Shown here in pieces: positions 1 to 64,000 of a DNA stretch of 64,000 nucleotides (the first letter of the stretch is position 1; the number at the start of each line of letters is the position of its first letter). The stretch spans positions 1-64,000 of the forward strand of contig NZ_JALKBC010000015.1 in NCBI RefSeq assembly GCF_023015865.1, read 5' to 3'. Source of the stretch: Arenibacter sp. F26102 (GTDB lineage Bacteria > Bacteroidota > Bacteroidia > Flavobacteriales > Flavobacteriaceae). Under the pieces are notes generated by a model. The model saw nothing but the letters and a program-made list of their open reading frames with translations. It ran no database searches and was not told the DNA's origin. The position numbers and the translations under genes were made by a program.

Positions 1-48
1 TACGTAATACCGTGAACGTTTCTCGCTATATAAAATATAAACGAACAT
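1..48 (-). CDS. GIY-YIG nuclease, N-terminal fragment running off the left edge
   Basis: The first 48 bases, read on the minus strand from an ATG at 48-46, encode the same first 16 residues (MFVYILYSEKRSRYYV) as the two complete copies to the right. The gene leaves the window at position 1, so nothing can be said of its C-terminus. It shows that the array continues leftwards by at least one more unit. Confidence 0.85.
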   Translation of the reverse strand, partial: MFVYILYSEKRSRYYV

Positions 49-60
49 ATTCTATCTTTC

Positions 61-180
61 TTGGGGTGGTCACGCCCAAAGCGTGACGACCTCCGCGTCC
101 CAAACGCGGCGCGATAACAATACCATTGGCTTTGCAAGCCGGGCTAGACCTGCCACGCCGTCAGCGTGGTACACCCCGAA
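61..180. repeat. Palindrome block, copy 1: four hairpins closed by an outer stem
   Basis: Perfect or near-perfect inverted repeats lie one after another. The outer stem pairs 61-68 with 172-179 (GGGGTG/CACCCC core). Hairpin A is 69-87 (GTCACGC/GCGTGAC), hairpin B 93-109 (CCGCGT/ACGCGG), hairpin C 128-140 (GGCTT/AAGCC) and hairpin D 152-170 (CCACGC/GCGTGG). Together they can fold as a multi-armed, cloverleaf-like structure. The block is clearly more GC-rich than its surroundings and overlaps the C-terminal codons of the GIY-YIG gene. The fold was drawn by hand; no energy was calculated. Confidence 0.8.
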
Positions 181-408
181 ATGGTCATCTATAAAACGTT
201 TTGCTCCTCTTTTCTTTATTCGCCGCTCCAAAATTAAGGCTTCCGAGCGGGACAATACTTCCAGTTGCAAAACTAATTTCCAAGGGGCTCCACTCTTGGT
301 AGAAGGAACAATCCCGAGGTTATGTCTTTTCAATCTTTTTATTGTATCCGTAGTCTGACCTACGTAATACCGTGAACGTTTCTCGCTATATAAAATATAA
401 ACGAACAT
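70..408 (-). CDS. Small GIY-YIG nuclease-family protein, array copy
   Basis: 112 residues. The N-terminal ~80 residues are a single GIY-YIG domain: the VYIL and YYVG strands (the GIY-YIG signature), then an Arg in the IKRLKRHN helix and a Glu in the SEALILERRIKK helix that match the catalytic Arg and Glu of the family. The family includes UvrC-like, homing and uncharacterised stand-alone endonucleases, and the substrate here is unknown. The last ~33 residues are rich in Ala, Val, Leu and Arg, do not look like part of the fold, and are encoded by the palindrome block at 61-180. The next copy lies 21 bp upstream on the same strand. Nuclease activity is likely from the conserved residues, but the biological role is open. 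Confidence 0.85.
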   Translation of the reverse strand: MFVYILYSEKRSRYYVGQTTDTIKRLKRHNLGIVPSTKSGAPWKLVLQLEVLSRSEALILERRIKKRGAKRFIDDHFGVYHADGVAGLARLAKPMVLLSRRVWDAEVVTLWA

Positions 409-420
409 ATTCTATCTTTC

Positions 421-540
421 TTGGGGTGGTCACGCCCAAAACGTGACGACCTCCGCGTCCCAAACGCGGCGCGATAACAATACCATTGGCTTTGCAAGCC
501 GGGCTAGACCTGCCACGCCGTCAGCGTGGTACACCCCGAA
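421..540. repeat. Palindrome block, copy 2
   Basis: Same block as 61-180, shifted by 360 bp. The only change is G to A at 441, in the loop-proximal pair of hairpin A. It gives a G-U wobble in minus-strand RNA but a C-A mismatch in plus-strand RNA. Confidence 0.8.
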
Positions 541-768
541 ATGGTCATCTATAAAACGTTTCGCTCCCCTTTTCTTTATTCGCCGCTCCAAAATTAAGGC
601 TTCCGAGCGGGACAATACTTCCAGTTGCAAAACTAATTTCCAAGGGGCTCCACTCTTGGTAGAAGGAACAATCCCGAGGTTATGTCTTTTCAATCTTTTT
701 ATTGTATCCGTAGTCTGACCTACGTAATACCGTGAACGTTTCTCGCTATATAAAATATAAACGAACAT
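430..768 (-). CDS. Small GIY-YIG nuclease-family protein, second array copy
   Basis: 112 residues, identical to the copy at 70-408 except for Phe instead of Leu three residues from the end. The other two base differences in the coding region (562 and 568) are synonymous. It has the same GIY-YIG domain with conserved Tyr, Arg and Glu positions and the same palindrome-encoded tail. The Leu to Phe change arises from a G to A change at 441. On the transcribed (minus) strand this turns a C-G pair of the first hairpin into a G-U wobble, so the predicted RNA stem survives. Two intact adjacent copies argue that the product is either selected or being copied together with the repeat. Confidence 0.85.
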   Translation of the reverse strand: MFVYILYSEKRSRYYVGQTTDTIKRLKRHNLGIVPSTKSGAPWKLVLQLEVLSRSEALILERRIKKRGAKRFIDDHFGVYHADGVAGLARLAKPMVLLSRRVWDAEVVTFWA

Positions 769-780
769 ATTCTATCTTTC

Positions 781-900
781 TTGGGGTGGTCACGCCCAAA
801 GCGTGACGACCTCCGCGTCCCAAACGCGGCGCGATAACAATACCATTGGCTTTGCAAGCCAGGCTAGACCTGCCACGCCGTCAGCGTGGTACACCCCGAA
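781..900. repeat. Palindrome block, copy 3, at the right end of the array
   Basis: Same block as 61-180, shifted by 720 bp. The only change is G to A at 861, which falls just outside hairpin C in an unpaired position. The array's homology ends exactly with the outer stem of this block. Confidence 0.8.
790..900 (-). pseudogene. GIY-YIG gene remnant, C-terminal tail only
   Basis: This holds the stop codon and last ~36 codons of a third copy. Homology to the repeat ends at 900, and the frame upstream runs into unrelated AT-rich sequence with no start codon or nuclease domain. What remains is almost exactly the palindrome-rich block (781-900), not a random fragment of the gene. Confidence 0.8.
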
Positions 901-999
901 TTTTGATAGAACTGAATATTTTAATTGGAAAATTCAATCCTATTTTTTCGGACTGCAAATATAGCATAATCCTTCTAAATACAAAGTTATAAGGCATAA

Positions 1000-1030
1000 A
1001 AAAGGGCGCTAAAAATTTTAGTGCCCTTTT
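1000..1030 (-). terminator. Rho-independent terminator of the giant adhesin gene
   Basis: A stem of about 15 pairs (AAAAGGGCGCTAAAA against TTTTAGTGCCCTTTT, one G-U) lies 28 bp past the stop codon of the minus-strand adhesin. Read on the minus strand the stem ends in a T-rich run. The T and A tracts on both sides would also let it work in the other direction. Confidence 0.8.
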
Positions 1031-1057
1031 CATGGAAAAATACAGGTAATATCTGTT

Positions 1058-4000
1058 CTATCTATAGAGGGTAAAATGTCCGAAAAATTGCTGTTTATCT
1101 TCATCGTTCGCATTCACTTCATACCAATAGTCTCCAGAAGGCACTGCCTTGCCCTCATAATTACCATCCCATCCGGATACCTGGTTCAAAATGGCCACTA
1201 CCCTTCCATAACGATCATATATCTTGACTTCAATATTTGGAAAATAATCCCTATTTCCTGGATACCATTCATCATTCATATTATCCCCGTTGGGTGTAAA
1301 GAAATTGGGAACCTCCAACATACCAGTGAACTTAAAGGGTATGGTTATGGTTGCCTCACACCCCATTAGATCTACCACTCTTACATTAACATTGGCATCT
1401 TGATTGGATAAAAACACATTTACTGCGCCATAGGAATCCCCTTGGAAAAAATACTCATAACCTCCATAGCCCCCTGTGGCCGTAGCCGTTACCTCATTAG
1501 GACCAGTTTTTATTGCCGTCAAGGTCAGGGGCTCATAGGCCTCCACACTAAAGTCAATAGATGTTGCACATCCATTTTCATGGTAGATATAAACAGTATG
1601 GTCACCTGCGCTCAAATCACCAAAAACTGTTTGTGTATTGGCCATGGTCATATCGTCAACATCCAATGAAAATAACAATCTTGGCATTAAACTAGCATCC
1701 GTCATACGAATGGTGACCGTACTATTGGGGAATATCCCTTCACAACCGTATTCCACAATCGGCTCAGAACTTAGGTCTACACCGATCATGATCGGAACCA
1801 CTACGTTTGACTCACAACCCATGGCATCCTGAACAAACACCACATATGTTTCTCCTCCCATAAGGTTATCGAAAAACAAAGTATCGTTTCTAACAAAAAC
1901 TTCATCCCCAACAGAGTTTGGACCAATCATCTTCGTCTCGTAATATTCTACCCCGCTCAAGGCATCCACAAAAGGCGTTCCTCCCACTATAGTCAGCTGT
2001 GCGGAACCGTCCGAAGCATTAATACAGGTTTCCGGTGTAGTTTCCACATTGGCCACTAACAATTCTTCCGGTTCCGTTAGGATCAACGTACTTTTCTCAC
2101 TACAACCTTTTTCATCTTGAATTAATATTTCATAGGTCCCTGGAGCAAGGTCGGTAAACATAAATTCATTAGGGTTCAAGGGGTCGCTGAAAAATTCGTT
2201 AAAGTCTGGCGAAATAGCAAACTGAATCAACCCCTCCCCTCCTGATGTCACTTCTATACCAATGGAACCATCCATCAAACCATTGCAAGTAATCGGGTTG
2301 GACACTATGCTAAACTCAATTGGAGCTGGCCGGACAATTTCTAATGGACCTTTTATATCACCGCAAATTAGTCCACTTGTAACACCAATATAATAATCTG
2401 TTCCCTCAGGCAAGCCTTCAAAAGTACCATCATCCTGCGCAGGTCTAAAAATACTGGAAGATGCATTTGGAGAAAATGGATTTCCAGGATCTCCCAAGTA
2501 TAGGGTATACTGATAGTTCCCTACACCACCGGCTGCGAACGATTCAATCCTACCATCCAATTCAGAGGCACAGGAAATGTCATCTGGTAAATTAGGAACT
2601 AACTCAACTTGTTCCGCATCTACAAGACTTATCCCTTGAGACCGAACATTATTACAAACATTAAGGCCCAAAATATCCTTCTTACGAATATCATATTGAT
2701 AAAATCCAGGTCCAACATCAATCAATGCAAAACTACCGATCATGTCCATATATGGATCAGCGGGTGCCGAATCATAAGCCCTATATTCATATGCAAAACC
2801 CACTTCCGGGTTCTCCACACTAAGTCTTATTTGCCCATGTCCACCACAGCCTGGGGCCTGAACCTGTACTAATCTAGGTTGAATAGGTGGTGGCGGATTA
2901 ACATAATATGGTTGCGTAATACCAATACAACCATAACTTGATGAAACTTCTATAGCATACCAGCCTGCACTTATAAATCCTCCAGTTGTACTTTCAAATG
3001 TTGGCGCATCTTGCAGTCCACTTCTGGACAACTCGTCAATTATATCGTTGCTGCCCAAATAGATCAACTGGTATTTATAGCCTGCTCCCAAAACACCGCC
3101 CGAAGCTCCTGCCGTTGCGGTTAAAGCGTCTCCCGTTGTGGGGTCAAATGCCTCCAGGACCGCGTTGTTACCTCCAGGACACACCAAGCTTTGCGGTTCC
3201 CTTATACCCGCAATGATGGGGTCAATAGAACTTAACAAAACATCAAAAGTAGCCTCGCACCCCTCTACATCCCTAATTGAAATCCTATAATTACCACTAG
3301 CAAGATTATCAAACTCATTGTTGGTGCCAAAAACAATAGTTTCAACAAAGTTATTGCTCCCCAATGGGGTTTCTATAGAAAGGGAATACTCATAGGGCAC
3401 AATATCCCATCCTCCTAAACCTGTAGCCTCTATCTTGCCCGTATTGTCGTTACAACTAACGTTGCCTATTTCCAAAGCGCTTATGGTTAAAGGTCCGTTT
3501 GGCGTTCTTATGGTTGCAACATTGCTGATTCCAGAACACTTTGGATTTCCTTGCTCCTTAACAACTACTCTAAAACTACCTCCAGGAAGATCTGTTATTA
3601 CTGCTGGGTTTCCTGAAACTGACATATCAATAATTCCATTCCCATTGGTAACCGGAGTGGATCCTGAAAAATCACCTCCATTGGTAAAGCCAATATCATT
3701 AGGACGATATATCCAATATTCATAAATCCCACTATACGGTTGTAATTCAATATTTAATGCGCCATCATCCGCTCCAAAACAACTAACAGGCTTGGCTTCG
3801 GCTATGGTTACAGTAGGTACAATGGGTGCATCAACAAAATGCGGTTCTATTGGGTAGTCACACCCTCCTGCATCAGAGATGAGTAGGCGATATTCCCCTG
3901 CCTGCATTGGAAGATCAAAAGTCACAGAAGACCCACTAGGTTGATTCACATCGGAAACAAAAACAATCGAAGATCCTTGATCTCTAATTGTGAAATTTAA

Positions 4001-7000
4001 AGTTCCAGTTACGGTTACTGTAATATTTTCAGGGTCTTCACAATTCATAGGCGTATTCCTAGTAATTACCGCAGTTACATTACTTGGTGGATCTAACACA
4101 ATCGGAGCCGGAATCACAAATTCACAACCATTATTATCCACAGCATATACATCAAAGGTCTGTTGTGACCCTGTGTCTATAATTTCAAAATCAAATGTAT
4201 TCCCTCCCGTCTGATAACTATCTGTCGCATTCAGCTTATATCCATAAGGTCCACCATTTCCGAAATCAGTTACAGTTGCTGTGATTGTAGTTGTACTAAA
4301 ACGGTTTGCACCAGTTTCGCATAGGAACGGCGGTGCACTGGCAACTATAGCAAATATCGGAGGCTCTATAATTACAACCTGCTGCTGATCAATACAACCT
4401 CTATCAGTAACAACTTCAACTACATAGGTATTGGGCCCTAATCCGGAAAACGAACCGGATACATTGGTTGCAACAGGGGTAGCGGCCCCGGACAATGGCA
4501 AGCTGCCTACATACAAATTGAACTCTTGGATACCATCAGTATCCGTATTAGGTACCAATGAAACATTTATGCTACCATCACTTAGACCATTACAACTCAC
4601 ATTACTTTCTCCCGTGCTAAATATCGATGGTTGCACAGGAGCCAAACTAATAATGTCTTCTACCAGATAAGAACACGCTACAGCTGGAATACCTCCTGTT
4701 ACCTCCCTATCAGTAACCAGAACCTCATATGTTCCTGGCAATAAATTACTAAATACACCATTATTGGTTTGAGTGTAGGAAACAGGATTTCCTAAATAAT
4801 CTGTTCCCGTTAACAGATATTCAAAATCACCACTACCACCATCTGCCGTGACTGTTATCTCTCCATCATTATCCTCACAAGTAGGAGGTTGCGTAAATTC
4901 CCCAAAGGCTGATAGGACTTGGTATACCTCAGCAACGTCGTTTACAAAGCATCCATTTGCATCGATTATATGCACTGGAAAGCTTCCTATTCCAAACACT
5001 GTAAATGTAGCCTGTGTTGGAGATCCTGGAACATAAATTGGTGTTTGACTTACTCCATTTAAGGTAAACGTAGGTGTGTCGATATTACCAGGCATTTCAA
5101 CTATTATGGTAAATCCACCTGCGGGTGTTGTAACGTCACACTGGTTATCTACCGTAATATCAGGTGCTGGCAATGGTGGATCCATTTGAATAACTGCCGC
5201 GGACGTGCGGTACTCACAATTACGCGAATCCCGCACCCATATATCATAATTTGTTCCTGGCGCCAATGAACCTGCCAATGCTACTGTAGAAATATTGCTA
5301 AAATCATCCGAAAGGTCCCCTGGAGTAAGTGTACCATCCCTGTCGACAGCTGCTCCGGAAGGAACAAAAGCATATTCATAGGGGCCACCAGCTCCTCCGC
5401 TACCTCTAACTGTAAGTTGCCCAAGCGCATTACAATTAGCATTTTGATTGCTAATCACGTCTACTCTAGGTGAATTGGTAAATATTGTAATGGTATCACC
5501 ATCAGCGCATCCGTCGGTATCTACCACTACAATTCCGTAATTACCTGGCTCATATCCTATAAACGATCCTGTCGTAATAGCGGTTGTCCTTGTGTCCACT
5601 ACCTCACCCGTATCTAAATTTGTCAGCTCAATTTCCAAGCTTCCTACCGCACCTGTAACTGTATAATCTAAATCATATTTTATTTGACCGGTCGGGTCAC
5701 AAGCACCATCTACAGAAGTTAATGCCACCTCTAAAGATGAGGCTCTTTCAGGGGATTCTATAATTTGCTCATAGTAACACCCTGTTCCCTGATCGAACAC
5801 TTCTACCGTAAAAGACTCACCTGCCTGTATATTTGGGAAACAATGATTTCGAACTATAGGAGCTCCCCCCAAAGGAATCCACGAATTGGCTGGTATTTCA
5901 ACCCTACGAATATTAAAAGGCCCCGTACCGCCCGCAATGTCCACACAATGTGTAAAACCAGCTGCATTACAAGTGGTCGGGATAGTTGGATCCGGAATAA
6001 TAATGACTTCGTTGGAGCCTATTGTTAAAGAATCTTCATCCACACATCCCCTAGAATCGATAGTAATTACACGATAATTACCTTGTACCAAAGCGGAATC
6101 TTCAATCGTTAAAGGAATATCTGCTGCAGTAATATTATGCTGAATATATAATTGATTCCCAAAAACATTTTCAACTATAATCGTAAAGTCTGGTACTCCA
6201 TCCGCGATATTGTCAATTATCACCCCTCCTGACGCAATGGTTGTTGCTGAACATGTTGCATCAATAGGTGTGATGGATGTGTTTGGTGGATCAATTCCAT
6301 CGTCTGCAATGGTGACCGAGGCAATTGTAGTAATACAGCTATTGGCATCCTTTACCAAATATTCATAAGTACCTGCAGATAAACTGGAATATACAGTTTG
6401 ACTACTAAAATTATAAGTATTTGTAGGGTCGGGATTGTTAGGATCTTCCACCAAGACCCCCACCGGCGCCAAAACCACCTGAAAAGGTGGTAATCCGGAA
6501 GATACGGTTGGAATTACCTCTATAAAACCACTGTTCGGGTCTGAACAACTAGGTCCAACTGCGCGATGTGTAGCAGCTATTGGTGCAGGTTGTGCAAAAG
6601 TAATTGGACTAGAAATATTGGTACAACCGTTATTATCGGTTATCTCTACGGTATAATCACCACTACCAGCAAAAGGCACGGTATAATTGAACGGATTCGA
6701 AGGTATGGCACCGCCATCAACGGGATTACCATCCAATAAAATGATATAGGAAGTTGCACTTAAATCAGCGATATTCCCACCATTTACCCGAATTTCCAAT
6801 TCGCCATTGCCACCACAAGGAATTTCGGTAGCTACATCTAAGTTTATTTGTACTTGAGGCGGAATTCGTACTGTAATGGCATCAGAACAATTATTACCAT
6901 CCACTACTTCTATAGTGTAATTTCCCGGTACCAAATTATTAAAAGTAAAAGTACCAGCTGTTCCTGGAGTCTGTAATGCTCCGCCATTTATTCTATACTG

Positions 7001-9721
7001 GTGAGTTCCTAAACTAGCGGAACCGATTGCGGAAGTTACGGTTACCGAGGCCCCATTTATCGCGGAATAACAAAAATCGGTTACACCTTGGGAAATAGTA
7101 GGTGCCGAAACCGCTGTTAGGGAAAAAGTATCAGTCTCAATACATCCTTCAGAATCTATTACGGTCAACGTATAATTACCTTCCAAAACTAAATTCCCAA
7201 AAGTCCTATTAGTTCTCGGTCCCTGGGTTACAAAACCTGTAGGACCGTCTAACTGATACTTATATCCGCCAAAGCCATTACTTGCTACACCTTGAACCCT
7301 ACCTACATTATTATTTTGACAGCTCATTGCAGTTACATTAGTTGAAACAGCAAGAGGCAGTGATGGTTCCTCAATAATAAGATCAGCTGTACTTGTACAA
7401 TTGGTTGTGTTATCCGTAACACTAATAGTATACGTCCCTGCCCCAAGATTTGTTGCAGGCACTTCCAAATTGCTGGTACTTCCACTCAAACCTGTACCAG
7501 AAATTGTATAAGTATACCCTCCAACAGGATCAAAACCATCAACAAGAAATGCTCCATAACCATCTGTTTCAGTAGGACAAACTTTTCTGTCGCCACCAGA
7601 TTTAACTCTGGCCCGTATTGTACTAACCCCTCCCGTTGTAAAACTAGCAGAATAAACACATCCATTATCATCTGTTATTTCAAATTGATAGGAAGTATCC
7701 AATATCAAGCTATTAAAAACATTACCCACTTGTGTCCGCGAAATAGGAGACACAATTTCATATTGAGAAATACCTACTCCACTTGTTACATTAACTGTAA
7801 CACTACTAGTACTAGAAGCACAATTAATATTATCTTGATAAAAATCAATAGCCGAAGGTTGTTCAGCTTCATTTACAACAATGGGCGTTAAAGTTTGATA
7901 ACAACCTGCATCATCCTTAATATATGGAATATAGGTACCAGGTGCTAAACCAATAAAACTAGTTCCTCCCTGAAAATTAACATTGTCCAAACTATATTCA
8001 TAACCTGTTCCAGACCCCCCACTTGCAGGGCCAAAATCAATAATTCCACCTCCATTTGCGCAGGTATAATCTTGACTTAAGTTTGCTGAACTTGTTATAC
8101 CACCAACACTGCTAACCGTAACGGGGGGCAATACCATTGTACAACTAAATCCACCTTGTTGATAACGCACTTCTATATTGTTATAAGTACCATCGGCAAC
8201 AGGTAACTGTGGAGTTGTTACCCAAGGATCTGTACCTATACTGCGATAAGACAAATTATACCCCTTTGCATCTACTACATTAAAATTTAATTTGGCGCCC
8301 CCATTGGTACAGGTACCATCTATTCCACTAACGGTGATGTTAGGTGGAGTTAATTCCTCCACACTCGCAGATGCCGTAATGGTACATCCATTACTATCGG
8401 TAATTAAAAAGTCGTAGGAACCTGGACTTGTTACGGTATAGACCGTATTATCGGAATATGTACTACTGCTAGGTCCCGTACCGTTTACTATAAATGTATA
8501 TGGCGCAGTTCCGCCCGAAGTTCTAACGGTTATGCCCACACTGGCAACACTACAACCAAAACTATTATTGACCTCGGTAGAGGCATCCAATGCTACAATC
8601 CCATCTCCTATAACTATAGGGTTTCCATTTACATCCAGATTTTGGGATGGAGGAGAAATCCCTAAGGAAGGGTCTCCTTTACATTGCTGTGTTTCTACCC
8701 TTACACTATAGGTGCCAAAACCCACTGCACTAAAAACATAATTGTCAGCGGCAATAAAAGAGGTAAATTCTTGGGGTGCACCAAATTCGTCCAATAGTGT
8801 ATACTTATAGGGACCAGGGACATTATTGACTTCAACCGAGACGCTTCCGGTATCCCCGCTACACTGCGCATCCACAAATGTTAAATCAATTGCTATATCC
8901 CTTTGCTCAATGACAATAGGATCATACAGGTATTCACATGTATTCTGTGTATTTTGCAACCTTGCTTTAACCACATAGGTCCCGGGCGTCAAATTATCAA
9001 AAATAGCTCCTTGCCATGGCCCAAATCCACTCCCATTATCAATACTATACTCATAGGCACTGGAAAGATTGGTGATTTGAATTCTTCCCGGAGCACCACA
9101 AATAAAATTTCTTTTTACAAATGTTTGGGTTACGGTGCTTTTCTTAACATTAAAATAATAATACGAACCAGTGCCATTTACCCTAACCCTATAGCCTGCA
9201 CCTGTTGAAGAATTGATGGCGCTCGCATCTATATTAAATGTATTACTAGGGCTTATAGTGGTCCAACAACTAAGGTTGGTATTGGCACATTTATCATCTA
9301 CATTAAAAACACATCCACCAGTTGGAATAAATTGTTGCCATTCATAACTACTATAGACCCCCTGCAACACCACAAGCCTATCATCAAAGTCACCACAAAG
9401 GGAATAACTTGCCATAGAACTGCCGTCATTGCTACAATTTTCGTAAGCATCCGCATTGGTAATGATCGTTGGTAACATCATTGGACTCGAAATGGCATCA
9501 TCTATAACCTCTTCTAAAATATTAGTGGGAGCGTTATACAGCAGGTTACTTTTTTGGAGCTGAAGATCAGGCAATTCGGTCGAATTTATATTTTCAACCG
9601 CAGAACTAACGTCAGCCATAAGCTCGTAAACTATAGAGTTTGCCTTCGATACACTAAACACAATGCTTAGGGCTATCAAAAGTAGGGCATAATATAAATG
9701 CCTTGTTTTTTTTGGGAGCAT
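1058..9721 (-). CDS. Giant SprB-repeat adhesin with T9SS type B sorting domain
   Basis: 2887 residues. An N-terminal signal peptide (residues ~1-28) is followed by an unrepeated head. Then come some 30 modules of roughly 80-95 residues (estimated by eye) resembling SprB repeats: each has a conserved Cys followed by a DGS/DGxI turn (for example VSCNGLSDGSINV and ITCNGLMDGSIGI), a GG-Y-xY-S strand and a PGTY-V-V-D-xxGC ending. The last ~85 residues contain NFFTPNGDNMNDEW and VKIYDRYGRVV, the gliding motility-associated C-terminal domain used as a T9SS type B signal. In this family such proteins are exported by T9SS and serve as mobile surface adhesins in gliding or attachment. It is monocistronic with its own terminator. 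No gliding machinery genes are in the window, so a motility role is inference. Confidence 0.95.
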   Translation of the reverse strand: MLPKKTRHLYYALLLIALSIVFSVSKANSIVYELMADVSSAVENINSTELPDLQLQKSNLLYNAPTNILEEVIDDAISSPMMLPTIITNADAYENCSNDGSSMASYSLCGDFDDRLVVLQGVYSSYEWQQFIPTGGCVFNVDDKCANTNLSCWTTISPSNTFNIDASAINSSTGAGYRVRVNGTGSYYYFNVKKSTVTQTFVKRNFICGAPGRIQITNLSSAYEYSIDNGSGFGPWQGAIFDNLTPGTYVVKARLQNTQNTCEYLYDPIVIEQRDIAIDLTFVDAQCSGDTGSVSVEVNNVPGPYKYTLLDEFGAPQEFTSFIAADNYVFSAVGFGTYSVRVETQQCKGDPSLGISPPSQNLDVNGNPIVIGDGIVALDASTEVNNSFGCSVASVGITVRTSGGTAPYTFIVNGTGPSSSTYSDNTVYTVTSPGSYDFLITDSNGCTITASASVEELTPPNITVSGIDGTCTNGGAKLNFNVVDAKGYNLSYRSIGTDPWVTTPQLPVADGTYNNIEVRYQQGGFSCTMVLPPVTVSSVGGITSSANLSQDYTCANGGGIIDFGPASGGSGTGYEYSLDNVNFQGGTSFIGLAPGTYIPYIKDDAGCYQTLTPIVVNEAEQPSAIDFYQDNINCASSTSSVTVNVTSGVGISQYEIVSPISRTQVGNVFNSLILDTSYQFEITDDNGCVYSASFTTGGVSTIRARVKSGGDRKVCPTETDGYGAFLVDGFDPVGGYTYTISGTGLSGSTSNLEVPATNLGAGTYTISVTDNTTNCTSTADLIIEEPSLPLAVSTNVTAMSCQNNNVGRVQGVASNGFGGYKYQLDGPTGFVTQGPRTNRTFGNLVLEGNYTLTVIDSEGCIETDTFSLTAVSAPTISQGVTDFCYSAINGASVTVTSAIGSASLGTHQYRINGGALQTPGTAGTFTFNNLVPGNYTIEVVDGNNCSDAITVRIPPQVQINLDVATEIPCGGNGELEIRVNGGNIADLSATSYIILLDGNPVDGGAIPSNPFNYTVPFAGSGDYTVEITDNNGCTNISSPITFAQPAPIAATHRAVGPSCSDPNSGFIEVIPTVSSGLPPFQVVLAPVGVLVEDPNNPDPTNTYNFSSQTVYSSLSAGTYEYLVKDANSCITTIASVTIADDGIDPPNTSITPIDATCSATTIASGGVIIDNIADGVPDFTIIVENVFGNQLYIQHNITAADIPLTIEDSALVQGNYRVITIDSRGCVDEDSLTIGSNEVIIIPDPTIPTTCNAAGFTHCVDIAGGTGPFNIRRVEIPANSWIPLGGAPIVRNHCFPNIQAGESFTVEVFDQGTGCYYEQIIESPERASSLEVALTSVDGACDPTGQIKYDLDYTVTGAVGSLEIELTNLDTGEVVDTRTTAITTGSFIGYEPGNYGIVVVDTDGCADGDTITIFTNSPRVDVISNQNANCNALGQLTVRGSGGAGGPYEYAFVPSGAAVDRDGTLTPGDLSDDFSNISTVALAGSLAPGTNYDIWVRDSRNCEYRTSAAVIQMDPPLPAPDITVDNQCDVTTPAGGFTIIVEMPGNIDTPTFTLNGVSQTPIYVPGSPTQATFTVFGIGSFPVHIIDANGCFVNDVAEVYQVLSAFGEFTQPPTCEDNDGEITVTADGGSGDFEYLLTGTDYLGNPVSYTQTNNGVFSNLLPGTYEVLVTDREVTGGIPAVACSYLVEDIISLAPVQPSIFSTGESNVSCNGLSDGSINVSLVPNTDTDGIQEFNLYVGSLPLSGAATPVATNVSGSFSGLGPNTYVVEVVTDRGCIDQQQVVIIEPPIFAIVASAPPFLCETGANRFSTTTITATVTDFGNGGPYGYKLNATDSYQTGGNTFDFEIIDTGSQQTFDVYAVDNNGCEFVIPAPIVLDPPSNVTAVITRNTPMNCEDPENITVTVTGTLNFTIRDQGSSIVFVSDVNQPSGSSVTFDLPMQAGEYRLLISDAGGCDYPIEPHFVDAPIVPTVTIAEAKPVSCFGADDGALNIELQPYSGIYEYWIYRPNDIGFTNGGDFSGSTPVTNGNGIIDMSVSGNPAVITDLPGGSFRVVVKEQGNPKCSGISNVATIRTPNGPLTISALEIGNVSCNDNTGKIEATGLGGWDIVPYEYSLSIETPLGSNNFVETIVFGTNNEFDNLASGNYRISIRDVEGCEATFDVLLSSIDPIIAGIREPQSLVCPGGNNAVLEAFDPTTGDALTATAGASGGVLGAGYKYQLIYLGSNDIIDELSRSGLQDAPTFESTTGGFISAGWYAIEVSSSYGCIGITQPYYVNPPPPIQPRLVQVQAPGCGGHGQIRLSVENPEVGFAYEYRAYDSAPADPYMDMIGSFALIDVGPGFYQYDIRKKDILGLNVCNNVRSQGISLVDAEQVELVPNLPDDISCASELDGRIESFAAGGVGNYQYTLYLGDPGNPFSPNASSSIFRPAQDDGTFEGLPEGTDYYIGVTSGLICGDIKGPLEIVRPAPIEFSIVSNPITCNGLMDGSIGIEVTSGGEGLIQFAISPDFNEFFSDPLNPNEFMFTDLAPGTYEILIQDEKGCSEKSTLILTEPEELLVANVETTPETCINASDGSAQLTIVGGTPFVDALSGVEYYETKMIGPNSVGDEVFVRNDTLFFDNLMGGETYVVFVQDAMGCESNVVVPIMIGVDLSSEPIVEYGCEGIFPNSTVTIRMTDASLMPRLLFSLDVDDMTMANTQTVFGDLSAGDHTVYIYHENGCATSIDFSVEAYEPLTLTAIKTGPNEVTATATGGYGGYEYFFQGDSYGAVNVFLSNQDANVNVRVVDLMGCEATITIPFKFTGMLEVPNFFTPNGDNMNDEWYPGNRDYFPNIEVKIYDRYGRVVAILNQVSGWDGNYEGKAVPSGDYWYEVNANDEDKQQFFGHFTLYR

Positions 9722-9856
9722 AGGTTAAGTAGGTTTTACAAAATATATTTGGACTTGGGGAAATCAAAGTATATTTTTAGTGTAATAGTTTAAACTTATA
9801 TTTTATATTTATCTTTAACGTTCTTAGCTACATTATTAATTATTTAACGTTGAATT

Positions 9857-10978
9857 ATGAAAAATAGTATCCCTATTATATTCGTCGCCTTATTGTCGCT
9901 AAATTTTTCCTGCGCACAACAAACTGAAAATGAGGTAAATACATCTGATAATCCACCTTTTACGGCTGAACTAATAATCGATGAACTGCAAATTCCATGG
10001 GGTTTTACCTTCCTTCCGGATGGCAGTATGCTCATCACCGAAAAGGCGGGCCAATTAATCCATTTCAAGGATGGTAAAAAAAATATGGTGAATAATGTCC
10101 CTGCAGTATACAATAGAGGTCAGGGTGGACTTCTGGATGTTGTTTTGCATCCGGATTACGCCAACAATGGATGGATCTATATATCCTTTGCTTCTGAGGA
10201 TGGTGATGATAAGGGCGGTAATACAGCCATTATCAGAGCAAAACTAAACAACAACAGCCTTACAGATACCCAATTGCTATACAAAGCAACACCAAATACT
10301 ACAAAAGGACAACACTTTGGATCTAGATTTGCATTTGATGATAGTGGTTATTTATTCTTTTCCATTGGAGATCGTGGAGACCGTGACGTTAATCCTCAGG
10401 ATATTACCAGGGATGGTGGAAAAATATATCGTTTAAACGCGGATGGGAGTATCCCCTCAGACAATCCTTTTGTAAACACTGAAGGAGCAAAAACAGCTAT
10501 ATTCAGCTATGGCCATAGAAATCCCCAAGGCTTGGTAAAAAACCCTATGACTGGGGAAATCTGGGATAACGAACACGGTCCACAAGGTGGCGACGAAATC
10601 AATATTGTTGAAAAGGGCAAGAATTATGGATGGCCGGTAATAACCTATGGTATCAACTATAGCGGCACCCCCATTACGGACAAAACCGAAATGGAAGGCA
10701 TGGAACAACCAATACACTACTGGGTACCATCCATTGCACCCAGTGGAATGGCTTTTGTAACTTCCGACAAATACCCGGATTGGAAAGGCAATTTATTGAT
10801 CGGTTCTTTAAAATTTCAATATTTGGAGCGACTAGAGCTTAATGGCCACAAAGTTGTTTACAGGGAAAAACTCATGCCCGACATAGGGCGCGTTCGCGAT
10901 GTGAGACAAGCACCGGACGGATTCATTTATGTGGCGGTTGAAGGTAAAGGAATATATAAATTGATACCTAAAAAATAA
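9857..10978 (+). CDS. PQQ-dependent soluble aldose sugar dehydrogenase, lipoprotein
   Basis: 373 residues. The N-terminus is a lipoprotein signal with the lipidated Cys at residue 19. The rest is one six-bladed GSDH-type beta-propeller: PWGFTFLPDG in blade 1, GQGGLLDVVLHPDY, then GQHFGSRFAFDDSG with the family's catalytic His region, GDRGDRDVNPQD, YGHRNPQGL and EHGPQGGDEIN followed by KNYGWP. These match aldose sugar dehydrogenases, which oxidise sugars to lactones in the periplasm using PQQ and Ca. The substrate cannot be read from sequence. A cytochrome c gene starts 42 bp downstream and is a likely electron acceptor. Start ATG at 9857. Some members of the family have lost activity, so catalysis is probable but not certain. 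Confidence 0.9.
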   Translation: MKNSIPIIFVALLSLNFSCAQQTENEVNTSDNPPFTAELIIDELQIPWGFTFLPDGSMLITEKAGQLIHFKDGKKNMVNNVPAVYNRGQGGLLDVVLHPDYANNGWIYISFASEDGDDKGGNTAIIRAKLNNNSLTDTQLLYKATPNTTKGQHFGSRFAFDDSGYLFFSIGDRGDRDVNPQDITRDGGKIYRLNADGSIPSDNPFVNTEGAKTAIFSYGHRNPQGLVKNPMTGEIWDNEHGPQGGDEINIVEKGKNYGWPVITYGINYSGTPITDKTEMEGMEQPIHYWVPSIAPSGMAFVTSDKYPDWKGNLLIGSLKFQYLERLELNGHKVVYREKLMPDIGRVRDVRQAPDGFIYVAVEGKGIYKLIPKK

Positions 10979-11020
10979 TTATCCAGTTACCTTGCCCAAC
11001 AATATCCAGAAAAGTAAATT

Positions 11021-11425
11021 ATGAAGCTCCTACTATTAACTTATATTTCATCCATTCTCTTATTGTCTATTTTTCTATTCCAAGACAAGGAACTTGAAGA
11101 AAGTATAAATAGAGGTGAGGAAATTTATTCCGACTTCTGTATAAACTGTCATATGGCCAACGGGGAGGGAGTTGAAAAAACCTTCCCTCCTTTGGCTAAA
11201 TCCGATTTTTTGCTCAACAAGAGAGAGGAAAGTATTAGGGGTGTAAAATATGGCCAACAGGGATATATATTGGTTAATGGCGTAGCTTATAACAATGTAA
11301 TGCCTCCAATGGGATTGGAAGATGAGGAAATTGCAGATGTAATGAACTACATCCTCAATTCATGGGGCAATAAGAGCGACAATATGGTTACTACGGAAGA
11401 GGTTTCTATGAACGTCAATAAATAG
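11021..11425 (+). CDS. Small class I cytochrome c, exported
   Basis: 134 residues. A hydrophobic N-terminus (~1-20) acts as signal or membrane anchor. It is followed by one heme c site, FCINCHMANGEG (CxxCH), the FPPLAKSDFL segment typical of short cytochromes, and a NVMPPMG loop that supplies the Met ligand. Its place 42 bp after the PQQ dehydrogenase gene suggests it passes electrons from that enzyme to the respiratory chain. Its stop codon is only 2 bp from the convergent murQ stop, with no room for a terminator between them. Confidence 0.9.
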   Translation: MKLLLLTYISSILLLSIFLFQDKELEESINRGEEIYSDFCINCHMANGEGVEKTFPPLAKSDFLLNKREESIRGVKYGQQGYILVNGVAYNNVMPPMGLEDEEIADVMNYILNSWGNKSDNMVTTEEVSMNVNK

Positions 11426-11427
11426 AT

Positions 11428-12243
11428 TTATCTCTTACTGGCGTCTATCGCATTTTTAACCGAACCGTATTTCTTCAATAATTTTTCTGCCTCGTCGTAA
11501 TCAATTTTCAGTTCTTCTACCAAATATCGGGTTCCACGATCCACCAATTTTTCATTGGTAAGCTGCATGTTCACCATTTTATTGCCTTTTACCCTGCCAA
11601 TCCTAATCATTAGGGCAGTGGATATCATATTAAGGACCAATTTTTGTGAAGTTCCGCTTTTCATCCTCGTGCTTCCCGTAAGAAATTCCGGGCCTACATT
11701 TACGGCAATAGGAATCTCCACTGCCTGCGTCAAGGGAGAACCAGGATTATTGGTAATACATGCTGTTAACAATCCATGTGCGGCAGCTTCCTTTACCCCC
11801 CCAATTACATAGGGCGTCGTCCCGGATGCAGCTATACCCACTACGGTATCGTTCTTTGTAATATCAAAAGCTTCCAGATCTTTCCATGCCTGTAACCCAT
11901 CATCTTCTGCATTTTCAACGGCCTTTCTTATGGCGATATCCCCGCCAGCAATCAACCCAATAACCCTATCATGTGACAAGCCAAAGGTTGGTGGTATTTC
12001 TGAAGCATCCAATATACCCAATCGACCACTGGTTCCGGCACCAATATAAAACAACCTACCTCCTTTATCGAACCTTTCTTTTAATCCATCTACCAATTTG
12101 GTTACCTGCGGGATGACCAGAGCCACGGCATCGGCAACTAATTTATCCTCCTTATTCATATTAGTGAGGATGGTATTGGTATCCATCAATTCCAAGTCTG
12201 TATAATTTGATGGCAATTCGGTAATCTTTTTATAATCTTGCAT
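11428..12243 (-). CDS. murQ: N-acetylmuramic acid 6-phosphate etherase MurQ
   Basis: 271 residues. It cleaves the lactyl ether of MurNAc-6-phosphate to give GlcNAc-6-phosphate and D-lactate in the cytoplasm. It has the SIS-domain phosphosugar signature GAGTSGRLGILDASEIPPTF, in which the Glu of DASE matches the catalytic Glu of E. coli MurQ. A second family Glu sits in RKAVENAEDD, and GIAASGTTPYVIG and GSTRMKSGTSQK line the sugar-phosphate pocket. It is shorter than the ~300-residue E. coli enzyme at the C-terminus, which I believe is usual in this group. Together with anmK at 23007-24083 it forms a complete anhydroMurNAc to GlcNAc-6-P route. It is transcribed in the same direction as the DeoR-type regulator 284 bp upstream, and no terminator was seen between them. 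Confidence 0.95.
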   Translation of the reverse strand: MQDYKKITELPSNYTDLELMDTNTILTNMNKEDKLVADAVALVIPQVTKLVDGLKERFDKGGRLFYIGAGTSGRLGILDASEIPPTFGLSHDRVIGLIAGGDIAIRKAVENAEDDGLQAWKDLEAFDITKNDTVVGIAASGTTPYVIGGVKEAAAHGLLTACITNNPGSPLTQAVEIPIAVNVGPEFLTGSTRMKSGTSQKLVLNMISTALMIRIGRVKGNKMVNMQLTNEKLVDRGTRYLVEELKIDYDEAEKLLKKYGSVKNAIDASKR

Positions 12244-12527
12244 ATTTTATGGACGGTATTTGGTCTTTAAAAGGTTATTAACGGGCCTTAGATTAAAATT
12301 GGATTAGTCAATTCAGCGTATTCAGTTCTCAATTCCATTTCAGTTTTAATCTTCTGTAAATATTTTTTATATCTCACTAAATTCTGTTTCACAAAACAAA
12401 GAATACTTTTTAGAATAATGGCAAACTTAGGAAATTTTAATTTTTAACATTACTTCGGCCGTGGTAGTCCATTTAAGGAAAACGGACAATTTAATCATGG
12501 CTGCAGCCTTTTAATATAAAAGAGGGT

Positions 12528-13277
12528 TTAAAGCAATTTTAAATTGACTTCCCTAAAGGCCTTTAATTTATCATCCTCTGGTTCCAGTTCTGTTATTAAG
12601 ACATCTATTTTGTCCAGGTCACATATTTTGAAGCGCTGCGTGGAATTTAACTTTTCAGAAATTGAAGGGGCTACTATTTTTTTGGAGGCATTAATCATTG
12701 CCTTTTTAATTTGTACAATATCCCAATCAAAGTCAGTTACACCATTTTTCACATCGATTGAGTTTATTCCTAAAAAACAGATATCAACCTTAATATCATT
12801 CAACATATTAATGGCGCAACCGCCAATAGCAATTTGTGAATCCTTGGACAATTTTCCCCCTACCAATATCACATCAACTTCTGATTTCGACATTAACTGA
12901 ACTGCAACAGGCAAGCTGGGCGTAAAACAGGTGATTTTCAAATTGGGAGGAATCATCCTTGCAATTTCCATATTAGTGGTTCCTCCACTTATTAGTATAA
13001 CCTGCCCACTCTTTATCAAAGTTATTGCCTTTCTGGCAATCCGTGACTTATTTTCGAGTGCATATATCTCTTGATTTTCAACTTGATAATTGTTAAACCC
13101 CAGTGAAATGGCACCTCCGTGCACCTTCTTTAATTTCTTGGCAACACTTAGCTCCGTAATATCCCGGCGTATGGTATCTACAGAAACACTTAAAAGATCG
13201 GCAATATCCGTAAACAAAACCCTGTTATGGATTCTTACCTCATTTAAGATTACCTGTTGTCTCTCGGCTTTCAACAT
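12528..13277 (-). CDS. DeoR/GlpR-family transcriptional regulator of the salvage locus
   Basis: 249 residues from the ATG at 13277-13275. A longer reading from 13373 would add 32 residues rich in Ile and Cys that do not belong to the family, and MLKAERQQVILNEV is the standard beginning. Residues ~1-60 are the DeoR helix-turn-helix (FTDIADLLSVSVDTIRRDI), followed by KVHGGAISL. The C-terminal DeoR sensor domain has the phosphosugar-binding GGTTNMEIA and VGGKLSKDSQIAIGG motifs. The family senses sugar phosphates, and here MurNAc-6-P or GlcNAc-6-P is a fair guess. It diverges from susC, with a perfect inverted repeat in between, so it probably represses the susC operon and itself. It takes the place that an RpiR-type MurR holds in other MurNAc operons. 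Confidence 0.9.
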   Translation of the reverse strand: MLKAERQQVILNEVRIHNRVLFTDIADLLSVSVDTIRRDITELSVAKKLKKVHGGAISLGFNNYQVENQEIYALENKSRIARKAITLIKSGQVILISGGTTNMEIARMIPPNLKITCFTPSLPVAVQLMSKSEVDVILVGGKLSKDSQIAIGGCAINMLNDIKVDICFLGINSIDVKNGVTDFDWDIVQIKKAMINASKKIVAPSISEKLNSTQRFKICDLDKIDVLITELEPEDDKLKAFREVNLKLL

Positions 13278-13368
13278 AAAACTATCAATATAATAATTAA
13301 ACACTATCAGCAAAATACTGCAAATACGCTGTATGCAGCTAATAATTATTTTTATTATCGCAATATAT

Positions 13369-13401
13369 TGCAAAAAACAGCAACAATTGCAGTTTTTTGC
13401 A
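13369..13401. promoter_or_regulatory. Putative operator of the DeoR-type regulator, between regulator and susC
   Basis: A perfect 10-bp inverted repeat, TGCAAAAAAC (13369-13378) and GTTTTTTGCA (13392-13401), is separated by 13 bp. A further TGCAAA half-site lies at 13319-13324. Immediately after the right arm, 13402-13409 (TATTTTTG) fits the Bacteroidota -7 box TAnnTTTG, 58 bp before the susC ATG. No clear -33 TTTG was found at the right distance. A repressor bound here would cover the susC promoter. Confidence 0.6.
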
Positions 13402-13466
13402 TATTTTTGAAATTATCAATTATTCTATTTATAACTTAAATTACTAAAAATTAACTCCAAAAGTCG

Positions 13467-16442
13467 ATGAAAAAATTTCAAACAATTAGGGGAAAATTAC
13501 CAAGCCAATTATTTTTTTGGCTTTTGTTGGTAATGAGTACGACCGTATTTGGGCAGCAATCCCCAATTACAATTAGTGGAAACATTACAGAAACGGGATC
13601 TGGAATACCAATAGCTGGTGCTTCGGTATTTATTGAAAACACCTCATTCGGAGCGGTTTCAGATTTCGATGGCAATTACAGCTTTAAGGCGACTCTAGAA
13701 AACAAGGATTATGTTTTGATCGCCAGCTATCTTGGGTTTAGCACTCGAAAAACTACTATAAGCGGTTCAACTGGAGATATAAGGAAGGATATTCTTTTAG
13801 CGGAAGACCTTCTGAGCTTGGACGAAGTAGTAGTAACAGGTACAGGTTCCGGAGCGAATAAAAGGTCACTGGGAAATGCCATATCCTCTGTAAAATCGGA
13901 AGATTTGACAAATAACGGTGCTACGCAAGTGGACCAAGCCATTGCCGGTAAAGTTTCCGGTGCCTTGGTTCAACAGAATTCGGGGGATCCTGCAGGAGGT
14001 ATCAGCATTAGACTTAGAGGGCCTAGTACCATTGCCGGTAGTTCTGACCCACTTTATATCGTGGACGGTATTATCATCAGCAACTCTAGTAATGAACTAA
14101 TAGATTTAGGAGGAAATTCCCAGAATAGATTGGCCGATCTTAACCCTAATGATATTGAAAAAATAGAAATTATCAAGGGCGCAGCTGCAGCAGCAATATA
14201 CGGGTCAAGAGCGAGTAACGGGGTCGTTCAAATTTTCACTAAAAAAGGAAAAAGCGGAGAACCCAAGTTTACTTTTATGACCAACATCAAGCTTAACGAA
14301 CTTAGAAAAAAAATCGATTACAATACAGTTCCCTTAGCCTGGGAAGTTGCTACCGACAGAAACAATTTGGCTACGGTTGCCGTGGAGCGCTATGATTTAC
14401 AAGATGTCATATTCGACTCCGGTTTTGGATTGGAGAATTACTTTTCTGTAAATGGAGGAACCGAAAAAACCTCATATTTTCTTTCGGCCTCACATTTGGA
14501 CAATGAGGGAATTGTAAATAATACGGACTTTAAACGATACGGATTTAAAGCCAACATCACTCAAAAGGCATTTGATTGGTTGGATATCACTGGAGGATTC
14601 AACTATGTAAGAAGTATCAGCAACGATGTTCCCAATGGAGGAATCAATTCAGCTTATGGGGCAATTACAGGGTTTTTGTTCAGTGATAACTCTATAGACC
14701 CAACCCCTGATGCATCAGGAGTTTATCCTGTAACTTCGCCTTTGGTGGCTAGAACAAACCCGTTGGAAGCTGTAGACAGATTTGATTTTGGACAAAAGAC
14801 AAATCGCTTCATCACTAGCATTGCCTTGGATGGTAAGTTTAACGAACACCTTTCCGCAAAATACACTTTAGGAATGGATTACTACAACCAATCTGCATTT
14901 GCATTTATCCCTATCAACAACACCTCAACGTTACCTGATGGATTTGCCAGAAGATCGGATTTAAACAGTTTTCAGTACAATAGCGACCTAAATGTAACTT
15001 ACAGGACCGATATTTCGGAAAGCGTAAACTCCATTACAACTGCTGGTGGTTCGTGGCAATATGAAGAAAGGGACAGAGTTGGCATCAGCGCAACCGGACT
15101 TCCTCCCGTAGTACAGACTGCAACCGGAGGTAGTCTATTGGAACAAGGTGAATCAAGATCTCAAATTTCCTATTGGGGCGCCTTTCTTCAACAGTCTTTT
15201 TCCTTTATGGACAAAATTTATATAAACGGGGCTGTAAGAATGGACGGGGCATCAACCTTTGGTAAGGATGAACGCAATCAGCTTTATTTCAAGGCAAGTG
15301 CTTCCTACGTTTTGTCAGATGAGGAATTTTGGAAGGATACTTTTTCCGACTCCTTTAACTCCTTCAAGTTAAGGACCTCATGGGGACAGGCCGGAAACCT
15401 TACCGCATTGGGAGCATTTGATAGATTTTCGGTATACAACCCATCAGCTATAGGTGGCGCGGTAAGCCTTATACCTTCTACCGCTCAAGGAAACGAAAAC
15501 TTGAAACCTGAAAGACAGGATGAAATTGAATTAGGTTTTGACGCCGGTTTTCTTAACAATAGATTGGGCTTGGAATTCTCCTATTACCATCAAAAAGTAA
15601 CGGATCTTTTGCTGCCAAGGGTACTTGCACCATCAAGTGGATATAGCTCAAGATTTGAAAACGTTGGTAACCTTGAGAACAAAGGTGTTGAATTTCTACT
15701 AAGGGCCGCCCCAGTGAAAAACGAAAATTTTACATGGGACGTAACAGCTTCATTCTCTAAAAATAAAAATGAAGTTACCAATGTAGCCGGAGGTGGACGA
15801 CTAACCCTAGATGGAAGTTTCTCGACCAATTATGTTATTGAAGGTGAGCCTTTAGGTGTTTTTTACAGACAATTTTATGCAAGAAACGAGGATGGCACTA
15901 TTGCTTTGGATGCAGATGGATACCCGTTTAGAGGTACTACGGAAGATGGCGAATCTTCAAAAGTACTTGGAGACCCAAATCCAGATTGGTTTGGCTCCCT
16001 GATCAATGAAATCTCCTATAAGGATTTTTCTTTAAGAGTACAGTTTGATGCCGTACAAGGTTATGAAGTGTTCAACTGGAACCGTAGATTATTGGATAAC
16101 GTATTATTTGGGGGTGGTTATAATGTAGGTCAAGAATTGTTGGGCAATCTCCCCAAAGGTTATGGTGGTGCACAAGCCAATATCTTTGAAGAATTTGTAG
16201 AAGACGGATCTTTCGTTAAGTTAAGGGAAGTAGGTCTTAGCTATAACCTGACCCCAAAATGGGATTTCATAGACAATATAGAATTGAGCTTGGTAGGTAG
16301 AAACCTAGCTTCATGGGACAATTACTCAGGATGGGATCCTGAAGTAAGTGCCGCCGGACAGAGCAACGGAGTTAGAGGATTTGATTTCGCCACAGTTCCT
16401 ATCCCAAAAACTTATCAATTTGGAGTAAATGTTAGTTTCTAA
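13467..16442 (+). CDS. SusC/RagA-type TonB-dependent outer-membrane transporter
   Basis: 991 residues. Signal peptide ~1-29, then a carboxypeptidase-D-like regulatory domain (~35-110; TISGNITETGSGIPIAGASV), the conserved LDEVVVTGTG, a plug domain (~130-250; DPLYIVDGI and YGSRASNGVVQIFTKKG) and a 22-strand-type barrel ending in an aromatic residue (VNVSF). SusC proteins import glycans or peptides across the outer membrane with TonB energy, in complex with a SusD lipoprotein. There is no N-terminal STN domain, so signalling to an anti-sigma factor is unlikely. susD follows 16 bp downstream. The divergent DeoR gene, murQ and the nagZ/anmK genes downstream suggest muropeptides or amino-sugar glycans as ligand. 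That assignment is inference. Confidence 0.95.
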   Translation: MKKFQTIRGKLPSQLFFWLLLVMSTTVFGQQSPITISGNITETGSGIPIAGASVFIENTSFGAVSDFDGNYSFKATLENKDYVLIASYLGFSTRKTTISGSTGDIRKDILLAEDLLSLDEVVVTGTGSGANKRSLGNAISSVKSEDLTNNGATQVDQAIAGKVSGALVQQNSGDPAGGISIRLRGPSTIAGSSDPLYIVDGIIISNSSNELIDLGGNSQNRLADLNPNDIEKIEIIKGAAAAAIYGSRASNGVVQIFTKKGKSGEPKFTFMTNIKLNELRKKIDYNTVPLAWEVATDRNNLATVAVERYDLQDVIFDSGFGLENYFSVNGGTEKTSYFLSASHLDNEGIVNNTDFKRYGFKANITQKAFDWLDITGGFNYVRSISNDVPNGGINSAYGAITGFLFSDNSIDPTPDASGVYPVTSPLVARTNPLEAVDRFDFGQKTNRFITSIALDGKFNEHLSAKYTLGMDYYNQSAFAFIPINNTSTLPDGFARRSDLNSFQYNSDLNVTYRTDISESVNSITTAGGSWQYEERDRVGISATGLPPVVQTATGGSLLEQGESRSQISYWGAFLQQSFSFMDKIYINGAVRMDGASTFGKDERNQLYFKASASYVLSDEEFWKDTFSDSFNSFKLRTSWGQAGNLTALGAFDRFSVYNPSAIGGAVSLIPSTAQGNENLKPERQDEIELGFDAGFLNNRLGLEFSYYHQKVTDLLLPRVLAPSSGYSSRFENVGNLENKGVEFLLRAAPVKNENFTWDVTASFSKNKNEVTNVAGGGRLTLDGSFSTNYVIEGEPLGVFYRQFYARNEDGTIALDADGYPFRGTTEDGESSKVLGDPNPDWFGSLINEISYKDFSLRVQFDAVQGYEVFNWNRRLLDNVLFGGGYNVGQELLGNLPKGYGGAQANIFEEFVEDGSFVKLREVGLSYNLTPKWDFIDNIELSLVGRNLASWDNYSGWDPEVSAAGQSNGVRGFDFATVPIPKTYQFGVNVSF

Positions 16443-16458
16443 ACTTAAAAAAACAACG

Positions 16459-17802
16459 ATGAAAAAATATATAAATTTTAAAATAAAGACTATTGCATTA
16501 CTGATGACAGTGGTTGCAGTATCATCTTGCGAAACGGATTTTGATAACCCTAACGCCGCAACGGACGATCAGGTTTTTTCTTCTAGGGAAGGTATTCTGG
16601 CAGCTACCATAGGAATGCAACAATTGTATTCAACAACAGGTTTAAGGTGGATCGTGGAAACACCCGCGGTCACCACAAGGGAGGCAGGTATAACTACTAC
16701 CTTTCAGAATATGATCGACCTTGAAGATGGTGGGGACATTCCAAATTCTACCTCCAATATAGTTGGGCTTTGGTCTACCATGCTTCGAGTTATGTCAATA
16801 TCCGAAGATATCGCCAAAAACGCACCTAATTTGAATATAGACGAAGGCACCAAAAGTGGCTTGGTAGCTTACGCCAATTTGTTCAAGGCAATGGCGATAG
16901 GTAGCATGGCTCAAAATTACGAGCAAGCTATTGTTGACATTAGTCAAGATGGGAATGCATCATTCGTATCCAGGACAGAGGCCTTCAATACCGCAGTTAC
17001 CCTAATCAATGAAGCTCAGAACTTAATTTCGTCCAACCCAATATCCGATGAGTTTAGTTCGGAGATATTGAGAGGAAATATAGATTTGGAAAATACCCTT
17101 CAAGCAATGTCTGCAAGGTATAATCTATTTGCAGGGAATTATGATGCCGCAATAACGGCTGCCACTTCAGTAGATCTATCTGCTACATCGGTCTTTACAT
17201 ATGATTCCCAAAATCTAAATCCAGTATGGAGCAGAGTTTTTCAAAACGGTGTTCCCAATTTTAAACCAAGGGATAATTTTGGACTGCCCAATTCCTTTAC
17301 AATTGACCCTGCCGACGGGCGAGTAGATTTCTATTTGGTTCCCTTGGATGAACTGAACATAAATCAGTTGCCTATTGAAGACCTGGCTGGATTCTTTGAC
17401 GAAGAAAGTGGTACAGAATCCATCCCAGTGTACCTTACAGACGAGATGAACCTGATTATTGCAGAGGCCAATCTTAGAAAAAATTCGGCTGATATTTCTG
17501 CAGCCGTAACAGCCATAAATAATGTTAGAACAGACAATGATGATGTCTTTGGCGTAAATGCCAATATTTCTGCGTATGCTGGTGATTTGTCTGTTGATGC
17601 CCTATTGGACGAGGTATACCTTAACCGCAGGTTAGAGTTGTTCTTAACTGGAACTAGCCTGGAGGACAGCAGAAGGTTTGGACGTCCCGAACCCAGCACA
17701 AGTGCCAAGGTCTTTACTGATGAAAGGAATAGGAACTTCTATCCTTACCCCAACACGGAAAGGGACAACAACAGCAATACCCCTGCCGACCCATCAATTT
17801 AG
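16459..17802 (+). CDS. SusD/RagB-family surface glycan-binding lipoprotein
   Basis: 447 residues from the ATG at 16459. An in-frame start at 16429 would overlap the end of susC and delay the signal peptide. The lipidated Cys is residue 24 (AVSSCETDF). The helical TPR-like fold of SusD follows, with the late YLNRRLELFLTGTSLEDSRR segment and the final NFYPYPNTERDNN typical of family ends. It caps the SusC barrel and binds the ligand. It is somewhat short for a SusD (often ~500), which fits a small oligomeric ligand. A strong terminator follows, so susC-susD may form a transcription unit of its own with partial read-through to the enzymes downstream. Confidence 0.95.
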   Translation: MKKYINFKIKTIALLMTVVAVSSCETDFDNPNAATDDQVFSSREGILAATIGMQQLYSTTGLRWIVETPAVTTREAGITTTFQNMIDLEDGGDIPNSTSNIVGLWSTMLRVMSISEDIAKNAPNLNIDEGTKSGLVAYANLFKAMAIGSMAQNYEQAIVDISQDGNASFVSRTEAFNTAVTLINEAQNLISSNPISDEFSSEILRGNIDLENTLQAMSARYNLFAGNYDAAITAATSVDLSATSVFTYDSQNLNPVWSRVFQNGVPNFKPRDNFGLPNSFTIDPADGRVDFYLVPLDELNINQLPIEDLAGFFDEESGTESIPVYLTDEMNLIIAEANLRKNSADISAAVTAINNVRTDNDDVFGVNANISAYAGDLSVDALLDEVYLNRRLELFLTGTSLEDSRRFGRPEPSTSAKVFTDERNRNFYPYPNTERDNNSNTPADPSI

Positions 17803-17822
17803 AGGAAATATTGTTATAGTTT

Positions 17823-17863
17823 ACAAAAGGCCTACATTTATCATTAAATGCTAGGCCTTTTGT
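17823..17863 (+). terminator. Strong hairpin terminator after susD
   Basis: The stem ACAAAAGGCCTA (17823-17834) pairs perfectly with TAGGCCTTTTGT (17852-17863). An inner stem CATTTA/TAAATG around a TCAT loop extends it, giving about 18 pairs with one bulge. The right arm ends in a short T run. It lies 20 bp after the susD stop and 18 bp before the next start. Confidence 0.85.
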
Positions 17864-17881
17864 TTAAATACTCGATTGAAT

Positions 17882-19393
17882 ATGCTTAAAAGAATTGCCT
17901 TTTTACTCATTTTAACACTTACCTCATGTTCCGTGTTCAAATCGTCCACACCAACACCTAAACATGAATTTAGAGGGGTTTGGATAGCTACCGTGGTCAA
18001 TATAGACTGGCCAAAAAATAGTCTTGACAGCATTGAAAAACAAAAACAGGACTATCTAAGAATTTTGGATTTTTACAGTAATTTAAATTTTAACGCTGTA
18101 ATTGTTCAGATCAGAGCTGCAGGGGATGCCTTTTATCCTTCGCAATATGCGCCATGGTCGCGTTTCCTTACAGGCAACGAGGGTGTAGCCCCCAAACCTT
18201 ATTACGACCCTTTACAATGGATGATAGAGCAAGCCCATTCCAGAGGAATGGAATTCCACGCATGGCTTAATCCCTACAGAGCCACTTTTGACCAAAATTT
18301 GGAAATTTTAAGTAAAGACCATGACTATAACTTACATCCCGACTGGATGTTGAAATACGGAAAAAAATATTACTACAACCCTGGCTTGCCAGAAGTGCAA
18401 AAGCATTTGACCAATATCATAGGGGAAGTCGTCGCCAACTACGATGTAGACGCCATTCATTTTGACGATTATTTTTACCCTTATAAGATTGCCAACGAAG
18501 TTTTTGAAGATTCCATCTCCTATGCTAAACATTCCCTACCTCAACAATCATTAGAGGACTGGCGCAGGAGCAATATAGACAGTCTCGTAAAGAATGTACA
18601 TGAAACCATTAAAAGCAAAAAGGCTTGGGTACAACTAGGTATTAGTCCCTTTGGAGTGTGGAAAAACAGCTCAACGGACCCACGTGGATCGGACACCAAA
18701 GCGGGCCAGACTACTTATGAAGATCTATATGCCGACCCATTGTTATGGATGGAAAAAGGTTGGATCGATTATTTGGTTCCCCAAGTTTATTGGAGCATGG
18801 ATCTGCCGGTGGCATCCCATCGGAAGATAGTGGACTGGTGGTCCAAAAATAGCGAGAATACCAACCTATATATTGGCAATGGACCGTACAAAATAAGAAA
18901 TAATAGTGACAAAGCTTGGGACAATAAAAAGGAACTTCCAGAACAATTAAAATTCGCAAGGGAAGATAAAATTGTGATGGGCAATGTATTTTTTAGTGCC
19001 AAATCCCTGATGTCCGACAAGGAGGATGTATTAAAAATATTAAGAAAAAAATACTACCATAAATTGGCCCTACCCCCTATTTCGCCTCTCCATAAAAACA
19101 CCTTTGGCAACCTAAAAATACCTACCCAGTTCGAAAAAAAAAATGGGACTATAAAATTTAAAATCATACTAGATCAAGAAATAAATTTAAGATACGCTTT
19201 GGTGTATGTTGCCAAAAAAGAATCCAAATTGAATCTGGATAACACCGATCAATTGGTGGCAAAAATACCACTAACTGACACGGAAAATTTTGATTTCAAC
19301 ACCTCGCTACTACAAGGAAAAAAACATATAGCTTTAACATTTATAAATAATTTTGGGCAGGAAAGTAAACCTGAAATTATCAGAATAAATTAG
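17882..19393 (+). CDS. GH10-like (GHL10/YngK-type) glycoside hydrolase lipoprotein
   Basis: 503 residues from the ATG at 17882 (a TTG two codons earlier is less likely). The lipidated Cys is residue 16 (LTLTSC). The N-terminal ~330 residues are a TIM-barrel of the glycosyl-hydrolase-like 10 family: EFRGVWIATVVNIDWP, NAVIVQIRAAGDAFYPS, GMEFHAWLNPYRA, DAIHFDDYFYPY with the acidic cluster expected at the active site, WVQLGISPFGVW and WIDYLVPQVYW. A beta-rich C-terminal domain (~400-503) may bind glycan or the envelope. Some related proteins are linked to peptidoglycan. Its place between susCD and the AmpG/NagZ/AnmK genes points to cleavage of glycan strands outside the inner membrane. The bond cut cannot be told from sequence. 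Confidence 0.85.
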   Translation: MLKRIAFLLILTLTSCSVFKSSTPTPKHEFRGVWIATVVNIDWPKNSLDSIEKQKQDYLRILDFYSNLNFNAVIVQIRAAGDAFYPSQYAPWSRFLTGNEGVAPKPYYDPLQWMIEQAHSRGMEFHAWLNPYRATFDQNLEILSKDHDYNLHPDWMLKYGKKYYYNPGLPEVQKHLTNIIGEVVANYDVDAIHFDDYFYPYKIANEVFEDSISYAKHSLPQQSLEDWRRSNIDSLVKNVHETIKSKKAWVQLGISPFGVWKNSSTDPRGSDTKAGQTTYEDLYADPLLWMEKGWIDYLVPQVYWSMDLPVASHRKIVDWWSKNSENTNLYIGNGPYKIRNNSDKAWDNKKELPEQLKFAREDKIVMGNVFFSAKSLMSDKEDVLKILRKKYYHKLALPPISPLHKNTFGNLKIPTQFEKKNGTIKFKIILDQEINLRYALVYVAKKESKLNLDNTDQLVAKIPLTDTENFDFNTSLLQGKKHIALTFINNFGQESKPEIIRIN

Positions 19394-19466
19394 TGGATAA
19401 AGACATTTTTCTTTCTCCATTTTTAAGAAAACAACGATCAATATTTAAACAACAAAATTGAATAAA

Positions 19467-20741
19467 ATGATTCAAAAAGATAAGGGGGCATGGGCATGGG
19501 TTCCTGTTTTATACTTTACACAAGGCATTCCTTACGTACTTGTAGTAACTGTTTCGGTGATAATGTATAAAAAACTGGGTATCAGTAATTCAGATATAGG
19601 TTTATACACAAGCTGGTTATACCTTCCATGGGTTCTAAAACCCTTATGGAGTCCGTTTGTGGATTTAAACGGCACCAAAAGAAATTGGTTTTTATACATG
19701 CAATTAATTATTTCGTTGGCCATTTTAGGTGTGGGTCTAACCTTGCCCACCACCGTTTTTTTCACAACAACTTTGGCGTGTTTTTGGATGGCGGCATTTG
19801 CTTCCGCAACCAACGATATTGCCTCTGACGGATATTATATGTTGGGACTTACCGAGAAAAAACAAGCCTTCTTCGTAGGTATGCGAAGTACCTTCTATCG
19901 CCTGGCCATGATCACAGGTCAGGGACTCATTGTTATCCTGGCCGGATTCTTGGAAAACTATTACGGGGACAACACCAAGGCTTGGTCCGTTACCATGATA
20001 GCCGCCGCAATTTTAATGTTGACATTGACCATATCGAACTTTTTTGTTACACCAAAATATGAAACTTCCGAAGCCATTGTTCAAGAAAAACCAGAGGGAT
20101 TTTTGGAGGTCTTTATTTCATTTTTTAAGAAACCCAATATTGGAATCGCTCTGGCATTTATTTTGAGTTACCGCTTAGGAGAATCCCAGTTGGTGAAAAT
20201 GGCAGCTCCCTTTTTGTTGGACAAAACCTCAGCCGGCGGATTGGAATATTCCACCGAGGCAGTTGGGACCATTTATGGAACGGTCGGAGTTATTATGTTG
20301 TCCTTGGGAGGTATCCTCGGAGGGATCTTGATTTCCAAAGATGGTCTAAAAAAATGGATGCTGCCCATGGTCCTTTCATTAAATGTGCCCAATGCCATGT
20401 ACGCAATTCTTGCACTGACCAAAACTACAAGTATCGTAGCCGTGGTTGCGACAGTAGTACTGGAACAGTTTGGCTATGGCTTTGGATTTGCTGCCTTTTT
20501 AATCTTCCTTATCTATATTGCAGAGGGAATATCAAAAACCTCGCATTACGCTATTGCAACAGGTTTTATGGCCTTGGGTATGATGCTGCCCGGAATGATC
20601 AGTGGCTATATTCAGGAATGGCTTGGATATGGAGGTTTTTTTGTTTGGGTGGTTATCGCTGCCTTACCGGCCCTTTTCCTTTTAAGATTTATTAAATACC
20701 CAGCCGATTACGGCAAAAAAACGAATACCGATGTCATTTAA
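19467..20741 (+). CDS. AmpG-like muropeptide permease (PAT/MFS family)
   Basis: 424 residues from the ATG at 19467 (a TTG at 19458 is also in frame). It is a twelve-helix-type MFS protein with the AmpG-type beginning: YFTQGIPYVLVV in helix 1, then SNSDIGLYTSWLYLPWVLKP and LWSPFVD, and FASATNDIASDGYYM in helix 4 with the buried acidic residue. AmpG proteins import GlcNAc-anhydroMurNAc peptides across the inner membrane by proton symport. The gene overlaps the NagZ-type gene by 11 bp, so the two are translationally coupled. Other PAT-family members carry acetyl-CoA or siderophores, but the neighbours strongly favour muropeptides. Confidence 0.88.
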   Translation: MIQKDKGAWAWVPVLYFTQGIPYVLVVTVSVIMYKKLGISNSDIGLYTSWLYLPWVLKPLWSPFVDLNGTKRNWFLYMQLIISLAILGVGLTLPTTVFFTTTLACFWMAAFASATNDIASDGYYMLGLTEKKQAFFVGMRSTFYRLAMITGQGLIVILAGFLENYYGDNTKAWSVTMIAAAILMLTLTISNFFVTPKYETSEAIVQEKPEGFLEVFISFFKKPNIGIALAFILSYRLGESQLVKMAAPFLLDKTSAGGLEYSTEAVGTIYGTVGVIMLSLGGILGGILISKDGLKKWMLPMVLSLNVPNAMYAILALTKTTSIVAVVATVVLEQFGYGFGFAAFLIFLIYIAEGISKTSHYAIATGFMALGMMLPGMISGYIQEWLGYGGFFVWVVIAALPALFLLRFIKYPADYGKKTNTDVI

Positions 20742-22296
20742 TATAAATTCATACAACACGGCCACAAAAAATTTATCTCTCAAGGAAAAGCTTGGCCAAT
20801 TATTTATGCCTGCTGCCTTCATCAATGATAGTGAAGAAGAGATACGGGAATTGGAAAACCTCATTGCCAAACAACATGTGGGCGGACTCTGTTTTTTTCA
20901 TAGCAGAGCCAGTGCTGCCACCAATTTTGAGGGCAAAAAGCAAATTGTATATAACGAGCAAAGCCTTTCCACCCTCAAAACCCTTATACAACGCTATCAA
21001 AAGGCAGCAAAATATCCATTGCTAATCAGTATAGATGCCGAATGGGGCTTGGCCATGCGCATAGAAAATACACCCCAATATCCCTATGCTTTAACGCTAG
21101 GGGCCATTCAAGATAATGAGGACTTAATTTTTCAGGTGGGTCAACAAATTGCCCGTGACTGCAGGCAAGCCGGTATACATTGGAATTTGGCGCCCGTGGT
21201 AGACATCAACAACAATCCCAAAAATCCTGTAATTGGATACCGATCCTTTGGAGATGACAAATTAAACGTTACCAAAAAAGCAATTGCCTTTATCAAGGGT
21301 ACGGAAAGTGAAGGAATTTTAAGTTGTATCAAGCATTTTCCAGGGCATGGGGATACCGCAACTGATTCCCACCTTGGCTTGCCGGTAATTGAAAAGTCCA
21401 AGGAGGTCCTAATGGAAAACGAACTATATACATTTAGAGAAATCATAAAACAAGGAGTGGACAGTATAATGGTAGGACATTTGTCTATTCCCGCTTTGGA
21501 TAACGGAGAGGGCGTTCCAGCCACCATTTCCAAAAAGATAATTAAAGGACTACTGCGCCAGGAGCTAGATTTTAATGGTGTGGTTATCTCAGATGCTTTA
21601 AACATGCATAGCGTTAGTAAAATGTTTCCCACAAAAGGGGAACTCGAATGGCGGGCTTTTGATGCCGGCAACGATATACTTTGTTTTGCAGAACACACCG
21701 CAGAAGGCATAGAAGCAATCTTGAGCAATGCAGATCCTCTTGACATCGAAGAACGATTTAAACGGATATGGAAATTAAAGGAACAAGCCTTTGCCTACCT
21801 TTCCCTACCAAGCACAAACCATGAGAAAACCTCCATATTAAACAAACATTTGGCCAAGGAAAGCCTTACTTTATTTACGGGCAGCAGAAACATCATTAAA
21901 GAATTTAGGCAAGAGGGCTTCACTTGTATTTCACTAGGGGAGTCGCCCAATATAAACTTTATGACAGCCGCCTCAAAAATTGCAAATGAAAGAACGCAAA
22001 ACAAGGATAATGTATTAATTGCGCTATATCCCCCAAAAGTAAAACCTCAAAATAATTTTGATCTAAAAATCGAGGAACTGGAACAGTTGGAAGCCTTACT
22101 AAATACCAAGAAGGTTATTCTATACGTTTTTGGAAATCCTTATGTGCTCAATCTCATAAATCACAAAGCAGCCAAAGCTGTAGTATTGGGATATCAAAAT
22201 TTTTCGGAATTTCAGAATATTGCCTTTGCGCATTTCATGGGGAAGCAAAAAGCCAAGGGGTGCTTAGCTGTTTCCATCAACCTTAAGAAGAAGTAA
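20731..22296 (+). CDS. nagZ: NagZ-type beta-N-acetylglucosaminidase (GH3), two-domain
   Basis: 521 residues. The N-terminal ~340 residues are a GH3 barrel with the NagZ signature KHFPGHGDTATDSHLGLP, whose His is the family's unusual acid/base. It also has VVISDALNM, with Asp as nucleophile, and ISIDAEWGLAMR near the sugar pocket. A C-terminal ~170-residue alpha/beta domain makes it longer than the 341-residue E. coli NagZ and closer in plan to the two-domain enzyme of B. subtilis. There is no signal peptide, so it acts in the cytoplasm on disaccharide brought in by the AmpG-like permease, releasing GlcNAc and (anhydro)MurNAc. It overlaps the permease by 11 bp and the methyltransferase by one base (TAATG). 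Confidence 0.92.
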   Translation: MSFNINSYNTATKNLSLKEKLGQLFMPAAFINDSEEEIRELENLIAKQHVGGLCFFHSRASAATNFEGKKQIVYNEQSLSTLKTLIQRYQKAAKYPLLISIDAEWGLAMRIENTPQYPYALTLGAIQDNEDLIFQVGQQIARDCRQAGIHWNLAPVVDINNNPKNPVIGYRSFGDDKLNVTKKAIAFIKGTESEGILSCIKHFPGHGDTATDSHLGLPVIEKSKEVLMENELYTFREIIKQGVDSIMVGHLSIPALDNGEGVPATISKKIIKGLLRQELDFNGVVISDALNMHSVSKMFPTKGELEWRAFDAGNDILCFAEHTAEGIEAILSNADPLDIEERFKRIWKLKEQAFAYLSLPSTNHEKTSILNKHLAKESLTLFTGSRNIIKEFRQEGFTCISLGESPNINFMTAASKIANERTQNKDNVLIALYPPKVKPQNNFDLKIEELEQLEALLNTKKVILYVFGNPYVLNLINHKAAKAVVLGYQNFSEFQNIAFAHFMGKQKAKGCLAVSINLKKK

Positions 22297-22964
22297 TGGA
22301 TATGGAAAAAAACATAATCGATTCCTGGAATAAAAATGCCAATGAGTGGATAAGGGTAATTGACAATGCCGATATCGAGTCTAGAAAATTTACAGATAAG
22401 GCCATATTGAATGTTATAGGAAATTCTCCTGCAATCAAAATTTTGGATGTGGGCTGTGGTGAAGGTTGGCTCACTAGAAGCCTGATTGGGATGGGGAAAT
22501 ACGTAGTAGGATTGGATGCCATTCCCCAATTACTGGACAACGCAAAAAATAAGGGGGCCGGCACTTTTTATCAAATGTCTTACAAGGATATTGAATTAGG
22601 AAATCCCGTTCCGGATGCTCCTTATGATGCAGTTGTTTTTAACTTTTGCATATATCAAAGAGAAGGATTAAGCCAGCTGTTAAAGCAGATAAAAAATGTG
22701 CTCTCGGAAAATGGATATATCGCCATACAGACCCTTCATCCTTTTTTCTTGACCCAAAATAACTTGGATTACAAAAGCCAATGGATCAACGATTCCTGGA
22801 ACGGACTTCCCGGCAATTTCACGGACGGCCATCCCTGGTACGCGCGTACCTTTGAATCATGGATGTCCGTATTTAAAAAAGCTGGACTTCAATTGCATCA
22901 TTTCCAAGAAGTCACCAATGATTACAAAAAACCCGTTTCGGCAATTTTTATACTCTCGGAATAA
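22296..22964 (+). CDS. Class I SAM-dependent methyltransferase of unknown target
   Basis: 222 residues. It has a Rossmann-type methyltransferase fold: motif I ILDVGCGEGWLTRSL (residues ~48-62), motif II VVGLDAIPQLLDNAK, and motif IV YDAVVFNFCIYQ. There is no signal peptide or membrane segment. It starts in a TAATG overlap with the nagZ stop and sits 42 bp before anmK, so it is in the same operon. A second ATG two codons in (22302) is possible. Methylation is not part of known MurNAc recycling, so its role here is open. It could act on a small molecule derived from the imported material or be an unrelated passenger. Confidence 0.85.
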   Translation: MDMEKNIIDSWNKNANEWIRVIDNADIESRKFTDKAILNVIGNSPAIKILDVGCGEGWLTRSLIGMGKYVVGLDAIPQLLDNAKNKGAGTFYQMSYKDIELGNPVPDAPYDAVVFNFCIYQREGLSQLLKQIKNVLSENGYIAIQTLHPFFLTQNNLDYKSQWINDSWNGLPGNFTDGHPWYARTFESWMSVFKKAGLQLHHFQEVTNDYKKPVSAIFILSE

Positions 22965-23006
22965 AAATGCCACAGCCATGAACTGTAACAATATTATAAG
23001 AAAAAG

Positions 23007-24083
23007 ATGAAAATATATAAAGTCATAGGATTAATGTCCGGAACCTCCTTGGACGGATTGGACCTGGCTTATTGCCATATATGGGAGACCTCCAAAGCTT
23101 GGGATTTTGAAATTAAACAGACACATAGTATTTCGTATGACCAGGAGATGCAAGAAAAGCTCAAAAAATCAATTTTCTTGCCTGCAGACGAACTATTACA
23201 ATTCCATAATTCCTATGGCACTTGGCTGGGCACACAAACCAAAGATTTTATTAAAACCCACCACTTGGTAGTCGATTTTATTGCCAGCCATGGTCATACC
23301 ACCCACCACCAGCCACAAAAAGGACTTACCTTTCAAATAGGTTCTGGTCAACACCTGGCAAACGAAAGTGCCACGAAGGTTATCTGCGACTTCCGTACCA
23401 ACGATGTTGCCTTGGGAGGACAAGGAGCACCTTTGGTGCCCATTGGCGATCAACTCTTTTTTGGGCAGTACGACTTTTGTCTCAATCTTGGCGGAATAAG
23501 CAATATATCTTTTGAGAAAAATGGAAATAGACTAGCTTACGACATAGGACTGGCCAATATGATTCTCAACCATATCACTCAAAAGATAAAACTCAATTAT
23601 GACAAGGGAGGTTCCCTGGCACGAACGGGAAAAATAAATCAATTAATGCTGGACCGACTAAACGACTTGGAATTCTATAAATTGCCATTTCCAAAATCTA
23701 TAGGTTTTGAATGGTTTGTGGAGGAAGTTGCACCTATTGTTGAGACCACTTCAGATACTATTGAGAATTTACTACACACGGCCATTCATCATATTTGCGA
23801 TCAGATAACCCTACAAGTAAAAACTCAGAAGAATAAAACAAATGGAAGCATATTTGTTACCGGCGGAGGTGCTTTAAACACTTTCCTTATGGACTGCCTG
23901 CAAGAAAAACTCGGTACGGAAACAAAAGTTGTCTCACCTTCCAAAACCTTGATCGAGTTTAAGGAAGCTCTCGTATTTGCCCTAATGGGCGTATTGCGGG
24001 AGGAACAAAAAAACAATTGCCTAAGTTCTGTAACTGGAGCAAAACGGGATTCTTATGGCGGCGTGGTTTATTTACCAAGTTAA
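23007..24083 (+). CDS. anmK: Anhydro-N-acetylmuramic acid kinase AnmK
   Basis: 358 residues, near the family's usual ~370. It opens the 1,6-anhydro ring and phosphorylates anhMurNAc with ATP to give MurNAc-6-phosphate. The beginning IGLMSGTSLDGLDLAYC is the family signature (phosphate loop). IASHGHTTHHQP, VICDFRTNDVALGGQGAPLVP and LNLGGISNIS follow, and FVTGGGALNTFLM is the second ATP-binding loop. The product is the substrate of MurQ, whose gene is 11 kb upstream on the other strand of the same locus. It is preceded by nagZ and the methyltransferase in the same direction. Confidence 0.95.
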   Translation: MKIYKVIGLMSGTSLDGLDLAYCHIWETSKAWDFEIKQTHSISYDQEMQEKLKKSIFLPADELLQFHNSYGTWLGTQTKDFIKTHHLVVDFIASHGHTTHHQPQKGLTFQIGSGQHLANESATKVICDFRTNDVALGGQGAPLVPIGDQLFFGQYDFCLNLGGISNISFEKNGNRLAYDIGLANMILNHITQKIKLNYDKGGSLARTGKINQLMLDRLNDLEFYKLPFPKSIGFEWFVEEVAPIVETTSDTIENLLHTAIHHICDQITLQVKTQKNKTNGSIFVTGGGALNTFLMDCLQEKLGTETKVVSPSKTLIEFKEALVFALMGVLREEQKNNCLSSVTGAKRDSYGGVVYLPS

Positions 24084-24164
24084 AAACATATCGTTTGGTA
24101 TATTAATTCAAATACTTATCTTGGTTGCCTAATCGATCTACCAACGCTAAACAAAAGGGTGAAA

Positions 24165-24425
24165 ATGAGTGAAAAACAAAAAAAGGCCACTGCCTATTGG
24201 AAGGAAAATGTACGCTATTTATTTATTCTTTTATTCATTTGGTTTGCCGTTTCCTTTGGAGCTGGCATTCTCTTTAAAGACGCTTTGAATACCATTAAAA
24301 TTGGTGGTTTCAAACTGGGATTTTGGTTTGCCCAACAAGGCTCCATATATGTTTTCGTAGTCTTAATTTTTGTTTACGTTCGTCTTATGAACAAGTTGGA
24401 CAAAAAGTATGGTTACAACGAATAA
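24165..24425 (+). CDS. DUF4212 small subunit of a sodium/solute symporter
   Basis: 86 residues from the ATG at 24165 (a GTG two codons earlier is in frame). It has two membrane helices, one after the charged NVRYLF segment (FILLFIWFAVSFGAGILF) and one around FAQQGSIYVFVVLIFVYVRL. This is the DUF4212 pattern. Such proteins are usually encoded directly before a large sodium/solute symporter of the ActP-like subgroup, as here (106 bp gap), and are thought to be its small subunit. Confidence 0.88.
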   Translation: MSEKQKKATAYWKENVRYLFILLFIWFAVSFGAGILFKDALNTIKIGGFKLGFWFAQQGSIYVFVVLIFVYVRLMNKLDKKYGYNE

Positions 24426-24531
24426 CTTCATTGATCGCTCCAAAACTTCTATTAAATACAGAAAGGAATTTGGGTCTACCACCAAATTACCTAATAATAC
24501 AATCCGCAATATCAACCAAATACCTTAAAAT

Positions 24532-26229
24532 ATGAGTGTTCAAGTCTGGACGTACCTTCTTGTAGGAATTACCTTTACCCTTTATATCGGAATTGCAATC
24601 TGGTCCAGAGCCGGATCAACAAAAGAATTTTATGTTGCCGGCGGAGGCGTGTCGCCCTTGGCCAACGGAATGGCAACGGCAGCCGATTGGATGTCCGCTG
24701 CCAGCTTTATTTCCATGGCCGGGATTATTGCCTTTGCAGGTTATGACGGATCTGTTTATCTAATGGGCTGGACCGGAGGATACGTGCTGTTGGCATTGCT
24801 CCTTGCCCCCTATTTGCGAAAATTTGGTAAGTTTACCGTACCCGATTTTATTGGCGACCGCTATTATTCAAATACCGCTCGTATCGTGGCAGTTTTTTGT
24901 GCTTTAATCGTTTCTTTTACTTATGTCGCCGGACAAATGCGAGGTGTGGGGGTCGTCTTCTCCAGGTTTTTACAGGTTGATATCAACACCGGGGTAATCA
25001 TAGGAATGGTCATAGTGCTTTTTTATGCCGTTTTAGGTGGTATGAAAGGAATTACCTATACCCAAGTAGCACAATACTGTGTACTTATATTTGCCTTTAT
25101 GGTCCCGGCCATTTTTATATCCTTTCAAATGACAGGAAACCCCATACCCCAACTGGGAATGGGATCTACCCTAAACGATGGTTCCGGAACCTTTTTAATG
25201 GACCGATTGAACGGATTGTCCACTGAGTTGGGTTTTGCCGAATATACCGATGGCACTAAATCGGTCATCGATGTCTTCGCCATTACCTTGGCCCTAATGG
25301 TTGGAACAGCAGGATTGCCCCATGTTATTGTTCGGTTCTTTACCGTTAAAAGAGTTAAGGATGCTCGTAAATCTGCAGGACTGGCATTGTTGCTCATTGC
25401 AATCTTATACACTACCGCCCCTGCCGTTTCCGTTTTTGCCAAAATTAATTTAATAAATACGGTGAGCAATAAGGAATACAGCCTTATGCCCGTTTGGTTT
25501 AAAAACTGGGAGGAAACTGGTTTACTACAATTTGATGACAAAAACAATGATGGCATCATTCAATTTGTAGCCGATAAGGACAAAAACGAATTAATGGTTG
25601 ATAACGATATTGTGGTCATAGCCAATCCAGAGATTGCCAACCTTCCGGCCTGGGTAATTGCCTTGGTCGCTGCAGGGGCCTTGGCCGCGGCATTGAGTAC
25701 CGCTGCAGGACTATTATTGGTAATTTCCGCTTCAGTCTCCCATGATCTGATCAAGAAGGTGTTTAAACCCAGTATCTCGGAAAAAGGTGAGCTTTGGGCA
25801 GCAAGGGGCGCAGCCACTGTGGCTGTAGTTATTGCTGGATATTTTGGAATTCACCCCCCTGGATTTGTCGCTGCTGTAGTTGCCCTCGCTTTTGGACTTG
25901 CTGCAGCATCATTCTTCCCAGCAATTGTGCTTGGAATTTTTTACAAAAAAATGAACAAGGAAGGTGCCATCGGCGGTATGATAGTCGGAATTAGTCTAAT
26001 GTTATTCTACATGGCCAAATTTAAATTGGGCTGGCTAGGAGAAATTCCCGACAAGTCCGAATGGTGGTTCGGAATATCACCCGAGGGCTTTGGGACCGTT
26101 GCCATGATTGTAAACTTTGCAGTTGCCCTGGTCATCAATAGATTTACACCTGAACCTCCTGAGGAAGTACAGGAAATAGTGGAGAACATAAGGATTCCCA
26201 GTGGTGCAGGAGAGGCTGTAGACCACTAA
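24532..26229 (+). CDS. Sodium/solute symporter, ActP-like (acetate/monocarboxylate type)
   Basis: 565 residues with about 13 predicted membrane helices. Diagnostic stretches are YVAGGGVSPLANGMATAADW and MSAASFISMAGI in the first helices, which hold the Na site region in SSS proteins, FTYVAGQMRGVGVVF, GTAGLPHVIVRFFTVK and AAALSTAAGLLLVISASVSHDL. This subgroup pairs with a DUF4212 subunit, as here, and is linked to uptake of acetate or other short carboxylates. The acetyl-CoA synthetase gene 198 bp downstream supports acetate. A nested hairpin lies between the two genes. The substrate remains inferred. Confidence 0.9.
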   Translation: MSVQVWTYLLVGITFTLYIGIAIWSRAGSTKEFYVAGGGVSPLANGMATAADWMSAASFISMAGIIAFAGYDGSVYLMGWTGGYVLLALLLAPYLRKFGKFTVPDFIGDRYYSNTARIVAVFCALIVSFTYVAGQMRGVGVVFSRFLQVDINTGVIIGMVIVLFYAVLGGMKGITYTQVAQYCVLIFAFMVPAIFISFQMTGNPIPQLGMGSTLNDGSGTFLMDRLNGLSTELGFAEYTDGTKSVIDVFAITLALMVGTAGLPHVIVRFFTVKRVKDARKSAGLALLLIAILYTTAPAVSVFAKINLINTVSNKEYSLMPVWFKNWEETGLLQFDDKNNDGIIQFVADKDKNELMVDNDIVVIANPEIANLPAWVIALVAAGALAAALSTAAGLLLVISASVSHDLIKKVFKPSISEKGELWAARGAATVAVVIAGYFGIHPPGFVAAVVALAFGLAAASFFPAIVLGIFYKKMNKEGAIGGMIVGISLMLFYMAKFKLGWLGEIPDKSEWWFGISPEGFGTVAMIVNFAVALVINRFTPEPPEEVQEIVENIRIPSGAGEAVDH

Positions 26230-26246
26230 TCCAATAGTTTATCCTT

Positions 26247-26312
26247 AAGGTTGGCGGTTTAAGAAAAGTGATTGGTCACTTAGTGCATGTAAAGGAACAA
26301 ACCGCCTACCTT
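26247..26312. promoter_or_regulatory. Nested hairpin in the symporter-acs intergenic region
   Basis: The outer stem pairs 26247-26260 (AAGGTTGGCGGTTT) with 26299-26312 (AAACCGCCTACCTT), 13 of 14 positions. Inside the loop a perfect 6-bp hairpin (AAGTGA 26266-26271, TCACTT 26276-26281) closes on TTGG. There is no T run after the right arm, so it is not a classic terminator. It lies 18 bp after the symporter stop and 116 bp before the acs start, and could be an attenuator, RNA-processing site or protein-binding leader. Confidence 0.55.
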
Positions 26313-26427
26313 CTTGCTAAGGTTTTAACACATTCTCATAAAATTGGCATTTCGATATTAAATTCATATTAGGAAACCTTCCTTTTATGGATGATTTATA
26401 TAAATTTATAGAAATTTTAAAAACACG

Positions 26428-28335
26428 ATGAGCAATTATCACATTAAGCATTTAGAAGAGTACTATCAGGTTTATCGAAAATCTGTTCGCGAACCAGAAA
26501 ATTTCTGGGGAGAAGTAGCTGAAGAACATTTTTTATGGAGAAAAAAATGGGACAACGTTCTAAGTTGGGATTTCGAAAAACCTGAAATAAAATGGTTCGA
26601 AGGGGCACAATTAAATATTACCGAAAACTGTATAGATAGGCACCTACTTGCCAGGGGAGAAAAAACGGCCATTATTTTTGAGCCCAATAATCCAGAGGAG
26701 GAAGCCCAGCATATTACGTATCGTCAGCTACACGAGCGAGTATGTCAACTAGCCAATGTTTTAAAGGATCAAGGTGTTAAAAAGGGGGATCGGGTTTGCA
26801 TCTACCTTCCCATGATCCCGGAATTGTCCATTGCCCTCTTGGCCTGTGCCAGGATAGGGGCGATACATTCCGTGGTGTTCGCAGGATTTTCATCAACTGC
26901 CCTGGCTACCCGTATCAATGACAGTGATTGTAAATTGCTAATAACCTCCGATGGGTCCTATAGGGGTTCCAAATCCATTGACCTGAAAGGAATTGTAGAC
27001 GAAAGTTTGGAAGATTGCCCAGGAGTTAAAACAGTGTTGGTCGTAAAACGTACCAACGCAAAAATAAATATGAAGGAAGGGCGTGACCAATGGCTACAGC
27101 CCTTACTGGAAAATGCCTATTTGGATTGTGTCCCGGAAATTATGAACGCGGAGGATCCTTTGTTCATTTTGTATACCTCCGGCTCTACTGGTAAGCCCAA
27201 GGGAATGGTACATACCACCGCCGGCTATTTGGTGTACACCGCCTATACCTTTAAAAATGTCTTTCAATATACAGAAAACGATGTCTATTGGTGTACCGCG
27301 GATATAGGCTGGGTAACCGGCCACAGTTATATTGTTTACGGGCCCTTGGCCAATGGCGCAACGACCCTAATGTTCGAAGGGGTACCCAGCTATCCTGATT
27401 TCGGAAGGTTTTGGGAAATCGTGGAAAAACACAAAGTAAATCAGTTTTATACCGCTCCTACCGCTATTCGTGCCCTTGCAAAGCAGAATATTGCATTTGC
27501 CGAAAACCACGACCTGTCCTCATTAAAAGTATTGGGCTCCGTAGGGGAACCTATTAACGAAGAGGCTTGGCATTGGTACAATGATGTTATTGGAAAAAAG
27601 AATAGTCCTATTGTGGATACGTGGTGGCAAACAGAAACAGGAGGCATTATGATAACGCCCATTCCTTATGTAACGCCCACCAAACCCACCTATGCCACCC
27701 TACCCTTTATAGGAGTACAACCGGCATTGATGGACGAACAGGGCAAGGAACTAAAGGGCAACCAAGTAGAAGGTAGACTATGTATTAAGTTCCCTTGGCC
27801 AGGAATGGCAAGGACCATTTGGGGCGATCATGCTAGGTATAAGGACACCTATTTCTCGGCCTTTCCCAACAAATACTTTTCCGGGGACGGTGCCCTAAGG
27901 GACGAAGTAGGTTACTATAGAATTACCGGTCGTGTAGATGACGTAATCATCGTGTCTGGCCACAACTTGGGTACGGCCCCAATAGAGGATGCCATAAACG
28001 AACACCCAGCAGTAGCGGAATCGGCCATTGTAGGCTTCCCACACGATATTAAGGGCAATGCACTTTACGGCTATGTAATACTCAAGGAGACCGGGGAATC
28101 GCGTAACCACGATAATTTAAGGAACGAAATTAACCAGATCATCACAGAGCACATTGGCCCAATAGCCAAACTGGATAAGATTCAGTTTACCTCTGGCCTT
28201 CCAAAGACACGTTCCGGCAAGATCATGAGGCGTATCCTGCGCAAAATTGCCAGCAGGGACATGAACAATTTAGGAGATACCAGTACACTACTAAACCCTG
28301 AGGTAGTAGAAGAAATTAAGGACAACGTACTTTAA
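26428..28335 (+). CDS. acs: Acetyl-CoA synthetase
   Basis: 635 residues, the normal length. It activates acetate with ATP to acetyl-AMP and then acetyl-CoA. It has the P-loop YTSGSTGKPKGMVHT, the core WWQTETGGIMITPIP with the TETG adenylate-binding segment, the hinge region YRITGRVDDVIIVSGHNLGT and the C-terminal TRSGKIMRRILRK, whose Lys is the catalytic and acetyl-regulated residue. It follows the ActP-like symporter, so uptake and activation are probably linked. Deacetylation of GlcNAc-6-P from the upstream salvage pathway would yield acetate as a substrate. Confidence 0.96.
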   Translation: MSNYHIKHLEEYYQVYRKSVREPENFWGEVAEEHFLWRKKWDNVLSWDFEKPEIKWFEGAQLNITENCIDRHLLARGEKTAIIFEPNNPEEEAQHITYRQLHERVCQLANVLKDQGVKKGDRVCIYLPMIPELSIALLACARIGAIHSVVFAGFSSTALATRINDSDCKLLITSDGSYRGSKSIDLKGIVDESLEDCPGVKTVLVVKRTNAKINMKEGRDQWLQPLLENAYLDCVPEIMNAEDPLFILYTSGSTGKPKGMVHTTAGYLVYTAYTFKNVFQYTENDVYWCTADIGWVTGHSYIVYGPLANGATTLMFEGVPSYPDFGRFWEIVEKHKVNQFYTAPTAIRALAKQNIAFAENHDLSSLKVLGSVGEPINEEAWHWYNDVIGKKNSPIVDTWWQTETGGIMITPIPYVTPTKPTYATLPFIGVQPALMDEQGKELKGNQVEGRLCIKFPWPGMARTIWGDHARYKDTYFSAFPNKYFSGDGALRDEVGYYRITGRVDDVIIVSGHNLGTAPIEDAINEHPAVAESAIVGFPHDIKGNALYGYVILKETGESRNHDNLRNEINQIITEHIGPIAKLDKIQFTSGLPKTRSGKIMRRILRKIASRDMNNLGDTSTLLNPEVVEEIKDNVL

Positions 28336-28353
28336 TTTATTTTGTGGGGCATT

Positions 28354-28381
28354 GCCACTTTATGGAAAAATATAAAGTGGC
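28354..28381 (+). terminator. Hairpin after acs, weak terminator candidate
   Basis: A perfect 10-bp stem, GCCACTTTAT (28354-28363) and ATAAAGTGGC (28372-28381), has an 8-base loop and lies 18 bp after the acs stop. No T run follows, so intrinsic termination is uncertain. It may instead protect the 3' end of the mRNA. Confidence 0.5.
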
Positions 28382-28746
28382 CGTGCTTTCCGCTATATCT
28401 TTTTTATGCCCAAAAATTTATAACTGTTTTTTAATACTTTCCCATCGGCCTAAAAAAGGATGCCGCTGCAATCACTAATGCGGGTTGTTCCAATAGACCC
28501 CTATCCCCTATTTAGATCGTCCTATTGTATATTCTTATTCGAAAATGGCTCTTCAAGAAAATGTAAAAAGTCCATGTGCTATTACCTAGTGGGAATAAAG
28601 TGCACCGATTAATAAATTCCATTAATATCGGAATCGGCAAGCGCTTAATTTCTAGGGATTAACAACCTTATAATTTCCAGAGGAAGATCAAATTACTTCC
28701 CTTAAAAATATTATGGGTACTCAAAAAACGAAATAGTTTAATCGTA
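28382..28746. other. Intergenic region, convergent acs / response regulator
   Basis: No gene, repeat or convincing terminator for the minus-strand response regulator was found here. The sequence has stop codons in all frames. Confidence 0.6.
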
Positions 28747-29163
28747 CTATAAACTGCCGTTACTGTCCAATTCCTGAATAATAGTCGTTAACTGATCGTG
28801 GGTAATTGGCTTCACAATATAATCGGTGATTTCGCTTATTTTCTTTGCCCTATCAATATCCACAGGGTCTACAGATGAGGAGACCATATATATCGTTATT
28901 TTCTTTCCCAGCTTTGGCTTTATCTTTACATATTCCTCCATAAATTGAAATCCGTCCATAATAGGCATATCTATGTCCAAAAAAATCACATCTGGAAGTT
29001 CCTTATCATTGTGTAGATTATCCAACATAAAATCCAATGCCTCTTCACCATCCGAAAAGACCATGATCTTATCGGTCAAATTAAGTAATTTCATGGTCTT
29101 GACCATTGTAAATTGATATATATCGTCATCATCAACAATACAAACATTTAAAGAACTTCGCAT
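28747..29163 (-). CDS. Single-domain response regulator
   Basis: 138 residues, a receiver domain only. It has the acidic pocket VDDDD (residues 10-14), the phosphoacceptor Asp63 in FLDIDMPIMDG, the switch Ser in YMVSSS and the conserved Lys in YIVKPI. There is no output domain, so it works by protein-protein contact, as a phosphorelay intermediate or CheY-like effector. It lies 7 bp downstream of the multi-PAS kinase gene on the same strand, and the two are almost certainly a pair. Single-domain regulators of this shape beside PAS kinases are frequent in Bacteroidota. Confidence 0.92.
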   Translation of the reverse strand: MRSSLNVCIVDDDDIYQFTMVKTMKLLNLTDKIMVFSDGEEALDFMLDNLHNDKELPDVIFLDIDMPIMDGFQFMEEYVKIKPKLGKKITIYMVSSSVDPVDIDRAKKISEITDYIVKPITHDQLTTIIQELDSNGSL

Positions 29164-29170
29164 TTACTAT

Positions 29171-31813
29171 CTAATTAAAATTAATATTAAATGTGGTGCC
29201 CACATTTACTTCACTTTCAGCCGAAATAGACCCGCCATACGCTTCTACTTGGGTTTTGGTCAGGAACAAACCTATTCCCCTGGCATCGGGATGCCTGTGA
29301 AAGACCTTGTTCAAACCAAATAATTTATGGCCATGCCTTTTTAAATTTATTCCCTGCCCATTATCAGTAACCTTCAAGAATTTTTTACCATTTTCAATTC
29401 CAGATGAAACATATATTTCAGGTACTCTATCCGCACTCCTGTATTTTAGGGCATTTCCAACCAAGTTAAGAAAAATACTTTCTAAATAAATTTTATTGTA
29501 ATCAATATCCGGTAATTTTGAAAAATCGCTTTTAATTACGGCTCCAGTACTCATAATTTCACCAGAAAGTATTTCCTGTGTTTTAACCATCACCAAATTA
29601 AATTCAATTTTATCTAGATTATCCCCATTATTCTCTTTCCTTATGCTTAAAGCCTCTACCAAGGTACTTAGCGTTAACGTAAGATGATTGACAACTCTTT
29701 CCAATTTTTGGAACAGATCAGCGCGCTCCTCCTCACTTTGGGCAAGTTTATAAAACCCCAAAAGTGAATTCAGGTTGCTCACCGGAGCTCTTAAATTGTG
29801 CGAGGTTATCTGGGTAAAATCTGCCAGCTTGGTGTTCTGGGCCACTAATTTATTTGCAAAGACCTCTAACTCTTCCTTGGCCTTCAGTATTTTTCCCTCT
29901 GCTATTTTTTGGGAAGTAATATCCCTTATAGCCGCAGAGACCAATACACCTTCTTCAGTTTTAAGGGGACTTAGACTTATTTGTATAGGGATTAATTTAC
30001 CTTTTTTATTAATGGCGAATAATTCTCTTCCCTCCCCCATATGCCGTGTTTTGGGGTTGGCAAAGAAACCTGACCTATGGCCGGGATGTTTGGCACTATA
30101 AGCTTCAGGAATAAGAATTTCTACGGATTTACCTTTCAGTTCCTTGGCACTGTATCCGAACAATTTTTCCGCCTGTTTGTTAATCATATTAATTTTTCCA
30201 GCTTCATTGACTATCACCATGGCATCTGGAGCCGATTCCAACAGTCCTCGAAATTTTATTTCCTCCAGCCGCTGTTCCGTTACATCCTGACATGTGCCCA
30301 CCAACTCAATTACCTCTCCTGCGTCATTGGTCATAATTTCTGCCAATAGCTGAATATTCTTTACCGTTCCATCCCTTAACTTGATTCGATGCAATAAATC
30401 CGGGAATTTTTTTTCCTCCAAAGAAATTTGCACATGATTTGTCACCATTTCCTTGTCCTCCGGATGCACAAATGAAAAATAGGTATCATAAGTCAAACGA
30501 GTCTCTTCATCAACATTAAAAATCTTATATAAATTGGAAGACCATGTCACCTCATTCGTAATCGTATTCCATTGCCAGTTCCCGATCATGGACAGACGCT
30601 CGGCAAAATTAAGGACTTGATTTTTTCGCAATAGCTCGATCTCCGCATTTTTAATGGCAGTAATATCAGAGGCTACAGTTAAAGATCCGACTATCTCCCC
30701 TTCAGCATTTATAATGGCCGATATAGTAACCTGCACCGTGATTTTAGTACCATCTTTCTTTATATAGGTCCATTCCCTAACATCAAATTCGTTATTTTCC
30801 GCCAACCCCTTTAAGGGATCCTTTCCATATTTTTGGGACAAATCCCTCCTAAACCTTTCCACCCCCTCCATTGTCGCAAATACACTAGGTATTTGTGTAC
30901 CAATAATTTCAGAAGCCGAATAACCCAATAAATACTCAGCTCCATGGTTGAAATGATTTATAATCCCTTTATCGTCCGTCGTGATTATGGCAACTGATTT
31001 GGAATTGAATATTGCCCTTAATTCGGCATTGGCCTTGTTGAGTGCCATTTCAGAACGTTTTCTCTCATTTATATCCTGAAATATACCATAAAGCCTAACG
31101 CATTTTCCGTCCTCAAATTCGCCATTGCCAACAGACCTCACCCAAATGGAGTTTCCTTTGGCGGTCACAAGTTCTACTTCTACATCGTAGGGATCTCCAC
31201 ACGAAATTACCTTTTCTACCGACTTCCGCATTAAATCCCGACTTTCGCCTTCCATATAAAAGTTTATGGCAGTGTCCAAACTTGGTTGAAAACTCTCCGC
31301 CACCTCATGTATTTCACATACCGCCGGACTCCAATAAATCCCATTTCTTTTCAAGTCTACCTCCCATATACCTAAACGCGCTACCTCGCTGGTTTTATCC
31401 AATATCTCCAACATTCGGTTCCTCTCCTTTTCCCTTTCCTTCTGAGGCGTTATATCTCCGGTATGCATTAGCAAACCTCCTATCTTTCCTTCCGAAACAT
31501 ACCAGGGACGAACATCCCAATAGATCCATTGTATTGTTCCATCTGCACGCTTAAATGGTGCCTCCTCACAAATATCAACGGCGCCGTTAAGACATTTTTG
31601 ATGATTGGCTTTCCAATCTTCACCTATTTCAGGGAATAGATCATAATGCGACTCGCCAATTATTTCCTTGCCTTCCATTTTATAATCCGTAATCCAACGT
31701 TGGGATACTGCTATATATCGCATGTCCTTGTCCAACATTGCAATGGCAGTGGGTGCTTGCTCAATAAAGATTTTATTATACTGTTCACGTAGTTCAGAAT
31801 CCTTTGTAGACAT
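29171..31813 (-). CDS. Multi-PAS cytoplasmic sensor histidine kinase
   Basis: 880 residues from the ATG at 31813 (a TTG two codons earlier is in frame). About five PAS/PAC modules lie between residues ~8 and ~640, with repeated beginnings of the type APTAIAMLDKDM, KSVAIITTDDKG and APDAMVIVNEAG. A dimerisation/His domain follows with FTQITSHNLRAPVSNL, then an ATPase domain with NLVGNALKYR (N box), VTDNGQGINL (G1) and ARGIGLFLTK (G2). The residue after the phosphorylatable His is Asn instead of the Glu usual in HisKA domains. There is no membrane segment, so the signal is cytoplasmic or diffusible. It forms an operon with the downstream response regulator and is paralogous to the kinase at 51051-53657 through the first two PAS modules and the catalytic core. 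Confidence 0.93.
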   Translation of the reverse strand: MSTKDSELREQYNKIFIEQAPTAIAMLDKDMRYIAVSQRWITDYKMEGKEIIGESHYDLFPEIGEDWKANHQKCLNGAVDICEEAPFKRADGTIQWIYWDVRPWYVSEGKIGGLLMHTGDITPQKEREKERNRMLEILDKTSEVARLGIWEVDLKRNGIYWSPAVCEIHEVAESFQPSLDTAINFYMEGESRDLMRKSVEKVISCGDPYDVEVELVTAKGNSIWVRSVGNGEFEDGKCVRLYGIFQDINERKRSEMALNKANAELRAIFNSKSVAIITTDDKGIINHFNHGAEYLLGYSASEIIGTQIPSVFATMEGVERFRRDLSQKYGKDPLKGLAENNEFDVREWTYIKKDGTKITVQVTISAIINAEGEIVGSLTVASDITAIKNAEIELLRKNQVLNFAERLSMIGNWQWNTITNEVTWSSNLYKIFNVDEETRLTYDTYFSFVHPEDKEMVTNHVQISLEEKKFPDLLHRIKLRDGTVKNIQLLAEIMTNDAGEVIELVGTCQDVTEQRLEEIKFRGLLESAPDAMVIVNEAGKINMINKQAEKLFGYSAKELKGKSVEILIPEAYSAKHPGHRSGFFANPKTRHMGEGRELFAINKKGKLIPIQISLSPLKTEEGVLVSAAIRDITSQKIAEGKILKAKEELEVFANKLVAQNTKLADFTQITSHNLRAPVSNLNSLLGFYKLAQSEEERADLFQKLERVVNHLTLTLSTLVEALSIRKENNGDNLDKIEFNLVMVKTQEILSGEIMSTGAVIKSDFSKLPDIDYNKIYLESIFLNLVGNALKYRSADRVPEIYVSSGIENGKKFLKVTDNGQGINLKRHGHKLFGLNKVFHRHPDARGIGLFLTKTQVEAYGGSISAESEVNVGTTFNINFN

Positions 31814-32292
31814 ATTCAACTCCCTAAGATTTACGGAAAATTCCTAATATTAATATTTTATGGTCCTAGTATATAAACTTCACCGGTACCAACGATTACA
31901 TTCCCTAACAATTAAAGGCCCAAATAGTGGTGTATGACCATAAATTTCACGCACTTGATTCAAAAATTCAGGTGCATGTGTTAAATTTAGTATATTTTTC
32001 CTACATAAGACCAAGACAGCCAACCTTAACCAGCATTACGATTTTTAGGAGATTATCTAAAAAGCGAAAGGATTCCTAAGTCCATTTCCGTAAATAGGAT
32101 AAAATTAAAAGGTAATCACCAGCAAAAGGGAGCAATCAATCAATTCCATAATTGATGGTATACCAAGAATAAATCAATATTTTGGGACACTCAATTAACC
32201 CTAGAATTTATTAAAATCGAAATCATTATATTAGCTCTTCCCCCCTTATTTTTTAAAGCTTTAAACATACCTCCAATAAAACCGATCCACCA
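31814..32292. other. Divergent intergenic region, kinase / permease
   Basis: 479 bp of AT-rich DNA between two divergent genes, so it should hold both promoters. I found no convincing -33/-7 pair, hairpin or repeat, and no open frame worth naming. Confidence 0.5.
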
Positions 32293-33594
32293 ATGCAAGA
32301 AACCAATGAACATTTAAAAAGGGAGGTCGGTGTTTGGGGTTTAAGTGCCAACTTGGTCAATATTATGATCGGCGCCGGCATCTTTGCCTTACCTGCCATT
32401 GTTGCTGCCGGACTGGGTACATCCAGTATTTATGCCTATTTATTCTGTGGCCTGTTAATTACTTTGGTAATGCTCTGTTTTGCTGAAATAGGCAGTAAAG
32501 TAACTACTTCAGGTGGAGCCTACACCTATATTGAATCTTCTTTTGGACCCTATTTTGGTTTTCTTACGGTAATTCTTTTTGTTCTTTCTGCCTTATCTGC
32601 AGACGGGGCTGTTGCCAATGCATTGGTAGATGTATTGGGTTCTATTTTTCCTTTTTTTAAATCTGATTATGCTAGGACATCCGTTTTCGTTATCCTATTC
32701 GCCGGACTGGGATATATTAACGTTAGAGGAATTAAGGAGGGAATGGTTTTAGTAAAAACAATTACCCTCACCAAACTTATTCCCCTTCTATTGCTGGTGT
32801 TTTTTTCTTGGGGACATGTTTCATTTGACAACCTTATAATCAATTCTACCCCAACAATTTCAGAAGTTGGTGCTATTTCCCTTATTCTGTTTTTTGCATT
32901 TCAGGGTGCCTAGACCGGATTATCTATAAGTGGCGAGGTTAAAAGACCCAATAGAACAATTCCAAGAGCAATATTTATAAGTATCATTGGAGTTTTAATC
33001 CTTTATATTCTTATTCAAACAGTATCACAGGGTGTACTAGGGGCTTCCCTCTCCACCTATACTGAAAATCCCTTAAGCATGGTAGCCCAACAGGTCTTTG
33101 GCCCCATTGGTTTTACCATAATCACGATCGGTGCAGCCATTTCTATGCTAGGAAATTTAAGCAGCGAAATATTGAGTGTGCCACGTGTACTTTTTAGGGC
33201 CTCAAAAGACAATGTACTTCCCCTTAGACCACTCTCAAAAATCCATGATGCATTCTCCACTCCCTATATTGCTATAATTACATATGCCACAATAGGATTT
33301 TTATTGGCTACCCTAGGAGGATTTGAACAATTGGCCGTTATTTCAAGTGCTTCAATATTACTGGTCTACCTAGGGGTATCCCTATCGGTAATAAGTTCAA
33401 GAAGAAAATTGGGCAAAACTACCCAACACGAATTTAGGATACCTGGAGGTTACCTGGTGCCCATACTGTCCGTAATTATTATTGTTTGGCTACTATCCAA
33501 CCTTGAACGCAAAGAGGTTATTGGATTTGGGGTTTATATTGCTATACTGACTTTGATATATTTCCTTAAGAACAAATTTTTAAAAAGAAAGTAG
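32293..33594 (+). pseudogene. APC-family amino-acid permease interrupted by one in-frame amber codon
   Basis: The frame from ATG 32293 to the stop at 33594 reads as one APC permease of 433 codons, except for a TAG at 32911-32913 (codon 207). Before it lie LSANLVNIMIGAGIFALP (helix 1, with the GAGIF substrate loop) and the first half of the transporter, ending FFAFQGA. After it the same frame continues TGLSISGEVKRPNRTIPRA and the second half to the C-terminus. In related transporters such as AdiC this helix-6 position is a conserved Glu (GVESAS), so GAG to TAG is the simplest origin. No frameshift or other defect is seen. It is most likely a very recent pseudogene. Other explanations are amber read-through, two separately made halves (a second start at 33079) or a sequencing error. 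Confidence 0.88.
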
Positions 33595-33652
33595 GGGTGT
33601 CTATATACCTAAAAGTTAATAATAGAAATTTTAAATTTAATGGCCGATGTGA

Positions 33653-33889
33653 TTAAGCCAATTTAGCTTTGTTCAATTTAGTAGCGAAAGACAATTCTTT
33701 TTTAACCCTAGAATTTTTGAACATGTACAAACGAGCTACTTTGTTTTCGTTTTTTACAGAAACTTCATTTTGGGTAGAGGTAACAATACTCATGGTAACA
33801 GTTTCAACTTTTACTTCTTGCTCAACATTGTTGGCCTGTGCAGCTACTCCGATAAAAAGAACAAAAATTAAAGTTAAAAGCGTTTTCAT
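33653..33889 (-). CDS. Small secreted protein of unknown function, copy 1
   Basis: 78 residues. A clear signal peptide (MKTLLTLIFVLFIGVAAQA, cleavage after AQA likely) leaves a mature peptide of about 59 residues. It begins with an acidic, Val- and Thr-rich half (VEQEVKVETVTMSIV) and ends in a basic half (YMFKNSRVKKELSFATKLNKAKLA). It has no Cys or known domain. It differs from the second copy at one residue (A versus S in SFATKL/SFSTKL). I do not recognise the family. Conservation of the frame between copies, with the differences in the coding part mostly silent, supports a real protein. Confidence 0.75.
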   Translation of the reverse strand: MKTLLTLIFVLFIGVAAQANNVEQEVKVETVTMSIVTSTQNEVSVKNENKVARLYMFKNSRVKKELSFATKLNKAKLA

Positions 33890-34450
33890 GTTGCGTTGTT
33901 TTGTTATGTAAATTTAACGCCACATGCACCTTGGCATAGGTCACAAATCGTTTAAACCCCCTTATTTTTCGGTATCTGACAAATCTCTCGTTAAAGTGCA
34001 GAAAATGCTCGGTGAATGAAAAGTGGGTCATGAATCGCTAATCGATGATATCGGTATTTAATCGGTAATTCTTACAGGATTACAGGTCGAAAAACCAATA
34101 ACCCATCAAATTTTGTAGTAAAAAACTTATCAATAGTAGTTGCTTTGAGGTATGTTCTTCCCTTATTCCACATACTCATCATTCCTAGGACTCCCCTCTT
34201 CAATATCCAATACAACTATTAGGTCTAAATGAGTTGCGGAATTAAATATCCCAACTACCAAAGTATTTGTAAATCCATAGCAGAATAGGAAGGAACCTCA
34301 TTTGGCAAATGAAGCAATTCAAATCATACTAAGATTTCCATTCTGTGGACACGAAAGGTTTTCACCAAACTATGTACTTCCAAAATGTAAATACATATAA
34401 CACCAGAACTAATTGAAGAAAAAATAGTTCCTAAAAAGAAAACGATTTAA

Positions 34451-34687
34451 TTAAGCCAATTTAGCTTTGTTCAATTTAGTAGAGAAAGACAATTCTTTTT
34501 TAACCCTAGAATTTTTGAACATGTACAAACGAGCTACTTTGTTTTCGTTTTTTACAGAAACTTCATTTTGGGTAGAAGTAACAATACTCATGGTAACAGT
34601 TTCAACTTTTACTTCTTGCTCAACATTGTTTGCCTGTGCAGCTACTCCGATAAAAAGAACAAAAATTAAAGTTAAAAGCGTTTTCAT
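34451..34687 (-). CDS. Small secreted protein of unknown function, copy 2
   Basis: 78 residues, identical to the protein at 33653-33889 except for Ser in SFSTKL. Same signal peptide and charge pattern. It has its own copy of the upstream block (34688 to about 34990), so the two genes are probably expressed separately under the same control. It stands before a long stretch without genes. Confidence 0.75.
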   Translation of the reverse strand: MKTLLTLIFVLFIGVAAQANNVEQEVKVETVTMSIVTSTQNEVSVKNENKVARLYMFKNSRVKKELSFSTKLNKAKLA

Positions 34688-34990
34688 GTTGTGTTGTTTT
34701 CTTATGTAAATTTAACGCCACATGCACCTTGGCATAGGTCACAAATCGTTTAAACCCCCTTATTTTTCGGTATCTGACAAATCTCTCGTTAAAGTGCAGA
34801 AAATGCTCGGTGAATGAAATGTGGGTCCTGAATCGCTAATCGATGATATAGGTATTTAATCGGTAATTCTTACAGGTTTACAGGTCTAAAAACCTTTAAC
34901 CAATCAAACTTTGTAGTAAAAACCCTATAAATAATAATTGCTTAGAGATATGTTCCCCGTTAATTTACATGGTCATCCGTGCCAAGACTC

Positions 34991-35411
34991 CCCACTTTAA
35001 TAAAAAAGGGAATTAATTATGCCCAATTCAATGGGTTAATGTCTTTCAAAACATAATAAATGTTGCTAAATCTCAGGGTAAGCCTAGACCCTTTAAGGTA
35101 CATTCCAAGTGTAAGTGGCAAATAAACCTGAAACCCAGCCAAAAAGGAGTAGTTCGTTCAACTATCACATTTCAACGAGTCTGAGGCTTTTGAAATTTGT
35201 ATCCCTTGAATAAAAATGATATTCTAAAACTTTTAAAGAAGAATTCCGTAAGTATTCTTGAATTACAAACACTAAAGGTTAAAACAAAGAGCAAATATTG
35301 GAAAGCCTCAAATTTAATTCACAAAAAAAGGCAAGATTTTTGCAGCTTTATATTAATTGAAGAGAGGAGCATTAAGAAAATAGAACATTATAACAATAAG
35401 CAATTAACACC
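34991..35411. other. Intergenic region before msrA
   Basis: About 420 bp with no recognisable gene, hairpin or repeat beyond the decayed edge of the duplication. One open frame (35197-35415, TTG start) overlaps the msrA ATG by four bases, but its Lys/Ile/Asn-rich translation resembles translated AT-rich DNA. Confidence 0.5.
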
Positions 35412-36077
35412 ATGAGACTATTACAGATCATACTAGTGGGGGTTTTAGGATTAACCACGATTAGTTGTCAATCCAAAACCAAATCCCAACAAAAGAATGA
35501 AATCATAGCCAAGCTAACACCGAGTGAACTTCAACAGTATGAAACCGCCTATTTTGCCAGTGGCTGTTTTTGGTGTGTGGAAGCTGTTTTCGAAAGTGTA
35601 AAGGGTGTAAAGGAAGTTGTCTCCGGATATTCGGGTGGCAAGGAAAAAAATCCCACCTATGAGCAGGTTGGTTATGGCCGTACCACCCATGCCGAAGCGG
35701 TAGAGGTCTATTACGATCCCAAAGTAATTTCTTTTGAAACCCTGGTGAAAGTATTTTTTGGATCCCATGACCCCACTACATTAAATAGGCAGGGACCTGA
35801 CAAAGGTGCCCAATACAGATCCATCGCCTTCTATAAAAACGACTCCGAAAAGAAGATCATAAACGACTATATTTCCATATTGGAGAAAGAAAAGGTTTAT
35901 TCGGATCCCATAACTACTGAAGTAAAACCCTTTACGATCTTTTATAAAGCGGAGGACTATCACCAAGATTATGAAAAAAACAATCCCAATAATTCCTATA
36001 TCCGAAACGTATCGGTACCAAGATTAAAACGATTTCAGGCAAAATTCCCGGACTTATTAAAGGATAAGTCGCATTGA
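35412..36077 (+). CDS. msrA: Peptide-methionine (S)-S-oxide reductase MsrA, lipoprotein form
   Basis: 221 residues. A lipoprotein signal has the lipidated Cys at residue 19 (LTTISC). The MsrA domain begins near residue 46 with YFASGCFWCVEAVF, Cys52 being catalytic. YSGGKEKNPTYEQVGYGRTTHAE and FFGSHDPTTLNRQGPDKGAQYRS are the family's substrate loops, and AEDYHQDY closes the active site. It repairs oxidised methionine in envelope proteins, on the periplasmic side given the lipid anchor. No msrB lies nearby. Confidence 0.95.
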   Translation: MRLLQIILVGVLGLTTISCQSKTKSQQKNEIIAKLTPSELQQYETAYFASGCFWCVEAVFESVKGVKEVVSGYSGGKEKNPTYEQVGYGRTTHAEAVEVYYDPKVISFETLVKVFFGSHDPTTLNRQGPDKGAQYRSIAFYKNDSEKKIINDYISILEKEKVYSDPITTEVKPFTIFYKAEDYHQDYEKNNPNNSYIRNVSVPRLKRFQAKFPDLLKDKSH

Positions 36078-36180
36078 TTTCGATCAAAAATTAATCCCTT
36101 GTGCACATTGAAAGATCTATTTTAATCAACATCCTGGGAGAATCCAAAATACCCCATTAAGAAAGTCCATCAATAAAATA

Positions 36181-36213
36181 GGCCGCCAGCTGCAAGTTTG
36201 GCGGTCTTTTTTT
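36181..36213 (+). terminator. Rho-independent terminator after msrA
   Basis: Stem GGCCGCCA (36181-36188) and TGGCGGTC (36199-36206) with one G-U pair, a 10-base loop and seven T residues at 36207-36213. It lies about 100 bp after the msrA stop. Confidence 0.85.
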
Positions 36214-36317
36214 GTTGTTTTCAACTTAACATTAAATGTCTTTTTTGATGTTAAGGTCTATAATTAATCACTTTTTTATACCTTTCAAGCATACACACTA
36301 AAAATATTATATCAAAA

Positions 36318-37709
36318 ATGAAATTAAGATCAAAAATCCAATCCATCTTATTCGTCTCCATACTATTGGCTTCCCTATTAATAGGTTGTGCAGAGACAGA
36401 AAAAGACAACACTCCATGGATAAATTTATTCGACGGTGAAACCTTGAACGGCTGGAATCAAAAAGGGGGAAATGCAAAATATAAAGTGGTGGATGGTACT
36501 ATTGTAGGAACTACTGTACACAACACTCCCAATTCCTTTATGACCACCGACAAAATGTACGGGGATTTTATCCTGGAATTGGAATATAAGGTAGATCCCT
36601 CCATGAATTCCGGCATCCAGATTAGAAGCAATAGCCTTCCTTCCTATAGGGACGGTCGGGTCCATGGATATCAAATTGAAATAGATCCTTCTGAAAGAGC
36701 TTGGAGTGCCGGTATTTATGATGAGGCCCGAAGGGGGTGGTTAAATCCGTTGGGAGATAATCCGCAGGCACAAAAGGCTTTTAAACAAAATGAATGGAAC
36801 CATTACAGAATTGAAGCTATAGGGGATACCATAAAGACGTGGATCAACGACGTACCTGCCTCCTATTTAATCGATGATAAAACAGCAAGTGGCTTTATTG
36901 CGCTTCAGGTACATGGTATTGGCAAAGACAAAACAGAAGGAACCGAAATTGTTTGGAAGAATGTTAAAATACTTACGGACAACTTGGAAACCTATTCCAG
37001 GAAATCGCCCTTGACCCCTATTACCACTAAGAACAAGCTTACAGTGGGTGAAGAAAAAGACAATTGGAAATTGTTATGGGACGGGGAAACTACCAATGGA
37101 TGGAGAGGAGCCCGTTTGGACGGTTTTCCAGAATCGGGATGGGAAATAAGGGAAGGTCTGCTTACCGTATTGCCTTCTGGTGGTGAAGAAGCCGCAGCTG
37201 GAGGAGATATTGTAACCACGGAACTTTATGGTGATTTTGAACTAAAGGTCGATTTTAAGCTAACGGAAGGTGCCAACAGCGGTATAAAATATTATGTCAA
37301 CACCGACCTTAACAAGGGACCTGGGTCTTCCATTGGTCTGGAATATCAAATTCTGGACGATGCCCGCCACCCAGATGCCAAGTTGGGTAGTCATGATGGT
37401 AGTAGAACAGTAGCCTCTCTTTACGACCTTATACAAGCAGACACAAACAAACCTATTAATCCTATTGGGGAATGGAATACGGCCCATATAATATCCATCA
37501 ACAACCATGTTGAGCATTGGTTAAATGGAACCAAAGTTTTGGAATATGAAAGAAAAAGCGATGACTATCGTAAATTGGTATCCGAGAGTAAATACGTAAA
37601 ATGGCCCAATTTTGGAGAAGGAGACGAAGGACACATCCTTCTTCAAGATCACGGAGATCTGGTATCGTTCAAAAACATCAAAATTAAAAGTATAAACAAA
37701 AGCGAATAA
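36318..37709 (+). CDS. Double-DUF1080 (3-keto-disaccharide hydrolase-like) lipoprotein
   Basis: 463 residues. The lipidated Cys is residue 24 (LIGCAETEK). It has two copies of the DUF1080 jelly-roll. The first (~35-225) begins [13 protein letters not shown] and contains [20 protein letters not shown] and NSGIQIRS. The second (~245-460) begins [16 protein letters not shown] and contains [12 protein letters not shown] and NSGIKYYV. Members of this family hydrolyse 3-keto-disaccharides or glucosides, or bind sugars. Its stop codon is followed at once by the ATG of a Gfo/Idh/MocA oxidoreductase, the class that makes or removes 3-keto sugars, so the two probably act in one exported pathway. Confidence 0.9.
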
Positions 37710-39038
37710 ATGAAAACTAGAAGAGATTTTATTAAAAAAACGGCAGCGGGTAGTGCTGCCCTTAGCTTGGGAGGATTGGTAATGCCAAGTATGGGCTACA
37801 GTAATATTTTAGGAGCCAACGACAAAATTAATGTGGCGGTAATTGGGGTGAGAAGCAGGGCCAAGGCCCACTTCGTTGCCATTAATCAAGATCCCAATGC
37901 CAAAATACTTTATAGTTGCGATGTGGACGACAAAATTCTGGAGGAACACAATGTATGGTGCAAAAAGAATATTGGTTATATCCCAAAAGTAGAAAAAGAC
38001 TTTAGGAAAGTTTTGGAGGATAAGAATGTGGATGCCGTTTTCATTGCTACACCAGAACATTGGCATGCCCCAATGGCCATCATGGCCTTACAAGCAGGGA
38101 AACATGTTTATGTGGAAAAACCATGTAGCCACAATCCGCACGAGAACGAGCTCTTGGTTGCGGCACAAAAGAAATATGGCAAAAAGGTGCAAATGGGAAA
38201 CCAACAGCGTTCCGCTCAAAGTTCCGCATTGGCCGTTAAAGAAATACGTGAAGGAATTATTGGAGAAGTATATAAAGGCGAAGCCTATTATTCCAGCAAT
38301 AGGGGTTCTATAGGAATAGGCAATAAAATTGAGGTTCCAAACACATTGGATTGGGATTTATGGCAAGGACCGGCTCCTAGGGAATCCTATAGGGACAATG
38401 TACATCCATACAACTGGCATTGGTTCCGTACTTGGGGTACAGGAGAAATTCACAACAATGGTACCCATGAAATTGATATTTGCCGTTGGGCCTTAGGTGT
38501 AGACCTTCCCACAAGTGTAACCTCTTTTGGTGGTAAGTACACCTTTAAGGATGATTGGGAGTTTGTGGACAACCAACAGGTAACTTACAAATACGATGGT
38601 GATAAATTTATTACCTGGACAGGTCATAGTAGAGGCTTGATCAAACCAGAGCAGCCGGGAAGGGGAGCAACCATTTACGGAAGCAAAGGTACAATTACAC
38701 TGAGTAGAAATGAATACAACCTTTATAATCTGGATGGCAGTTTGATAAAGAAAGTTGAAGAAGGGGTTGAAAGTGCCACCACCAATACCATGGGAATGGG
38801 CGGACTGGATGTAAATCACGTTCATAATTTCTTCAGTGCCATTCGTAAGGACACCTCGCTGAATTCAGATATCAATGACGCCAGTATTTCCACTATGCTC
38901 TGTCATTTAGGGAATATTGCCCAAGATGTTGGAAGAACCATACATATCAACCCAACCACAGGTAGGGTTAAAAATGATGATGAGGCCATGTCCCATTGGA
39001 AAAGGGAATACCAAAATGGATGGGAACCCAAATTATAA
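37710..39038 (+). CDS. Tat-exported Gfo/Idh/MocA-family oxidoreductase
   Basis: 442 residues. A twin-arginine signal MKTRRDFIKKTAAGSAALSL (RRDFIK) exports the folded, cofactor-loaded protein. A Rossmann domain follows (INVAVIGVRSRAKAHFVA, VDAVFIATPEHWHAPM). VEKPCSHNP is the catalytic EKP segment, and GEIHNNGTHEIDICRWALG is in the substrate domain. Exported relatives carry tightly bound NAD and act on glycosides, often through a 3-keto intermediate. Coupled to the DUF1080 lipoprotein with no intergenic bases. The substrate is unknown. Confidence 0.92.
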   Translation: MKTRRDFIKKTAAGSAALSLGGLVMPSMGYSNILGANDKINVAVIGVRSRAKAHFVAINQDPNAKILYSCDVDDKILEEHNVWCKKNIGYIPKVEKDFRKVLEDKNVDAVFIATPEHWHAPMAIMALQAGKHVYVEKPCSHNPHENELLVAAQKKYGKKVQMGNQQRSAQSSALAVKEIREGIIGEVYKGEAYYSSNRGSIGIGNKIEVPNTLDWDLWQGPAPRESYRDNVHPYNWHWFRTWGTGEIHNNGTHEIDICRWALGVDLPTSVTSFGGKYTFKDDWEFVDNQQVTYKYDGDKFITWTGHSRGLIKPEQPGRGATIYGSKGTITLSRNEYNLYNLDGSLIKKVEEGVESATTNTMGMGGLDVNHVHNFFSAIRKDTSLNSDINDASISTMLCHLGNIAQDVGRTIHINPTTGRVKNDDEAMSHWKREYQNGWEPKL

Positions 39039-39059
39039 TATGTAGATTTCAACTATATA

Positions 39060-39093
39060 AAACGGGGGATTTTCAATAGAAAATCCCCCGTTT
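39060..39093. terminator. Bidirectional terminator between convergent genes
   Basis: A perfect stem of at least 14 bp, AACGGGGGATTTTC (39061-39074) and GAAAATCCCCCGTT (39079-39092), has a 4-base loop and is flanked by A- and T-rich runs. It lies 21 bp after the oxidoreductase stop and 23 bp from the end of the minus-strand DUF4097-like gene, so it serves both. Confidence 0.9.
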
Positions 39094-39116
39094 ATTTTAT
39101 ATATTAATGCTTCATA

Positions 39117-40631
39117 TCACTTCAAAACAACTTCCGTAAATTTGGAATTAATAATAATGGATTTACCACTACTCTTGTTTATATGATACCCCTTACTTAA
39201 GGTATTATAACCATTTTTTGTTTTAACCATCTGCAGTTCCTTAGGGTAAACCAATTCCGAATTGCTACCGTTTACTGCTATATTAAATGCACTCTTAGGC
39301 AATACACAGCGCAATTCTGCATTATGCAAATCGATATCCAAATCGGTAAAATCCTTGGAAATAGAATTAATGGACAAAGGCCCGAAATTATTTTTAATAA
39401 AGGCTTTATTCAATAGGTTATCAATATTTACATCCGAAAAAGTGGCGCTAAGGGTCAGGTTTTCAACTTCTTTAATATTTACTTTATCAGAATAATCGGC
39501 CTTAAGTTGACCATAGTTCCATTTTTGGACACTTACAGGTGAATAAGAAACATCTATATTGGTTTTATCGCCATCAATGGTTGACGCCAATAAGGTGGAA
39601 TAGGATAAAATGGCACTTAGGTTCTTTGTGCTTTCGGCCAAAATAACTTCACCATGTCTTACGTTCATCTTTATTTTGGTAGATTTTGGCAATTTGATAT
39701 TAATGGTTTTCTTGACCTTAAAATTTTTATCCCCACCCTTTTTTATTGAATAAAAAACATTGGGTGCCGTAGGATGACTTTCATCCAAAAAGATAAATTC
39801 TCTTTTCATCCCGTCTACCGTATCGATCTCTATAGTAATGGTCTTGTTATCATTTCCTGATTCCCGTGCGTGTTGTCTCAACTCCATGGCGTTCTCCCTA
39901 TGTTCTAGATTTTTTTCCTGTATTTCCACTCTTTGTTTTTGCAGGTATTTCAATTTCTCCAATCGCTCTTGTTGGGCATGTTCCCTATTCTTCTCCATTT
40001 CACTTCTTCTTTTATCAATCTCCGCCCGCTTTAATTCCATACGCCTGCCCCATTCTTCCATTTTTTCCTGATAATCCTTATTAAAACCCTTATCGAATTC
40101 CTTTTTCCACTTTTTCAAATAAGCTTCCCCATCCTTTTTATAAGCTTCATAATCAAAAGGTTGCATATTCATTGGAGGAAGTGGTGGCATGTCCAGCATT
40201 TCCGGTAGTTCTGGTAATTCTACCAAAGGTGAAATAGTATGTGCCCCTCCTACCCCATTCAATTGATCAAGAAAATCGATATCAAAATCTTCCGTACTAT
40301 AAGTGATAAATTCTTGGCGCCCCAATGCTGTACTGATACTTATACTCTTGCTATTTCCAATAATTTTAATGGGTTCATTTTTGAAGTATTTCTCGGCCTC
40401 TTCCTCTGATACATCTTCCAATTCCACTACTGCAACAACATCTACCTGATTCTTGTTCCAAGTCTCAAATTCTATATCCGCATAACTGGTGTTGATTTCC
40501 AAAACCACATCATTGTTCACATTAAAGTTCTCATGAAACGTTTTGGATTTTTTTTGTGCATAAACACCACTCGTGCCAGCCATTAAAACTATGGTAGCAA
40601 CCATTCCTATTTTCTTGAATATATTTTTCAT
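39117..40631 (-). CDS. DUF4097-like envelope protein with an internal charged coiled coil
   Basis: 504 residues. Signal peptide ~1-25. Residues ~30-115 and ~265-504 are beta-helical, made of short repeated strands like those of DUF4097/DUF4098 putative adhesins (VVLEINTSYADIEFETWN near the start; LSATFSDVNIDNLLNKAFIK later). Between them lie a Pro-rich linker (~139-157) and a strongly charged coiled coil (~162-258; Lys, Glu, Arg, Gln). It is the last gene of a sigma factor, membrane protein and exported protein operon, 42 bp after the anti-sigma-like gene. A role in envelope stress sensing or surface structure is inferred. Confidence 0.8.
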   Translation of the reverse strand: MKNIFKKIGMVATIVLMAGTSGVYAQKKSKTFHENFNVNNDVVLEINTSYADIEFETWNKNQVDVVAVVELEDVSEEEAEKYFKNEPIKIIGNSKSISISTALGRQEFITYSTEDFDIDFLDQLNGVGGAHTISPLVELPELPEMLDMPPLPPMNMQPFDYEAYKKDGEAYLKKWKKEFDKGFNKDYQEKMEEWGRRMELKRAEIDKRRSEMEKNREHAQQERLEKLKYLQKQRVEIQEKNLEHRENAMELRQHARESGNDNKTITIEIDTVDGMKREFIFLDESHPTAPNVFYSIKKGGDKNFKVKKTINIKLPKSTKIKMNVRHGEVILAESTKNLSAILSYSTLLASTIDGDKTNIDVSYSPVSVQKWNYGQLKADYSDKVNIKEVENLTLSATFSDVNIDNLLNKAFIKNNFGPLSINSISKDFTDLDIDLHNAELRCVLPKSAFNIAVNGSNSELVYPKELQMVKTKNGYNTLSKGYHINKSSGKSIIINSKFTEVVLK

Positions 40632-40673
40632 CTGTACTTTTTTATTATCCTTATTTTAATCTTTACCTTTTTT

Positions 40674-41270
40674 TTAAACACTGGTAATAAGGTCATTTTC
40701 ACCTTCCTCTTTACTTATCTTTTTTAGTTCTTGCAACTTGTCCCTTAGTTTGTGCAGTAACTGTAATCTCAATTGTAAATTTTTGATCAAAGCAGTTATT
40801 GTTTGGTCATTGGGACCAATTTCATTTAATTCGTTATTCAACTTTTTATACTCAACATTTAGTTCCTCCAACCGCTCCATAAAACTATCGATCAAGGCTT
40901 TGTTACGATCGGATATTTTTAATTGGGAGAGTTCTAAGTTTATATTGACCATATAATAATTCTCTACCTTTTTTAAATCGGGAGAAAGGTCACCGAGGGA
41001 AATGCCCTTTTCTTCAGGTATTGCGGTTCCCTTTTCAACTACCGTTGCATCCATAGGTCCGGGAACACTTAATTTTAAAAAAAACAGAGCCCCCAAACCA
41101 AAGAGAATTATTAGTGCAGCGGCAATTTTATATATTGGGAACGCCGCCCTTTTGGCCATAGGAAGTTCCTTTTCCATTCTTTTCAAAAAACGCCCTTCAT
41201 GACCCTCCTTCATAGATTCCTTTGAAACCGAATCTATTCGCTTGAACATTTCTCTAAGATCCTGTGACAT
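40674..41270 (-). CDS. Single-pass membrane protein, probable anti-sigma factor
   Basis: 198 residues. Cytoplasmic N-terminus (~1-45), one membrane helix (~47-66; IAAALIILFGLGALFFL) and a periplasmic, helical, charged C-terminal part with LKKVENYYMVNINLELSQL. The first 17 bp overlap the ECF sigma gene, the usual arrangement for sigma/anti-sigma pairs. No zinc-binding anti-sigma motif is seen, so the assignment rests on topology and position. Confidence 0.75.
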   Translation of the reverse strand: MSQDLREMFKRIDSVSKESMKEGHEGRFLKRMEKELPMAKRAAFPIYKIAAALIILFGLGALFFLKLSVPGPMDATVVEKGTAIPEEKGISLGDLSPDLKKVENYYMVNINLELSQLKISDRNKALIDSFMERLEELNVEYKKLNNELNEIGPNDQTITALIKNLQLRLQLLHKLRDKLQELKKISKEEGENDLITSV

Positions 41271-41796
41271 ACTTATTTGTTTTTAATAATTCCTTTAACT
41301 GCCCTTTTCCTCTTAATAATCTTGTTCTGCAAGTGGAATAACTTATATCCAAGATTTCCGATATTTCACTGTGATCATACCCCTCCACCAAAAATAATTG
41401 CACCACATACCTATATTTCTCCGGTAATGCCATTATAGCATCCATCACCACTTTTAAGGTAACCGTATCATCTATAGACCAATCTTCATCCTCTACGGCC
41501 TTCATATACCCTTCATTTAATGCTACGGTCTTAAGCTGCTTCGATTTTAAAAAATCAATACTCTTATTTACTACGATCTTCTTTAACCAGGCTCCGAAGG
41601 TTACTTCACCCTTGTATTGATTTATTTTTTGAAAGGCCCTAATAAAAGACTCCTGCACAATATCTTCGGCATCATCCGGATTTTTCAAAAAACGCATGGC
41701 AACATAAAACATGCCCTGACAATACTGATTGTACAGTGATAACTGTGCTTTGCGATCGTTGCGTTTACATTGTTCTACTATATCAATCTGAAACAT
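41254..41796 (-). CDS. ECF-type RNA polymerase sigma factor
   Basis: 180 residues. Region 2 covers residues ~15-85 (YVAMRFLKNPDDAEDIVQES and FGAWLKKIVVNKSIDFL) and region 4 ~115-170 (LPEKYRYVVQLFLVEGYDHS and EISEILDISYSTCRTRLLRG, the -35-binding helix-turn-helix). Regions 1 and 3 are absent, as in all ECF factors. It is the first gene of a three-gene operon, overlapping the anti-sigma-like gene by 17 bp. Such factors usually activate their own operon, so the DUF4097-like protein is a probable target. Confidence 0.93.
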   Translation of the reverse strand: MFQIDIVEQCKRNDRKAQLSLYNQYCQGMFYVAMRFLKNPDDAEDIVQESFIRAFQKINQYKGEVTFGAWLKKIVVNKSIDFLKSKQLKTVALNEGYMKAVEDEDWSIDDTVTLKVVMDAIMALPEKYRYVVQLFLVEGYDHSEISEILDISYSTCRTRLLRGKGQLKELLKTNKYVTGS

Positions 41797-41939
41797 TTTG
41801 GCCAGTTTCTTTATTTTATTGAAGGGGGTTTAATTACTAATAATTTGCTCACTGTCATTCCTTATTACCTAAAGGACGAAGGAATATTTGTAATGTTGCA
41901 AAAAAGAGTATTTTTAACTTAAATATTAAAAGAAATACA

Positions 41940-42848
41940 TTGAATCAAGTTACAATAAAAAACAATTTCATCACGCTGACCGTACTGGACTATGGAGCTA
42001 TTATCCAAAAGTTGATATTAAAAAATAAAGATGGCGTGGATACCAATGTAGTGGTTGGTTTTGAGGAACCTGAAAAATATTTAGCCGATAACAAATCACT
42101 GGGTGCGTGTATTGGCAGATATGCCGGTAGAATTTCGAACAGCGGTTTTCAAATCAACAATACCAACTATCCGATCTTCTCTAAGGATGGCGTGCATTTA
42201 CACGGAGGTAAGCAGGGATTTGGGAAAAGGTATTGGACCATAGACCAAGTACACGATGGGGAAAATCCATTTGTAAAGCTTAGCTATCTAAGCAAGGATA
42301 TGGAAGAAGGCTATCCAGGAAACTTAAAAACCACTGTGACCTATAAGTTGGTAGATTCCTCACTATTTATTATCCATGAAGCTACCACAGACAAAGCAAC
42401 CCCTGTAAACTTAACCAACCATTCCTACTTTAATTTGGATGGTGAGGACACAATAGACCATTACCACTTAAGACTGTCTTGTCCGGAATATCTGGAAACG
42501 GATGCCAAGCTTCTTCCCACGGGAAATATAGTTTCGGTTAAAAATTCCAAATATGATTTTTTGAGCATGAAAAGGATAGGAGAAGTTCGTTTGGACACGC
42601 CATTTGTTTTGGACTCCAGTTTAAAGGATGGAACGGTACTGGCTTCGGATATATCGGGTTTATCCATGGAAGTTATCACCAATCAACCTGGAGTGGTCGT
42701 TTATACTCCGGCGGCCTTTGCTGCAATATGTTTTGAAACACAAAATTTTCCTGATGCACCCAACCAACCGAACTTTCCAAATAGTCTTTTAAAACCGGGA
42801 GAAACCTATCATAATGAAACCGAGTTCAGATTTAGTTTCGTACTTTAG
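41940..42848 (+). CDS. galM: Aldose 1-epimerase (mutarotase), TTG start
   Basis: 302 residues. It interconverts alpha and beta anomers of hexoses. The beta-sandwich shows VLDYGAIIQKLIL, GRYAGRISNSGFQINN (the GR-A-RI signature), the catalytic His in VNLTNHSYFNL, and a C-terminal glutamate region ending LLKPGETYHNETEFRF. No in-frame ATG precedes the conserved beginning, so TTG at 41940 is the most likely start. It is shorter than family members that carry a signal peptide, so it is cytoplasmic. The DUF2911 gene follows 29 bp downstream. Confidence 0.93.
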   Translation: MNQVTIKNNFITLTVLDYGAIIQKLILKNKDGVDTNVVVGFEEPEKYLADNKSLGACIGRYAGRISNSGFQINNTNYPIFSKDGVHLHGGKQGFGKRYWTIDQVHDGENPFVKLSYLSKDMEEGYPGNLKTTVTYKLVDSSLFIIHEATTDKATPVNLTNHSYFNLDGEDTIDHYHLRLSCPEYLETDAKLLPTGNIVSVKNSKYDFLSMKRIGEVRLDTPFVLDSSLKDGTVLASDISGLSMEVITNQPGVVVYTPAAFAAICFETQNFPDAPNQPNFPNSLLKPGETYHNETEFRFSFVL

Positions 42849-42877
42849 GTGTATAGATAACTACAAAATCCACAAAT

Positions 42878-43438
42878 ATGAAATTTCTTAAATGGCTAGT
42901 AATAGTTGTAGTAGTATTGGTTTTGGCATTTTTTTTATTTGGAAAATCCTATTTAAGGGAACAGACCAAAAAGAACAGTCCTGAGAAGACCGCTACTTAC
43001 ACTGAAAATGGATTGGACCTTGCCGTAAAATATAGTAGTCCATTCAAAAAAGACCGTGTTATTTTTGGCGAATTGGTGCCCTATGATGTAGTCTGGAGAA
43101 CAGGGGCCAATGAACCTACCACTTTTACAACGGCTACCAATATTAGTGTTGGTGGCAAAAGCTTGCCCTCTGGAAGTTATTCCTTGTGGACCATACCCGG
43201 CAAAGAGACCTGGAAATTTATATTCAATAGTGAAATTCCAGAATGGGGCGTTACCATTTTAAGTGGCGGGAAAGAAACCACTAGAAACCCCGAAACGGAT
43301 GTGGTAGAAATAAGCGTCCCTGTGCAGGAATTGTCACAAACAATAGAAAGTCTTTCCATAGATTTCGATGAAGCGCAACAGCTTTACCTAAGTCTCGCAT
43401 GGGATAAAACAAAAGTTAGCGTTCCCATTAAAAAATAA
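42878..43438 (+). CDS. DUF2911 membrane-anchored protein
   Basis: 186 residues. An N-terminal membrane anchor (residues ~5-22; WLVIVVVVLVLAFFLF) is followed by the DUF2911 domain, with VKYSSPFKKDRVIFGELVPY, DVVWRTGANEPTTFTT and LPSGSYSLWTIPGKETWKFI. The family is common in Bacteroidota and has no known activity. Between galM (29 bp upstream) and meaB (2 bp downstream), so co-transcribed with both. Confidence 0.9.
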   Translation: MKFLKWLVIVVVVLVLAFFLFGKSYLREQTKKNSPEKTATYTENGLDLAVKYSSPFKKDRVIFGELVPYDVVWRTGANEPTTFTTATNISVGGKSLPSGSYSLWTIPGKETWKFIFNSEIPEWGVTILSGGKETTRNPETDVVEISVPVQELSQTIESLSIDFDEAQQLYLSLAWDKTKVSVPIKK

Positions 43439-43440
43439 GT

Positions 43441-44481
43441 TTGGCCAACAAGAAAAATACTGAGGGGAAAAGCATTTCTATAGTTAAAGCATTGAGAAAA
43501 ATGAGTCCGTCCGTAGCTGAATTGACCCAAGGTATTTTAAAAGGGGATATAGCTGCTTTGGCCAGGGCCATTACATTGGTGGAAAGCACCAACAGTTCAC
43601 ATTTTCAAAAATCAAACACAATCATAGACCTGTGTCTTCCTCATAGCGGTAATAGCATACGCATTGGAATTACTGGAGTTCCCGGAGTAGGAAAAAGTAC
43701 ATTCATAGAGACCTTTGGAACCTACCTTACCGGAATGGGGAAAAAAGTTGCGGTACTGGCAGTAGATCCTTCCAGCTCCATAAGCAAAGGCAGTATTTTG
43801 GGAGATAAGACCCGAATGCAAGAATTGGTCAAGGACAAAAATGCTTTTATTCGTCCCTCCCCTACCGGTCATTCCTTGGGAGGTGTTGCCCGAAAAACCA
43901 GGGAAACCATAATTCTCTGTGAGGCAGCAGGATTCGATACCATTTTAGTGGAAACTGTCGGGGTAGGCCAAAGTGAAACGGCTGTACATGGAATGGTGGA
44001 TTTCTTTTTACTTTTGAAATTGGCCGGGGCGGGAGATGAACTTCAAGGTATTAAAAGAGGCATCATGGAAATGGCAGATGCCATTGTTATCAATAAAGCC
44101 GATGGCAGCAACATTGAACAGGCCAATCTGGCCAAAGCTGAATTTACGAAGGCATTACATCTATATCCTCCCAAAGAAAACGGATGGACCACAGAAGTGC
44201 TTAGTTGTTCTGCCATACAAAAAACAGGAATATCAGAAATATGGAACCTAATCCAGACCTATATTGATTCTACCAACGCTAAGGACCATATAACCATAAA
44301 AAGAAGGTCTCAAAATAAATACTGGTTACTACAGACCATTGAGGACCAGCTAAAACAACAGTTTTACGGCAATAAAAATATAAAACTCCATTTGGATATT
44401 ATGGTCAAGAAAGTAATTGATGGAGAAATATCACCTTTCACGGCGGCCCAGGAATTGTTGAACCTGGCCAAAGAACCCTAA
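43441..44481 (+). CDS. meaB: MeaB/ArgK-type G3E GTPase, methylmalonyl-CoA mutase chaperone
   Basis: 346 residues from a TTG at 43441, 2 bp after the DUF2911 stop. The ATG at 43501 would give 326 residues and also keep the whole conserved part. It has Walker A GITGVPGVGKSTFIE, the switch DPSSSISKGSILGDKTRM, the GHSLGGVARKTRE segment, ETVGVGQSETAV with the Walker B region, and NKAD for guanine binding. MeaB protects and reactivates B12-dependent methylmalonyl-CoA mutase. The mutase genes are not in this window. Confidence 0.94.
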   Translation: MANKKNTEGKSISIVKALRKMSPSVAELTQGILKGDIAALARAITLVESTNSSHFQKSNTIIDLCLPHSGNSIRIGITGVPGVGKSTFIETFGTYLTGMGKKVAVLAVDPSSSISKGSILGDKTRMQELVKDKNAFIRPSPTGHSLGGVARKTRETIILCEAAGFDTILVETVGVGQSETAVHGMVDFFLLLKLAGAGDELQGIKRGIMEMADAIVINKADGSNIEQANLAKAEFTKALHLYPPKENGWTTEVLSCSAIQKTGISEIWNLIQTYIDSTNAKDHITIKRRSQNKYWLLQTIEDQLKQQFYGNKNIKLHLDIMVKKVIDGEISPFTAAQELLNLAKEP

Positions 44482-44676
44482 AGACCTCCTTTTATATTAG
44501 AGGTTGAACAATATTTCAACAATAGGATAAGGTTATACTGGCGCATAAATAATACTGAACCTTCTTCTATTATTTCTTAATAATAAGATGAACATTCCAA
44601 TGAGGCATAGGTTAACAAAGTTGATTATCTTTGGACCTTTAAATTTTAGATCTAAAAGTACTTATCCTTTTACAAA

Positions 44677-45390
44677 ATGAGTTACGAATTCACCATAATT
44701 ATTCCTGTCTATAATGAAGAAGATAATTTGGAACGTGTTGAAAAGGAGCTAAAGGAGTACTTGGCAATATGCACCAAAAAGGCCAAAGTGTTATTTGTAA
44801 ACGATGGTTCCAAGGATAAAAGTCAACAGTTAATTGAGACTATTTGCCAAAGAAACGAAGCTTTTGGTTTTGTGAAATTTGCCAAAAACAAAGGATTGAG
44901 TGCCGCTATTAAAGCAGGTTTTGACCACGTAGACACACCCTTATTAGGATACATAGACTCCGATCTACAAACCTCACCCGAAGATTTCAACCTACTCTTG
45001 GAACATATTGATCAATACGATCTTGTAACCGGGGTAAGGGCAGATAGAAAGGATTCCTTTGTTAAGAATGCCTCATCTGCAGTTGCCAATAGTATACGAA
45101 GAGCATTTACAAATGACGGAATGGACGATACAGGATGTCCCTTAAAGGTCATAAAAACAGATTTTGCCAAAAGAATCCCAATGTTTAAAGGTTTACATCG
45201 ATTTTTGCCCGCCATGATTTTATTGCAAAACGGTACCATTGTTCAAATTCCTATTCGCCACTTTCCACGTATGGCCGGAACGGCAAAGTTCGGTCTATGG
45301 AATAGGCTGCTGGGTCCGCTAATGGATTGCTTTGCCTACTTATGGATGAAGAAAAAATATATTAACTACGAGGTAGAGAAAATAGGATAA
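44677..45390 (+). CDS. Family 2 glycosyltransferase, polyprenyl-phosphate sugar type
   Basis: 237 residues. A GT-A fold with FTIIIPVYNEEDNLERV, VLFVNDGSKDKS, KNKGLSAAIKAGFDH and the metal-binding YIDSDLQTSPEDF. The later DTGCPLKVIK and AKFGLWNRLLGP segments resemble dolichyl/undecaprenyl-phosphate sugar transferases (DPM1/ArnC group). It lacks the two C-terminal membrane helices of ArnC, having only a short hydrophobic stretch. It is first in an operon with the duplicated LAB_N-like protein (zero spacing) and a GT39 enzyme, and probably makes the lipid-linked sugar donor. Confidence 0.92.
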   Translation: MSYEFTIIIPVYNEEDNLERVEKELKEYLAICTKKAKVLFVNDGSKDKSQQLIETICQRNEAFGFVKFAKNKGLSAAIKAGFDHVDTPLLGYIDSDLQTSPEDFNLLLEHIDQYDLVTGVRADRKDSFVKNASSAVANSIRRAFTNDGMDDTGCPLKVIKTDFAKRIPMFKGLHRFLPAMILLQNGTIVQIPIRHFPRMAGTAKFGLWNRLLGPLMDCFAYLWMKKKYINYEVEKIG

Positions 45391-46029
45391 ATGGCAAATT
45401 GGATGGTTTATGCTATAGGCTTTATTGCCCAAATACTATTTTCCAGTAGAATGGTGGTGCAATGGGTTATTTCGGAAAAAAACAAAAAAGTACTCACTCC
45501 AAGGCTTTTTTGGCAACTCAGCTTATTGGCATCGTTTCTATTGTTCGTATACGGATGGCTCCGTGATGATTTTGCCATAATGTTGGGGCAGGCCATTACC
45601 TATTTTATTTATATCCGCAACATTCAACTGCAGGGTGAATGGAAGAAATTACCCAAAGCTTTTAGGGTATTCCTTTGGATTTTCCCGATAATGATTATTG
45701 TATATGGATATAATAACAACTCCTACGACCTGAGGAATTTCTTCCAAAACGAAAATATTCCAACTTGGTTGCTATTGTTGGGAAGTATAGCACAGGTAAT
45801 TTTTACCTTTCGGTTTGTATATCAATGGATATATTCCGAGAAAAAGAAAACCTCTAGTCTTCCTTTCGGTTTTTGGTTCCTTAGTCTGGTTGGGGCATCC
45901 TTAATTCTTACGTATGCCATTTTCAGGAAGGATCCTGTCCTATTTGCAGGCCATACTTTAGGAATGATCGTTTATTTAAGAAATTTATTTATCCTTAAAA
46001 ATGAAGTTCATGATGTGGTTGAAAAATAA
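45391..46029 (+). CDS. Duplicated LAB_N-like (PQ-loop-type) membrane protein, possible flippase
   Basis: 212 residues with about six or seven membrane helices. The two halves are clear repeats with an offset of 121 residues. IAQILFSSRMVVQWVISEK (12-30) aligns with IAQVIFTFRFVYQWIYSEK (133-151), and FW-LSL at 40 with FW-LSL at 161. G-YIRN (66, 74-77) aligns with G-YLRN (187, 195-198). Each half is a three-helix unit of the LAB_N type, the small domain named from the N-terminus of some lipid A disaccharide synthases. It starts directly after the GT2 stop and overlaps the GT39 gene by 29 bp. That position matches the ArnE/F flippase of the aminoarabinose pathway, so a role in moving the lipid-linked sugar is inferred. 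Confidence 0.85.
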   Translation: MANWMVYAIGFIAQILFSSRMVVQWVISEKNKKVLTPRLFWQLSLLASFLLFVYGWLRDDFAIMLGQAITYFIYIRNIQLQGEWKKLPKAFRVFLWIFPIMIIVYGYNNNSYDLRNFFQNENIPTWLLLLGSIAQVIFTFRFVYQWIYSEKKKTSSLPFGFWFLSLVGASLILTYAIFRKDPVLFAGHTLGMIVYLRNLFILKNEVHDVVEK

Positions 46030-47653
46030 TCCTATCGCTGTAATCTTCATAGCGGGTATCTCAATTTTCCTATTTCAACTTAATGTGATTCCCGTCACGA
46101 TCATGGAGGCCAGGAATTTCATTACCGCAAGGGAAATGATTACCGAAGGCAATTGGTTATTAACAACCATGAACGAACTGCCGAGATATGAGAAACCTCC
46201 GCTACCTAGTTGGATCACCGCCATTTTTGGATGGATATTTGGTTTTGAAAACATTGCCGGACTAAGGCTACCGACCATGTTGATGGCTATATTTTTGGGA
46301 TATATAGGGTATATATTTTCATTACAATTACTGAACAATAAAGGACATGCACTCATAAATGCACTTATTCTATTAAGTTCTTTCTATATAATCGTCATTA
46401 CCATTGAGGCACCTTGGGATATTTACACGCATGGATTTATGCTGACAGGTATCTATTTTTTATATCATTTTTTTAAACTGCCCGAGAACAAATGGAAGAA
46501 CAGCCTTCTTGCCGCAATTTTCATAGGTCTATCCTTCATGAGTAAAGGACCTGTTTCCCTTTACGGTCTCCTGCTGCCCTTCTTATTGGCCTATGGGTTT
46601 GTATTTAAATATAAGGGCTTTCGTGTTAACAAGAAATTTTTTCCCTTGGTTGCCATGTTAGTTCTGGCCGGTATTATTGGCCTATGGTGGTTTTTGTACG
46701 TTCGTCTCGCAGATCCCAATGCCTTCTTGGCCATAACAAAAAAAGAAACTGCCAATTGGTCCAGTTATAATGTTCGACCCTTTTACTATTATTGGAGCTT
46801 TTTTATACAGAGTGGCATTTGGACCATACCGGCCTTGATCAGTCTTATATACCCTTATCTTAAGGATAGGGTAAGCGACAAAAAATCATACCTGTTCACC
46901 TTTTTATGGACTATTTTTTCGGTAATTCTACTTTCAATCATCCCAGAAAAAAAGGCTAGATACCTTGTTCCTGTATTAATCCCCCTAGCCCTAAATACAG
47001 GGTTTTATATGGAATATGTCATCAGCAATTTTAAAAGCTCCTTTGTTCGGAAAGAAAAGATTCCCGTGTATTTCCATTTTGGTTTAATAGGACTAATAGA
47101 TATTGCTTTTCCCTTTGTGGCCTACTTTATCCTAAAGGATGGTTTAGGTGATTTTTGGGGCTATTATACTTTATCCTCCGTGGTTCTTTTTACCATAGGA
47201 ATTTTACTTTTTCTCCAATTGAGAAAAAAGCAACTTTTTACTTGCTTTATGTTGACAATTGCCTTGGTGGCCACCATAAAAACCCTGGCATTGCCATTGT
47301 CCGGAGCCATGGAAAAAAATTCTCATTACAACAGTATATCCCAATTAAATTCAAATATGCTGCAAGAGGGTGTTCCCACCTTTTGTTTTGGTGAAATTGC
47401 ACCAGAAATGATTTGGGACTACGGTACAGCAATCCCCGTACTTAAAGGAGAAGAGGAAATTATAATTCCCGCCGGTAAAAAGTTTGGCGTTCTTGTAATC
47501 CCAGTCGAAGAAAATGAATTTAAACGTATCTTTGACCCCGAATATAGGCTTACGCTAAAGACCGTGTACGACCTAAATTACAATGCCGACCCAGGTACAA
47601 AAGGGCATAAAAACCGTTTGATAAGTAATTTATATATAGTTGAAAAACGATGA
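46001..47653 (+). CDS. GT39-family (ArnT-like) membrane glycosyltransferase
   Basis: 550 residues. About eleven membrane helices and a short C-terminal soluble part. The first periplasmic loop has EARNFITAREMITEGNWL and NELPRYEKPPLPSWITAIFG, the acidic residue and EKPPL motif of the PMT/ArnT family. Such enzymes transfer a sugar from a polyprenyl phosphate to lipid A or protein on the periplasmic face. Overlaps the LAB_N-like gene by 29 bp and shares an ATGA overlap with the next gene, so all four genes are one transcript. The acceptor is unknown. Confidence 0.92.
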   Translation: MKFMMWLKNNPIAVIFIAGISIFLFQLNVIPVTIMEARNFITAREMITEGNWLLTTMNELPRYEKPPLPSWITAIFGWIFGFENIAGLRLPTMLMAIFLGYIGYIFSLQLLNNKGHALINALILLSSFYIIVITIEAPWDIYTHGFMLTGIYFLYHFFKLPENKWKNSLLAAIFIGLSFMSKGPVSLYGLLLPFLLAYGFVFKYKGFRVNKKFFPLVAMLVLAGIIGLWWFLYVRLADPNAFLAITKKETANWSSYNVRPFYYYWSFFIQSGIWTIPALISLIYPYLKDRVSDKKSYLFTFLWTIFSVILLSIIPEKKARYLVPVLIPLALNTGFYMEYVISNFKSSFVRKEKIPVYFHFGLIGLIDIAFPFVAYFILKDGLGDFWGYYTLSSVVLFTIGILLFLQLRKKQLFTCFMLTIALVATIKTLALPLSGAMEKNSHYNSISQLNSNMLQEGVPTFCFGEIAPEMIWDYGTAIPVLKGEEEIIIPAGKKFGVLVIPVEENEFKRIFDPEYRLTLKTVYDLNYNADPGTKGHKNRLISNLYIVEKR

Positions 47654-48330
47654 TGGACATCTTTACAAAATTTGAAAAAATAGGATACAGTATTTTAGCC
47701 GTTATAATCCTGATAGGTTTGTATTTAGGACTTAATGACGACATTTATTTTGATGTTAAATACGCTCAGGAGGATGGACCGGTTGAATGGGGCACCGCCA
47801 TAATGCTTTTTGGCATATTTATACTTTCACTATACCATTTGATAAGCTTGTGGACCGCTAAAAAAATATTATGGAAACTGGGGACATTCCTTTTTGTGGT
47901 TTTATTCCTATTTGCTGCAGGTGAGGAAATATCATGGGGACAACGAATATTCGGAGTGGAATCCAGCGAGTTTTTTATAGAAAATAATGCCCAAGGCGAA
48001 ACCAACCTGCACAACCTTGTTGTAGGTGAAAAGAAAATAAACAAAATTATCTTCAGCCAATTACTATTTCTGGTAATGTTTCTTTACCTCATAATAACCC
48101 CTATACTCTTCAGAAAATTTAATTGGTTCAAGGATTTGGCCAATACATTTGCAGTGCCTATTGTAAAGTGGCACCACACCATAGCCTTTTTAGTGACAAC
48201 CATTTTTATTGCCCTTAATCCGGCCAGTCGAAAATGGGAAGTGTATGAACTGGCCTTTGGCGCTATCTTTTTCTTGATTTTTCTTGGACCCTTGAACAAA
48301 GAAATCTTTGAAAGGGAACAGCCGGAATAA
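47650..48330 (+). CDS. Multi-pass membrane protein of unknown function
   Basis: 226 residues with about six membrane helices. Polar residues stand out in or next to membrane segments: AAGEEISWGQRIFG (Glu92, Glu93, Arg99), ENNAQGETNLHNL (Glu117, His121), VKWHHTIAF (His175, His176) and SRKWEVYEL (Glu197, Glu200). Such a set of Glu and His residues could form a metal site, as in intramembrane hydrolases, but the spacing does not fit the CPBP motif exactly. It is fused into the glycosyltransferase operon by a 4-base ATGA overlap, so it probably handles the same lipid or sugar. I know of no assigned function. Confidence 0.8.
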   Translation: MMDIFTKFEKIGYSILAVIILIGLYLGLNDDIYFDVKYAQEDGPVEWGTAIMLFGIFILSLYHLISLWTAKKILWKLGTFLFVVLFLFAAGEEISWGQRIFGVESSEFFIENNAQGETNLHNLVVGEKKINKIIFSQLLFLVMFLYLIITPILFRKFNWFKDLANTFAVPIVKWHHTIAFLVTTIFIALNPASRKWEVYELAFGAIFFLIFLGPLNKEIFEREQPE

Positions 48331-48392
48331 AATAAGGTCATGGACTTAATCCGCAAACAGGGGCCGAATTAACCCAAAACGAAAATTTTGAA

Positions 48393-48962
48393 TCAATGAT
48401 CGTATTTGGCCGTGAACTTTAATAATAGCTGCAGAAACAATCCCCCTAAGAACGATCCAATAATTATTCCTGTTAGGACATCCAACGGAAAATGCACCCC
48501 TATATAAATACGGCTATAGGCCACAACAAGGGCCCAAACAACTAGGAATATTCCAATATATTTATATTTGGGACGTAATAGGGAAGTAAAGAAAACAGCA
48601 ACCGCAAAAGAATTGGCGGCATGGGCAGAGAAATATCCGAATTTTCCCCCACAGGAACTTTTTACCAACCGCATCAGCCCATTTAATGAGGGATCATGAC
48701 AAGGTCTTAAACGCTGTACCCCATACTTGAAAAAATTAGCCAATTGATCCGTTACCAAAATGAGTAATGCAATGGCAACAACGGTCATAATAAGACGCTT
48801 TAGCCCATAGGCTCTATAGGTGAAAAATGCCAGTAATCCATAAAGGGGAATGGAACTGAATTTATTGGTCATAAAAAGCCAAAAACTGTCCCACTGGGAA
48901 GTGCCCAAGTTATTGAGGAACAGAAACAACTCCTTGTCGTAGTGCACCAATTGGTCTATCAT
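48393..48962 (-). CDS. PAP2-family membrane phosphatase
   Basis: 189 residues, about five or six helices. The three PAP2 signatures are visible: KYGVQRLRP (KX6RP type), YFSAHAANSFA (PSGH-like, with SAH in place of SGH) and YSRIYIGVHFPLDVLTG (SRX5HX3D type, with the nucleophilic His). Members dephosphorylate undecaprenyl diphosphate, lipid A or phosphatidate on the periplasmic side. It faces the glycosyltransferase operon tail to tail. Recycling of the polyprenyl carrier is one possible role. The next gene starts 3 bp upstream. Confidence 0.92.
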   Translation of the reverse strand: MIDQLVHYDKELFLFLNNLGTSQWDSFWLFMTNKFSSIPLYGLLAFFTYRAYGLKRLIMTVVAIALLILVTDQLANFFKYGVQRLRPCHDPSLNGLMRLVKSSCGGKFGYFSAHAANSFAVAVFFTSLLRPKYKYIGIFLVVWALVVAYSRIYIGVHFPLDVLTGIIIGSFLGGLFLQLLLKFTAKYDH

Positions 48963-48965
48963 AGC

Positions 48966-49193
48966 TTACTCTTGATATCTAGATATTTCCCTGTCATAGA
49001 AGGCCGTCGCTTGTTCAATTAAATTTTCGGCCTCCTCTTCCAATTCCTTTTCATCGTCTTGGGTAAAATCTTCCAACCATTCTACCTCGTCATTTTCCAG
49101 ATTTATGATGAATCTCGGGTACTCCGTGTGAACCACAAAGATAGCAGTTGGATAATCTGTATTATCTCCTAATAAAAATTTTGGGAATTCCAT
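48966..49193 (-). CDS. Small acidic protein of unknown function
   Basis: 75 residues, no signal or membrane segment. A beta-rich N-terminal part (YPTAIFVVHTEYPRFIINLE) is followed by a very acidic helix (FTQDDEKELEEEAENLIEQA). It ends 3 bp before the PAP2 phosphatase gene on the same strand, so they are co-transcribed. I do not recognise a named family. A protein-binding or adaptor role is possible from size and charge only. Confidence 0.7.
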   Translation of the reverse strand: MEFPKFLLGDNTDYPTAIFVVHTEYPRFIINLENDEVEWLEDFTQDDEKELEEEAENLIEQATAFYDREISRYQE

Positions 49194-49290
49194 AGTATAA
49201 CTCTTTTTCTAAATATCGCTATTGCAAAAATTTTGCTTTATTGGCAGATACCAATCTTTTAACTTTACTAATTAATTCTTAATCACATAG

Positions 49291-50655
49291 TTAACCAATC
49301 ATTTTCTTGGTCAAATAATTAAATCGAATATACAACATAATGGCCGATGCCGTAAGTCCGGCCAATAAGCCTATCCAAATCCCCGTACTCTCCAATGGAG
49401 TATATAATCCAAGATAAAAACTAATGGGAAAACCGATCATCCAATAGGCCACAAAGGTAATCATGGTAGGTATCCTCACATCTTGCATACCCCTAAGGGC
49501 ACCCAGCACCACCACTTGCAAACCATCGGAAATCTGAAATACCGCGGCTACTAAAATTAATTGCGCCGCAATAAGTACTACTTCGGTATTATCTGCCATA
49601 TTGCTGGCATCTCCAAGATCCAAATATATGGTGGGCAACCAGTCCTTCAATATCACAAAGGCAATGGCAAATATTATTTCCAATATTAGGGTAAGCAGAA
49701 AAATAGACTGTGCAATGCGCCTTAAGTCTTTAAAACTCCCCAATCCCTTTTGATTTCCTACACGTATCATGGCAGCGACACCTAGACCCATCCCCACCAT
49801 AAATGTCATACTACTTAGGTTTAATGCAATTTGGTTGGCCGCCTGTGAATTCTTGCCCAAAACACCACTTAGCCAAATAGCCGCAGTAAATATGGCCACT
49901 TCAAAGAACATCTGTAAGGCCGAGGGAAACCCCAGGTCTATAATTTTCTTCATGACCTTTTTCTCTATAGCTCTAAAATTAAAACCGGTAACGTATGCTT
50001 GGAATTTCTTCTTGTTTTTCAGTAACACCCAAAGAAAAATGACCATAATGATACGGGAAATCAAAGTGCCCCAAGCAGCGCCTACAATACCCATTTTAGG
50101 GAATCCCAAAGAACCAAAAATCAGTAGGTAATTCAAAATAATATTTACAAAGTTGGCAATTACAGTAGCGTACATGGGGTACTTGGTCTGTGACAATCCC
50201 TCAGAGAATTGTTTAAAGGCTTGGAATATAATTAGGGGAACCAAAGAAAACGCCACTAAATCCAAATAGGGCATAGCCAATTCCACCACTTCTGTAGGTT
50301 GCTTCATGAGAAACATCACCGGCTTGGCCAAAAGTATAATGCCAAAAAGTGAAAACCCCAATAGAGTACATAACAACAATCCGTGTTTTAGCGCACTCTT
50401 TCCATCGGCCACATTGCCCGCCCCATCAGCCTCTGCTACCAAAGGTGTAATGGCCGTAGAAAACCCTATGCCCAAGGACATGGCTATGAACACAAAACTG
50501 TTTCCCAAGGAAACCGCTGCCAATTCCGCTGTTCCCAATTGCCCTACCATAATATTATCGGCAAATTGTACAAACGAATGCCCCAACATCCCCAGAATAA
50601 CTGGAAATGAAAGGGATAAATTATAACGAAACTCCTTTGTATATTTCTGCAACAA
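49291..50655 (-). CDS. MATE-family efflux transporter, TTG start
   Basis: 454 residues with twelve predicted helices in two homologous halves (LSLSFPVILGMLGHSFVQFA in helix 1; FPSALQMFFEVAIFTAAIWL in helix 7). VGQLGTAELAAVSLGNS and SGVLGKNSQAANQIALNLSS are the matching helix-2 regions. Exports cations or drugs by Na or H antiport. The frame is closed by a stop three codons before TTG 50655, and the first ATG comes only at residue 22, inside helix 1. TTG (50655 or 50652) is therefore the start. Confidence 0.92.
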   Translation of the reverse strand: MLQKYTKEFRYNLSLSFPVILGMLGHSFVQFADNIMVGQLGTAELAAVSLGNSFVFIAMSLGIGFSTAITPLVAEADGAGNVADGKSALKHGLLLCTLLGFSLFGIILLAKPVMFLMKQPTEVVELAMPYLDLVAFSLVPLIIFQAFKQFSEGLSQTKYPMYATVIANFVNIILNYLLIFGSLGFPKMGIVGAAWGTLISRIIMVIFLWVLLKNKKKFQAYVTGFNFRAIEKKVMKKIIDLGFPSALQMFFEVAIFTAAIWLSGVLGKNSQAANQIALNLSSMTFMVGMGLGVAAMIRVGNQKGLGSFKDLRRIAQSIFLLTLILEIIFAIAFVILKDWLPTIYLDLGDASNMADNTEVVLIAAQLILVAAVFQISDGLQVVVLGALRGMQDVRIPTMITFVAYWMIGFPISFYLGLYTPLESTGIWIGLLAGLTASAIMLYIRFNYLTKKMIG

Positions 50656-51050
50656 GACGCTTTAATTTGAAGGGGCAAATATAAGGGTTAGCTTTGGTTT
50701 TAGAACAATGGATTTTTCCATTTAAAACCATTAATTATATAACGAACCCTATTCGTTTTCTGCGAAATTAATTACCTAACCAAAAATAAAATAATTCTAA
50801 ATGACCAATGTCACCAAACTTCCTGTTTTATATTTTTAAATTTCTTCCCTTAGATTTCACTACAGTTCCAAAGTGCAAGAAAAGTATGTTAGAATGCAAA
50901 AAAAATACCCTATATTGAAAAAATAACAAACAATATGGGGGCTAGATGGCAAGTTGTTAGGTTATTAATACGAGGTTTGAAAGAGAAATACTACCCTACC
51001 TGTAGACTTAGCATATCCGCATATATACAAGTAAAAAATATTCCCCCAAA
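50656..51050. other. Divergent intergenic region, MATE / sensor kinase
   Basis: 395 bp that must hold promoters for both divergent genes. Very AT-rich, without a convincing Bacteroidota -33/-7 pair, hairpin or small gene that I could see. Confidence 0.5.
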
Positions 51051-53657
51051 ATGAATAAACTTGAAAAATCTACCAAAAAGAGGTATCTCTTTTTTATTAC
51101 CACCATTGTTCTAAGCATAATTTTAGCGGTATTATTTTTCCAAAATCGGATTGATATTCTAATGTCGGATGTAGGTCTAATTAACATCGCGGGAAGACAG
51201 CCCATGCTTAGTCAGCGTATCTCGAAACACGTGTTTGCTTTAAACATGGACAAAGGCGTTATAGCCAATAAAGTTTATCTAGATAGTCTAAAGGCTTTAA
51301 CCACGGAATGGCAAAATAATGAGAATTACCTTATTGCGGCCAACGAAGGCCTACCAAATTCTGAGAAAATTGACGCTTTATTCGCTGCCTCGCAGCCCGG
51401 TACCACCAAACTTTTGGATGCTGCCCTTAAAATTCTCGATCATCCCAACAGTCCTGATGTCCTGGGTTCCAGTATAAACGCCATAAGACAAGAGGAATCA
51501 ACGGTGCTGACAAGTATGAACAATATTGTGTTGGAATATCAAAACACAATAGAGAAGAATCTTACTGATCTATACAAAATCACTTATCTTATTGCTCTTA
51601 TCATTGCAATGATAATCATTGGTCAATTTATCCTTGTCTTTTTACCGCTGATAAAAAAGCTTAATAAAAAGTCCAAATCTATTCAACTCGCCAATACAGC
51701 CCTGGAAGCTTCCAATAAGGAAATACAAGAAAAAATGGATCAGGTTTTTGACCTTCAGGCAGATCTGCAGGTAAGGGAGGAATACAACAAGATTTTTATT
51801 GACCAAGCACCCAACGCCATGGCCATGTTTGACAATGATATGAAGTTCCTTGCGGCATCAGATCGTTGGAGGAGCGACTATAATATAACCGATAAAGAAA
51901 TTACAGGTAAGTCCCTTTACCAGATTTTTCCGGAAATCGAAGAAGAATGGAGAAAAATTCACCAGGATTGTCTTGCGGGGGCTATACATCACGAGGATGA
52001 AACCACCTTTAAATGGCCAGATGGTAGGGTACAGTGGCTTTCTTGGGACATAAGACCATGGTTTGTTTCCGCCGATAATATTGGGGGATTGTTAATCTAT
52101 ACTTTGGACATTACCACTATTAAGGAAAGGGAAAAGGAAAAACTCCGTATTGAGGATATCCTACACAAAACCAACGAAGTGGCAAGAATTGGTACTTGGG
52201 AAGTGGATATCATAAGTGGCAAAATTCATTGGAGTACAGTAACCTGTGAAATACATGATGTGCCGCATGATTATGTACCAAAACTTGATACGGCCATTAA
52301 CTTTTTCAAAGAAGGTGAAAGTAGGGAGAAGATTCAACAAGTTGTGGAAAATGCTATTGAAAAAGGTATCCCATATGATGTGGAAGTGGAATTAATAACC
52401 GCCAAAGGCAAAAGCCGTTGGGCACGTGCCATAGGTCAGCCTGAAATGGTAAATGACCAATGTGTAAGGTTATATGGGGTGTTCCATAACATCAATGATA
52501 TTAAAGTTGCAGAAAATGCTCTAAACAGGGCCAACGGGGAACTTACAGCTATTTTTAACGTAAGCCCTATTTCCATTATTGGAACCGATCTTAATGGATT
52601 AATTACCCACTTTAACAAAGGCGCCGAGAACTTATTGCAATATTCAGCCTCCGAAATGATCGGGAAAAAGACCCCAGAAATCATACATTTGCGCGAAGAG
52701 GTGGAAAAACATGGCAAGGAGTTATCAGATATATTTGGCAAAACTATTAGTGGCTTCGATGTTTTTGTTGAACATGCACGGCGCGACAGTTTTGAATCCA
52801 TGGAATGGACCTATGTGCGTAAAGATGGTACACATTTTCCGGTACAATTAATTACAACTGCTATTAAAGGTCCGAAAGGAGATATAAACGGATTTCTTGG
52901 GGTCGCCACAGACATTTCTGAAACGGTAAATAACCGTAAAAAGTTAATTGAAGCGAAAGAAAACCTTGAAGTGCTCACTAAAAAACTTACGAACCAAAAC
53001 CGCCAATTGGCAGATTTCGCACATATAACCTCGCATAATTTACGGTCACCTGTAGCCAACTTGCAAACACTATCCAGTTTCTATAAAGAATCAGAAAGTG
53101 AGGAAGTGCGAAGCGAATTATTTGAGAAATTCGAAATTGTAATCGGTCATCTTTCCTCTACATTAAATACCTTGGTCGATGTTATCCAGACCACAGACCA
53201 AAGCTCTAGGGTAACTCAAAAATTATCTTTTGAAAAAATATTGACTAAAACCCAAGAAATAATATCGAGTCAGATAACACAATCGGGAGCAATAATAAAA
53301 AGTGATTTCTCAAAAGCACCAACGGTTGTTTACAACGACATATATCTTGATAGCATTTTTCTAAATTTGATTTCCAATGCCATTAAATACAAATCCAAAG
53401 ATCGAACCCCGGAAATTATGGTCGAAACCAAGATTGAAGGAGGTTCAACCATACTAATGGTGACCGATAACGGTCTAGGTATAAATATGGAAAAACACGG
53501 CCATAAACTATTTGGTTTGAACAAAGTCTTTCACAGCCATCCTGAAGCTAAGGGGGTTGGACTTTATATGACCAAAATACAGGTTGAAGCTATGGGAGGT
53601 TCCCTTTCAGCAACCAGTAAAGTGGGAGAAGGATCTACCTTTACCGTAATGTTTTAA
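51051..53657 (+). CDS. Membrane-bound PAS sensor histidine kinase with PilJ-type sensor
   Basis: 868 residues. Helix 1 (~10-30) and helix 2 (~173-195) flank a helical periplasmic sensor with LINIAGRQPMLSQRISKH, the type IV pili/NarX-like motif that in NarX binds nitrate. A coiled coil (~200-235) leads to three PAS/PAC modules (~235-620). The kinase core has FAHITSHNLRSPVANL, NLISNAIKYK, VTDNGLGINM and AKGVGLYMTK. The His box has Asn after the His, as in the kinase at 29171-31813. The two proteins share the first two PAS modules and the core, so they are paralogs with different inputs. No response regulator lies next to it, so it may use the single-domain regulator at 28747-29163. Confidence 0.93.
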   Translation: MNKLEKSTKKRYLFFITTIVLSIILAVLFFQNRIDILMSDVGLINIAGRQPMLSQRISKHVFALNMDKGVIANKVYLDSLKALTTEWQNNENYLIAANEGLPNSEKIDALFAASQPGTTKLLDAALKILDHPNSPDVLGSSINAIRQEESTVLTSMNNIVLEYQNTIEKNLTDLYKITYLIALIIAMIIIGQFILVFLPLIKKLNKKSKSIQLANTALEASNKEIQEKMDQVFDLQADLQVREEYNKIFIDQAPNAMAMFDNDMKFLAASDRWRSDYNITDKEITGKSLYQIFPEIEEEWRKIHQDCLAGAIHHEDETTFKWPDGRVQWLSWDIRPWFVSADNIGGLLIYTLDITTIKEREKEKLRIEDILHKTNEVARIGTWEVDIISGKIHWSTVTCEIHDVPHDYVPKLDTAINFFKEGESREKIQQVVENAIEKGIPYDVEVELITAKGKSRWARAIGQPEMVNDQCVRLYGVFHNINDIKVAENALNRANGELTAIFNVSPISIIGTDLNGLITHFNKGAENLLQYSASEMIGKKTPEIIHLREEVEKHGKELSDIFGKTISGFDVFVEHARRDSFESMEWTYVRKDGTHFPVQLITTAIKGPKGDINGFLGVATDISETVNNRKKLIEAKENLEVLTKKLTNQNRQLADFAHITSHNLRSPVANLQTLSSFYKESESEEVRSELFEKFEIVIGHLSSTLNTLVDVIQTTDQSSRVTQKLSFEKILTKTQEIISSQITQSGAIIKSDFSKAPTVVYNDIYLDSIFLNLISNAIKYKSKDRTPEIMVETKIEGGSTILMVTDNGLGINMEKHGHKLFGLNKVFHSHPEAKGVGLYMTKIQVEAMGGSLSATSKVGEGSTFTVMF

Positions 53658-53748
53658 TTTATTGGAGCCCCTAGGTACAAATTCAATTAAAAATAGTATT
53701 GGAAGGTATGTTGATCTTATTCGGTAGTATACAGAATCTGCATAAACA

Positions 53749-54522
53749 TTAAATGGTCTTGGCTTCCTCCCAAAAAACATCCATTTCCCCAAGGGTCATG
53801 TCTTTTAAGGCCTTGCCATTTTCCTTGGCTTTGTTTTCCAAATATTGGAATCTTTTTATAAATTTCTTATTGGTCCGTTCCAGTGCATTTTCAGGGTTAA
53901 TATTCAAAAATCGGGCATAATTTACCATAGAAAACAGCACATCCCCAAACTCTGCCTCCATGGCATCCAAATTTCCATCCTTAACCTCTTCTTGGAATTC
54001 CTCCAGTTCTTCCTGTACTTTTTCCCATACCTGTTCCGGTTTTTCCCAATCAAATCCAACTCCGGCTACCTTATCCTGAATCCGATTGGCCTTGACAAGA
54101 GCGGGAAGCCCCTTGGGAACTCCTTCCAAAACACTTTTTTTGCCTTCTTTAAGTTTAATTCTTTCCCAATTCTGCTTAACTTCTTCTTCATCTTTCACCA
54201 CAACATTTCCATAAATATGTGGATGTCTATTGATCAGTTTGTCACAGATATCATTGGCAACATCGGCCATATCAAAGTGATTGGTTTCACTTCCAATTTT
54301 AGCGTAAAACACAATGTGCAATAGAACATCGCCCAATTCCTTTTTTATTTCCTCCAAATCATTGTCCAAAATAGCATCGCCCAATTCATAGGTTTCTTCG
54401 ATGGTTAAATGACGTAAGGTCTGCATTGTTTGCTTTTTGTCCCACGGACATTGAGCTCGCAATTCATCCATAATTGTGAGTAGACGATCAAAGGCTTGTA
54501 ATTGGGATTCCCGAGAATTCAT
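53749..54522 (-). CDS. mazG: Nucleoside triphosphate pyrophosphohydrolase MazG
   Basis: 257 residues from the ATG at 54522. A longer frame to 54549 adds nine atypical residues. It hydrolyses (d)NTPs, including damaged ones, to monophosphates. The two all-alpha MazG domains are seen. The first has CPWDKKQTMQTLRHLTIEET and the EE--E Mg site (ELGDAILDNDLEEIKKELGD). The second has EKVQEELEEFQEEV and MEAEFGDVLFSMVNYAR. Divergent from the TolB-like gene with 104 bp between starts. Confidence 0.95.
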   Translation of the reverse strand: MNSRESQLQAFDRLLTIMDELRAQCPWDKKQTMQTLRHLTIEETYELGDAILDNDLEEIKKELGDVLLHIVFYAKIGSETNHFDMADVANDICDKLINRHPHIYGNVVVKDEEEVKQNWERIKLKEGKKSVLEGVPKGLPALVKANRIQDKVAGVGFDWEKPEQVWEKVQEELEEFQEEVKDGNLDAMEAEFGDVLFSMVNYARFLNINPENALERTNKKFIKRFQYLENKAKENGKALKDMTLGEMDVFWEEAKTI

Positions 54523-54626
54523 AAGGTTGACTTTTGAACAAAAATACAAAGTCTGTATGGTTCCAACACTGGTATGTTCCGAGTTTTTTAGCTAACTTTA
54601 ATTCCTTACTTTCGGACCAAACCAAT

Positions 54627-56117
54627 ATGACCCATAAAAAAATAATTTTATCACTAGCCATTATTGGCTCCATACTTATATCATGGACATTTCAGTTGGA
54701 TATGGGCATATTCCAAGGCCATGGGGATATTGGTGAAGTAAAACATAAGGGGTCACTGGAATTCAATCATAACGATAGTACTTATACCATTTCAGCTAGT
54801 GGGACCAATATGTGGTTCAATAACGATCAGTTACATTATGTTTGGAAAAAAATGTCAGGGGATGTTGCCATGACTGCCGATATTGAGTTGTTGGGCAAAG
54901 GTGTTGATCCACATAGAAAAGCTTGTTTAATAATCCGCCAAAACTTGGAACCGGGCTCGGCCTATGCCGATGTGGCCGTTCATGGAGATGGCATGACCGC
55001 AATCCAATATAGGGAAGTGGATGGAGATATCACCCGAGAACTTCAGTCCAACATCAAATCTCCTAAACGGGTCAGAATTGAAAAGGTGGGCGACTATGTC
55101 TATATGTCCCTCGGCAAAGCGGATGGAGAATTAAAATCATCGGGTAGCGCCATAAAAGTCCAGTTTAAAGCGCCTTTCTATATAGGACTTGGTGTTTGTT
55201 CCCATAACAACGATGTAGTGGAAACTGCCAAATTCTCCAAAGTGGTGTTGGAAAAATTGCAAGCAAAGCCAGACTCATTTAAAAAATTGGAAAGCACCCT
55301 GGAAATTATTCCGATAGCCACTTGGGACAGAAAAGTCGTTCTCCAATCCGAAAAACGTTTGGATGCACCAAATTGGACACCGGATGGAAAGGATTTGATA
55401 TATAACAGTATGGGACTACTATACCAGATTCCTACTGAAGGGGGTGATCCCAAATTAATCCCCACAGATTTTGCACAAAAAATCAATAATGACCACGGCG
55501 TTTCACAAGACGGTAAGATGTTGGTAATAAGTGATCAGACAGAAACGGGAAAATCATTGATCTATACACTGCCTATTGAAGGTGGTGTACCTAAAAGAAT
55601 AACTCCCAACGGTCCTTCATATTGGCATGGATGGTCTCCAGATGGCCAAACATTAGCCTATTGCGCAGCGCGAAATGGCAATTATGACATTTATACCATT
55701 CCCGTTACTGGAGGTGAGGAAACCAGATTGACCACCGCTGAAGGACTTGATGACGGTCCGGATTACTCTCCCGATGGAAAATACATCTACTTTAATTCTG
55801 CCAGAAGCGGAACTATGCAAATATGGCGTATGAAGCCTAACGGAAGTGAACAGGAACAACTTACCACGGATGAGTACCATGATTGGTTCGCACATCCATC
55901 CCCGGATGGAAAATGGTTGGTCTATATTTCCTTTGAGCCAGATATTCCAGCAAATTTGCATCCCCAAAACAAAGATGTAATGCTTCGATTAATGGACCTT
56001 GAGACCAGGGAAATTAAAACTATCGCCAAATTGTTCGGTGGACAAGGCTCCATAAATGTACCCTCTTGGTCACCTGACAGTAGCCGCTTGGCTTTCGTCA
56101 GTTATCGATTAAAATAA
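54627..56117 (+). CDS. Exported TolB-like beta-propeller protein with N-terminal jelly roll
   Basis: 496 residues from the ATG at 54627, which gives a normal signal peptide. The in-frame start at 54534 would bury it after 31 extra residues. Residues ~25-210 form a DUF1349-like concanavalin fold ([36 protein letters not shown]). Residues ~220-496 form a propeller of WD40-like PD40 repeats ([76 protein letters not shown]). Related proteins are annotated as TolB-like or transporter components. A carbohydrate-binding or scaffold role in the periplasm is more likely here. It is first in a run of exported proteins. Confidence 0.85.
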
Positions 56118-56159
56118 AATTTAATTAAACCATAGATAATAATAAACCAATTTAGACAA

Positions 56160-57200
56160 ATGAAACCTAAAATGACCCTAAAAAAAATAATAACCACTTC
56201 ATTGATTCTATTCCTTTTTGGAATGCTACCCGCTCAGAACGTGCTACAAAAGGCCAATACTTTTATTAACAGTTTATCTGAGGAGATAAAATCCAAAACC
56301 CTATTCGACTTGGAGGATTCCGAACGTTTTAATATGAATTATGTCCCCATTCCCAGGGCCGGGGCAACCTTCCATGATTTTAATGAGACTCAAAAAAAAG
56401 CGGCACTGGACTTACTAAGGGCCTCCTTGAGCGAAGAGGGTTTTCGCAAGTCCCAAGAAATTATGGAACTGGAAAAAGTATTGAGAATTATTGAAAATGA
56501 CGATGACGATAAAATGCCTGACGGAAGGCCTAGGCGCGACCCTTTAAATTATCACTTTTGTATTTTTGGCAATCCATCCAAGGACCAACCTTGGGGATGG
56601 AGATTTGAAGGACACCATCTCTCCTTAAATTTCACTTCCACCGATGGGATTATAAGCTCCTCCACCCCCACTTTCTTTGGGACCAACCCAGGCATTGTAC
56701 GTAGTACGGAATACAAGGGCAAAGAAGTACTGAAAAAAGAAGCGGAATTGGGTTTTTCCCTTCTTCACTCCATGACCCCAGAACAATTAAAAACCGTCGT
56801 ATTTACAGAAGTTGCCCCACACGATATCATTACCACAACCAAAAGAAAGGTAGAGCAACTGGAGTCCTTAGGAATCGCATATCGGGACCTAACCAATAAC
56901 CAAAAGAAAACTTTCATGGAACTTCTAAACCTGTATATGAATAATTACGAACTTGAATTTGCTAACGGATTTAGGGACAAAATAAACAAATCGGGAATAG
57001 ATAATTTGACATTTGCCTGGGCAGGAAGCCTTGAGCCCGGTAAGGGACATTACTTCCGAATTCACGGTCCTACCCTACTTATCGAATACGATAACACACA
57101 GAACAACGCAAACCATGTACACACTGTAGTAAGAGATCTAACCAATGATTATGGGGAAGATGTATTAAAGGCCCATTATGAAAAAGAGCACCAACATTGA
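56160..57200 (+). CDS. DUF3500 exported protein
   Basis: 346 residues with a signal peptide (~1-26). The DUF3500 domain covers the rest: MNYVPIPRAGATFHDFNETQ near the start, then DPLNYHFCIFGNPSKDQPWG, WRFEGHHLSLNFT with a paired His, and the late FAWAGSLEPGKGHYFRIHGP followed by NNANHVHTVVRD. Function unknown. The several His residues in HHLSLN, GHYFRIHG and ANHVHTVV hint at a metal site. It follows the TolB-like gene by 42 bp and precedes the SMP-30 gene by 45 bp. Confidence 0.9.
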   Translation: MKPKMTLKKIITTSLILFLFGMLPAQNVLQKANTFINSLSEEIKSKTLFDLEDSERFNMNYVPIPRAGATFHDFNETQKKAALDLLRASLSEEGFRKSQEIMELEKVLRIIENDDDDKMPDGRPRRDPLNYHFCIFGNPSKDQPWGWRFEGHHLSLNFTSTDGIISSSTPTFFGTNPGIVRSTEYKGKEVLKKEAELGFSLLHSMTPEQLKTVVFTEVAPHDIITTTKRKVEQLESLGIAYRDLTNNQKKTFMELLNLYMNNYELEFANGFRDKINKSGIDNLTFAWAGSLEPGKGHYFRIHGPTLLIEYDNTQNNANHVHTVVRDLTNDYGEDVLKAHYEKEHQH

Positions 57201-57245
57201 TTTCTAAAAAATTAGACCTTGAGTTTTACGCCTTAAAATAAGTAG

Positions 57246-58142
57246 ATGAAAAAAGTTATAAAATTATTTTTAGTACTACCTATTCTGTTTTCCGTATCCT
57301 GCAAATCGTTACAAACATCCTTAATTGCCAAGGATGCCAAAGTACAATTGGTAGCTACCGATTATACATTTACCGAAGGGCCGGCCGTTGCTCCCAACGG
57401 AGATGTGTTTTTTACGGACCAGCCCAATGACCGGATACTTAAGTGGTCTGCAAAGGATAAAGCCGTATCTGTATATATGGAACCATCAGGTAGATCAAAC
57501 GGACTCTATTTTGACCACCAAGGCAATCTATTGGCCTGTGCAGATGATAAAAATCAACTTTGGAGAATAGATTCCCAAAAAAATATCACGGTCTTAATTG
57601 AGGATTTTGAAGGTAGCAAATTGAACGGTCCCAATGATTTATGGGTAGACCCCAAGGGAGGAATTTATTTTACTGACCCTTTTTATAAACGTCCCTATTG
57701 GACTCGCTCTGGCAAAGAGATAGAGAAAGAAAGGGTTTACTACCTTACTCCCGATCAAAAGGATATTCTTATTGTGGCCGAGGATTACATACGGCCTAAT
57801 GGCATAATAGGCAGTAAAGATGGCTCCCTTTTATATATTGCCGATATAGGTGATAAAAAGACCTATTCCTATACCATAAATCCCGATGCCAGCCTAGGCA
57901 ATAAAACCCTATTTGCCAATATGGGTTCGGACGGAATGACCATGGACAACCAAGGTAATGTTTACCTTACAGGGGATGGGGTTACCGTCTTTGATCCAAA
58001 AGGGAAACAAATATTACATATTCCCGTAGATCAAAAGTGGACGGCCAATGTAACCTTTGGAGGAAAAAACCAAAAAACCTTATTTATAACAGCCATGACC
58101 TCATTGTATACTTTGGAAATGAATGTAAAAGGAATTAGATAA
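57246..58142 (+). CDS. SMP-30/gluconolactonase-family lipoprotein
   Basis: 298 residues. The lipidated Cys is residue 19 (LFSVSC). A six-bladed propeller shows the metal-binding Glu in FTEGPAVAPNGDVFFTDQ and NGPNDLWVDPKGGIYFTDPF with the Asn ligand. RPNGIIGSKDGSLLYIADIG and GSDGMTMDNQGNVYLTG carry further ligand positions. Family members hydrolyse sugar lactones. Periplasmic lactones could come from PQQ sugar dehydrogenases such as that at 9857-10978, but the two genes are far apart. Confidence 0.92.
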   Translation: MKKVIKLFLVLPILFSVSCKSLQTSLIAKDAKVQLVATDYTFTEGPAVAPNGDVFFTDQPNDRILKWSAKDKAVSVYMEPSGRSNGLYFDHQGNLLACADDKNQLWRIDSQKNITVLIEDFEGSKLNGPNDLWVDPKGGIYFTDPFYKRPYWTRSGKEIEKERVYYLTPDQKDILIVAEDYIRPNGIIGSKDGSLLYIADIGDKKTYSYTINPDASLGNKTLFANMGSDGMTMDNQGNVYLTGDGVTVFDPKGKQILHIPVDQKWTANVTFGGKNQKTLFITAMTSLYTLEMNVKGIR

Positions 58143-58426
58143 AATCTTCCTTTTGTTTCAGTGTTTCCTTTAAGTGTAATTTGTTAAATTGGAAATGGTG
58201 CTGATTTAAAATAAATTAGCTCCAAAATCCATAATAACATTAGCCACTGATTATAGAGAAACGCTCTTATAGAAAAGGTAAGATGCGCAAAAACTTTAGT
58301 TCCAGGAAAGCACTCCTGACATAATCTCAACTAAAGCTCAATTTTACGATTAGCGAACAACCAAAATCCCCTATCAAAAATTATTTGACGGAAGTGATAA
58401 ATATTATAACTTAACCACGAAATTAA

Positions 58427-59083
58427 ATGAAAATGAAATTGAAAAAACTTATAATTTTAATCTTATTATTTACGGCCTTTACTTACGGTCAGAAGGCCCC
58501 GGCCTTTCAAAATGAGGTGGTGGCCTTGCAGCAAAAGTATGACACCCTTTGGGATTCTTCAAAACAAACCATTGTGTTCGCGGGAAGTTCTACTATTCGG
58601 ATGTGGAAAAATTTGGAATCTATGTTCCCGGAACATCAAATCGTCAACTCCGGCTTTGGCGGCTCACAGTCGTCCGATTTATTTCATTATTACAATGAGC
58701 TTATTTTGAGATACAACCCTAGAAAGGTTTTTATCTACGAGGGCGATAATGATATTGCCTCCAAAAAAAAGACAAGGGAAATTATCGACAACACCCGTAA
58801 AATTATTGATAAAGTAAGGGAAAGGGATAGCATGACCCAAATAGTCATTATTGCGGCCAAACCCAGTATTTCCCGTTGGCATTTAAAAAGAAAATATATA
58901 AAATTGAACAGGCACTTTAAAAAACTATGTGAAAAAGAAAGTACCCTGGAATATGCCAATGTATGGGATGTGATGATGGACGATAAGAAAGTAAAACAGG
59001 ATATTTTTCTCGGTGATGGACTTCATATGAACAGTAAAGGGTATGATTTGTGGTTTTCCGTCATCCAACCCTTTATGAATTAA
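58427..59083 (+). CDS. SGNH/GDSL-family hydrolase, exported
   Basis: 218 residues. Signal peptide ~1-21. Block I is IVFAGSSTIRMWKNL (Ser of GSS as nucleophile), block II NSGFGGSQSSDLF, block III IYEGDNDIA, and the Asp/His pair is in GDGLHMNSKGYDLW. Acts as an esterase or lipase on acetylated glycans or lipids. Between the SMP-30 and GH20 genes, so deacetylation of amino-sugar or other glycans is plausible. 284 bp of featureless DNA precede it, suggesting its own promoter. Confidence 0.9.
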   Translation: MKMKLKKLIILILLFTAFTYGQKAPAFQNEVVALQQKYDTLWDSSKQTIVFAGSSTIRMWKNLESMFPEHQIVNSGFGGSQSSDLFHYYNELILRYNPRKVFIYEGDNDIASKKKTREIIDNTRKIIDKVRERDSMTQIVIIAAKPSISRWHLKRKYIKLNRHFKKLCEKESTLEYANVWDVMMDDKKVKQDIFLGDGLHMNSKGYDLWFSVIQPFMN

Positions 59084-59129
59084 CGTTAATCAACCGTAAG
59101 CCCATATAATAATAACACATTCAACTTCA

Positions 59130-60749
59130 ATGAAAAAATCCATTCTTATCAAATCATTAGTTGTACTTGCTGTATTTTCTGCTTTTGTTGCTTGTCAACA
59201 GGAAAAAAAGAAAGTAATAGATTTCCCTTCGACAGATTTGTCCTCGGAAAATTTAATTCCCAAACCCCTAAAGATAGTTGCCACCAATAGCGCCTTTGGG
59301 CTTGATAGGAATACCATCATCTATACCTCTCAAAATTCCAATGGTTTCCCAGAGGTTGGTGAGTTCTTGTCTGAAAAGATAAAATGGCAGACCGATCTGG
59401 ATTTACCCGTAAACTCAACAACTAACCTATCTACAGAGCGTATAATCTTTATCAATCAGTCAGACAGTACCACTATTTCTTCAAAGGAGGGTTACGATTT
59501 ATATATAACCCAAGATTCCATTATTCTTAACGCCAAGACAGCAGAGGGAGCTTTTAGGGGTGTCCAGACCTTAAGGCAAATTATTCCGGAAACCAGTAAT
59601 GATACCCTTTCCGAAAATAAAATGTGGTTGATTCCAACGGGTAAAATTACCGACAATCCTAATTTTGAATATAGGGGATCTATGTTGGATGTGGCAAGAC
59701 ACTTTTTTAGTGTAGAAGATGTGAAAAAGTATATCGATATATTGGCCTATTACAAAATTAATACGCTGCATTTGCATCTTACAGATGACCAGGGCTGGCG
59801 TATAGAAATTAAATCTTGGCCAAAACTTACAGAGATTGGAGGCAGTACTGAAGTAGGTGGTGGCCCTGGGGGATTTTACACTCAGGAAGACTACAAGGAT
59901 ATTGTGGCCTATGCAGCCAAACATTTTATAACCATTGTCCCCGAGGTAGATATGCCGGGACACACCAACGCAGCATCAGTGGCCTATCCCAACTTAAATG
60001 GAAATGGAAAAACACCCAAACTTTATACAGGAACCCAAGTCGGTTTCAGCACCTTTGACACCAATAAAGACACCGTTTATGCCTTTATTGATGACGTAGT
60101 GAGGGAGATATCGGCGATTACCCCTGGTCCCTATTTTCATGCAGGTGGCGATGAAAGTCACGTTACCAAAAAAAGAGATTTTATTCATTTTGTATCCAAA
60201 GTGGACAAAATTGTAAAGAAATACGGTAAAAGAATGATAGGCTGGGACGAAATTGTGCATGCTGATATAGATACCACTGCCATTGCACAATTTTGGGCCA
60301 ACGAAGAAAATGCCAAATTAGCCGTTGAAAAAGGCTTAAAAGTTATCTTGTCCCCAGGAAAAAAAGCCTATTTGGATATGCAATATGATACCCTTTCAAA
60401 GTATGGACTTCATTGGGCAGGTTATATCCCTGTGGATACAGGGTATGTATGGACCCCTGAAAGATATGTGAAAGGCATTAATAAAGAAAACATCTTGGGG
60501 GTAGAAGCGCCTTTATGGTCGGAGACAGTAAGCAATATGGATGAAGTGGAGTATTTGGCTTTTCCCAGGATGATCGGTTATTCGGAACTTAGTTGGAGTA
60601 CTGAAGAAAACAGAAATTGGGAAAATTATAAGGTAAGGTTGGGCAATCAGGCTCCGTATTTGGATAAAATGAATGTGAAATACTATCCATCCGAACTAAT
60701 AGAGTGGAAAAAAAGCAAGTATACCTACAAAACCATTGACAAAGACTAA
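59130..60749 (+). CDS. GH20 beta-N-acetylhexosaminidase lipoprotein
   Basis: 539 residues. The lipidated Cys is residue 22 (FVACQQE). Residues ~40-170 form the GH20b N-terminal domain. The barrel follows: YRGSMLDVARHFFSVEDVKK, LHLHLTDDQGWRIEIKSWPK, IVPEVDMPGHTNA and HAGGDESH with the catalytic Asp341-Glu342 pair. GWDEIV and the late LGVEAPLWSETVSNMDEVEY line the substrate pocket. It removes terminal GlcNAc or GalNAc from glycans through substrate-assisted catalysis. Anchored in the envelope, it could feed the GlcNAc pathway served by murQ and nagZ. 46 bp after the SGNH gene. Confidence 0.95.
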   Translation: MKKSILIKSLVVLAVFSAFVACQQEKKKVIDFPSTDLSSENLIPKPLKIVATNSAFGLDRNTIIYTSQNSNGFPEVGEFLSEKIKWQTDLDLPVNSTTNLSTERIIFINQSDSTTISSKEGYDLYITQDSIILNAKTAEGAFRGVQTLRQIIPETSNDTLSENKMWLIPTGKITDNPNFEYRGSMLDVARHFFSVEDVKKYIDILAYYKINTLHLHLTDDQGWRIEIKSWPKLTEIGGSTEVGGGPGGFYTQEDYKDIVAYAAKHFITIVPEVDMPGHTNAASVAYPNLNGNGKTPKLYTGTQVGFSTFDTNKDTVYAFIDDVVREISAITPGPYFHAGGDESHVTKKRDFIHFVSKVDKIVKKYGKRMIGWDEIVHADIDTTAIAQFWANEENAKLAVEKGLKVILSPGKKAYLDMQYDTLSKYGLHWAGYIPVDTGYVWTPERYVKGINKENILGVEAPLWSETVSNMDEVEYLAFPRMIGYSELSWSTEENRNWENYKVRLGNQAPYLDKMNVKYYPSELIEWKKSKYTYKTIDKD

Positions 60750-60860
60750 TATTCATTTAACATTATTATAGCCTAAAAGCCTAATATTTAATATATTGTA
60801 ATCCCCTAATTATCAGATTTTACCTGTTTAGCTATTTAACCAAATTTAAATACTAAACAA

Positions 60861-62366
60861 ATGAAAGCTCTTATTCTAGTTCTAATCCTATTATTGGGGC
60901 AATTATGCTATCCCAATAATGAAAATGATTCTATACCCAAAGCTGAAGTAGCCACTACCATGCAAAGTGTTACCCTAAATGGAAACACCATCTATTTAAC
61001 GGCAAAGGCTGGAACTTTTGAGGTTAAGGACGAAACCAACAAACCCATTGCATTAGTGGGCTTTACCTATTACACCAGGGATTCCAAAAGAGGATTGGCC
61101 ACACAAAGACGGCCAATAGTTTTTGCATTTAACGGTGGCCCCGGATCATCTTCTTTTTGGCTTCACATGGGCATTTTAGGACCAAAGAGAATTGTTGTGG
61201 ACGACCCAAAATCAACACCAGCTGCTCCTTATAAAATAGTCAACAACAACTACTCCATCCTTGATGTTGCCGATCTTGTGATGGTAGATCCCGTAGGTAC
61301 AGGTCTAAGTATTCCTATTGGAAAAGCCAAGTTTAAGGACTTTTGGGGGGTAGACCAGGATATCAGAAGCCTGTCCTTATTCATAACACAATTTCTGATA
61401 CACAATGACCGCATGAACAGTCCTAAATTCCTTTTGGGAGAAAGCTACGGGACCTTTAGGAACGCGGGCTTAATGAATACCCTGCTGAACCAAGGCGTGG
61501 CCATGAATGGAGTTATAATGGTATCTGCGGTATTTGACCTTCGGACCCTTATGTTTCCGCCAAATGACGACTTACCATATATAGTTCATTTACCGACCTA
61601 TGCCGCTACGGCATGGTACCATGATAAAATAGCCGACAAACCGGAAAATGTATTTGAGTTTCTTACATCCGTCAGAACTTTTACCGAAAATGAGTACACC
61701 CCTGCCCTATTCAAAGGTGATCAAATTTCCGAAAATGAAAAAGCCAACATTGCCTCGAAACTAGCTTACTACACCGGCACAGATACCAATTACTGGCTAA
61801 AAGCTGATCTAAAGGTAACTGCAGCTGAGTTTTTTGCAGAATTTTTAAGGGACAAAGGTGAAATAGTAGGAAGATTGGATTCCCGATTTACGGGAATCAA
61901 TGAAGATCTATTATCGCAAGAAGGAAGCCATGACCCTCAAAGTTTGGCCATCTCACCAGCATACATCAGTGGGTTTTTAGATTATTTTTATGGCGACTTA
62001 AAAGTGAATAAAAATTTATTGTACTCCATCACGGCAGGCAGAAGGGATGGATTTAAATGGGATTGGACCCATAAAGGAAATAAGAGATGGGGCACCACGG
62101 CGGCTATAAATACCGGCATTGACATGGCCACAGCCCTCTCCAGAGACCCAAACATGAAGGTTCTCGTGCTAAACGGTATATATGACCTAGCTACGGTTTT
62201 CTACGGAGTGGAACATAGCATTAATCATTTAGGCCTTAAAAAAGAAATCAAGGATAATATTACAATGGAATATTATGAAGCGGGACATATGATGTATACC
62301 CACAAACCTTCCATGGAAAAATTCAAAAAAGACGTCTCCAAATTTATTATAAACGCTTCTAAATAA
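60861..62366 (+). CDS. S10-family serine carboxypeptidase-like peptidase, exported
   Basis: 501 residues. Signal peptide ~1-19. The S10 fold has the oxyanion region FAFNGGPGSSSFWLHMG, the nucleophile in LLGESYGTFRNAGL, the catalytic Asp in VLNGIYDLATVFYGVEHS and the His in YYEAGHMMYTHKP. VDPVGTGLSIP is also typical. Family members cut residues from the C-terminus of peptides at acid pH. It is the last gene of the exported run, with 111 bp between it and the GH20 gene. No terminator was recognised. Confidence 0.92.
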   Translation: MKALILVLILLLGQLCYPNNENDSIPKAEVATTMQSVTLNGNTIYLTAKAGTFEVKDETNKPIALVGFTYYTRDSKRGLATQRRPIVFAFNGGPGSSSFWLHMGILGPKRIVVDDPKSTPAAPYKIVNNNYSILDVADLVMVDPVGTGLSIPIGKAKFKDFWGVDQDIRSLSLFITQFLIHNDRMNSPKFLLGESYGTFRNAGLMNTLLNQGVAMNGVIMVSAVFDLRTLMFPPNDDLPYIVHLPTYAATAWYHDKIADKPENVFEFLTSVRTFTENEYTPALFKGDQISENEKANIASKLAYYTGTDTNYWLKADLKVTAAEFFAEFLRDKGEIVGRLDSRFTGINEDLLSQEGSHDPQSLAISPAYISGFLDYFYGDLKVNKNLLYSITAGRRDGFKWDWTHKGNKRWGTTAAINTGIDMATALSRDPNMKVLVLNGIYDLATVFYGVEHSINHLGLKKEIKDNITMEYYEAGHMMYTHKPSMEKFKKDVSKFIINASK

Positions 62367-62485
62367 AAGGCAAAAGGTCGTCCAAATAATAAGTATCTTA
62401 AATTTTAAATTGGCTGTGGCTTTATTTCACTCCATTTTAATTCCCGTCCCATATAGTCAATATCACAATCTTCACCAATTGATAC

Positions 62486-62734
62486 TTACTTGGATGGATT
62501 CATTAGGAATTGGTCAAATACCGGGTCTACAGGAAATGTTGACGACTCAAAACTTAAACTCGGAATGGTCAAGGCCAGTGCTTTATTAATCACCTTTTCT
62601 TCATGAATATCCCCAACCTTTTCCTTGCCAAAATATTCAACAATATTCCCAGTACGTTGTTGACCAATAAGGCAAAAAGGGATTACAAGTAGCATCAATA
62701 AAACTAAAGCGCCATTCTTAGATAAATTCATCAT
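62486..62734 (-). CDS. Small exported protein of unknown function
   Basis: 82 residues (a second Met follows the first). Signal peptide ~1-24 (LVLLMLLVIPFCLIGQQ). The rest contains GNIVEYFGKEKVGDIHEEKV and LTIPSLSFESSTFPVDPVFD. It has no domain I recognise. It could be complete or the surviving N-terminal part of a larger exported protein. The signal peptide and balanced composition make a real gene more likely than chance. Confidence 0.55.
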   Translation of the reverse strand: MMNLSKNGALVLLMLLVIPFCLIGQQRTGNIVEYFGKEKVGDIHEEKVINKALALTIPSLSFESSTFPVDPVFDQFLMNPSK

Positions 62735-62876
62735 GAAAAAATTGATTAAGGTATTAAAATATTAATTTCCCCTAACATAAGAATTCGGACCAACAACAAG
62801 CTACCGATGCTAAATGAAGAAATATTTTAACATACACGCGACCCGATTCTTGAGCCTTGAACCTAAAATACAAGGC

Positions 62877-62902
62877 AAAAAAAAACCTTCGTAAACGAAG
62901 GT
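62877..62902 (-). terminator. Rho-independent terminator of the DUF5606 gene
   Basis: A perfect 8-bp stem ACCTTCGT/ACGAAGGT (62885-62892 and 62895-62902) is followed on the minus strand by nine T residues (A run at 62877-62885). It lies 24 bp past the DUF5606 stop. Confidence 0.9.
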
Positions 62903-62925
62903 CCATTATTTTGGATATATAAAAT

Positions 62926-63354
62926 CTATTCCTTTTCCTTAGGAGCTTCTTCTGTTTCTTCCACATCGGCATACTCTGTAATACCGTGCTCATGTAACAA
63001 ATTGTACCACTGAACAATCTTTTTTATATCACTGGCATATACCCTATCCTCATCATAGTTGGGAAGTACTTCGAACAAATATTCTTCAAGTTTTATTTTA
63101 TCATCCTTATGACTAACCGCGGTTTTTCCACCATCTTCCTTTTCCTTGATCTTTTCGAATACGTCTTTCAAAGGCACTTCCTCTTCCAAAGTATAAATGG
63201 CAATCTCAGATAAGACACTTACATTGTTCTTAAAACTAACGGTAACTTTCTTACCATCCAACAATGATTCGGCCACAAAACCTGAACGTGTCTGAGTTAA
63301 CAATTTAAAAAGACCTGGTTTTCCTGCAATTGATAATATTTTATTTAAACTCAT
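62926..63354 (-). CDS. DUF5606 protein
   Basis: 142 residues, no signal peptide. The conserved beginning LNKILSIAGKPGLFKLLTQT is followed by FVAESLLDGKKVTVSFKNNV and YLFEVLPNYDEDRVYASDIK, with an acidic tail rich in Glu. The family appears restricted to Bacteroidota and has no known role. It lies 57 bp after the peptide deformylase gene on the same strand, an arrangement I associate with this group, suggesting a housekeeping function. Confidence 0.92.
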   Translation of the reverse strand: MSLNKILSIAGKPGLFKLLTQTRSGFVAESLLDGKKVTVSFKNNVSVLSEIAIYTLEEEVPLKDVFEKIKEKEDGGKTAVSHKDDKIKLEEYLFEVLPNYDEDRVYASDIKKIVQWYNLLHEHGITEYADVEETEEAPKEKE

Positions 63355-63411
63355 CTGTTATTTTAATTTCAGCGGCAAATATGCTACTTTTTGTTTATAA
63401 TAGAAATAGTT

Positions 63412-64000
63412 TTAACGTGCTTTTTTAATGTTTGGAAAGCGCATTCTATATTCCACCTTAATCTTTCCCTTGGAAATATTGGCCAACCTACCTTTTAAAA
63501 GTCTCTTTTTTAAGGAGGATAATTTATCGATAAACAAAATACCCTCTATATGGTCATATTCATGTTGGATTACCCTGGCCAAAAGACCATCATAAGTTTC
63601 CTTAAAAGCTTTAAAATTCTCGTCCATATAGGAAATGGTAATGGTATCCTTTCTGGAAACGTCTTCCCTTACATCAGGAATGCTAAGACATCCTTCATTA
63701 AAGGCCCATTCCGTACCTGTTTCTTCCTCTATGTGGGCGTTAATAAAAACTTTCCTGAACCCTTTAAGTGCGTTTTGTTCTTCCTCAGTAAGGTCTTCGT
63801 CATCCGCAAATGGAGTGGTATCCACTAGGAACAGCCTAATGGGCAGCCCAATTTGGGGTGCGGCCAAACCTACACCATTGGAATTATACATAGTGTCCCA
63901 CATATTGGCCACCAATTCTTCCAATTTTGGATAATCCTTATCTATATTATCCCCTACTTTCCTAAGTACCGGGTCTCCATAAGCAACTATAGGTAATATC
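63412..64000 (-). CDS. def: Peptide deformylase, missing only its start codon at the window edge
   Basis: Removes the formyl group from N-terminal Met of new proteins, with a metal-bound water. The minus strand reads from the window end as ILPIVAYGDPVLRKVGDNID, the standard start of the enzyme. The last base of the window is the G of a probable ATG, so just the first two bases lie outside. All three motifs are present: GVGLAAPQIG (motif 1), EGCLSIPDVR (motif 2, metal-binding Cys) and QHEYDHIEG (motif 3, HExxH). 195 residues are visible before the stop. DUF5606 follows. Confidence 0.96.
   Translation of the reverse strand, partial: ILPIVAYGDPVLRKVGDNIDKDYPKLEELVANMWDTMYNSNGVGLAAPQIGLPIRLFLVDTTPFADDEDLTEEEQNALKGFRKVFINAHIEEETGTEWAFNEGCLSIPDVREDVSRKDTITISYMDENFKAFKETYDGLLARVIQHEYDHIEGILFIDKLSSLKKRLLKGRLANISKGKIKVEYRMRFPNIKKAR

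What the first reader, a model, noticed from the sequence alone, without database searches (positions are those of the whole stretch)
61..180. A 120-bp multi-armed palindrome block forms the C-terminal coding part of each GIY-YIG gene
Four hairpins (69-87, 93-109, 128-140, 152-170) lie inside an outer stem (61-68/172-179) and can fold like a cloverleaf. The protein tail encoded there (~33 residues) looks like a by-product of the structure. The few differences between copies keep it: the change at 441 becomes a G-U pair in minus-strand RNA, and that at 861 is unpaired. This suggests a structured DNA or RNA element fused to a nuclease, perhaps with the nuclease acting on the element, as REP sequences pair with their RAYT enzymes.
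Basis: partly seen in the sequence, partly recalled or inferred. Interest (0 to 1): 0.72.

Follow-up and report, generated by a model that had tools for sequence, protein, structure and literature searches.

The report
tRNA-gene-invading GIY-YIG nuclease cassettes
The folded 120-base block is a second, hairpin-disabled copy of a proline tRNA gene beside a tiny nuclease gene that seems to lodge in tRNA genes while a working copy stays intact; the same arrangement turns up at many tRNA genes in many bacteria.

Summary
The multi-armed palindrome is real, but it is a tRNA gene in disguise. Block 61-180 (minus strand) is a displaced copy of the tRNA-Pro(UGG) gene: acceptor stem and anticodon arm are kept, hairpins fill the D-arm, and a hairpin replaces the T-arm. 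The intact tRNA-Pro lies at the other end of the array, on contig C83, which ends in the same repeat. The same genome (genus Arenibacter) has two more arrays, at tRNA-Arg and tRNA-Leu.

Across Bacteroidota and several other phyla, relatives sit beside tRNA genes: 76 of 80 named loci, all 76 on the tRNA's strand. The layout is broken tRNA piece with hairpin, nuclease, intact tRNA, or its mirror image. Nuclease phylogeny tracks tRNA identity. Where exact tRNA sequence brackets the hairpin (61 of 153 loci), it always sits at a loop or stem-loop boundary.

Best reading: a self-restoring homing-type cassette. The nuclease cuts a tRNA gene, repair copies the cassette in, the cassette restores the tRNA, and direct repeats let it multiply in tandem. 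Cutting and mobility are inferred, not shown. Ten paper searches found no description of it.

The parts
1..900 (-). 2.5 units of a 360-bp tandem array: hairpin-disabled tRNA-Pro copy + GIY-YIG gene. Contig C83 ends in the same array; that C83 joins the window's first base is inferred.
61..180 (-).
   Evidence: Comparison by eye with intact tRNA-Pro L022:4089-4166; folds
421..540 (-). Remnant copy 2 (C to T on the minus strand at 441, keeps a G-U pair)
781..900 (-). Remnant copy 3, the outermost on this side; its tRNA 5' end meets the flank at 901
69..87 (-). Hairpin standing in place of the tRNA T-arm (GCAGG TTCGAAT CCTGC replaced by GTCACGC TTTGG GCGTGAC)
93..109 (-). Anticodon arm of tRNA-Pro, loop TTTGGGA with anticodon TGG
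128..140 (-). Second D-arm insert, hairpin GGCTT/AAGCC
153..169 (-). First D-arm insert, hairpin CCACGC/GCGTGG
61..68 (-). 3' strand of the former acceptor stem; pairs with 172-179
172..179 (-). 5' strand of the former acceptor stem
70..408 (-). GIY-YIG nuclease ORF, 112 aa; residues 1-78 are the domain, the last ~33 read into the tRNA remnant
   Evidence: PF01541 E 1.3e-11
430..768 (-). GIY-YIG nuclease ORF, second copy, 112 aa
1..48 (-). First 16 codons of a further GIY-YIG copy, cut by the contig end

Best explanation
A self-restoring, tRNA-gene-specific GIY-YIG cassette, behaving like a free-standing homing element.

Anatomy (shown): the cassette lies between two copies of one tRNA gene. 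On one side is a broken copy, usually carrying a GC-rich hairpin in one of its loops. Then comes an ~80-residue nuclease gene on the tRNA's strand. On the other side is an intact copy of the same tRNA. The broken copy may be 5' (class A, as in the window) or 3' (class B).

Proposed action (inferred): the nuclease cuts an empty tRNA gene in a loop region. Double-strand-break repair copies the cassette into the cut. The end of the cassette supplies the tRNA segment that insertion would have destroyed, so the host keeps a working tRNA. The hairpin in the displaced copy stops it being a working tRNA and probably stops re-cutting. The direct repeats left behind let cassettes multiply in tandem, and occasionally delete the nuclease, leaving a scar. 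The 120-bp block of the window is the displaced tRNA-Pro(UGG) copy, and the 33-residue tail is reading frame running into it.
For: tRNA origin: intact tRNA-Pro at the C83 end of the array, and the side-by-side remnants. Same layout in the same genome at tRNA-Arg(TCG), 3 copies, and tRNA-Leu(CAA), 2 copies.

Association: 87 of 108 loci of genus and family have a tRNA in the stretch, 87 of 87 on the same strand, 85 within 200 bp. 76 of 80 named loci from at least seven phyla are within 250 bp, all 76 on the same strand. 28 of 29 phylum-wide loci likewise.

Specificity: the tRNA isoacceptor label needs 18 changes on the nuclease tree (63 rows, 14 states) against a shuffled mean of 46 and minimum of 40 in 300. 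Classes A and B of tRNA-Leu(CAA) share one well-supported clade.

Hairpin: a strong GC-weighted stem on the remnant side in 69 of 96 class A and 26 of 33 class B loci, against 11.9 and 3.5 expected from mononucleotide shuffles. Exact tRNA flanks on both sides in 61 of 153 loci, 61 of 61 at a loop or stem-loop boundary (controls 0 and 0).

Empty versus filled site: closely similar through tRNA-Ser, spacer and the first tRNA-Pro bases, then the insert. A nuclease-less scar at tRNA-Asn has its filled counterpart in a congener.
Against: No cutting, movement or spread has been observed; all of it is comparative. The restored tRNA contains the whole tRNA sequence, so a target inside the tRNA alone would leave the host gene cuttable. 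The target must therefore include flank, or expression must be low; this is unsolved. The minimal protein has no visible DNA-binding domain (75-80 aa). In the empty/filled pair the downstream flanks differ. No hairpin reached the threshold beside 27 of 96 class A and 7 of 33 class B loci, and a far-upstream control reached it in 21 of 96 and 5 of 33. Class B hairpins may include ordinary terminators. Several nuclease rows sit away from their tRNA group, and over half of the tree's forks are unresolved. Two loci (L119, L136) have two intact tRNAs. Tandem tRNA-nuclease duplication without homing could give part of the same picture.
Confidence: 0.7

Rival explanations
1. REP/RAYT-like reading: the hairpin, or the hairpin-rich single-stranded form of a tRNA gene, is the nuclease's real substrate. 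A minimal structure-specific GIY-YIG enzyme nicks or cuts hairpin loops and so places palindromes and its own gene into loops of structured DNA. tRNA genes are hit because they fold when single-stranded.
For: Hairpins sit exactly at tRNA loops or stem-loop boundaries: 28 of 28 distinct tRNA/position combinations, and 48 of 48 clean insertions, where 47% of junctions lie inside stem strands. The same hairpin family CCCGCCCG..CGGGCGGG occurs in different tRNAs and phyla and also dispersed with no nuclease hit nearby. Sister GIY-YIG genes of this genome are flanked by repeats TCGACTNCGCTCNNCC: 17 of 28 copies lie within 1 kb of such genes, reversed-pattern control 0 (read). The nearest solved structures after UPF0213 are SLX1, named structure-specific endonuclease.
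Against: Nuclease clades track tRNA identity, which suggests sequence recognition. Only 4 of 30 loci fetched for the palindrome TCCCGATAGCTATCGGGA lie in or within 200 bp of a tRNA, three more at 287-371 bp, so this palindrome also spreads or persists independently. The positions are shared by descent and are fewer than the counts suggest.
Confidence: 0.2
2. Domesticated or host-useful function: the array raises tRNA dosage or controls tRNA expression, for example against tRNA-cutting defence or toxin systems, as SegB does for phage T6.
For: SegB, a GIY-YIG enzyme, drives tandem amplification of a tRNA-segB segment in T6 (PMC13096335, passages). The nuclease stop codon lies inside the intact tRNA in 7 of 8, 19 of 31 and 51 of 60 class A loci of three partly overlapping sets, so translation and tRNA processing may compete. 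L119 and L136 do have two intact tRNAs.
Against: What is amplified in the arrays read is the nuclease plus a broken tRNA, usually with one intact tRNA. The window-type protein has matches in 15 of 18 genomes of the genus but in differing number and place.
Confidence: 0.06
3. Passive hitchhiking: tRNA loci are duplication hotspots, a GIY-YIG gene was caught in tRNA tandem duplications, and the extra tRNA decayed.
For: Remnants do decay, and recombinant remnants exist (L060, L065).
Against: It does not explain the strict strand rule, more than a dozen tRNA identities, the match of nuclease type to tRNA type, or a hairpin placed at fixed tRNA positions across genera.
Confidence: 0.04

Closest known systems
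SegB, free-standing GIY-YIG homing endonuclease of phage T6/T4 (PMC13096335, passages)
   Same: GIY-YIG nuclease beside tRNA genes, many tRNA isotypes; tandem repeats of a tRNA-nuclease segment; homing logic; homologs reported in phages of several phyla including Bacteroidota
   Different: Phage-borne, a larger enzyme (recalled). The T6 repeat unit carries the full-length tRNA-Tyr and a truncated segB; here the unit carries a hairpin-disabled tRNA beside an intact one, on bacterial contigs.
tRNA-integrating islands and prophages with tyrosine integrases (recalled)
   Same: Insert into a tRNA gene, restore it with a carried segment, leave a displaced fragment
   Different: No integrase, only one small nuclease gene; broken copy on the 5' side as well as the 3' side; hairpin in the displaced copy; units of ~300-450 bp
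REP/REPIN sequences with RAYT (TnpA-REP) enzymes (search listing only)
   Same: A single nuclease gene tied to short palindromes; dispersed copies without the gene
   Different: RAYT enzymes are HUH-type tyrosine transposases (recalled); here the enzyme is GIY-YIG and the palindrome is embedded in a tRNA copy
UPF0213 / SLX1 GIY-YIG domains
   Same: Nearest solved structures: 1zg2 E 1.1e-12, 7wme (SLX1) E 2.1e-7
   Different: Those are cellular proteins (recalled); these are cassette genes linked to tRNA genes
Group I introns with homing endonucleases in tRNA genes (recalled; abstract start in listing)
   Same: Nuclease gene within a tRNA gene
   Different: No Rfam hit at E<=1 for bases 1-1100; the tRNA is present as a complete second copy, not rebuilt by splicing

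Membership tests
GIY-YIG nuclease domain (PF01541) | Profile match with the catalytic Tyr/Tyr/Arg/His/Glu set (residue roles recalled) | tested here: met
   E 1.3e-11, 45.1 bits vs cut-off 22.6; Y5, Y16, R26, H30, E62 invariant in 16 diverse members
Free-standing homing endonuclease gene | Site-specific association of nuclease type with insertion site | tested here: met
   18 changes vs shuffled mean 46, minimum 40 of 300; some rows sit away from their group
Free-standing homing endonuclease gene | Presence/absence at an orthologous site | tested here: inconclusive
   Empty L023 vs filled L079 agree on the upstream side, but downstream flanks differ; number and place of matches vary among 18 genomes of the genus
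Free-standing homing endonuclease gene | Cuts empty alleles and is copied into them | not testable with these tools
   Needs biochemistry and crosses
SegB family (phage) | Homology to SegB or presence in phages | tested here: inconclusive
   No tblastn match of the 78-aa window domain in 50,697 phage records at E<=1e-5; other cassette types and SegB itself were not compared
REP/RAYT | Palindrome family dispersed in the genome and concentrated at the nuclease gene | tested here: inconclusive
   Met for sister GIY-YIG genes (17 of 28 copies within 1 kb). For tRNA cassettes the palindromes are partly dispersed
REP/RAYT | HUH tyrosine transposase (recalled) | tested here: not met
   The enzyme is GIY-YIG
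Group I intron | Intron RNA structure between tRNA halves | tested here: not met
   No Rfam hit; a complete tRNA copy is present
Integrase-type tRNA island | Integrase gene in the element | tested here: not met
   The units of the three arrays of this genome (about 317-360 bp) hold only the nuclease ORF and the tRNA remnant
Functional tRNA | Block recognised as tRNA | tested here: not met
   ARAGORN 0 genes in the window; Rfam none in 1-1100

The most novel reading that the evidence does not exclude
A kind of mobile element not described before, in which a minimal GIY-YIG nuclease and a GC-rich hairpin form the whole mobile unit. The hairpin is placed precisely into loops of tRNA genes, the host gene is rebuilt by a carried tRNA segment, and the same enzyme class has REP-like partners elsewhere in the genome: a GIY-YIG counterpart of the REP/RAYT pairing that also works as a natural cut-and-restore drive on essential tRNA genes.
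Probability: 0.3. Interest if true: 0.9.

Novelty: new variant of a known kind. Interest (0 to 1): 0.76.

Why it matters
220 of 395 Bacteroidota genomes sampled have a match to this nuclease family at E<=1e-12, and 28 of the 29 best loci read from that search lie at tRNA genes. If the reading is right, essential tRNA genes are widely invaded by cassettes that break and rebuild them. That would be a natural analogue of cut-and-rescue drives, a source of tandem arrays that break assemblies at tRNA genes, and the likely reason for odd tRNA-derived tails on many GIY-YIG proteins. It also offers a test bed for how a 75-residue nuclease picks one tRNA gene out of about forty, and for what a hairpin inside a tRNA copy is for.

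Tried and rejected
Rfam (bases 1-1100) and ARAGORN (whole window) found nothing; the tRNA origin appeared only from contig C83.

Covariation as proof of an independent structured element: rejected, because 3 of the 4 pairs with changes on both sides follow the local tRNA anticodon stem.

The dispersed palindrome TCCCGATAGCTATCGGGA as a cassette-specific tag: rejected. It occurs in 41 of 149 family genomes, and of the 30 loci fetched (one per genome) 4 lie in or within 200 bp of a tRNA, three more at 287-371 bp (a first count used only 21 of these loci plus L160, which repeats L167).

A first hairpin statistic using plain stem length was blurred by AT-rich terminators; it was replaced by a GC-weighted score with mononucleotide shuffles. 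The bracketing test with one mismatch allowed gave 86 of 153, but controls gave 19 and 28. The exact version gave 62 with controls 0 and 0; one of the 62 (L091) was the tRNA's own anticodon arm, and leaving it out gives 61.

Phage origin: no match for the window domain in phage records at E<=1e-5. Defence-system library: only weak partial hits. NCBIfam: nothing above cut-off.

Assembly artefact: rejected as the general explanation, since arrays lie inside long contigs elsewhere (for example G118 C1 of 3.1 Mb and G140 C1 of 2.7 Mb). The copy number at the window's own locus is unknown because contigs C6 and C83 end in the array.

Literature: ten searches, judged by their listings, gave no paper on bacterial tRNA-gene GIY-YIG cassettes or GIY-YIG/REP pairing. 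Only PMC13096335 was opened, and only passages of it were seen. The library lacks most subscription papers and bioRxiv.

Full report
What the block is. The window starts at base 1 of contig C6 of a 5.44-Mb genome. Its first 900 bases are 2.5 units of a 360-bp tandem. ARAGORN calls no tRNA in the window and Rfam nothing in bases 1-1100. A search of the genome showed that contig C83 ends in the same array, and there the last GIY-YIG gene is followed by an intact tRNA-Pro, anticodon TGG. Set against that gene by eye, the block is a copy of it on the same strand. The acceptor stem (TCGGGGTG..CACCCC), the anticodon arm (CCGCG TTTGGGA CGCGG) and much of the sequence between are kept. The D-arm holds two insertions that form hairpins. 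The T-arm GCAGG TTCGAAT CCTGC has become GTCACGC TTTGG GCGTGAC. In the intact tRNA the nuclease frame stops at GTG TAG.

The same design elsewhere in this genome. Contig C8 has three GIY-YIG copies before an intact tRNA-Arg(TCG), each preceded by tRNA-Arg bases 1-22, a hairpin CCCG(C/T)CCG..CGGGCGGG, and bases 23-35. Contig C11 has two copies before tRNA-Leu(CAA), each preceded by bases 1-24 and a hairpin. A second tRNA-Pro(TGG) on C33 has no cassette (L023). Its likely counterpart in congener G006 is filled (L079): the two are closely similar, not identical, through tRNA-Ser, the spacer and the first bases of tRNA-Pro, and then the filled one carries the insert; downstream flanks differ. At tRNA-Asn this genome has a scar, the 5' piece with TCCCGATAGCTATCGGGA and the intact tRNA but no nuclease (L160), where congener G005 still has the nuclease (L080).

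Genus and family. Fifteen of 18 genomes of the genus, this one included, have a match to the window protein at E<=0.001. The genus is Arenibacter: contigs of L191-L195, named so, equal in length those of congener loci L082-L086. In the family 86 of 149 genomes match at E<=1e-10. I fetched 32 genus stretches and 69 family loci, mostly the best-scoring ones. Over 108 loci with a nuclease hit, 87 have a tRNA in the stretch, all 87 on the nuclease's strand, 85 within 200 bp. Two mirror forms occur. By the nearest called tRNA, 62 loci are class A (partial 5' tRNA, nuclease, intact tRNA) and 25 class B (intact tRNA, nuclease, partial 3' tRNA); two of the 62 (L135, L142) are really B, because ARAGORN called their remnant a tRNA, and one of the 25 (L072) is only a neighbouring tRNA-Ser. 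Two loci (L119, L136) have two intact tRNAs. Of the 21 loci without a called tRNA, L059, L070, L102 and L122 are at contig ends. Reading by eye (L030), L102, L104, L116, L122, L127, L144, L148, L157 and L159 still show tRNA-like pieces with hairpins; L087, L150 and L152 lie at the start of what looks like a nucleotide-sugar enzyme gene; L143 lies in what looks like another protein gene; and I saw no tRNA piece in L027-L031 and L089.

Other phyla. One scan of 84,980 species genomes with the tRNA-Arg-type protein returned 80 named loci (the best 80 of 121). Seventy-six lie within 250 bp of a tRNA, 76 of 76 on its strand, 67 class A and 9 class B. They are 66 Bacteroidota, 4 Planctomycetota, one each of Gottesmaniibacteriota, Roizmaniibacteriota, Peregrinibacteriota, Balneolota and Fidelibacterota, and one unassigned. 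Five of them are the Arenibacter loci already seen, and some others repeat family loci (one search lists pairs). A Bacteroidota-wide search matched 220 of 395 genomes at E<=1e-12. Of its 30 best loci one is this genome; of the other 29, 28 lie within 250 bp of a tRNA on the same strand, 20 of them class B. For scale, the own genome has 39 tRNA matches in 5.44 Mb, so about 0.4% of positions lie within 250 bp of one (my arithmetic).

Nuclease type goes with tRNA type. On a tree of 103 nuclease domains (75 columns, 55 of 100 forks unresolved) the isoacceptor label needs 18 changes for 87 rows, against 59.8 on average in shuffles. With one row per genus and isoacceptor (63 rows, 14 states) it is 18 against a mean of 46.0 and a minimum of 40 in 300 shuffles. 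I set six labels by hand: L059, L102, L116 and L122 (contig ends or missed tRNA), L135 and L142 (remnant called as a tRNA). Rows of one tRNA group across genera for His, Ser, Phe, Val, Arg-TCT, Leu, Pro-TGG class A and most Pro-GGG. Classes A and B share a clade for Leu (7 rows, starred); Asn A and B share a 13-row clade that also holds Met and Phe, and Arg-TCG A and B a 36-row clade that also holds other tRNAs. L105 and L154 (Pro class B), L155 (Asn), L121 (Ala) and the Met and Asp rows sit apart, so retargeting or tree error occurs.

The hairpin. On the remnant side a strong GC-weighted stem was found in 69 of 96 class A and 26 of 33 class B loci (one cassette per locus). Mononucleotide shuffles expect 11.9 and 3.5; a far-upstream control gave 21 of 96 and 5 of 33; the intact tRNAs gave 15 of 96 and 3 of 33. 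In 61 of 153 loci (56 of 145 distinct remnant regions) the hairpin is bracketed on both sides by exact six-base matches to the local tRNA; reversed tRNAs and tRNAs for other amino acids gave 0 and 0. All 61, all 28 distinct tRNA/position combinations and all 48 clean insertions fall at a loop or a stem-loop boundary, although 47% of junctions lie inside stem strands. Shared descent makes these less than independent, a few junctions (after base 9 of Arg) can be read in two ways, and where tRNA bases were replaced the test leans towards loops. The commonest exact site is after the last D-loop base (GCTA|GAGC, AATA|GCGC). The hairpin family CCCGCCCG..CGGGCGGG recurs in flavobacterial Arg and Ala, Scalindua Val and Peregrinibacteria Ile cassettes. 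In the family its pattern occurs 27 times in 12 of 149 genomes, control 0; two of these (L280, L282) look like plain terminators. L286 has it in a broken tRNA-Val copy with no nuclease hit in 3 kb; in L281 and L288 it lies in tRNA-Leu-like pieces, but the contig ends soon after, so absence of the nuclease cannot be told. Others lie in DNA without a tRNA.

The block's own structure. On 15 remnants of the genus 96.7% of cells pair (shuffled 93.6%, 0 of 500 as high), and four pairs change on both sides (2 of 500 as high). Three of the four are in the anticodon stem and come from the two L061 rows, whose local intact tRNA has the same stem CCTGC/GCAGG; the fourth is the outermost pair. The D-arm hairpin varies in one of six pairs, by a broken cell; the T-arm hairpin in four of seven. 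So the new hairpins neither prove nor disprove selection on pairing. Remnants with a normal D-arm (L060, L065) suggest exchange between copies.

Mechanism. Shown: tRNA origin, an intact tRNA beside the broken one, strand rule, tRNA-specific nuclease clades, hairpin at loops, tandem units, a nuclease-less scar. Inferred: the nuclease cuts the empty tRNA gene near the hairpin position, repair copies the cassette in, and the carried tRNA segment rebuilds the gene. The active-site residues are conserved (roles recalled), so the enzyme is probably active. The weak point is self-protection of the restored tRNA. If the recognition site spans the tRNA start and its native flank, it is split in the remnant by the hairpin and lost at the restored copy, whose upstream flank is the nuclease gene; this is a guess. 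In class A the nuclease stop codon lies inside the intact tRNA in 7 of 8, 19 of 31 and 51 of 60 loci of three partly overlapping sets.

Relation to REP/RAYT. Six other short GIY-YIG matches of this genome have no tRNA in the stretches read. Those on C12, C22 and C66 with the repeat (four of the six) are flanked by copies of TCGACTNCGCTCNNCC. Of 28 copies in the genome, 17 are within 1 kb of those genes; the reversed pattern gives none; the C12 gene has one inverted copy on each side. So a REP-like partnership of GIY-YIG genes is plausible and untested.

Known work. The closest is SegB of phage T6, a GIY-YIG homing enzyme beside tRNA genes that drives tandem amplification of a tRNA-segB unit; its authors report homologs in phages of several phyla, Bacteroidota among them, and co-localisation with tRNAs of many isotypes (PMC13096335, passages). 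In ten searches (listed under Tried and rejected) I found no paper on the bacterial cassettes.

Noticed in passing
L029:900-2820 (C66), L030:2345-2740 (C12), L027 (C22): Other short GIY-YIG genes of this genome are flanked by REP-like repeats TCGACTNCGCTCNNCC, on C12 in inverted orientation on both sides; 17 of 28 genome copies lie within 1 kb of these genes.
   Followed up: partly
L087, L150, L152: GIY-YIG gene at the start of what looks like a nucleotide-sugar enzyme gene: a broken 5' piece of the gene upstream, the gene with a slightly different 5' part downstream, inverted ends (A)CCCGTGAAAT / ATTTCACAGGT around the nuclease, less exact in L087. A protein-gene version of the same restore design.
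   Followed up: no
L143: GIY-YIG gene with ends ACCTGTGAAAT..ATTTCACAGGT inside a gene that looks like a four-helix-bundle (23S intervening-sequence-type) protein (label recalled).
   Followed up: no
L160:1380-1531: Scar at tRNA-Asn: 5' tRNA piece with hairpin TCCCGATAGCTATCGGGA followed by the intact tRNA, nuclease gone.
   Followed up: yes
L286:1430-1660: An intact tRNA-Val seems to lie nested within a broken tRNA-Val copy that carries the CCCGCCCG hairpin, with no nuclease hit in the stretch.
   Followed up: no
L141:900-1330: Four pieces of tRNA-Arg(TCT) bases 1-27 repeat every 78 bp upstream of the intact gene, besides the downstream cassettes.
   Followed up: no
L135, L142: Class B tRNA-Val copies keep a tRNA-like anticodon arm with another loop, so ARAGORN calls them 'stop' or SeC tRNAs. 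Worth checking if such remnants enter tRNA annotations.
   Followed up: no
L185:805-1780: A palindrome TCCCGATAGCTATCGGGA lies inside a tRNA-Pro call within a run of eleven tRNA genes on one strand; an odd tRNA cluster, perhaps of phage or organelle origin.
   Followed up: no
window 1058-9721 (-) and L022:3000-3595 (+): The genes on both sides of the array end towards it in a similar C-terminal stretch (FFTPNGDN..DYWY), which looks like a type IX secretion sorting end (recalled); the window one encodes 2887 aa.
   Followed up: no
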